Source: a virus. From it: a DNA stretch of 24,015 nucleotides. Shown here one piece after another: positions 1 to 24,015 of this stretch. The first letter of the stretch is position 1, and each line of letters begins with the position of its first letter. Location of the stretch: the IMG/VR virus record IMGVR_UViG_3300047661_000107, positions 1 to 24,015 of that record; one strand, 5' to 3'. The notes under the pieces are model-generated. The model was not told the DNA's origin, ran no database searches, and worked only from the letters and a program-made list of their open reading frames with translations. The position numbers were made by a program, and so were the translations under genes.

Positions 1-666
1 AAGCGCGCCGCCTGTCGCAGAATTGATTTGCGGGTTGTTGATCATTGCGCGAATCGCAGCAGAGCCTCCGATCACGACATCCGCGCTGAGGCCGGAATGC
101 TGCGCGATAAGCTGCCGCCAGTCGCGCAAGTCGTCGATCGGCGTCCCCGCATCCTGATCCCAGTAGCTTGTCATGCTCGTGATCTTGTGAGAGTCGCGAA
201 TCGGGAACGTCACTTTTTCGTTCGAGTTTCTAAACGTGATCGAACCGTTAAAAAGCGCGGATGACGCCTGCTGCTCCTCGCGGCGGGTGATCATGTCGTC
301 AAGCTCCGAAAGGTCTTCGGAAATGAGGCGAGCCTGACGCGTCATCGGCGTTTCACTGTTTGAATAGATGACTTCGCCTGGGAGACGAACGCGCAGATCC
401 TCCGGCTTAATCGGCCGCTTTTCCGAGACATCGACGGGCTCATAGGTCAGAACCGTGAAGCCGTTTCGGTCGCTGATATGCGATTCGCCTTTGGGGCCAA
501 CGTACGCGCCAATGCGGCGTTTGCCCTGGACGATATCGATATCGACTTTATTCGTATCGAACGTCCGAACATTTCTAAAGAACGTGTCCCGCAGGAAGGT
601 TCGAGCAGGGTAAAGCTGCTCCAATACCGAAAGCATCGTGCGGGTTTCAAACATATCAATCGCCAT
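1..666 (-). CDS. Major capsid protein, lambda gpE family (partial, C-terminus beyond window)
   Basis: The frame is open from an ATG at 666 to the left edge, giving 222 residues that begin MAIDMFETRTMLSVLEQLYP. An AAAGGAG site sits 7 bases before the ATG. The N-terminal half matches the phage capsid E family: a short helical start, then RTFLRDTFF, VDIDIVQGKRRIGAYVGP, and later RQARLISEDLSELDDMITRREEQQA, which is the typical E-loop and spine-helix region. The protein forms the icosahedral shell and is assembled on the scaffold made by the protease gene upstream. It directly follows the decoration protein gene, as D precedes E in lambda. The C-terminus is not in the window. The family call rests on remembered family features, not on an alignment. 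Confidence 0.9.
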   Translation of the reverse strand, partial: MAIDMFETRTMLSVLEQLYPARTFLRDTFFRNVRTFDTNKVDIDIVQGKRRIGAYVGPKGESHISDRNGFTVLTYEPVDVSEKRPIKPEDLRVRLPGEVIYSNSETPMTRQARLISEDLSELDDMITRREEQQASSALFNGSITFRNSNEKVTFPIRDSHKITSMTSYWDQDAGTPIDDLRDWRQLIAQHSGLSADVVIGGSAAIRAMINNPQINSATGGAL

Positions 667-696
667 GTTTTTACTCCTTTCTTAGCCTTAGCCTGA

Positions 697-1320
697 TTAG
701 CTGGGGCTCACTTCTCGCACAAAGATGCAGCGGGCTTTAAGCGCCTCAAGGTGCGTCGCCACGGTGTCGCTTCCTCCAAACGAGAGGAAGAGCTTCGAGA
801 ATTCACCGGTGTCGTAAATGGTCCCGATCATGTCGGCGACGGACGCGTCCACATCCTCGGCGAGAACAGCGACGGGGTTTTGACTGCCGTCTACGCTGGA
901 TGAATCGACGAGTTTATACGATCCGCTTCCTTCGGCAACTGTGATAGAAAACGTGTCGCCAAGAACGAAGGCGGTTCCCGAATTCGTGAGAGTAAAGTTC
1001 AGCTGCTCGCCCGAATAGGCGCTTCCGGCGGTCAGGTCGTCCAGGCGGAATCCATCGGGATCAAGAACCTTAAAAGTCCCGCCCGCGCTCGTGCAGATAA
1101 ACGAGTAGACGCCGACCTTCGTTTTCGATCCGGCCGTAATGGCGGAAAACGCGCCGGTTCCCGTGTTGCCAGCTTTCGCGCTTCCGGTCAGCGTCCCGAT
1201 TGTGATTTTGCCAAGCACTGCGCCTTGTAAAAGGGACTGGCCGGACGCAATCGTGACGTTCTCGCGAAAGACGGGAAAGTCGCCGACAATGAATGCCCTT
1301 GGCGTGTAGGTTTCGCTCAT
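697..1320 (-). CDS. Head decoration protein, lambda gpD family
   Basis: This 207-residue protein starts MSETYTPRAFIVGDFPVFRE. The ATG at 1320 overlaps the protease stop as ATGA and has AGGAAT just upstream, so I prefer it to an in-frame start 48 bases further up. The region from FPVFRENVTIASGQSLLQGAVLGKI onward, with the late segment VAVLAEDVDAS, is typical of the lambda head-decoration family: a beta-rich fold that trimerises on the expanded capsid and stabilises it after DNA filling. It is about twice the length of lambda gpD (about 110 residues). The extra length is a Gly/Ser/Thr-rich middle (residues about 45-130) that repeats in many environmental phage versions. Position between protease and major capsid genes supports the call. 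Confidence 0.85.
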   Translation of the reverse strand: MSETYTPRAFIVGDFPVFRENVTIASGQSLLQGAVLGKITIGTLTGSAKAGNTGTGAFSAITAGSKTKVGVYSFICTSAGGTFKVLDPDGFRLDDLTAGSAYSGEQLNFTLTNSGTAFVLGDTFSITVAEGSGSYKLVDSSSVDGSQNPVAVLAEDVDASVADMIGTIYDTGEFSKLFLSFGGSDTVATHLEALKARCIFVREVSPS

Positions 1321-1709
1321 TTTCGCATTCCTCCGCCAGCAGCGCGGCGTGGATCTTGCTTTTTGCACTCTGCAAGAAACGCCTGCTTCTCCGCGTCATT
1401 GGGCGCCGTTTCGGCGCTTGCGATAGGCGGGATTGCGGCCGCATCCTGAGCTCTTGCCGCCTTCATCGCTTCGCGTTTGGCATTCTCGGCCGCGAGAATG
1501 AGAGATGCGACATCCCCCGCAGTCGATTTGCCGTCAAACAGCGCCGACTTAATCGCATCGCCCGCAATCGCCATATGTTCTCCGCGCACGAGATCGTAAA
1601 TTGCCTTGATCCTCGCGCGCTCTGCCTTAGCTCCTTCAGTGGCGCCATCCGCTCTCCCTTTTTGTTCGAGCTCCTTCGCCTGAGAAACCGAAATTGTCTC
1701 TTCGTCCAT
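1317..1709 (-). CDS. Probable internal in-frame translation start: scaffold protein (lambda Nu3-like)
   Basis: Inside the protease gene an in-frame ATG at 1709 is preceded by GGGAGGAGAG, with seven bases between GGGAGG and the ATG. This is one of the best ribosome sites in the window. Starting there would make a separate 130-residue protein (MDEETISVSQAKELEQKGRA...) consisting only of the charged, helical C-terminal region. In lambda, the scaffold Nu3 is made in the same way from an in-frame start within gene C. The sequence shows the site and the frame. That the short product is made, and acts as scaffold, is inferred by analogy. Confidence 0.65.
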   Translation of the reverse strand: MDEETISVSQAKELEQKGRADGATEGAKAERARIKAIYDLVRGEHMAIAGDAIKSALFDGKSTAGDVASLILAAENAKREAMKAARAQDAAAIPPIASAETAPNDAEKQAFLAECKKQDPRRAAGGGMRK

Positions 1710-2615
1710 TTTCTCTCCTCCCGGCATTATCGTTTTATTCGTTACCAAAGCTGTTTTATCCGCAAAACTCAGCAAAAACTTAGGAGCCATTTCGCTTGCG
1801 AGCTCGCCCGCTAAGTCCGCCGCATCGGAAATCGCGCCGACCGAGTCAGCCATGCCCCGGCGAACTGCATCCGGCGCGATCACGATATCCCCTTGACCGA
1901 AATTCGAGACGACATTTTCGATTGTTGTCCCCCGAAAGTTTGCGATCGTCTTGATAAAAATAGATTCCAAGGCGTCGACTTGTTCTCGAATTTGACTTAG
2001 CCCATCGTCGCTGGACAAATCCGGCCGCTTGCGCGGAGCATTTGACGACACGATCTCAATTCGGCTCACGCCCCGCGCAGAATCCGCCTTCGACGAGTCA
2101 ATAAAGCTTGCGACCACGCCGATGCTCCCGACAAACGCGGACTGGCTCAGAACGATTTTTGACGATGCCGCCGTTAGCCAGTACGCCGCACTCGCTGACG
2201 TGTCGCTGACAAACGCCACCACCGGCTTGAGCTGAGAAGCGGCTTTGATCTCATCCGCCAGATCCGCAATCCCCGCGACCTGACCGCCTGGGCTGTCGAC
2301 TTCGAGCAGGATCGATTTCACCGATGAGCTGGCCATCGCGGCTGCGAGATTGGCCGAGATTTCCTCAACACTCACGCCTCCGAAAACGCGGCTGCAAATC
2401 GTGTCATAGCGGCTGATCGCCCCGATAATCGGAATGATCGCCGTGTCGGACGATGCAAACGCCGCGCCGCTGACGGAGCGATCGCGCGAAATCGCCGCGC
2501 GGATATCGGATAACTGATGACCGTCATACTGCGCGAGCCATTCCAGATATTCCGGCCGAATCGCGAGCGCTTCGCCAAGCGGGATATGAAAAACAAATGG
2601 CTCAGTCTCCAGCAT
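1317..2615 (-). CDS. S49-family head maturation protease with C-terminal scaffold region (lambda gpC-like)
   Basis: The protein is 432 residues from the ATG at 2615. That start has GGAGAG seven bases upstream and overlaps the portal stop by 14 bases; two in-frame upstream starts have poorer sites. The peptidase S49 (SppA/ClpP fold) domain covers about residues 55-235. Visible features are AIIPIIGAI, the oxyanion-type LEVDSPGGQV, and the nucleophile motif SASAAYW with Ser142 the likely nucleophile. Lys196 in the NAPRKRPDL segment is the likely general base, 54 residues later, as in single-domain SppA enzymes. The C-terminal 130 residues are charged, Ala-rich and helical and probably act as scaffold. 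Its role is to cleave scaffold and portal or capsid proteins during prohead maturation. Confidence 0.88.
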   Translation of the reverse strand: MLETEPFVFHIPLGEALAIRPEYLEWLAQYDGHQLSDIRAAISRDRSVSGAAFASSDTAIIPIIGAISRYDTICSRVFGGVSVEEISANLAAAMASSSVKSILLEVDSPGGQVAGIADLADEIKAASQLKPVVAFVSDTSASAAYWLTAASSKIVLSQSAFVGSIGVVASFIDSSKADSARGVSRIEIVSSNAPRKRPDLSSDDGLSQIREQVDALESIFIKTIANFRGTTIENVVSNFGQGDIVIAPDAVRRGMADSVGAISDAADLAGELASEMAPKFLLSFADKTALVTNKTIMPGGEKMDEETISVSQAKELEQKGRADGATEGAKAERARIKAIYDLVRGEHMAIAGDAIKSALFDGKSTAGDVASLILAAENAKREAMKAARAQDAAAIPPIASAETAPNDAEKQAFLAECKKQDPRRAAGGGMRK

Positions 2616-4302
2616 TTTTCGTCTCTCCATGTCCCATGCTCTCATCGTCCCCTGAAGATTCGTCTTCTATTTCGCCTTCGTTTTCGCCCTTCGGAGGACC
2701 GCTTACGGCATCGGTGATTTTCTCGTCGGCGACGACATTTACGTTCAGCCCCAGCTCTTTCTCGAGCTTAATCTCCTTCGCGCGTTGATAGAAATTCGCT
2801 TCGTAATCGTTGCCTGTCAGCATCGCGGTTTCTTCCGCGACTGTCGAAAGGTTCGCGTTCAGTCTCTGCTGCGCCGCGCCCGCCTCCTTTTGCGGATCGA
2901 TCTGAAGCGGAACCGGACCATGCCAGCGCGCCTCGCAGTAAGCCCTGCGAATCTCGACGGAATCAAAAAATCCCGGCGCGTCGATCTTCCCGGCGAGCGC
3001 CATATCCCAGAGCCACTCTTCGTAAATCGGCTGGCAAAATTTCGCGATGAACATCTCGCGCTCGTTTTTGTAAAACTCCCACGCCTGCATAAGAGCCGCG
3101 CGGCTGGCCGAGTAGCTGGCCGAAAAGTGCTTGACCAGCACCTCATACGGAATATTGAGCGCCATTCCCACCTGCCGCAAAATCGCCTGAACGAACGGAT
3201 CGAACTGCGCGCTCGGGCGTCCGGGATTAGCGAATGCGACATCTTCGTCGGGCGCCAAATCCACAATCGCGCCCGGCCCCATTCGAACAGGCGGCGGCTC
3301 TTTCGAGCTTGGCTTCATCGACGGTTCAACCGCGCCCTGAGTAATCTCTCCCGCAAGTTTCGACGTGTCGCTCTTGATAAAAACCGTGAACATGCTGCTG
3401 ACCACAGTCGCGAGCAGCTCGTTGTCGGTGTAATCGCCCAGCTTTTTAAGACAGCCGATAATTGGTGTCAGACTTGGCACGCCTCGCCTTTGCCCTGGCC
3501 GATCCTGCGAGAACAGATGGATGACATTGCAGCGCCCCGTTTTCTCGCCAAAAGCCGGAATGCGCGCCCAAGTCCTCGGCGCAGCCGTGTATGGCTGCGG
3601 AGGCGTCGTTTCGATATAGTAGGCGATTGGCTCCGCGTAATTTCCGGTCTCTATTCCTGAATGCAGGTTCCCGAAATCCACTTTATCGGTGGGCGTCGAG
3701 ACCAAATCCGCCTCGACCACCTGCACCCGCAAATCCGAAATTGTCCCTTCGCGCGGGATCATCGGAAGCAGCGCGAAGGCTTCCCCGGAAAGGCGATAGG
3801 AGCGATACATCAGCTGCTGCAAACCGTAAAAAGTCTCTTTTCGCGCGGCGTCCGCATCGACATGAGACGCCCACGAGGCGAAAAGCCGCTCCGCATTCGA
3901 TTCCCACTGGCTCGCCTCCTCATCGCTCAGTCCCAAAAACTCCCGGTCGATCCGGCACTGCATCGCAAGGCCCGTTCCGATCACCGAAATTACCGGCGTA
4001 TTGACCGCCGCGCGGGCGATTGGGTTGTTTCGATATTCATCGCGGCAGCGCGCCACAAGAGCTGGACGCTCGCGCAAAACTTCTTCATCCGGGTTTCGCG
4101 AAAAGAACGGGAAATATCCCCGCACCTTTCGATCTGTCAGCGATGCGCCTTGATACGCCGTTTCAAAAAATGACAGCGACGCCCGATAGCGCGCCCGCTC
4201 AAATCCCGCTTTCGGATTAATGTAGCTAATCGCTTTATCGATAATGTTGTTCATCCGCATTGCGGCTTTACTTCGCGAGCGCAGAACGCCGATCTTCTGC
4301 AT
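2602..4302 (-). CDS. Portal protein, lambda gpB family
   Basis: This is a portal of 566 residues from the ATG at 4302, which has GGGAG about 8 bases upstream. An in-frame ATG at 4386 would add 28 residues and overlap the preceding gene by 44 bases. Family features include the NNPIARAAVNTPVISVIGTGL segment near the N-terminus, ERLFASWASHVDADAARKETF, the VEADLVSTP segment, VIHLFSQDRPGQRRGVPSL, and PYEVLVKHFSASYSASRAAL near residue 400, a hallmark of lambda-type portals. The C-terminal 60 residues are acidic and low in complexity. The portal forms the dodecameric ring at one capsid vertex through which terminase packages DNA. It overlaps the protease gene and follows a gpW-like domain, as in lambda W-B-C. 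Confidence 0.92.
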   Translation of the reverse strand: MQKIGVLRSRSKAAMRMNNIIDKAISYINPKAGFERARYRASLSFFETAYQGASLTDRKVRGYFPFFSRNPDEEVLRERPALVARCRDEYRNNPIARAAVNTPVISVIGTGLAMQCRIDREFLGLSDEEASQWESNAERLFASWASHVDADAARKETFYGLQQLMYRSYRLSGEAFALLPMIPREGTISDLRVQVVEADLVSTPTDKVDFGNLHSGIETGNYAEPIAYYIETTPPQPYTAAPRTWARIPAFGEKTGRCNVIHLFSQDRPGQRRGVPSLTPIIGCLKKLGDYTDNELLATVVSSMFTVFIKSDTSKLAGEITQGAVEPSMKPSSKEPPPVRMGPGAIVDLAPDEDVAFANPGRPSAQFDPFVQAILRQVGMALNIPYEVLVKHFSASYSASRAALMQAWEFYKNEREMFIAKFCQPIYEEWLWDMALAGKIDAPGFFDSVEIRRAYCEARWHGPVPLQIDPQKEAGAAQQRLNANLSTVAEETAMLTGNDYEANFYQRAKEIKLEKELGLNVNVVADEKITDAVSGPPKGENEGEIEDESSGDDESMGHGETKNAGD

Positions 4303-4342
4303 TACATTTGCTCCCGCGCCCTCCAGTTTATCTTCGTCATGC

Positions 4343-5473
4343 CTACTCCACATATCCAATTCGGCGTTTGCCCGAAAGGTCGGCAACCTGGCGACGCCAG
4401 TATTTGATTTGCGCCTGGATTTCCGCCAGATTCGCTCTGGTCATCACGCGTTTGTTCCCGCCGATGTCCAGCTGATAGCTCTGCCCGGCGACCGCGACCG
4501 CAAGCTCCGCGTCTTTCCAGGCGCTTAGCATCTTTTGCGCTGTTACGAGATCGATTCCCGCTACGATTTCGCCGCCGGATGTGGGAACCGGCTCCGAACT
4601 CGAGCCGCCGGTCGTGTCCGCGTTTGCCTGCGAAAGACGATCTAAAATGTACTTTCCAATCGAACCGGACGCGGACTTCACGGTTTCAAGCGCAACCGCC
4701 CACATCTCCGCCGCAAGACTCCCGAATGTCGTCAGCGAGCGCGCGGAATAGCTCCAAACGGATTCGGCTATCGCGCTTGAGTCCACGGCAGCGACGGCAG
4801 GCTGAACAATCGCCTCGCCGACCGATCCTTCCTGCTCATGACTTGCGATTTTCGCATCTAAAACGCCGCCTGTAATCCGGTCGTAGGCTGCCTCGGTGAG
4901 AGTCATTTCGTCGCCGATATTCGCCATATTGCCGAAGTGCGCCAGCGAGTTTCCGAGCGTGTTTGCGTCGTTTTCAGTGGGCACGATTTGAGTCATGTCC
5001 AGAGCCATTTGAGAACCAATCGATGCGGGCGAGTCCGGGATAAGCGACGTTCTCGCTTCGATCTCAGGCAGGCTTGTTAGGATGCTCCCGAAATCGCTTA
5101 GACCAAATGCCGCCGAATCCTGATCGTCAACCGCGACAAGCTGAATCTCTTCGTAAATCGGCGCCATGTTCGTCGCGCCCTTGATGCAAATCGAAACCCA
5201 CTCTCCGGCGGCAAATGCCGCATCCGGAACGCAAAGTTGATACAGCCCAGGCATAAGGCTTGCTGAAACTTCCTTGAAACCGCCGCTTGCATAAGCTCCA
5301 ATTGTCCCTGCAACAAGCGCTATCGCAACGGGAGCCGAATCAACCGAGCGGATATAATACGCAGTGATCGCCGAATACAAAACCCCGCTGAGCTTGCCGC
5401 CAGTGCTGCTGGATGTATCATCGATCACGAACTCCAGAATAACGCTTGTTTTTCCGCGCTTGATTCTCCGCAT
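4343..5473 (-). CDS. Fusion protein: N-terminal phage beta-sandwich domain plus C-terminal DUF6148/gpW-like domain
   Basis: The protein is 376 residues. The ATG at 5473 abuts the previous stop and has GGAGAG six bases upstream. The first roughly 120 residues (SGVLYSAITAYYIR, then SLMPGLYQLCVPDAAFAAGEW and NMAPIYEEIQL) resemble a beta-sandwich module common in tail, fibre and neck proteins of environmental phages. A middle section holds AESVWSYSARSLTTFG, a short motif often seen in the same proteins. Residues about 308-367 (TAQKMLSAWKDAE, a GQSYQLDIGG turn, then ANLAEIQAQIKYWRRQV) look like the DUF6148 or gpW-type helical hairpin that normally stands alone, at about 65 residues, just before the portal gene. 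The position matches gpW, so the C-terminus may be the head-completion part. No family is certain for the N-terminus. Confidence 0.6.
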   Translation of the reverse strand: MRRIKRGKTSVILEFVIDDTSSSTGGKLSGVLYSAITAYYIRSVDSAPVAIALVAGTIGAYASGGFKEVSASLMPGLYQLCVPDAAFAAGEWVSICIKGATNMAPIYEEIQLVAVDDQDSAAFGLSDFGSILTSLPEIEARTSLIPDSPASIGSQMALDMTQIVPTENDANTLGNSLAHFGNMANIGDEMTLTEAAYDRITGGVLDAKIASHEQEGSVGEAIVQPAVAAVDSSAIAESVWSYSARSLTTFGSLAAEMWAVALETVKSASGSIGKYILDRLSQANADTTGGSSSEPVPTSGGEIVAGIDLVTAQKMLSAWKDAELAVAVAGQSYQLDIGGNKRVMTRANLAEIQAQIKYWRRQVADLSGKRRIGYVE

Positions 5474-6418
5474 CTAAAACTCTCCGTTTAGCGAAAGATT
5501 GAAGCCGCCATCAAGCGCAGACGAAGGCTTGCGCATGGATGACGATGCTCCATCTGAAATGACGTCAATGTCTCTCACAATGACAGTCGTTCCCGCAAAC
5601 GCATAGGTCAAAGTGGTGCTTGTAAAGGTTTGCCCGCCGTCGCTTGAGCTTGAATATCCGCCGATATATCCGGCATAAACTTTTTCTCCATCCGCAAAGA
5701 CTCCCATAATAGAGCTAGCTCCGAGGCCGTTTGCAGTCGTTTTATTTGTAAACGTTGCGCCGCCATCGTTTGAAATTGAAAGCCCCGCCGACGTGCCGAC
5801 ATACACATTTGAACCATCAACATAAAGGCAATAACAGGTGTTGCTTCCAAGGCCATCCGATGTCGTTTTAGTCGTGAACGTCGCTCCGCCATCGGATGAA
5901 ATCGCAAGGCCGCTTGCGGTGAGAATATAGATCTTCGAGCTGGTGACAAAGATCCCACGAGCAACCGATTTTCCCAGGGCGGTTGCATTCTTTTTTGCAA
6001 AGGTCGCTCCGCCGTCAGTTGAGACCGAGAGTCCAGCGTATGTCGCAACATAGACGTTCGATCCGAGCGCGAAAACGCTGTAACATAACGGACTCGCAAG
6101 GCCGTTCGAGTTATTTTTATTCGTAAAACTGCTTCCGCCATTGGTGGAAATGCTCAGGCCGCTTGCAGTTGCGACAAAAAGCCCCGCATCCGAAACAGCA
6201 AGCGAATAGCAGGTGTTGCTTCCGAGTCCATTTGACGTGGTCTTCGATGCAAACGTGGTTCCGCCGTCGGGTGAAACCAGAATTCCGCTCGACGTAAGCA
6301 GATAGATCGTCTGGCCCGAGACGGCAAGCTGAGTGCAGCCGCTGGCCTCATAACTAGCACTCGCGCCGGTTTTGACGTAGAGGCCAACATTGCAAGCAAG
6401 ATAATAGGTGCTGGACAT
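5474..6418 (-). CDS. Asp-box (BNR-like) beta-propeller protein, probable virion or tail-associated protein
   Basis: This 314-residue protein carries six Asp-box motifs of the form S-x-D/N-G-G-x-[TS]-F, at residues about 49, 91, 133, 174, 216 and 258. The near-constant 42-residue spacing predicts a six-bladed propeller like those in sialidases and Ycf48-type proteins. The blades are very similar to each other (TTSNGLGSNTCYSL and TTSDGLGSNTCYCL), suggesting recent internal duplication. The start at 6418 has AAAAGG upstream, 13 bases after the lysin stop. No catalytic sialidase residues are evident, so ligand binding is likelier than hydrolysis. Placement next to a fibre-like module suggests a structural or host-binding protein, but there is no direct evidence that it is in the virion. 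Confidence 0.65.
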   Translation of the reverse strand: MSSTYYLACNVGLYVKTGASASYEASGCTQLAVSGQTIYLLTSSGILVSPDGGTTFASKTTSNGLGSNTCYSLAVSDAGLFVATASGLSISTNGGSSFTNKNNSNGLASPLCYSVFALGSNVYVATYAGLSVSTDGGATFAKKNATALGKSVARGIFVTSSKIYILTASGLAISSDGGATFTTKTTSDGLGSNTCYCLYVDGSNVYVGTSAGLSISNDGGATFTNKTTANGLGASSIMGVFADGEKVYAGYIGGYSSSSDGGQTFTSTTLTYAFAGTTVIVRDIDVISDGASSSMRKPSSALDGGFNLSLNGEF

Positions 6419-6431
6419 TTTGCTGCGCCTT

Positions 6432-6959
6432 TTACCTCACCACAAAACAGGCGTGGCAGTGCATGAGGATTGGCGTATTCCAGGCCCGCGAGCCTGGCCC
6501 ATGGCCGCCATAGCATTCCAGCGTTTTGCCGTTTCGCGCGAGCCAAACATGCCCCACCCGCTCCGCCGTATCGCTTGGCGAAAGGAACGCGATTCGCAAA
6601 TGCTCGTCAATCAGTGCGCAGTTTTCGTACTCGGTCCGTTTGAAGTTGTTGTTCGTGAAAAAATCATGCTGGTTCACCGAGCCGTCCGGGATAACAATCG
6701 AGCCATCCGCAAGGCCAGCAGTCGCATAGGCGATAAGGCAGCGGACGAAGTTCGAGCAGTCCGAATAACGATACGCTGGCGGAAAATCCGCGAGATGTCC
6801 GTCCGGCGCTTTCCCCGTTACCGGATCGTCATCGCCCTTTTTCATGTGATAGGCAATCTGAAGGCGCTCGGATTCGATGAGATATTCATCGGCCTTCGCC
6901 AGATCTATCGGCAGCGCATGGTAACGCGGATCCACTTCCAAAGCGATTAATCTATCCAT
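6432..6959 (-). CDS. NlpC/P60-like cysteine peptidase, probable endolysin
   Basis: The protein is 175 residues, from an ATG at 6959 with an AGAAAGG site; the start overlaps the preceding small membrane protein by 8 bases. The motif RYSDCSNFVRCLIAYA places a nucleophile-like Cys68 at the head of a helix, as in NlpC/P60 and CHAP folds. RVGHVWLARNGKTLECYGGHGPGS supplies His137 and a second His153, followed by an aromatic-rich end. This Cys-His order and the GHV strand are typical of peptidases that cut peptide bonds in the wall peptidoglycan. There is no signal peptide, so release would depend on a holin, and the gene just before it fits that role. The family call is by motif only. Confidence 0.7.
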   Translation of the reverse strand: MDRLIALEVDPRYHALPIDLAKADEYLIESERLQIAYHMKKGDDDPVTGKAPDGHLADFPPAYRYSDCSNFVRCLIAYATAGLADGSIVIPDGSVNQHDFFTNNNFKRTEYENCALIDEHLRIAFLSPSDTAERVGHVWLARNGKTLECYGGHGPGSRAWNTPILMHCHACFVVR

Positions 6960-7140
6960 TATTGCCTTTCTCTTTCAAACGTTTAAGGAACGAGGCAGCG
7001 GAGTTGTCCAAAAACACCACCACCGCCCCGCATCCGCCAGCGGCCGCGCTTGCAACTCTCGAATGCGGCAGCGTCAAAGCCACCCCCAGCCCAAACGCCG
7101 CCGCAATCCGAACCGCGAGAAGCGCCGCATCGATCTTCAT
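6952..7140 (-). CDS. Small membrane protein, possible holin
   Basis: This is a 62-residue protein starting MKIDAALLAVRIAAAFGLGV. It has one clear hydrophobic segment (residues about 5-25) and a second weaker one (about 31-45, SAAAGGCGAVVVFL), then a basic tail (KRLKEKGNNG). Size, two candidate membrane spans, charged C-terminus and position immediately before a peptidoglycan peptidase fit a holin that permeabilises the inner membrane. The start overlaps nothing but abuts the upstream stop as TGAATG, and no clear ribosome site is present, so translation is probably coupled. A generic small phage membrane protein is the alternative. Confidence 0.5.
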   Translation of the reverse strand: MKIDAALLAVRIAAAFGLGVALTLPHSRVASAAAGGCGAVVVFLDNSAASFLKRLKEKGNNG

Positions 7141-7599
7141 TCACGCAGAGGCTGCAAGAGTGGACGCCGAATCAGCGCCAGTCGAATCGGCGGATGAATT
7201 CGCCACGGACGTAATTGAATTGGTCGATGCGACAGCGCTCTCAGCTGTATCTGAGGAAGCATCCGTGCTCGCCGATACGCTCGCGGCCAAACTGGAAGTT
7301 GTTTCAGAAAGGATCGAGGAGTAGAGCTGCGAAACGAGGCTATCCGCGAGGGTTTCGGCAAGCTCCTTAAGAATCGGCTTCAGCCACGTCGGCAAGCCGA
7401 TCTTAGCCGCGACGCTGTCCACGATGTCGTCGATTTTCGAGTTGACATAGCTGATCGCCGCGCTTTGGCTGTAAGCCGAATTGGAAGTGATCGCATCCGA
7501 AAGATAGCCCTTGAGCACGCTCGCCACTTCGTCCTGAAGCGCGTTCCCGGCCTTGGTCCCGAAAAGATGAGTAAAGATATAGTTGACGATATTGGTCAT
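7141..7599 (-). CDS. Unknown phage protein with Ser/Ala/Thr-rich C-terminus
   Basis: I do not recognise this 152-residue protein. Residues 1-100 look helical (HLFGTKAGNALQDEVASVLK, then SYVNSKIDDIVDSVAAKIGL and WLKPILKELAETLADSLVSQ). The last 50 residues are almost only Ser, Ala, Thr, Asp and Val, and probably disordered. It opens the lysis-side gene cluster. The ATG at 7599 has a strong AGAGGAGG site 8 bases upstream, and the gene abuts the holin-like gene (TGAATG), so the two are probably co-translated. Upstream lies the AT-rich end of the plus-strand cargo cassette. No membrane segment or catalytic motif is visible. Confidence 0.6.
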   Translation of the reverse strand: MTNIVNYIFTHLFGTKAGNALQDEVASVLKGYLSDAITSNSAYSQSAAISYVNSKIDDIVDSVAAKIGLPTWLKPILKELAETLADSLVSQLYSSILSETTSSLAASVSASTDASSDTAESAVASTNSITSVANSSADSTGADSASTLAASA

Positions 7600-7748
7600 T
7601 GAAGAGCCCTCCTCTTACACTTAAACTATTCTATCACTAAAATTATAATAATGCAATATTATTTTTATAATCACATTTTATTGATGATATACATTGATTT
7701 ACAAATTCATTTTGATAAAGAGTGAAGAAGAGGAGAAGAAAAAAGAAG

Positions 7749-7777
7749 TTGACTTTATGTCAAATCTGACATATAAT
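7749..7777 (+). promoter_or_regulatory. Strong sigma70-type promoter of the toxin-antitoxin cassette
   Basis: TTGACT (7749-7754) and a perfect TATAAT (7772-7777) are separated by exactly 17 bases. The GTG start of the toxin reading frame lies 6 bases after the -10 box. Transcription would therefore begin at or next to the start codon, giving a leaderless message. It could drive the whole plus-strand set up to 10087. Confidence 0.75.
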
Positions 7778-7783
7778 ATAAAC

Positions 7784-8090
7784 GTGAACAATAAACCGAT
7801 AGTTTGGCTACAAGGTGAGGTGAAAACTCCGCCGTTTTCGGAAAATGCTCGTATCGAAGCAGGTGTCCTATTAAGACGGCTTCAGATTGGAGACATTCTC
7901 AGTCTTCCTCATTCTCGTCCAATGCCATGAACTTCGAATTCCGGACGAGAGCCATAACTGGCGGATCATTTATCGAGTGGACGAAGATGCGGTCATCATA
8001 TTGAACGTGTTCGAGAAAAAGACAAACCAGACGCCAGAACGCGTCATCAAAAACTGCCAACGCCGTATTCGGTTTTATGACGAGGATTAG
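7784..8090 (+). pseudogene. RelE/HigB-like toxin (Gp49-like family), broken by an internal frameshift and deletion
   Basis: Frame one runs from GTG 7784 (NNKPIVWLQGEVKTPPFSEN ... SLPHSRPMP) and stops at TGA 7928-7930. The rest of the family continues in another frame (CHELRIPDESHNWRIIYRVD ... RRIRFYDED) to TAG 8088-8090. In intact members, PHSRPMP is followed by about five residues before CHELRI; here these are missing and the frame changes. The intact toxin would be a ribosome-associated or free mRNA interferase inhibited by the HTH antitoxin just downstream. As read here it should be inactive unless the shift is a sequencing error or is bypassed in translation. Confidence 0.75.
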
Positions 8091-8100
8091 AGAAAAGAAA

Positions 8101-8421
8101 ATGAACGAAGCAAAAAAAGCTCGATTGGAAAAAGCGGGATTTAAAGTGGGAACAGTGGCGGAATTTTTAGGACTGTCTCGAGAAGAAGAAGCCATTGTGG
8201 AATTCAAACTGAGATTGAGCGCTCTTCTTCGCGCCCGACGAGAGGCTCAGCAGATTTCCCAAACCGCCTTTGCAAAAAAGATAGGTTCAAGTCAGTCCCG
8301 GGTCGCAAAAATGGAAACTGGTGATCCTTCGGTATCGATCGATCTGCTCATTCGCGCAATCTTCGCAACGGGAGCTACTACAACAGATTTAGCAAACGAA
8401 CTCACTGTACAAGCAGCCTAA
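8101..8421 (+). CDS. HigA-like antitoxin, XRE-family HTH protein
   Basis: The ATG at 8101 (MNEAKKARLEKAGFKVGTVA) lies 10 bases after the toxin stop, with AGAGAAAAG just upstream; the product is 106 residues. The N-terminal EKAGFKVGTVAEFLGLSREE segment is typical of antitoxins paired with Gp49/HigB-type toxins. Residues about 45-100 form an XRE helix-turn-helix: ISQTAFAKKIGSSQSRVAKM, then SIDLLIRAIFATGATTTDLA. Members bind their toxin and repress the shared promoter, here the one at 7749-7777. With the toxin gene broken, this is an orphan that may still act as a regulator of the cassette. Confidence 0.85.
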   Translation: MNEAKKARLEKAGFKVGTVAEFLGLSREEEAIVEFKLRLSALLRARREAQQISQTAFAKKIGSSQSRVAKMETGDPSVSIDLLIRAIFATGATTTDLANELTVQAA

Positions 8422-8468
8422 TTAAAACGAACACGACAAACTCTGCGCTAAAGGAGATCCTGCATATA

Positions 8469-9032
8469 ATGAGCAATCAAAACAATTTGAATATGACTTC
8501 AACAACGCCGCCTGTAAGTGGCAATAGTATTGCACCTGGATACAGACAAGCAGATTTCAGTTCAAAATCACGCGTAGAAAGATGGTTTTTTACGCCTATA
8601 GAAAAACTAAAAAGTAAAGATGATGGTTTTGCCATTTTAATATTGCTTTTTCCATTGTATGAAAAATATTTAAAAGTTTCTTCACAAACCCCCGATGAAA
8701 TACAATTTAGCAATGGGAATAAGGTTTTTGAGATCATAGGAAAAGATTTAGGAGTATCAAAAGAAATCGCTTATGTAGTCTGGCAACATTTTAGAAATGG
8801 ATTGCTTCACCACGCCATGATAAAAGAATCGACTGAGTATAGTTTTCATTTATGTCAAAACGGAGAAGCAATACACATTTGTGACGTTAAAAAAGAAATT
8901 GGTAAAAAAGAAATTGGTGTTAACCCCTTTAAAATGCGTGAGATTTTATTGAAAAAATTAAAAAGTAATATGGATATATGGCAAAACGACAGTCTCTATA
9001 AACTTGCCTATGAGTATGAGCCAGATAAATAA
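8469..9032 (+). CDS. Unknown cargo protein with a HEPN-type RN-x3-H motif
   Basis: This is a 187-residue AT-rich gene with an AAGGAGAT site upstream. The protein has a polar N-terminus (1-35), a helical core starting ERWFFTPIEKLKSKDDGF (37-54), and a helix pair ending VVWQHFRNGLLHHAMIKES. The last contains R109-N110-x3-H114, which fits the R-polar-x3-H signature of HEPN ribonucleases, in a helical context. A degenerate copy of the same phrase, GKKEIGV, follows GKKEIG near residue 145. The 26-base gap to the next gene suggests an operon. The HEPN link is motif-based inference; I do not recognise the whole protein. Confidence 0.55.
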   Translation: MSNQNNLNMTSTTPPVSGNSIAPGYRQADFSSKSRVERWFFTPIEKLKSKDDGFAILILLFPLYEKYLKVSSQTPDEIQFSNGNKVFEIIGKDLGVSKEIAYVVWQHFRNGLLHHAMIKESTEYSFHLCQNGEAIHICDVKKEIGKKEIGVNPFKMREILLKKLKSNMDIWQNDSLYKLAYEYEPDK

Positions 9033-9058
9033 AGAGTTGTTAAAATGTGGAGGATCAG

Positions 9059-10087
9059 ATGGAATATGGCTGCGAACTGGTTAAAATACTACAAAAACAT
9101 CTGAATGAAAAAGAAAATACTACAAAATATCATAATTTTCGATTTCACTATACTTCATTGGATACGGCTCTAAATATTATTGGATCTCAAACTCTTAGGG
9201 CTACTTCTAGCTTTTACCTAAACGACCCAATCGAAGTAAAATTTGGTATTAAACGAGTTCTTCGCTATTTGTCGCGACGAAAATACAATCTCCAAAAATG
9301 TTTATTCGAAAGCTGGTCAAGCATTAACACTGAGATTTTTGTTCACTCAGGTACATTTATAGGAGATTCGCTTGACCATTGGACACGATATGGCGACGAT
9401 GGCAACGGCCTCGCACTTGGATTTTCTTCTGATATGTCCAGCTACCATGCTCCCAATGGTTTTACTTTGCTGAATGGTCCGGTCCTTTATGGATATGAAA
9501 TCAATAAACTTATTGACGCAATGTTAAGTGGCATTTATCTACGGCCAGAAGATGTCGGTGAGATGCATGTGGCATTTTGGGCTTTAATAACAGCCTGTTT
9601 TTTCTCGAAACCATACGACTGGAAAATCGAAAAAGAATCTCGAATATTAGCATTAAGTTATCCTACAACGACATTCATAAGCCCGAGTTCCAAAAGCTTT
9701 AAAAACGGGAAGAGCGGTCCTTATGTTGAGATTCCGCCTGTAATTACAGATGCTGTGCCAAATACATCAGATCTAAGATCCTATCTATCAGAGCATATCC
9801 CGTTCCATGAATTTACTACTGTTCTGGAACCAAAAGAAAGATTGCAAAAGGTTGTTAATAGATCAGAGAAAGAGCTATTACCTCTAAAACGGATATATGT
9901 TGGTCCTGCTAATTGTGATTTGAGTGTTCCAAAAACAGCAGATCAGGGATTTATTTCAATGAAAAATAAAATCACTGAACACCTGCATAATCATAATTAC
10001 AGAGTAAAAGACAAGAAAAATCCCGACGGCGTCGAAATATTGCGATCAAAAGTCTACTACAGATCAAAATCCTACAAAAACTATTAA
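9059..10087 (+). CDS. DUF2971 family protein, cargo gene
   Basis: The product is 342 residues from ATG 9059, which has GGAGG five bases upstream; a GTG at 9047 would add four residues but has no such site. DUF2971 hallmarks are present: NFRFHYTSLDTALNIIGSQT near residues 26-45 (His-Tyr), ATSSFYLNDPIEVKFG (Asn-Asp-Pro), GDSLDHWTRYGDDGNGLALG (102-121), and KPYDWKIEKESRIL near residue 190 (the conserved Glu-x-Arg). The family is widespread next to phage-defence genes and its biochemical activity is not settled. The gene is AT-rich, runs against the phage late operon, and ends 7 bases before the terminase stop, consistent with insertion as cargo. Confidence 0.75.
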   Translation: MEYGCELVKILQKHLNEKENTTKYHNFRFHYTSLDTALNIIGSQTLRATSSFYLNDPIEVKFGIKRVLRYLSRRKYNLQKCLFESWSSINTEIFVHSGTFIGDSLDHWTRYGDDGNGLALGFSSDMSSYHAPNGFTLLNGPVLYGYEINKLIDAMLSGIYLRPEDVGEMHVAFWALITACFFSKPYDWKIEKESRILALSYPTTTFISPSSKSFKNGKSGPYVEIPPVITDAVPNTSDLRSYLSEHIPFHEFTTVLEPKERLQKVVNRSEKELLPLKRIYVGPANCDLSVPKTADQGFISMKNKITEHLHNHNYRVKDKKNPDGVEILRSKVYYRSKSYKNY

Positions 10088-10094
10088 TTTTTTC

Positions 10095-12083
10095 TCACAC
10101 CTTCACCCCCTCCGAAATCACCCGGCGTCCTCTTTGCGCTCGCCGCTCCTCGCCGGGAACGGGAGCATGGATCGGCTCGGGACGCGGCATAGGCTTGTGC
10201 GGGCGGCCGTTTGGCCAGAGCAGGTTTTCGAGGTAGTCCCAGTGTTCGGAGCGGTATCGATCAATGTTCAGCAAGGACGCGGCCGCGCGGGCGTAGATGA
10301 AGACGTCAAGCGCTTCGTTGCGCGGGCGGATTTTCTTCCAGGAGCGCACCTGTTTTTTCGTCAGTTTGGTTTCGGTGACAATCAACTGTTCGGAGCAGAG
10401 TTGGCGGAAGAATTCTTCGTCAAGCTGCGGGAAGTGGCAAAATCCCGGCGGCGGCGTTAGGCCCGGCTCGGGCGGCAGGAGATTCAGCCAGCCGTAAAGC
10501 TCCTGTTTTATGAGCGAGACGCCGACGCGGTAGAGTTTGAGCGCGCCGCGTTTGCGTTTGCCTTGTTGGTAAACATCCACCGCGCGCGGCTGACTAAAGA
10601 GGATCGGCAGGCTATCCTCGCCTTTGATCGGCATGACGCGGCCATCCTGAAACTGGCGCGACCAGTTGTAGACGACCTGCGTATTGAATCCTGTGTCGAT
10701 TCCGAGGCAGCGGATATGCAGCGTCGCGCCGCTTTCGTGCTCGAAGCCTTGCAGCATCAGCGACTGAACTCCACGGTAAGCATCGCTGTCGATATTGCTC
10801 GTGTCACCTTCGAAAGTCTGATAATCGACCACCCAGTTTTCCTTGTCACGTCCCCACGCAATCACGATGCATTCGATGCGGTCTTTCTGCACATCCGCGC
10901 CCGCAGTCAGGAAGAGGCCGCCTTCAGGAATACTGCCAAGCGCGTACTCTTCCCGGCGCGCATAGAGCTTTTCCCACGCGGGCAGGTCGGCCGTTTCGAG
11001 ATACGGAAGGCCAAGAACCGTGTTGAAAAACTCGCGCCGCCTCTGGGGATCGTAGCGATCCTCCGCCCACTTGCTCGCGATTTCGCCCCACGAAAACATG
11101 CCGACCGGCGAGTAGAGCGACGACAGATGAAATCCCGCGACCTTGCCCGTATGCTCCTGCGCTTCAGGACGCCAAACGCCGCGCGCGAGCATCTCCGTTT
11201 TCTGGTGATTTTCGATCCTCTTTCCGCACTGGCCACATTTGTAATACGCAAGATCGGGGCGCCCTTTTGGCCAGTCGAGACCGGAAAAAGCGAGAGTCTG
11301 ATACGCTCCGCAATGTGGACACGGGACATAATAGCGCCGCTTGTCGCTCTCCTCGAACGCCTTCTCAATGCGACTGTTCCCCGCGACTGTCGGAGTCGAA
11401 ACGATGTAGATTTTCTTGCGTCCCGAGAATGTCCTCGTTCGCGCAATCGCAAGTCCGACCGGGTCGCCTTGCTGATTGACATTGCCAGGGTATTCGTCGA
11501 CTTCATCGAGCATGAGGTAGCAGACGGGCTTCGAGCGAAGGTCTGCCGAGCTGTTCGATGCGGCAAGAGTGAGGTGCCCCCCGACAAACTGTTTGAGGAA
11601 AAGGTTGTTCGCTCCGTCGCGCGTCCCATGCTGCGTGTAGATTTTGGCGGCGACACTGGGGCAGTCCTCGATCATCGGCTCAACTCGGATTCGAACGTTA
11701 TCTTTGATATTTTGGATCGTCGGCCAAACAATCATGGTCGGACGCGGCGCGATATCGATAATATAGCCGAGCCAGTTGATCCCGGCCTCAGTCGCTCCGA
11801 TTTGCGCGCCTTTCATAAAGACGACAATTTCGTAAGGCGACGATGCGCTGAGCGCGTCCATGATCTCGCGCAAATACGGAGTTCGCTCGGTTCGCCACGC
11901 GCCAGGCTCGCCCGACGATTTACTCGACAAAATCCGAAAGCGATCCGCCCACTGCGAAACGGTGAGCGAGAAATTGGGACGAAAACCGGCGCAGCCGACC
12001 GACGCGATCCATGCATCAATTTCATCGTCGGTCGCAAGCTGTTTTTGCGGCCTACCGGAACTCGCCGAGCGCCTTGGCATCAT
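10095..12083 (-). CDS. Terminase large subunit, lambda gpA family
   Basis: The protein is 662 residues, close to lambda gpA (641). The N-terminal ATPase has a Walker A-like MKGAQIGATEAG (residues 90-101) and Walker B with catalytic Glu in CYLMLDEVDEYP (188-199), followed by the coupling motif VSTP. A four-Cys insertion (CPHC at 255-258, CGQC at 283-286) is typical of the GpA group. The C-terminal nuclease starts with TAGADVQKDRIECIVIAWG (Asp397), and LGIDTGFNTQVVY follows. It cuts and translocates phage DNA into proheads with the small subunit upstream, which it overlaps by 32 bases. The next virion gene is about 2.5 kb away because plus-strand cargo intervenes. Confidence 0.95.
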   Translation of the reverse strand: MMPRRSASSGRPQKQLATDDEIDAWIASVGCAGFRPNFSLTVSQWADRFRILSSKSSGEPGAWRTERTPYLREIMDALSASSPYEIVVFMKGAQIGATEAGINWLGYIIDIAPRPTMIVWPTIQNIKDNVRIRVEPMIEDCPSVAAKIYTQHGTRDGANNLFLKQFVGGHLTLAASNSSADLRSKPVCYLMLDEVDEYPGNVNQQGDPVGLAIARTRTFSGRKKIYIVSTPTVAGNSRIEKAFEESDKRRYYVPCPHCGAYQTLAFSGLDWPKGRPDLAYYKCGQCGKRIENHQKTEMLARGVWRPEAQEHTGKVAGFHLSSLYSPVGMFSWGEIASKWAEDRYDPQRRREFFNTVLGLPYLETADLPAWEKLYARREEYALGSIPEGGLFLTAGADVQKDRIECIVIAWGRDKENWVVDYQTFEGDTSNIDSDAYRGVQSLMLQGFEHESGATLHIRCLGIDTGFNTQVVYNWSRQFQDGRVMPIKGEDSLPILFSQPRAVDVYQQGKRKRGALKLYRVGVSLIKQELYGWLNLLPPEPGLTPPPGFCHFPQLDEEFFRQLCSEQLIVTETKLTKKQVRSWKKIRPRNEALDVFIYARAAASLLNIDRYRSEHWDYLENLLWPNGRPHKPMPRPEPIHAPVPGEERRAQRGRRVISEGVKV

Positions 12084-12672
12084 GAAGATTTTCTAAAACC
12101 TGACGTGATTCCTTATCCCATTCGCGCCGGACAATTTTATCGACCTTTTCGGAGCTGATCGCGTCGGCGGCTTTTCTGGCGTCGGCCTCGGAAAACACGC
12201 TTTTGAGCGACGCTTCGACAAGCTCCATGAGATTCGATGTCACGCTCGCAGCGACGCGGTCCGGGATATTCAAAATCTGATCGCGCGAATCGCGGCAAAA
12301 TCGAAACAACGCCGCCTCGACCTGCTCCTTCTCCACCAGTTTTCCAGCCTCCCGCTCATAGGCGAGCTTGCGCATCTTCGCGACATAAGCGGCATTTGCG
12401 AGTTTGGCTTTTGCAAGATTTGAAAGCACGGGATCACCCGGCGAACCGCTGCTAATCTCCTCCGCCTGAGCCGCGCGAATCGCTTTCGACTCAGAATCGC
12501 GCACTTTAGAAAGATCGCGGTTCGCCTCCCAAGCAATCGATTGCGTGCTCCAGTCAATGCTTTTACCGCCACCCGCACGCGCAATCCGCCCTGAGTCCAG
12601 CGCGTGCTGAACGGCTCCGATGGCGACGCCCTTTCGCCGTGCGAATTCGCGAAGTGAGATAAAATCAGACAT
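12052..12672 (-). CDS. Terminase small subunit, lambda Nu1-like
   Basis: The product is 206 residues from the ATG at 12672 (MSDFISLREFARRKGVAIGA). An in-frame ATG at 12714 lies inside the preceding KAP gene and is less likely. The first 45 residues form a winged-helix DNA-recognition unit like Nu1 (SLREFARRKGVAIGAVQHAL, then SGRIARAGGG). The middle, KAKLANAAYVAKMRKLAYER, and the helical C-terminus are typical of small subunits that oligomerise and hold terminase on the cos or pac site. No good ribosome site is visible 10 bases after the KAP stop, so translation may depend on coupling, or may have been disturbed by the KAP insertion. Confidence 0.85.
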   Translation of the reverse strand: MSDFISLREFARRKGVAIGAVQHALDSGRIARAGGGKSIDWSTQSIAWEANRDLSKVRDSESKAIRAAQAEEISSGSPGDPVLSNLAKAKLANAAYVAKMRKLAYEREAGKLVEKEQVEAALFRFCRDSRDQILNIPDRVAASVTSNLMELVEASLKSVFSEADARKAADAISSEKVDKIVRREWDKESRQVLENLHDAKALGEFR

Positions 12673-12682
12673 AGTAAAATAT

Positions 12683-14854
12683 TTAGTACAACGCAAAATT
12701 GGGATCTTGGCCACTACTTCTTAGATCAGCTTCTTTCAAATATGTCTCCGATAATATTTTTTGTTCGCCTAAGAGATCTGTACGTTTTGATATCTCTTTA
12801 ACTCTATCAGTTAAGGTCTTTAATTCAATATAATCTTTAAAAAATATCGGATCAAGTCGATATTTGAATTTCGGGGTAGTTCTATAATCTATCGTATCTT
12901 CACGCGTCTTTGTCATAAATAATTCGAGTACTTTTAGAAGATCTTCATCGTTTTGCATCTTTTCTTGAAACCACTTCTGAACCTTATCTTCGTGTTGCCA
13001 AGTCTTCCATCGTGCAAGCAACAGCGGTAATTGTGGGTGAGATACTAAAGCCCCATCATTAGCAGCTTCTTCAATGCGTTTTAGAATGATCTCACCCAAC
13101 TCGCTGAGAGCTTCAGAAGGAATAATCTGTTCTGATATTTGTTTTGTTTCAATTTTTTCTTTTTCGCGTTCAAAAATAGAAATAATATAAGAAACGAATC
13201 CTAGACTTTCTCCGCTTTTTGCGACATCTTTAAGAATATCTAGCCGATCTTTAGGAGCTATTCTTTTCAGAAGCTTGTTGATAACTCTAAGAATATAGAC
13301 TTGAATATGAATTTCAAAAGGTCCCGGATCAAGATTCTTTTCCTCGAATATCAAGCTATCCGCTGAATTGACAAAACCATGTATAGCCTCGGAAATATAA
13401 TCTTTAGGAATTCGATCTTCGGCATAATCTTCAATGCGTTCGATAAGATTCTTTATTCTAATAATGTTGTATTTACTTGATTTGGTTTTATGCAATAGAA
13501 AGTCTCGAATTGATGACCGATCCTTCATTAATTCAATTGCATTATTTATTTCTTGAATTTCGATGGCTTCTACTGGTAAAGTCAATCGAAAATATCTGTC
13601 GAAAAATTCATCGCAACATATACGAAGCTCCAATCTATGATTACGCCTGTTTTCCCAATATTTTATATCCACATCTAATATACTATCGAGCCTTGGAAAT
13701 AAATATGCGATCAGATATCTAACATGTTTTCCTACTTCATTGTTTAGGTTTTCAGTCCAAGAATTATGAAACTTTGAAAAATCAACTTCTGTATGATTAG
13801 CCGAAATAACGGTCGTCTCGACAAAATAATCCGAATTATTTCTTAAAAGATCGTAAATATCTGGAAAATATAATCTCAAGACCTCTACGGCAATAAAGTC
13901 AATTGTGTTAACATCATTTTTTATTGATGGATATGTTATAGATAAAACGTTCAGAAGTCTAATTATATCGCGGGGAGTTCGGATAAAATAATCAATACTA
14001 TCAAGATATACATTTGTCCAACGATCTTGATCAAATGTACTTGAAGTAGTGTCCTTAAGCAATATATCAAGTTTTTCTAAGAATAAGCTATGCAATTTGT
14101 TTTTATCAGGAGTAGGGAGTTCGAAAGGAGCTTGAATAATTTTTTGTAAATATTCAGACCCTTTTCCTTCAACTCCTTGTATTCCATTTAAACATCGCTC
14201 AACAACTTCTCGGTCAAATGCAAGAAGATATATAACATTCGGAAAATCCGCAACAGTTTTAACTACTTTAAAAATTTGTCGCATTTCTTCTGTTGTTAAT
14301 CGATCAATATCGTCAATAATAAATAATATTTTTAATTTTGATTTTTTTAGTTTTTCTTCCGCATCTTTTTTTAGTCGTTGCAAATCTTTTGGAGAAGCCT
14401 TTAATAATCCAGCTATTTTATTACCAATAAATAAGGCTGGATGGAGTTTATCCAATTGTGTAGCTGAAATAGCCTTGGAGAATGAGGATAATGCGTTTAT
14501 TGCAGCTCTATCTTCTTCCTGAAGATCAAATCCAACCTTAATATTTAAACAATTAAAAAAAGTTCGTAATAATCCCTCCTCCCCACTATAAAACCACGGA
14601 TCGAAGCGCAACACAATTGTCTTAATATTTTCTTTACGCTTTATTGTTGAGTTTTCTATATAGTGTTGAACAAAGTTTACAAGAGTACTCTTTCCAAGGC
14701 CCCAAGAGCCGTATATTGCAGTAACAAAGCCATCTTGACAGGGCATATTGACTAGGCTTTTAGCTAGTTCTTCAGCGAAGTGAGCGTAATCTAGCTTGTC
14801 GGCCTCTGGATTTTCGAGAGCCTTGTCTGTAGAAAATAAATCTAATGTACTCAT
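12683..14854 (-). CDS. KAP-family P-loop NTPase, AT-rich cargo gene
   Basis: The protein is 723 residues. Walker A is GSWGLGKSTLV (49-59, Lys55), followed by IVLRFDPWFYSGEEGLLRTF (80-99), a KAP hallmark, and Walker B ILFIIDDIDRLT (176-187). NVIYLLAFDREVVER and DYFIRTPRDIIRLLNVLSIT complete the NTPase core. The rest (about 330-723) is helical and charged without named domains. I see no transmembrane insertion in the NTPase core, so this is probably a cytosolic form. KAP NTPases occur in phage-exclusion and defence systems such as F-plasmid PifA and Qat. Strong AT bias against its GC-richer neighbours, and its own promoter, indicate an acquired moron. Function in defence is inferred. Confidence 0.85.
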   Translation of the reverse strand: MSTLDLFSTDKALENPEADKLDYAHFAEELAKSLVNMPCQDGFVTAIYGSWGLGKSTLVNFVQHYIENSTIKRKENIKTIVLRFDPWFYSGEEGLLRTFFNCLNIKVGFDLQEEDRAAINALSSFSKAISATQLDKLHPALFIGNKIAGLLKASPKDLQRLKKDAEEKLKKSKLKILFIIDDIDRLTTEEMRQIFKVVKTVADFPNVIYLLAFDREVVERCLNGIQGVEGKGSEYLQKIIQAPFELPTPDKNKLHSLFLEKLDILLKDTTSSTFDQDRWTNVYLDSIDYFIRTPRDIIRLLNVLSITYPSIKNDVNTIDFIAVEVLRLYFPDIYDLLRNNSDYFVETTVISANHTEVDFSKFHNSWTENLNNEVGKHVRYLIAYLFPRLDSILDVDIKYWENRRNHRLELRICCDEFFDRYFRLTLPVEAIEIQEINNAIELMKDRSSIRDFLLHKTKSSKYNIIRIKNLIERIEDYAEDRIPKDYISEAIHGFVNSADSLIFEEKNLDPGPFEIHIQVYILRVINKLLKRIAPKDRLDILKDVAKSGESLGFVSYIISIFEREKEKIETKQISEQIIPSEALSELGEIILKRIEEAANDGALVSHPQLPLLLARWKTWQHEDKVQKWFQEKMQNDEDLLKVLELFMTKTREDTIDYRTTPKFKYRLDPIFFKDYIELKTLTDRVKEISKRTDLLGEQKILSETYLKEADLRSSGQDPNFALY

Positions 14855-14861
14855 AATAATT

Positions 14862-14867
14862 ATTATA
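14862..14867 (-). promoter_or_regulatory. -10 box of the KAP gene promoter
   Basis: On the minus strand a perfect TATAAT lies 7 bases before the KAP ATG at 14854, in an AT-rich 93-bp intergenic region. No good -35 box is seen 16-18 bases upstream. If used, the message would be leaderless or nearly so, and there is no Shine-Dalgarno site in the gap. This gives the cargo gene its own expression, separate from the phage late operon. Confidence 0.5.
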
Positions 14868-14947
14868 TCACGATTTTTGTAAGATTGTATCCGATATTAA
14901 TACCTTGTAAATATCGTAATTTTCTACAAGACTTTCAATATTTCGCT

Positions 14948-15631
14948 CTACTCAACATTGCTGTATTTAACCTCCGTAATCGTCTTATATCCCTCGATCG
15001 CCCCGCCCAGCATCAGCAAATCCGGCCGATAGATCGGCGGACGCGTGAACGACGGCTCCCAAGTCGCGCATCCTTTCGCTTGCGGAATTCGAACGATGCG
15101 TCCTTCCGAAAGATCAGAGAGCACACGAACAAAAAGCCGGACTCCGAGCGGAAAAAGATCGCGTCGCCAGAGCTCTTCGGGCGTATCACCTGGCTGGATA
15201 AAAACGTGAGACTGCGCGGCAATTGGCCCAGCATCGACATTGTCGGTGAGCCAGTAGACCGAGCCGCCGGTCACCTTATCGCCCGCGTGGATCGCCCATC
15301 GAATCGCATCCCGGCCGCGATGCAGCGGCAAGAGCGACGGATGATAGCCGATGGCCCCGAGTTTCGCGCGAAGGCGAGTCTTGCGGCTGATGAAGTCATG
15401 CGAGTGGGCGCAGATTATGAGGTCGACGTCTTCAGGAAGCGTATTCGCTTTGAGAGAGCCGCTCGGAAGCCACAAAACGCCGTCATCCTCGGCGGCAGCT
15501 CTGAGGCGATCTCGATATTTGCCGCTGGAGTTCAAAACCGGCGCGCAAACACCCGCAATTTCGTCGCCTCGCGCCTTAACCATTCGGTAAACGGTCTCGC
15601 CGAACGCTTTTTGCCCCGCGATAAATAGCAT
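14948..15631 (-). CDS. Formyltransferase-fold protein with substituted catalytic Asn
   Basis: The product is 227 residues. The ATG at 15631 overlaps the upstream stop as TGATG; a GTG at 15640 is possible. The Rossmann-like formyl_trans_N domain is clear: LFIAGQKAFGETVYRMVKAR at the N-terminus, DVDLIICAHSHDFIS, then GYHPSLLPLHRGRDAIRWAI, and GSVYWLTDNVDAGPIAAQ with the conserved Asp. In Met-tRNA and GAR formyltransferases the SLLP motif is preceded by Asn-x-His. Here it is Gly-Tyr-His, so the usual catalytic Asn is absent. The usual C-terminal tRNA-binding domain is also missing. It could transfer a one-carbon group to a phage-specific substrate. The substrate is unknown. Confidence 0.75.
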   Translation of the reverse strand: MLFIAGQKAFGETVYRMVKARGDEIAGVCAPVLNSSGKYRDRLRAAAEDDGVLWLPSGSLKANTLPEDVDLIICAHSHDFISRKTRLRAKLGAIGYHPSLLPLHRGRDAIRWAIHAGDKVTGGSVYWLTDNVDAGPIAAQSHVFIQPGDTPEELWRRDLFPLGVRLFVRVLSDLSEGRIVRIPQAKGCATWEPSFTRPPIYRPDLLMLGGAIEGYKTITEVKYSNVE

Positions 15632-15756
15632 CAAAACCACTCGTCCTCCGTGTAAAGCTCTGCGATTGTCGGTTTCGAGAGACCAAGTCCGACCAAGAGC
15701 GCCCGAATGTGGTGATTGCGCCGAAAATCCGCGAGAGCTTTTCGATTAATCTTCAT
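15631..15756 (-). CDS. Conserved-looking 41-residue protein within the ParB/ABC/formyltransferase set
   Basis: A short frame starts at ATG 15756, one base after the stop of the ABC/GNAT gene, and ends in TGATG with the formyltransferase gene. AAAGG precedes the ATG by about 9 bases. The peptide begins MKINRKALADFRRNHHIRAL and ends with TIAELYTEDEWF; it is basic first and acidic at the end. Tight spacing on both sides suggests a genuine gene in a coupled operon. I do not recognise it. Confidence 0.5.
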   Translation of the reverse strand: MKINRKALADFRRNHHIRALLVGLGLSKPTIAELYTEDEWF

Positions 15757-15757
15757 C

Positions 15758-16888
15758 CTACGCCGCCTTTCCCAGGTATTTAAAGCCCTGAACCGCTCGA
15801 AAATGTCCGCCGTATCCGGTCCCCGTGTTGTGTTCGCCATGGCGTCGGTTGGATTTATGCATCGTTCGCGCTGAATTGCCTTTGTTGCCGCCATAAAGGT
15901 TGGCGGAAACTTGAATCCAAAGCGGACTTCGCCGAAGTGTTGCCGCGAGCCCCGGATGCGATGTGTGAAACAGCGTCGGCAATGGCCGATGCCATTTGTT
16001 TTCGCCGTCAAGATAGCGCTGGCAGATCGCGTTCAGGAAGCGCATCCCGACTCCCGCGCCTTGCCATTCGGGCATTGTCACCAAGCGGCAGGCCCGAACG
16101 CAGCCGATATCGAGACGCGGTGACACTGCGAGATGCGTTACGAGCTCGCCGTCGACGGTCCCGACATAACAAGTCGCCGCGATCATATGCGGAAGCTTCA
16201 AATAGTGATGCGGCTCAAAAAGAGGCCAGTAACGCCAGTCGCCCTCGAAAATGTCGAGGTTGAAATGCGGGCGTCGCCAAAGGCGCCTCCCGGCGAACTT
16301 GCCCGTGGCCGTATCGAAAACCCAGTCGGGCTCAAGCCAGTCCACGATATCGTAATGGCAGCTGAGCAGCACGGCTTTTCCGCCGGTCCGCTTCCATGCC
16401 TTGCTAAACGCCAGCGCGCCTATCTTTGCAATCTGTCGATCCACGACCGATGTAAACTCATCGATGACGATCCGCTCTGGAGCCTCCGCGATAATGCGCG
16501 CAAGGTCTGCCCGAAACTTCTCGCCATTGGAAAGCACATGATAGGGACGAAGCCAAGACGGCACGTCGCCGAGACCAACCGCTGCTAAGGCAGCCGTGAC
16601 ATCATCGAACGATCCACCCGGCGCGATGGCTTCCACTATCGGCGCATCGTTCGGCCAGCCTGACGGTTCGTAAAGTAAAGAATCGTCGCCGAAAATCTTC
16701 TTCCCGAGCGACGTCTTCCCGCTGCCGGATGGTCCGACCACGAGGCCGATTTTCCAATCATCGTCATCGATATCGAGGTCAAAAACGCGGTCGAAGTTGC
16801 AGCCGGATTCTGCGTTGAAAAGGCTCTTCACCCGCGCCGCGCGGTAGCTCGAAAAGTCGCTGCAGTTGTTGTGTATACACGCTTTCAT
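15758..16888 (-). CDS. ABC-type ATPase fused to a GNAT-like acetyltransferase domain
   Basis: The protein is 376 residues from ATG 16888, which overlaps the ParB-like stop as ATGA. The ATPase half has Walker A GPSGSGKTS (52-60), a signature-like LSNGEKFRADLAR (119-131), Walker B RIVIDEFTS (139-147) and an H-loop LLSCHYDIVDWL (His178). The C-terminal half has a GNAT pattern: HLAVSPRLDIGCVRACRLVT, then motif A MPEWQGAGVGMRFLNAICQR (272-291). This layout matches COG2401, a known ATPase-acetyltransferase fusion. There are no membrane segments, so it is a soluble ATPase and not a transporter. Phage Mu Mom, a DNA modification enzyme, also has a GNAT fold, so a base-modification role is possible but unproven. 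Confidence 0.8.
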   Translation of the reverse strand: MKACIHNNCSDFSSYRAARVKSLFNAESGCNFDRVFDLDIDDDDWKIGLVVGPSGSGKTSLGKKIFGDDSLLYEPSGWPNDAPIVEAIAPGGSFDDVTAALAAVGLGDVPSWLRPYHVLSNGEKFRADLARIIAEAPERIVIDEFTSVVDRQIAKIGALAFSKAWKRTGGKAVLLSCHYDIVDWLEPDWVFDTATGKFAGRRLWRRPHFNLDIFEGDWRYWPLFEPHHYLKLPHMIAATCYVGTVDGELVTHLAVSPRLDIGCVRACRLVTMPEWQGAGVGMRFLNAICQRYLDGENKWHRPLPTLFHTSHPGLAATLRRSPLWIQVSANLYGGNKGNSARTMHKSNRRHGEHNTGTGYGGHFRAVQGFKYLGKAA

Positions 16889-17466
16889 ACGCTCACCACC
16901 TTGACCGTATACCCAGCGTCGTGAAGCTCCGTGTATACGCGTTCCTGCTCGGATTCGCTCTCGCACATGACGATCACGCCGTACTGCGATTTGTAGTCCA
17001 TTTCCTTTTGCCGCTCGGCGCCATCGGCGCTCTTATTTTCGGTTAATCCCGCGATGATTTCGTCCAAGTCATCGCCATCGTAAGCGGTCCCTTCGAGCGC
17101 TAAATCGGTCGTTGCCAGATCCGATAAAAGCTCCGCGAGCGCGCTTTGATCGTCCTTGCCAAGACGTGTCGTTCGGTTGTCCGCGAGCATGATTCGAAGG
17201 GCTCGGTCATCGTCCACATCCACCCAAATAACGGGAATTTCTCGCAAATTCGCATCTCTCGCCGCCATGAACCGATGATTTCCCGCGAGCACATACCCGG
17301 TGGATTTCTGCGCGACCACCGCGCCGTAAAAACCGTTCGCGCCAATGCTCGATTCAATCGCCTTCAGGTCGCCCTGGTTGACATTGCGCGGGTGAACTTT
17401 CAGCTTCTCGCACGGCGTGATTTCGTACGCTTCATTGATCAGTTTCGCCGCTGTTTTCTTCGCCAT
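16885..17466 (-). CDS. ParB/Srx-domain protein
   Basis: The protein is 193 residues from ATG 17466, with AAAGGAG upstream. Residues about 15-115 form the ParB N-terminal domain: LKVHPRNVNQGDLKAIESSI, GAVVAQKSTGYVLAGNHRFM with the GNHR box (conserved in nucleotide-handling ParB-like proteins), then REIPVIWVDVDDDRALRIML and ADNRTTRLG. The C-terminal 50 residues are acidic and end in a small alpha/beta unit (YGVIVMCESESEQERVYTEL). There is no HTH DNA-binding domain of a true partition ParB. The gene opens a coupled set with the ABC/GNAT and formyltransferase genes. The repeated GTATAC motifs just upstream make it a candidate to bind them. Confidence 0.8.
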   Translation of the reverse strand: MAKKTAAKLINEAYEITPCEKLKVHPRNVNQGDLKAIESSIGANGFYGAVVAQKSTGYVLAGNHRFMAARDANLREIPVIWVDVDDDRALRIMLADNRTTRLGKDDQSALAELLSDLATTDLALEGTAYDGDDLDEIIAGLTENKSADGAERQKEMDYKSQYGVIVMCESESEQERVYTELHDAGYTVKVVSV

Positions 17467-17482
17467 CACTTGCTCCTTTCCC

Positions 17483-17621
17483 GTTTTGCGTATACACTTT
17501 TAAATGGGTGTATACGCAAAACTTTTTGTATACGCAAATTCCATCTTCGCGAGTATTTTTCGCTTTAAATCTACAATATTCAGGTCACTATGAATGCGAA
17601 GTGTATACCCGTATACGCAAA
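17483..17621. repeat. GTATACGCAAA repeats upstream of the ParB-like gene, candidate operator or parS-like sites
   Basis: GTATACGCAAA occurs at 17510-17520, 17528-17538 and 17611-17621, and inverted at 17485-17495. The first two elements form a perfect 15-bp inverted repeat (17483-17497 and 17508-17522) with a 10-bp spacer. A further GTGTATAC is at 17601-17608. The palindromic core GTATAC also occurs at 16873, 16907 and 16933 inside the downstream genes, making eight copies in about 740 bp. Position just before the ribosome site (17472-17478) suggests binding by a regulator of this operon. Confidence 0.7.
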
Positions 17622-17734
17622 TTTTTTATGACGCGCTAAAAACAAATCGGGAGCGTGCGGACACCCGCTTTTTTCAGGCCGGGATAGTACCTACTGGGCT
17701 CCGGTCCCCTCCGCCCGAATTGCACTCCCCCGCC
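17622..17734. other. Intergenic region between tail-completion-like and ParB-like genes
   Basis: No gene is visible in these 113 bp. The segment about 17650-17734 is GC-rich and unlike the AT-rich repeat zone beside it. It contains GCGGACACCCGC followed by six T (a weak hairpin on the plus strand) and a G/C tract that reads GGGCGGAGGGGACC on the minus strand. It separates the early and late modules, so it could hold a terminator or a cos-like packaging site, but nothing decides this. Confidence 0.3.
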
Positions 17735-18409
17735 CTACCGAAGAGCGCGGCGGAGCGCGTTGTACGCCTCGGCCTCGACGCGCGTGGCAAATGTCATCTC
17801 CACAGGATGCGTCAGCCAATGCGTCGCTTTGAGATGAATCGAGCCGCGATGAAAGCGATAGAGCAGCTTGAGCTTTTCTTTGCGCTTGCCTCGCGCCTGC
17901 TCGTATTCTCTCGACCGTACATACAAACCGACGCGTCCGTTCTTCATCGCAAGGAACGGCTTCTCTTTCCTCCGCGCTCCGTTTTTAGAGCCGCGCTTTC
18001 GTCCGCCCATCGGGATTTGAACGCTCCCTTTCAATAGCCGCCCTGGCCACTGACTGCGTTTGATCAGCGAGCGAATATTCGGCCTAATCGCAAACGGCAG
18101 CGAGAACGATTTCCCCGTTTTCGTCCTCGCGCCGCCTTCCTCCTGATCGACCATCCACTTATCGAGCGAGCCCACCAGCGCAGAACATTTCGGCCAGTCG
18201 CTCTTCTCAGCGCGTTGATACTGAATGCCGGTCAGAGTCCTTCGATTTCGCAAGATAAATTCGTTCGGCAGCTGCTTCTTAATCGTCTTTACCGACTCTT
18301 TTGCGAGCGTGGTCAACGTCAGCGCAGTTGCGTATGGAATCTGCTTGTCAATTTCATGTTTCAAATCAATTATTTCACTGATTTTGACGAATATCTTTAA
18401 TGAAAGCAT
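17735..18409 (-). CDS. Phage tail-completion-like protein (possibly gpZ/minor tail type)
   Basis: The product is 224 residues starting at ATG 18409. The pattern ALTLTTLAKESVKTIKKQLP, RNRRTLTGIQYQRAEKSDWP, then LVGSLDKWMVDQEEGGARTK is the kind seen in small phage head-tail or tail-completion proteins: an N-terminal helix, a strand carrying Phe-x-x-Arg-Asn, and a DKWM...QEEGG loop. The C-terminal half is very basic (GGRKRGSKNGARRKEK, RGKRKEKLKLLYRF). It is separated from the other virion genes by the ParB set and terminase, an unusual place for a tail gene. A promoter lies directly upstream. The family call is by general resemblance and could be wrong; a nucleic-acid-binding protein is the alternative. 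Confidence 0.45.
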   Translation of the reverse strand: MLSLKIFVKISEIIDLKHEIDKQIPYATALTLTTLAKESVKTIKKQLPNEFILRNRRTLTGIQYQRAEKSDWPKCSALVGSLDKWMVDQEEGGARTKTGKSFSLPFAIRPNIRSLIKRSQWPGRLLKGSVQIPMGGRKRGSKNGARRKEKPFLAMKNGRVGLYVRSREYEQARGKRKEKLKLLYRFHRGSIHLKATHWLTHPVEMTFATRVEAEAYNALRRALR

Positions 18410-18519
18410 TTAATCGCATTATACAACGAGTTCAAGCAGAAGTAAAGACGAAAGGCAAGCGCGATCGAGGTTTTCAAGCAAGGCGACAAGAACAGAGAGA
18501 AAAGAAAACAGAAGAATAA
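18400..18519 (+). CDS. Possible 39-residue basic peptide
   Basis: A plus-strand frame from ATG 18400 encodes MKAFNRIIQRVQAEVKTKGK and then a strongly charged helix ending QREKKTEE. It overlaps the promoter and first codons of the divergent tail-completion-like gene, and there is no clear ribosome site. The amphipathic, highly charged composition is unlike random sequence, but the support is weak. I do not recognise it. Confidence 0.25.
   Translation: MKAFNRIIQRVQAEVKTKGKRDRGFQARRQEQREKKTEE
18418..18446 (-). promoter_or_regulatory. Promoter for the tail-completion-like gene and possibly downstream late genes
   Basis: On the minus strand, TTTACT (18446-18441) and a perfect TATAAT (18423-18418) are separated by 17 bases. 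The ATG of the gene at 18409 lies 8 bases after the -10 box, with no Shine-Dalgarno site, so the message would be leaderless or nearly so. Confidence 0.6.
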
Positions 18520-18660
18520 ATTAAAAATAGATCAAAAATCAATTGAAATTCATTTCAAGTAAATGGTAATCTAATGATAGAAAACAATCAAAAAACGAGG
18601 TTTTTAATCATGAGGAGAGGAAAATTCATTTAGCTCGTTGACAAAGCGGAGTACTGGAAA
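18520..18660. other. AT-rich intergenic stretch
   Basis: This is A-rich plus-strand sequence with an inverted repeat TTGAAATTCATTTCAA (18542-18557) and a short AAAAACGAGGTTTTT dyad near 18593. GAGGAGAGG at 18612-18620 resembles a ribosome site, but the frame following ATG 18610 meets TAG after seven codons. Confidence 0.35.
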
Positions 18661-18855
18661 GTGGCCGAGTGGGACGAAGAGGCAATCGACCAATTGTTCA
18701 TGCCGGGAGGAGATTCGTCAACCCCGATTTGGCGCAGGACAAAAGGCGAATATCGCATCACGCCAGTGCAGCTTCGAGAGTTCGCAGCCAGGCTCTGCGA
18801 ATACGGCTACACCGTCGTTCTTATTCCCGAGCCGATCTATCGGCCTTTTAATTAA
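18661..18855 (+). CDS. Small unknown protein (64 residues)
   Basis: The frame from GTG 18661 reads AEWDEEAIDQLFMPGGDSST, then a C-terminal YRITPVQLREFAARLCEYGY followed by TVVLIPEPIYRPFN. GCGGAG lies 9 bases before the GTG. The same frame is open upstream to an in-frame TAG at 18631. The compact mix of acidic helix and a hydrophobic strand looks protein-like, and its C-terminus resembles a fragment at 22257-22424. It runs on the plus strand, opposite to the early operon. Function is unknown. Confidence 0.4.
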   Translation: MAEWDEEAIDQLFMPGGDSSTPIWRRTKGEYRITPVQLREFAARLCEYGYTVVLIPEPIYRPFN

Positions 18856-18967
18856 AAGAAATTTTATCGACTGTCATGAATCGAAATCATTGGAGCGAAA
18901 ATCGGCCTCGAAAGCACGATCGAAACGCTCAGAGTCGCAATCACTGAGGCTGCCAAGCGCCTCGGTT

Positions 18968-19156
18968 TCAAGCCGCCAATAATCCGAAACATGAAAAATG
19001 CCAGGATTTTTCCCAGCCTTTTTCTTGTTTCCTTTTGCGCTGTCCTTCGGCTTCCACTTCGTGGAGGCGCTGTTCGTCCTCATCGATGTACGCCAGGTAC
19101 TCGTCCGCTTCGTCGCAGTCGATTTCTTTCGCCGTTTTTTCTTTGCCATCGATCAT
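18968..19156 (-). CDS. Small acidic protein coupled to the replication gene
   Basis: The product is 62 residues. The ATG at 19156 overlaps the replication gene stop as ATGA and has a perfect AGGAGG six bases upstream. It reads MIDGKEKTAKEIDCDEADEY, then LAYIDEDEQRLHEVEAEGQR and a Lys/Arg-rich segment before a short hydrophobic end. A coiled-coil helix is likely. I do not recognise it. A different frame (ATG 19149, 91 residues, very basic) overlaps, but it lacks the coupled start and looks like a shadow. Confidence 0.6.
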   Translation of the reverse strand: MIDGKEKTAKEIDCDEADEYLAYIDEDEQRLHEVEAEGQRKRKQEKGWEKSWHFSCFGLLAA

Positions 19157-20445
19157 GATCCGCCTCCTATCGCGGCTCCAAGAACTGCGCTTCGCAGAGC
19201 CTCTCGGTAAACACCCACAAGCGAAGCGCATTCGCCGATTTCGATGCCTTTTGCTTCGCAGCGTTTGACTGAGTTTCGAATGGCCGGGTTTCTGCAAAGG
19301 GCCTTTTTCGCCTCGAAGATGGCTTTCGCCTGCTCGCCGGGAGCCAGAGTGCTCCACCATTCGCGGAACTCCGCATCGGACTTGGCGGCGTCTGCGGCTT
19401 CCTGCTCCCGGCGTTTGGTTTCCAGCTCACGGTTGCGTTTTTGCCATTCTCGCTCATCTCGCTGTTTTTTTGCTTCGAGCCACTTTGACGGTGGTCCCCA
19501 ATCTTCGATGATCGCTTTGAGAAACATCGCCTTCGGGTTCGAGGACGCCTCTCGAAACGTCCAGTATCGCCACTGACGCTTCGCCGCGTCAATTGGCGAT
19601 TTGCCGCTTGCTCCTCGCTCCGAGAAAAGCCGCTGCACGTCAGCAAGTTCGAGCGCCGGATGATCCGAGTCTCCAGCCGTAAGTCTCGCTTCAAGGGCCT
19701 CCGAGGCCGTCGCCTCGCGCGCGCGCCCGAGGTTATCCGCCGCCGCTGTATTTATAGGGCTTGGAGACGGAGAAGGATCAGGAGGCGGAGAAGGAGAAGG
19801 AAGAGGAGATGGGGCATTGCTGTTTTCGCCAATGAGCAATGCTCTTTTCTGCTCCGAGCATTGCTCCATGCATGCTTTAGCATTGCTTGACGTATCAAAG
19901 GGCAATGCATTTTCTATCGAAGCGCTTTGCTCGCCTTCATCAGTCGCATTGCCCGCTGGAGCATTCGGCATTGCTGGAGTTGGACTTGAGCTTTCCTCTG
20001 CTCCCGACTGAGCATTGCCCGTTTCATCAAAAGGCAAAGCTTCCTGGGCGCTCGAGCTTTGCTGTTTCAAGCGATCAGCTTCATGCTTCTTGTTCCAACG
20101 AGCAATCGCCGCGTTATGGGCAATCTCCGAGCGGCTTTTTGAGCCCGCAACGTAAGGATTGTGTTCTTCCCAGTCGTGCATCGCATACAGACCTGGAGCG
20201 ATTTCGTCAATCAAGGAAAGCGACAAGAGCATCGCGAAAAACTCGCCCGATTCGCCTTGCCAGTGCGCGATCATTTCGATATCGTCAGCATCCATTCCCT
20301 CGAAAATTCCGTCCGGCTTGTTGACCGCGCAGTATTCGATCAGGCGAAGATGCCCGAGCACCGCATCGCTTCCGAAGCGATGCTCCAGCTTCATGATCTT
20401 GAGATTCGAAAAGTATCCGGATTTCACTCGAAAATCACTGCTCAT
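19153..20445 (-). CDS. O-like phage replication initiator (replisome organiser)
   Basis: The protein is 430 residues; the ATG at 20445 has AGGAAA upstream, 9 bases after the VRR-NUC stop. Residues 1-115 form a winged-helix replisome-organiser domain: SGYFSNLKIMKLEHRFGSDA, VLGHLRLIEYCAVNKPDGIF, ADDIEMIAHWQGESGEFFAM, then MHDWEEHNPYVAG. Residues about 120-245 are a polar linker rich in Ser, Glu, Ala and Pro (with a PSPSP run near 215-232). The C-terminal 180 residues hold SPIDAAKRQWRYWTFREASS and a long charged helix. It would bind the origin and recruit a host helicase. The linker-coding DNA carries the 22-bp-spaced repeats, so the gene probably contains its own origin, as lambda O does. Confidence 0.75.
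   Translation of the reverse strand: MSSDFRVKSGYFSNLKIMKLEHRFGSDAVLGHLRLIEYCAVNKPDGIFEGMDADDIEMIAHWQGESGEFFAMLLSLSLIDEIAPGLYAMHDWEEHNPYVAGSKSRSEIAHNAAIARWNKKHEADRLKQQSSSAQEALPFDETGNAQSGAEESSSPTPAMPNAPAGNATDEGEQSASIENALPFDTSSNAKACMEQCSEQKRALLIGENSNAPSPLPSPSPPPDPSPSPSPINTAAADNLGRAREATASEALEARLTAGDSDHPALELADVQRLFSERGASGKSPIDAAKRQWRYWTFREASSNPKAMFLKAIIEDWGPPSKWLEAKKQRDEREWQKRNRELETKRREQEAADAAKSDAEFREWWSTLAPGEQAKAIFEAKKALCRNPAIRNSVKRCEAKGIEIGECASLVGVYREALRSAVLGAAIGGGS
19755..20062. other. Candidate phage replication origin
   Basis: The iteron array is flanked at its left end by a purine-rich plus-strand tract at about 19761-19814 (repeated GGAGAA units; it encodes the Pro-Ser run on the minus strand). 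Iterons inside an initiator gene, next to a strand-asymmetric tract, match the layout of lambdoid origins. The unwinding element is not evident; the tract is GC-rich, not AT-rich. Confidence 0.6.
19814..20062. repeat. Iteron array: 7-bp core GCATTGC at an exact 22-bp period, twelve positions
   Basis: GCATTGC or its complement GCAATGC occurs at 19814, 19836, 19858, 19880, 19902, 19946, 19968 and 20012. The grid positions between and after these hold near-matches: GCTTTGC at 19924, GCTTTCC at 19990, GCAAAGC at 20034 and GCTTTGC at 20056. All twelve are spaced exactly 22 bp, about two helical turns, so bound protein would line one face of the DNA. Since 22 is not a multiple of 3, the protein frame rotates and the repeat is not a protein repeat. 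The bases between the cores vary. Confidence 0.85.
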
Positions 20446-20454
20446 GCCGTTTCC

Positions 20455-20922
20455 TCATGCGCCTTTCGCATTGCTGCAGAAACGTTTGCTCGCTTCGTCA
20501 CAGTCGCGCAGCGCTTCGGCGGGCGAGCGCCAAATGTAGAGTTTGCCTCGGATTTGTCTCTCTTTTTGCTCTGGGGTAAGCACTCCCTTAGCCCGTTTAA
20601 CATCCGCCATGAGGTAGAGATTGCCCGGCCACTCCTTGCGCGTGACGAGCAAATCACCAAGCCCCTTCGTCGCTCCATAGCCGCTTTTTGGCCATACGAG
20701 AGCGCCGCAAAGATCGCAGCGAACACGCTTATAACGATGGACGGTCGAAAGCACATCATAGCCGGATGCCCGCAGCGTGAGCATAATGGCGCTCTGGATT
20801 TCCTCTTCCTTCGCATCTTTGAGCGGAAACGGGACATGATCCTGTTCCGCCAGCTGCTTAAGGATCGATTCTCGATGCGCGCGGGAAAATAATTCAAGAT
20901 CCTTTGTTTCAAACATCGCCAT
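20455..20922 (-). CDS. VRR-NUC-type nuclease
   Basis: The product is 155 residues from ATG 20922 (a second ATG at 20916 is also well placed). The fold pattern of the VRR-NUC branch of PD-(D/E)XK nucleases is visible: EEEIQSAIMLTLRASGYDVL (39-58), GYGATKGLGDLLVT with Asp90, then LYLMADVKRAKGVLTPEQK, where Asp107-x-Lys109 takes the place of E-x-K and Gln119 follows. An extra CDLC pair (69-72) is inserted before the active site. Family members occur in phage replication modules and may process branched DNA or resolve junctions. It sits 9 bases before the replication initiator gene, in the same early operon. Confidence 0.75.
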   Translation of the reverse strand: MAMFETKDLELFSRAHRESILKQLAEQDHVPFPLKDAKEEEIQSAIMLTLRASGYDVLSTVHRYKRVRCDLCGALVWPKSGYGATKGLGDLLVTRKEWPGNLYLMADVKRAKGVLTPEQKERQIRGKLYIWRSPAEALRDCDEASKRFCSNAKGA

Positions 20923-21109
20923 GCCCTTTTTCCCTTTTTAAAGATTCGCGCGCAAGCCGCCACGCCTCAAACGATCTCCAAAAGTCGGCGGCGAGCCGCT
21001 CATGCTCCGCTTCCTCCCACGCTGTCCTGGCAGGCGCGGAAATCACGACCGCTTCAATATCGAAAGAAGGACGAGAATGATTTATTTCATTGTTTTTCGT
21101 GGTGATCAT
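20909..21109 (-). CDS. Unknown small early protein (66 residues)
   Basis: The ATG at 21109 (MITTKNNEINHSRPSFDIEA) follows the Cro-like stop by 16 bases. The frame is open upstream, but that part would overlap the Cro-like gene. The product has a polar N-terminus and a charged helical C-terminus (AWEEAEHERLAADFWRSFEA). Only a weak GAG ribosome site is visible. The end overlaps the nuclease start. I do not recognise it. Confidence 0.5.
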   Translation of the reverse strand: MITTKNNEINHSRPSFDIEAVVISAPARTAWEEAEHERLAADFWRSFEAWRLARESLKREKGHGDV

Positions 21110-21125
21110 GTTAAATTCTCGAGAT

Positions 21126-21323
21126 TTAATCGATAATGGTCGCCATGCGCTCGTCATGCATCCGCCGCGCCACCGCAAGCATGCTCTGCGCCTCCTCGCG
21201 GTCCAGCCGCTCCTGCGCGAGAATCGCGCTAATATACCAGCGTGGATGTCCCACCGCAAGCGAAAGCTCTCCCTTGCCGATCCCTAAAATCCTCAATCTC
21301 CTCGTGAATTCCTTGGTTTCCAT
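21126..21323 (-). CDS. Cro-like small DNA-binding protein
   Basis: The product is 65 residues. The ATG at 21323 has AAAGGAGG six bases upstream, the strongest ribosome site in the right arm. METKEFTRRLRILGIGKGEL then SLAVGHPRWYISAILAQERL resembles a compact helix-turn-helix with a final helix (REEAQSMLAVARRM). It is the first gene of the leftward early operon and is transcribed divergently from the CI-like gene, the standard place for Cro. Its promoter overlaps the operators, so both repressors could act there. The family is assigned from position and a general HTH look. Confidence 0.6.
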   Translation of the reverse strand: METKEFTRRLRILGIGKGELSLAVGHPRWYISAILAQERLDREEAQSMLAVARRMHDERMATIID

Positions 21324-21432
21324 GATAAGCCTCCTTTAGTATGTACCGATTCGTCATATAAAATAATACCGGTAAAAGATTGAAAATTCAAGTCCCGTTT
21401 TTGGATTTACTGGCTATAATAATTATAAAGCT
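21324..21432. promoter_or_regulatory. CI/Cro switch: divergent promoters and operators
   Basis: Leftward promoter on the minus strand: TTGAAT (21391-21386) and TATTAT (21368-21363), 17 bases apart. A TACCGGTA palindrome (21367-21374) sits on its -10 box. Related half-sites are TTTACTGG at 21406-21413 and GTACCGAT at 21343-21350, so up to three operators are possible. Rightward: TATAAT at 21415-21420, 12 bases before the CI-like ATG, with no good -35 box, suggesting a weak or activated promoter and a leader of about six bases. Confidence 0.6.
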
Positions 21433-21936
21433 ATGGCACAAACTATTGAAGAAATCCAAAAACAAATCGCTTTGAGAATCCGGACCCGGCGCTTAGAGCT
21501 CGGGCTCTCCCAAAAGGAGCTCGGAAAGCTCTACGGCGTCACTCCCGTCGCAATCACCCGCTACGAAGCGGGGCAGCGAAGGCTCGGCGCCAACGATATC
21601 GCGCGAATGGCCGCCATCCTCGAGGTGTCGATCAACTATTTCTACGAAGACTGGGAAAACGGCGAAATCACCCCGCGCCTCGCTTATGTGGCCCACACGG
21701 CCCGAATGGCGGAAGCCCGGCTCAATGAGGCGACAAAGGCTCTGGAAGAGGCAAGAAAGGCCCTTGACCGCGTCCACGTCGATATCGAAGCCGAGCAGTT
21801 TACGCGAAAAGATCGGGAGATTTTAAAAGCGCTGAACGAGCTTTCGGAAGGAGAAAAGGATGTTCTCTTGGCCCAGCTCCTCGCAAGACAAGGCGCAATT
21901 ATAAAGCAGGCGAGAGTCACGAAAAAAGAAGGCTAA
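21433..21936 (+). CDS. CI-like XRE-family repressor
   Basis: The product is 167 residues from ATG 21433. The N-terminal HTH (about 11-70) reads IRTRRLELGLSQKELGKLYG, then VTPVAITRYEAGQRRLGAND and IARMAAILEVSINYFYE, a standard XRE domain. The C-terminal half is a coiled-coil helix (RLNEATKALEEARKALDRVH) followed by SEGEKDVLLAQLLARQ, and lacks the Ser-Lys autocleavage domain of LexA/lambda CI. Induction would therefore use another route, such as an antirepressor. No ribosome site is present before the ATG. It controls the divergent early operon and lysogeny. Confidence 0.8.
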   Translation: MAQTIEEIQKQIALRIRTRRLELGLSQKELGKLYGVTPVAITRYEAGQRRLGANDIARMAAILEVSINYFYEDWENGEITPRLAYVAHTARMAEARLNEATKALEEARKALDRVHVDIEAEQFTRKDREILKALNELSEGEKDVLLAQLLARQGAIIKQARVTKKEG

Positions 21937-22256
21937 GCAGGATAACGTAGTATTCACGCCTCAAAAAAATGGCCATGCGGCCACGGAGGTCGCAAGCGAC
22001 TTTTATTTGATCGCCTATATCACGAAGTCCGATCCTTACAATGCAAGTGTCGGCTTAGAAGCAGTCCGGAATCCGTCGCTAGAGGCGAAAAAAACAATCA
22101 AATTAAAAATCATTTTGAATATTAATGAAATATATTGATATTTACTATGATTTTCTGTATAGATATTCATTTGAATCTATTGGACTATCTCAACTTGAGA
22201 TCGGAAAGGGAATATATCATGAGATATGTCCATGATTCTAGTGTTACTCTTTTCGG

Positions 22257-22424
22257 GCGCTCATTCACCTCGCATTAAAACAAGGCATCACCGCCCTCTT
22301 CGTCCCGGAACGAGAATTCCAGCCGTTCATAAGAGGCGGCGTGATTTTTGTCTCCGCTGAGGCGATGGAATTAAGCCCAGATATCGTGACAGCCATAGTG
22401 CTTAGGCTTATGACAGAGGACTAA
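22257..22424 (+). pseudogene. Possible remnant of a small gene
   Basis: This frame ends at TAA 22422 and reads ALIHLALKQGITALFVPERE, then FQPFIRGGVIFVSAEAMELS and IVTAIVLRLMTED. No ATG, GTG or TTG starts it. The frame from ATG 22219 (MRYVHDSSVTLFGRSFTSH, with GGAAAGGG upstream) overlaps it and would join after a one-base shift near 22253. It resembles the C-terminus of the 18661-18855 protein (both have G-x-T-x3-[IV]-P-E-x3-x-P-F). Function is unknown. Confidence 0.35.
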
Positions 22425-22430
22425 AGAGGA

Positions 22431-22459
22431 TGGAAGAGGCGCAGATTGCGCCTCTTCCA
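22431..22459. promoter_or_regulatory. 13-bp perfect hairpin just upstream of the integrase
   Basis: TGGAAGAGGCGCA (22431-22443) and its exact complement (22447-22459) are separated by GAT. The right arm ends 8 bases before the integrase ATG, and no T-run follows, so this is not a usual terminator. A 13-codon frame from ATG 22430 (MEEAQIAPLPQSR) covers the hairpin and ends as ATGA with the integrase start. Confidence 0.6.
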
Positions 22460-22467
22460 CAAAGCAG

Positions 22468-24015
22468 ATGAGACATACGAAAGCAAAACGAAAAGACTGT
22501 CGGTATGCGATCTATCTTCGCTGCTCAACCGACGACCAGGCCCAAAAAGACTTCACCACAATCGATGCGCAGCGAGAGCTTGACGAGATCCATGTGCGAT
22601 CCCTTGGCGGAAGCGTCGTGCGGGAATATGCGGATGAAGGAAAAAGCGGGACGAATCTCGAAAGACCTGGTTGGAAGGCGATGCTCGATGCGGCAGACCG
22701 CAAGGAATTTGACGCGGTTTGTGTCACGTACATGAGCCGCCTCGGACGCGGCGAGATGTACACGATCGCTCAGTATGAGCTTTCGAAGCGTCACATTTTC
22801 GTCGAGATGGTCAAGGAGAAGTTCGCCGACGATCTGGCTGGCTACATGACCAAAACCATGACCACCATGATGGACGGCTTTTATCCCAAAATGGTCGGTC
22901 AATGGACGCGAACGAAAATGGAGCGGATGGTCGAGCGAGGATACCACTGCGGAGGCATTACGCCGTTCGGTTACAAAACCGAAACAGTCACCGACGCCGC
23001 CGGATTTCACGCGCCCGGCAAAGAGCCGCCCAAGCGCCTAGTCCCCGACGAAGAAAAAGCGCCGCTTGTGAGGAATGCTTACAATATGGCAACTCATCGC
23101 GCGGGAATGAATCAGATCGCTCGCTATCTCACCGCAACCAGCGGAAGGCGCTGGTACTCGACAATCGTCAAGCATCTGCTGACGTCCGAAACGTACAAAG
23201 GGATTCAGGTTTTCGGCGACTGGCGCAACGATCGCGCCCACGAAGCCATTATCGACGCCGAAACTTGGCAAACGGTTCAGGAGATTTTAGAGGAAAGGGA
23301 TATTCGAATGTTTACTCGAGATCGCAACGAATACACTTATCTATTTCGCGGCCTCGTCTGGTGCCCGTACTGCAAATGCCAGTACACGACGCGCAGCGCC
23401 CACGGCCGCAACGGCATTTTCCATTACTATTCCTGCCAGCATGCCGACAAAAACGCCAAATGCCCGGTTGGCAGAGTCAATGCCGACAAACTCCACGAAG
23501 TCGTCTTCGAGCAGATCCGCATCGCCGTCGAAAATCCCGCTGCGATGAAGGCCATGTACGACGAATACGCTAAAAACTGGGATCCCGAGCTACTGCCGGA
23601 AGAAGGCGAATACGACCTCCTGATGAAGCGTAGAGAAGCACTTGAGTTTCAAACAGTCAATCTTACCCGCGCAATCGCCGGAGGCCAGGCCCTCGCATCG
23701 CTGATCGCGGCGCTCGAGAAAACCGAAAAGGACATCTCGGATATCGACAAGAGGATGGGAGAAATTATCGGGGCAATCAAAGCCACTAAGCTCGTCAAGC
23801 CGACAATCGAACAGATGCAGGTCTCTTGGAAAGAATTTCTTGAATCGTGGAAGGAAACGCCAGAGGAGCTGAAGGAAAAAGCAGCGCATCTCTTCATCCG
23901 CCGCATCACCGTCACAAACAAAAGACGCGCTGAGATAGAAGTCGAATCGGTTCCTATCTCAGCGCGGGAGTTGGTTCGCTTAAGCGAACAACATGGGAGC
24001 GGGGGTTGGACTTGA
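22468..24015 (+). CDS. Large serine recombinase (phage integrase)
   Basis: The protein is 515 residues, ending exactly at the window edge. The resolvase domain starts CRYAIYLRCSTDDQ with nucleophile Ser20, and the conserved REYADEGKSGTNLERPGW, YMSRLGRG follows. A recombinase domain (about 165-270) contains TPFGYKTE, TSETYKGIQVFG and HEAIIDAETWQTVQ. A zinc ribbon uses Cys299, Cys302, Cys323 and Cys332, and a long coiled coil (about 385-470) follows. These match phage serine integrases, which integrate at attP/attB without a host bend protein. It sits at the end of the phage map beside the repressor. The residue after SRL is Gly where Ser is commonest; it may be tolerated. Confidence 0.92.
   Translation: MRHTKAKRKDCRYAIYLRCSTDDQAQKDFTTIDAQRELDEIHVRSLGGSVVREYADEGKSGTNLERPGWKAMLDAADRKEFDAVCVTYMSRLGRGEMYTIAQYELSKRHIFVEMVKEKFADDLAGYMTKTMTTMMDGFYPKMVGQWTRTKMERMVERGYHCGGITPFGYKTETVTDAAGFHAPGKEPPKRLVPDEEKAPLVRNAYNMATHRAGMNQIARYLTATSGRRWYSTIVKHLLTSETYKGIQVFGDWRNDRAHEAIIDAETWQTVQEILEERDIRMFTRDRNEYTYLFRGLVWCPYCKCQYTTRSAHGRNGIFHYYSCQHADKNAKCPVGRVNADKLHEVVFEQIRIAVENPAAMKAMYDEYAKNWDPELLPEEGEYDLLMKRREALEFQTVNLTRAIAGGQALASLIAALEKTEKDISDIDKRMGEIIGAIKATKLVKPTIEQMQVSWKEFLESWKETPEELKEKAAHLFIRRITVTNKRRAEIEVESVPISARELVRLSEQHGSGGWT

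Follow-up and report, generated by a model that had tools for sequence, protein, structure and literature searches.

The window, meaning the whole stretch of DNA that was analyzed, is a virus record of 24,015 bp with a G+C content of 51%. Its minus strand carries a gene for a predicted replication initiator, and inside this gene lie an array of short repeated sites (iterons), a tandem tract, and a palindrome. The features are listed below, with their basis in parentheses.

20455 to 20922, minus strand: endonuclease-like neighboring gene, upstream of the initiator gene (phrog_93 endonuclease, E = 9.5e-5)
19153 to 20445, minus strand: replication initiator gene of 430 amino acids, which bears the array (matches to phrog_9474 and phrog_3926)
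20041 to 20445, minus strand: codons 1 to 135, winged-helix N-terminal domain with a long last helix at 102 to 135 (AlphaFold2 model)
20095 to 20133, minus strand: codons 105 to 117, AxxRW helix RSEIAHNAAIARW, putative reader of GCAATGC (helix class compared with core)
19814 to 20062, no strand assigned: iteron array of 12 cores on a 22-bp grid (core positions and codon shuffles)
19814, 19858, 19880, 19946, 19968, and 20012: GCATTGC, 6 exact cores
19836 and 19902: GCAATGC, 2 exact cores
19924 and 20056: GCTTTGC, 2 non-exact cores
20034: GCAAAGC, 1 non-exact core
19990: GCTTTCC, 1 non-exact core
19763 to 19813, no strand assigned: 6-bp tandem tract of about eight CCWTCT-like units (begins directly after the last core)
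19713 to 19732, no strand assigned: perfect GC-rich 20-bp palindrome CCTCGCGCGCGCGCCCGAGG (about 30 bp past the tract)

The N-terminal part of the initiator matched the "replication initiation protein" profiles phrog_9474 (E = 3.8e-9) and phrog_3926 (E of about 6e-8). No Pfam family was detected in the protein at E ≤ 0.1, and PF07120 (DUF1376) gave no match, whereas the relatives L022, L023, and L030 did match PF07120. The AlphaFold2 model had pLDDT values of 92 to 98 across residues 11 to 120 and displayed a winged-helix order of elements, the long helix at 102 to 135, and disorder from about residue 145 to 235. The predicted order of elements in the DUF1376 domain of L228 was similar to that of the N-terminal domain in the window. 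The array encodes residues 128 to 211 and the tract about residues 211 to 228, which form a linker that is predicted to be disordered. A Foldseek search with 2 models returned nothing below an E-value of 0.2; among the best 50 matches, 4pta had the highest probability (0.75) at a non-significant E-value of 0.58. Searches of PDB sequences with 3 domain alignments gave only chance matches, such as ribosomal eS17 and calmodulin, and no close relative of the full-length protein was found with patterns in viral contigs or with tblastn in phages. The endonuclease-like gene upstream, as judged from its profile match, suggests that the initiator gene is part of a replication module. Neither a helicase nor a loader gene was recognized beside the initiator gene.

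Elsewhere in the window, a ParB-like gene was located at 16885 to 17469. The large terminase subunit (10095 to 12083) had Wolbachia phage WO as its nearest named phage (48%) and was 72% identical to the short contig L002. It was also noted that the segments at 12683 to 14854 and 8469 to 10087 are low-G+C stretches (33% to 38%) inside a phage of 51% G+C. The former contains a P-loop NTPase-type ORF, and the stretches also hold ORFs without an assigned function; they resemble accessory genes of recent acquisition, and a role in defence is possible.

A 7-bp core was present at 12 of the 12 positions of an exact 22-bp grid, in both orientations. The core positions confirmed the count of 8 exact and 4 mismatched cores in the first-pass annotation, with 3 of the latter having one mismatch and 1 having two. 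A single phase of 22 contained all 8 exact cores of the initiator gene, and the edges of the grid were sharp, with positions 19792 and 20078 being off the pattern. The bases between the cores, which had been described as unrelated, were mostly so, but 2 pairs of spacers were partly similar, and the cores at 19902 and 20034 have atcaaaRGGCAAWGC in common. When synonymous codons were permuted within the gene, such that both the protein and the codon usage were kept, the mean was 1.5 cores per gene and the maximum was 7, with at most 6 on one phase, and none of the 20,000 trials reached the observed grid. For any 7-mer at any period from 15 to 34 bp, the best of 300 shuffles had 4 copies, compared to the 8 observed. 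The proposal that every core lies on one face of the DNA was only approximately correct: with a helical repeat of 10.5 bp, a spacing of 22 bp makes 2.095 turns, so that each core is rotated about 34 degrees from the one before, which adds up to one full turn across the 12 sites. A common face needs about 11 bp per turn. In the relatives, the iterons follow an underlying 11-bp step, and the 22-bp period is twice this step. The GC skew across the 24-kb fragment did not clearly change direction where the array lies.

The tract at 19763 to 19813 is an addition to the earlier observation. On the coding strand it reads CCATCT CCTCTT CCTTCT CCTTCT CCGCCT CCTGAT CCTTCT CCGTCT, and it is C/T-rich rather than A+T-rich. 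A unit of this type is unlike the classic A+T-rich opening site; we regard the tract as a putative site of strand opening or loading.

The same layout was identified in other phages by 2 separate routes. A DNA-only search of 2.9 million viral contigs for four GCWWWGC motifs at 22-bp spacing, which was blind to proteins, identified 35 loci, compared to a chance estimate of well under one. By inspection, 22 of the 35 loci were located in winged-helix initiator genes of several families, at G+C contents of 31% to 63%. The array was always placed just past the N-terminal domain, and in nearly all of them a short tandem repeat followed directly after it. A control search with 25-bp spacing yielded 5 loci, all of which were simple tandem repeats. 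Retrieval by the N-terminal domain, which used the protein only although the query alignments were drawn from grid-found loci and are biased to that extent, recovered 51 loci of the window type, 80 of the DUF1376 type, and 80 of the Lin1244_N type, or 38, 59, and 62 linkers after the removal of near-duplicates. The DNA-alone and protein-alone searches thereby converged on the same genes, those for window-type, DUF1376, and Lin1244_N initiators.

In each of the 3 families, GCAATGC ranked first among the 7-mers that are repeated outside the tandem tracts. At least 3 copies were found in 11 window-type, 14 DUF1376, and 7 Lin1244_N loci, and at least 2 copies in 22, 27, and 20 loci, respectively. 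The distance from copy to copy was 11, 22, or 33 bp, with 12, 45, and 57 bp also being common in the window type. Repeated 7-mers of any sequence were enriched at lags of 11 and 22 bp relative to synonymous shuffles, for example in 43 of the 59 DUF1376 linkers, compared to 9.1 expected, and a lag-11 repeat was present in 22 of the 32 DUF1376 loci without GCAATGC (3.9 expected). All 3 reading frames were used by the cores (134/66/26), and the relatives retained the grid even though the linker peptide differed, in agreement with the earlier suggestion that the pattern is kept for a function of the DNA. A P-loop ORF followed the initiator gene in 17/36, 21/55, 39/60, and 12/42 loci and preceded it in 2/36, 4/49, 2/48, and 2/38 loci; in named records, the ORF that follows encodes either a helicase or a DnaC-like loader.

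A few further arrays were also encountered. In L176 (1432 to 2457), GCAATGC recurs every 12 bp with near-identical spacers that encode SSNA repeats, off the 11-bp step, which is apparently a recent expansion. In Vibrio phage 1.183.O (L481, 1861 to 1890), part of an array of the type found in the initiator genes had been automatically annotated as a "CRISPR spacer", and arrays of this kind may have been mistaken for CRISPRs elsewhere. Chromosomes of Bacteroidales (L053 to L132; Prevotella, Hallella multisaccharivorax, and Paludibacter) contained many 22-bp GCAWTGC arrays in both orientations, mostly without a long ORF and outside initiator genes, and often with repeated spacers. About a dozen of these were located on one scaffold in H. 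multisaccharivorax. We regard the Bacteroidales arrays as distinct from those of the initiators.

The tract unit tracks the protein family and not the iteron class. A 6-bp unit (CCNTCT) was present in 32 of 38 window-type loci, a 7-bp unit (AACCANN) in 79 of 108 DUF1376 loci, and a 5-bp unit (AAAGG/AAAGT) in 40 of 62 Lin1244 loci, all in excess of codon shuffles (14, 13, and 9 for the 6-, 7-, and 5-bp sets, respectively). The strand composition of the tract was lopsided in each of the 3 families. The array preceded the tract in all 97 of the 97 arrays for which both were scored, and the gap from the last core to the tract was mostly 0 to 2 bp or about 11 to 15 bp. GC-rich hairpins occurred at a similar place in a minority of the relatives. 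A hairpin of the ACCCCCCTACCCCCCGCAAGCGGGGG type past the tract was highly conserved in L441, L446, L453, L458, L389, L037, L039, and L173, being 91% to 96% identical where the flanks differ, and was found in a minority of the DUF1376 loci. A C-run/G-run hairpin was considered as a part of the general layout and rejected, since it was present in only 12 of 208 loci.

The sequence of the iterons covaried, across families, with the helix that ends the N-terminal domain. We divided the helices into classes by simple motifs: AxxRW helices paired with GCAATGC cores, GKKGGRP helices with AACCCA cores, AGKxSA helices with GTTCAA/GTTGAA cores, and AGxxGG helices, which were found in the discovery set and had no member in the holdout set, with AGCAA/GCTTGA-like cores. 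The AxxRW-GCAATGC association in the discovery set had p-values of 4e-4, 2e-10, and 7e-5, family by family. The other classes were defined on the discovery set, and for these the holdout set alone serves as a test. For this set, a renewed search supplied 49 additional DUF1376 loci, all non-redundant, and the rule was written down before their sequences were read. GCAATGC cores accompanied 10 of 12 AxxRW helices (0 of 37 otherwise), AACCCA cores 9 of 12 GGRP helices (0 of 37), and GTTCAA cores 18 of 20 AGKxS helices (3 of 29), with the 3 exceptions in the last comparison carrying AGIASA, which by eye belongs to the same class. Across the 49 loci, the p-values for the rule were about 1e-7 to 1e-8. 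Among the named phages that could be checked, Mcat20 and IFTN6 (AGKAS helix with GTTCAAC) and zth2-2 and IME-Ap7 (GGRP helix with AACCCAA) also fit the rule. The window helix RSEIAHNAAIARW (AIARW) falls in the GCAATGC class, and the predicted core is present. With this helix, the 22-bp GCAATGC array, and the tract after the last core, the window belongs, by its sequence, to the class with 11-bp-step iterons and a tandem tract.

An association between helix and iterons can be inflated when neighboring DNA has a common descent. In L441/L453 (AKRW; GCAATGC) and L458/L446 (GGRP; AACCC), the domain bodies were 91% to 93% identical. At the DNA level, identity was 75% to 95% in the body, fell to 38% to 48% in the most divergent stretch of 60 columns, which corresponds to the last helix and the first part of the array, and rose again to 91% to 96% across the heptamer tract with its following hairpin, after which the C-terminal domain diverges anew. 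This pattern indicates that the helix and the iterons move together while the body and the tract stay. Furthermore, the helix class changed about 25 times on a tree of DUF1376 bodies, compared to 53 times with shuffled labels. The recurrence across families and the swaps thus argue for a functional tie and against ancestry alone.

Our main reading, to which we assign a probability of about 0.86, is that the array is the phage's replication origin, situated inside the gene of its own initiator and read by that initiator. The first-pass annotation had already proposed an origin at this site, and the proposal holds up in that the same core and step recur in 3 predicted initiator families. According to this model, the N-terminal winged-helix domain would read the GCAATGC cores through its last helix, and spacings in multiples of 11 bp would let the protomers pack side by side along almost one face of the helix. 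Polymerisation may run along the array toward its end, and the complex would separate the strands in the neighboring 6-bp tandem tract, with the helicase being loaded there. If all sites are held on one face, the DNA would be at 11.0 rather than 10.5 bp per turn, which over 242 bp would by calculation amount to about one turn of untwisting that could be spent on melting the neighboring tract. By analogy, the cases of RctB, the DnaA-trio, and plasmid Rep proteins suggest a role for the tract.

With moderate confidence, we extend this to a general scheme, whereby one helix and its matching array constitute an interchangeable specificity cassette that moves between near-identical initiators and across families. 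The origin would then be predictable from a short protein motif, and the separate family-specific tract of 5, 6, or 7 bp would mark the opening site.

It is improbable that the array is instead an autoregulatory operator, at which the initiator blocks its own transcription or limits its own amount, for example by handcuffing, with replication starting elsewhere. Such an operator would also be expected to consist of self-binding sites within the gene, and the variation in array length, from 4 to 12 sites, is compatible with it. However, repression has no need for a linker array next to a tract, and a site in the linker, far from the promoter and with a constant family-specific tract, is the layout of the lambda O and pSK41 rep origins. 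Still less probable is that the sites serve another protein, such as a host nucleoid protein or the ParB-like partition protein encoded at 16885 to 17469. The presence of this gene in the window and the intergenic 22-bp GCAWTGC arrays in Bacteroidales, outside any initiator, are in its favor, but it leaves unexplained why the last helix of the initiator itself predicts the iteron sequence, and the G+C contents of 31% to 63% and the widely different hosts speak against it. That the repeats are no DNA site at all, but were created by slippage or by selection for a low-complexity linker peptide, is hardly credible: the linker is predicted to be disordered, the tracts encode PSPSPS or KVKES-like peptides, and the SSNA repeats in L176 resemble a recent expansion, yet the window spacers are not repeated, the cores occupy all 3 frames (134/66/26), the grid is lost in codon shuffles, the unit of 6, 7, or 5 bp yields different peptides in different families, and helix and core covary.

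Most tailed phages, to our knowledge, have no mapped origin. If the origin reading and the cassette scheme are true, a rule by which the last helix gives the iteron and the family gives the tract unit would, for many phages, locate the origin and name the initiator. The PSPSPS and KVKES repeats and other odd peptides in the linkers would be by-products of DNA sites, and the exchange of a small cassette would let replicons change their origin specificity. Lambda O and pSK41 are known examples of an origin within an initiator gene. In open-access PubMed Central, we found no paper on GCAATGC iterons, the function of DUF1376, or the helix-iteron rule, no report of binding or replication for any of these families, no description of the general three-family architecture, and no assigned function for DUF1376 and Lin1244_N proteins.

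The lambda origin consists of four 18-bp iterons and an A+T-rich tract (PMC7466680). As in lambda O, the iterons in the window are placed where the initiator gene encodes its linker, beside a tract of special composition, and in many relatives a helicase-loader gene follows, as in lambda. The window differs in having 12 sites at exactly 22 bp, the GCAATGC core, and a C/T-rich hexamer tract. The annotated lambda O iterons start 20, 24, and 23 bp apart, with the core ATCCCTC and no GCAATGC, which bears out the earlier statement that core and period are unlike those of lambda. The description of the gene as "O-like" stands for the layout but not for the sequence, since lambda O and the window protein were not similar in a BLASTP comparison (best E-value 2.5).

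In the RepA_N initiator of pSK41, an N-terminal winged-helix domain binds Rep boxes in its own linker-coding DNA (PMC5703833). The window resembles the RepA_N plasmid initiators (pSK41, pTZ2162) in the location of the sites within linker-coding DNA, with binding being predicted for the window. The modelled N-terminal domain has a winged-helix order of elements, and the non-significant Foldseek match 4pta belongs with this group. Unlike these, the window protein has no RepA_N Pfam match and 12 sites rather than four boxes, and no last-helix code has been described for the RepA_N plasmids. In RctB at ori2 of Vibrio cholerae, the DnaA-trio, and plasmid Reps, short repeats beside the iterons are bound as single strands (PMC10797057). 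The order of double-strand sites followed by short repeats is shared by the window with ori2/RctB and the DnaA-trio; single-strand binding is a property of theirs, and their units are 3 to 5 nt, of other sequences, and belong to unrelated initiators.

The Rac prophage of Escherichia coli has an active origin, oriJ (PMC3945230). Its ydaU gene (DUF1376) has the last helix AGKASVQAR, GTTCAA-type iterons, and a 6-bp GATAAA-like tract, and is followed by the loader-like gene ydaV. We infer from this arrangement that oriJ lies in ydaU. The iteron core is different from that in the window, and the DUF1376 Pfam model misses the window protein, but the winged-helix domain, the iterons, and the tract have the same layout in both, and Rac ydaU thereby offers a laboratory test system.
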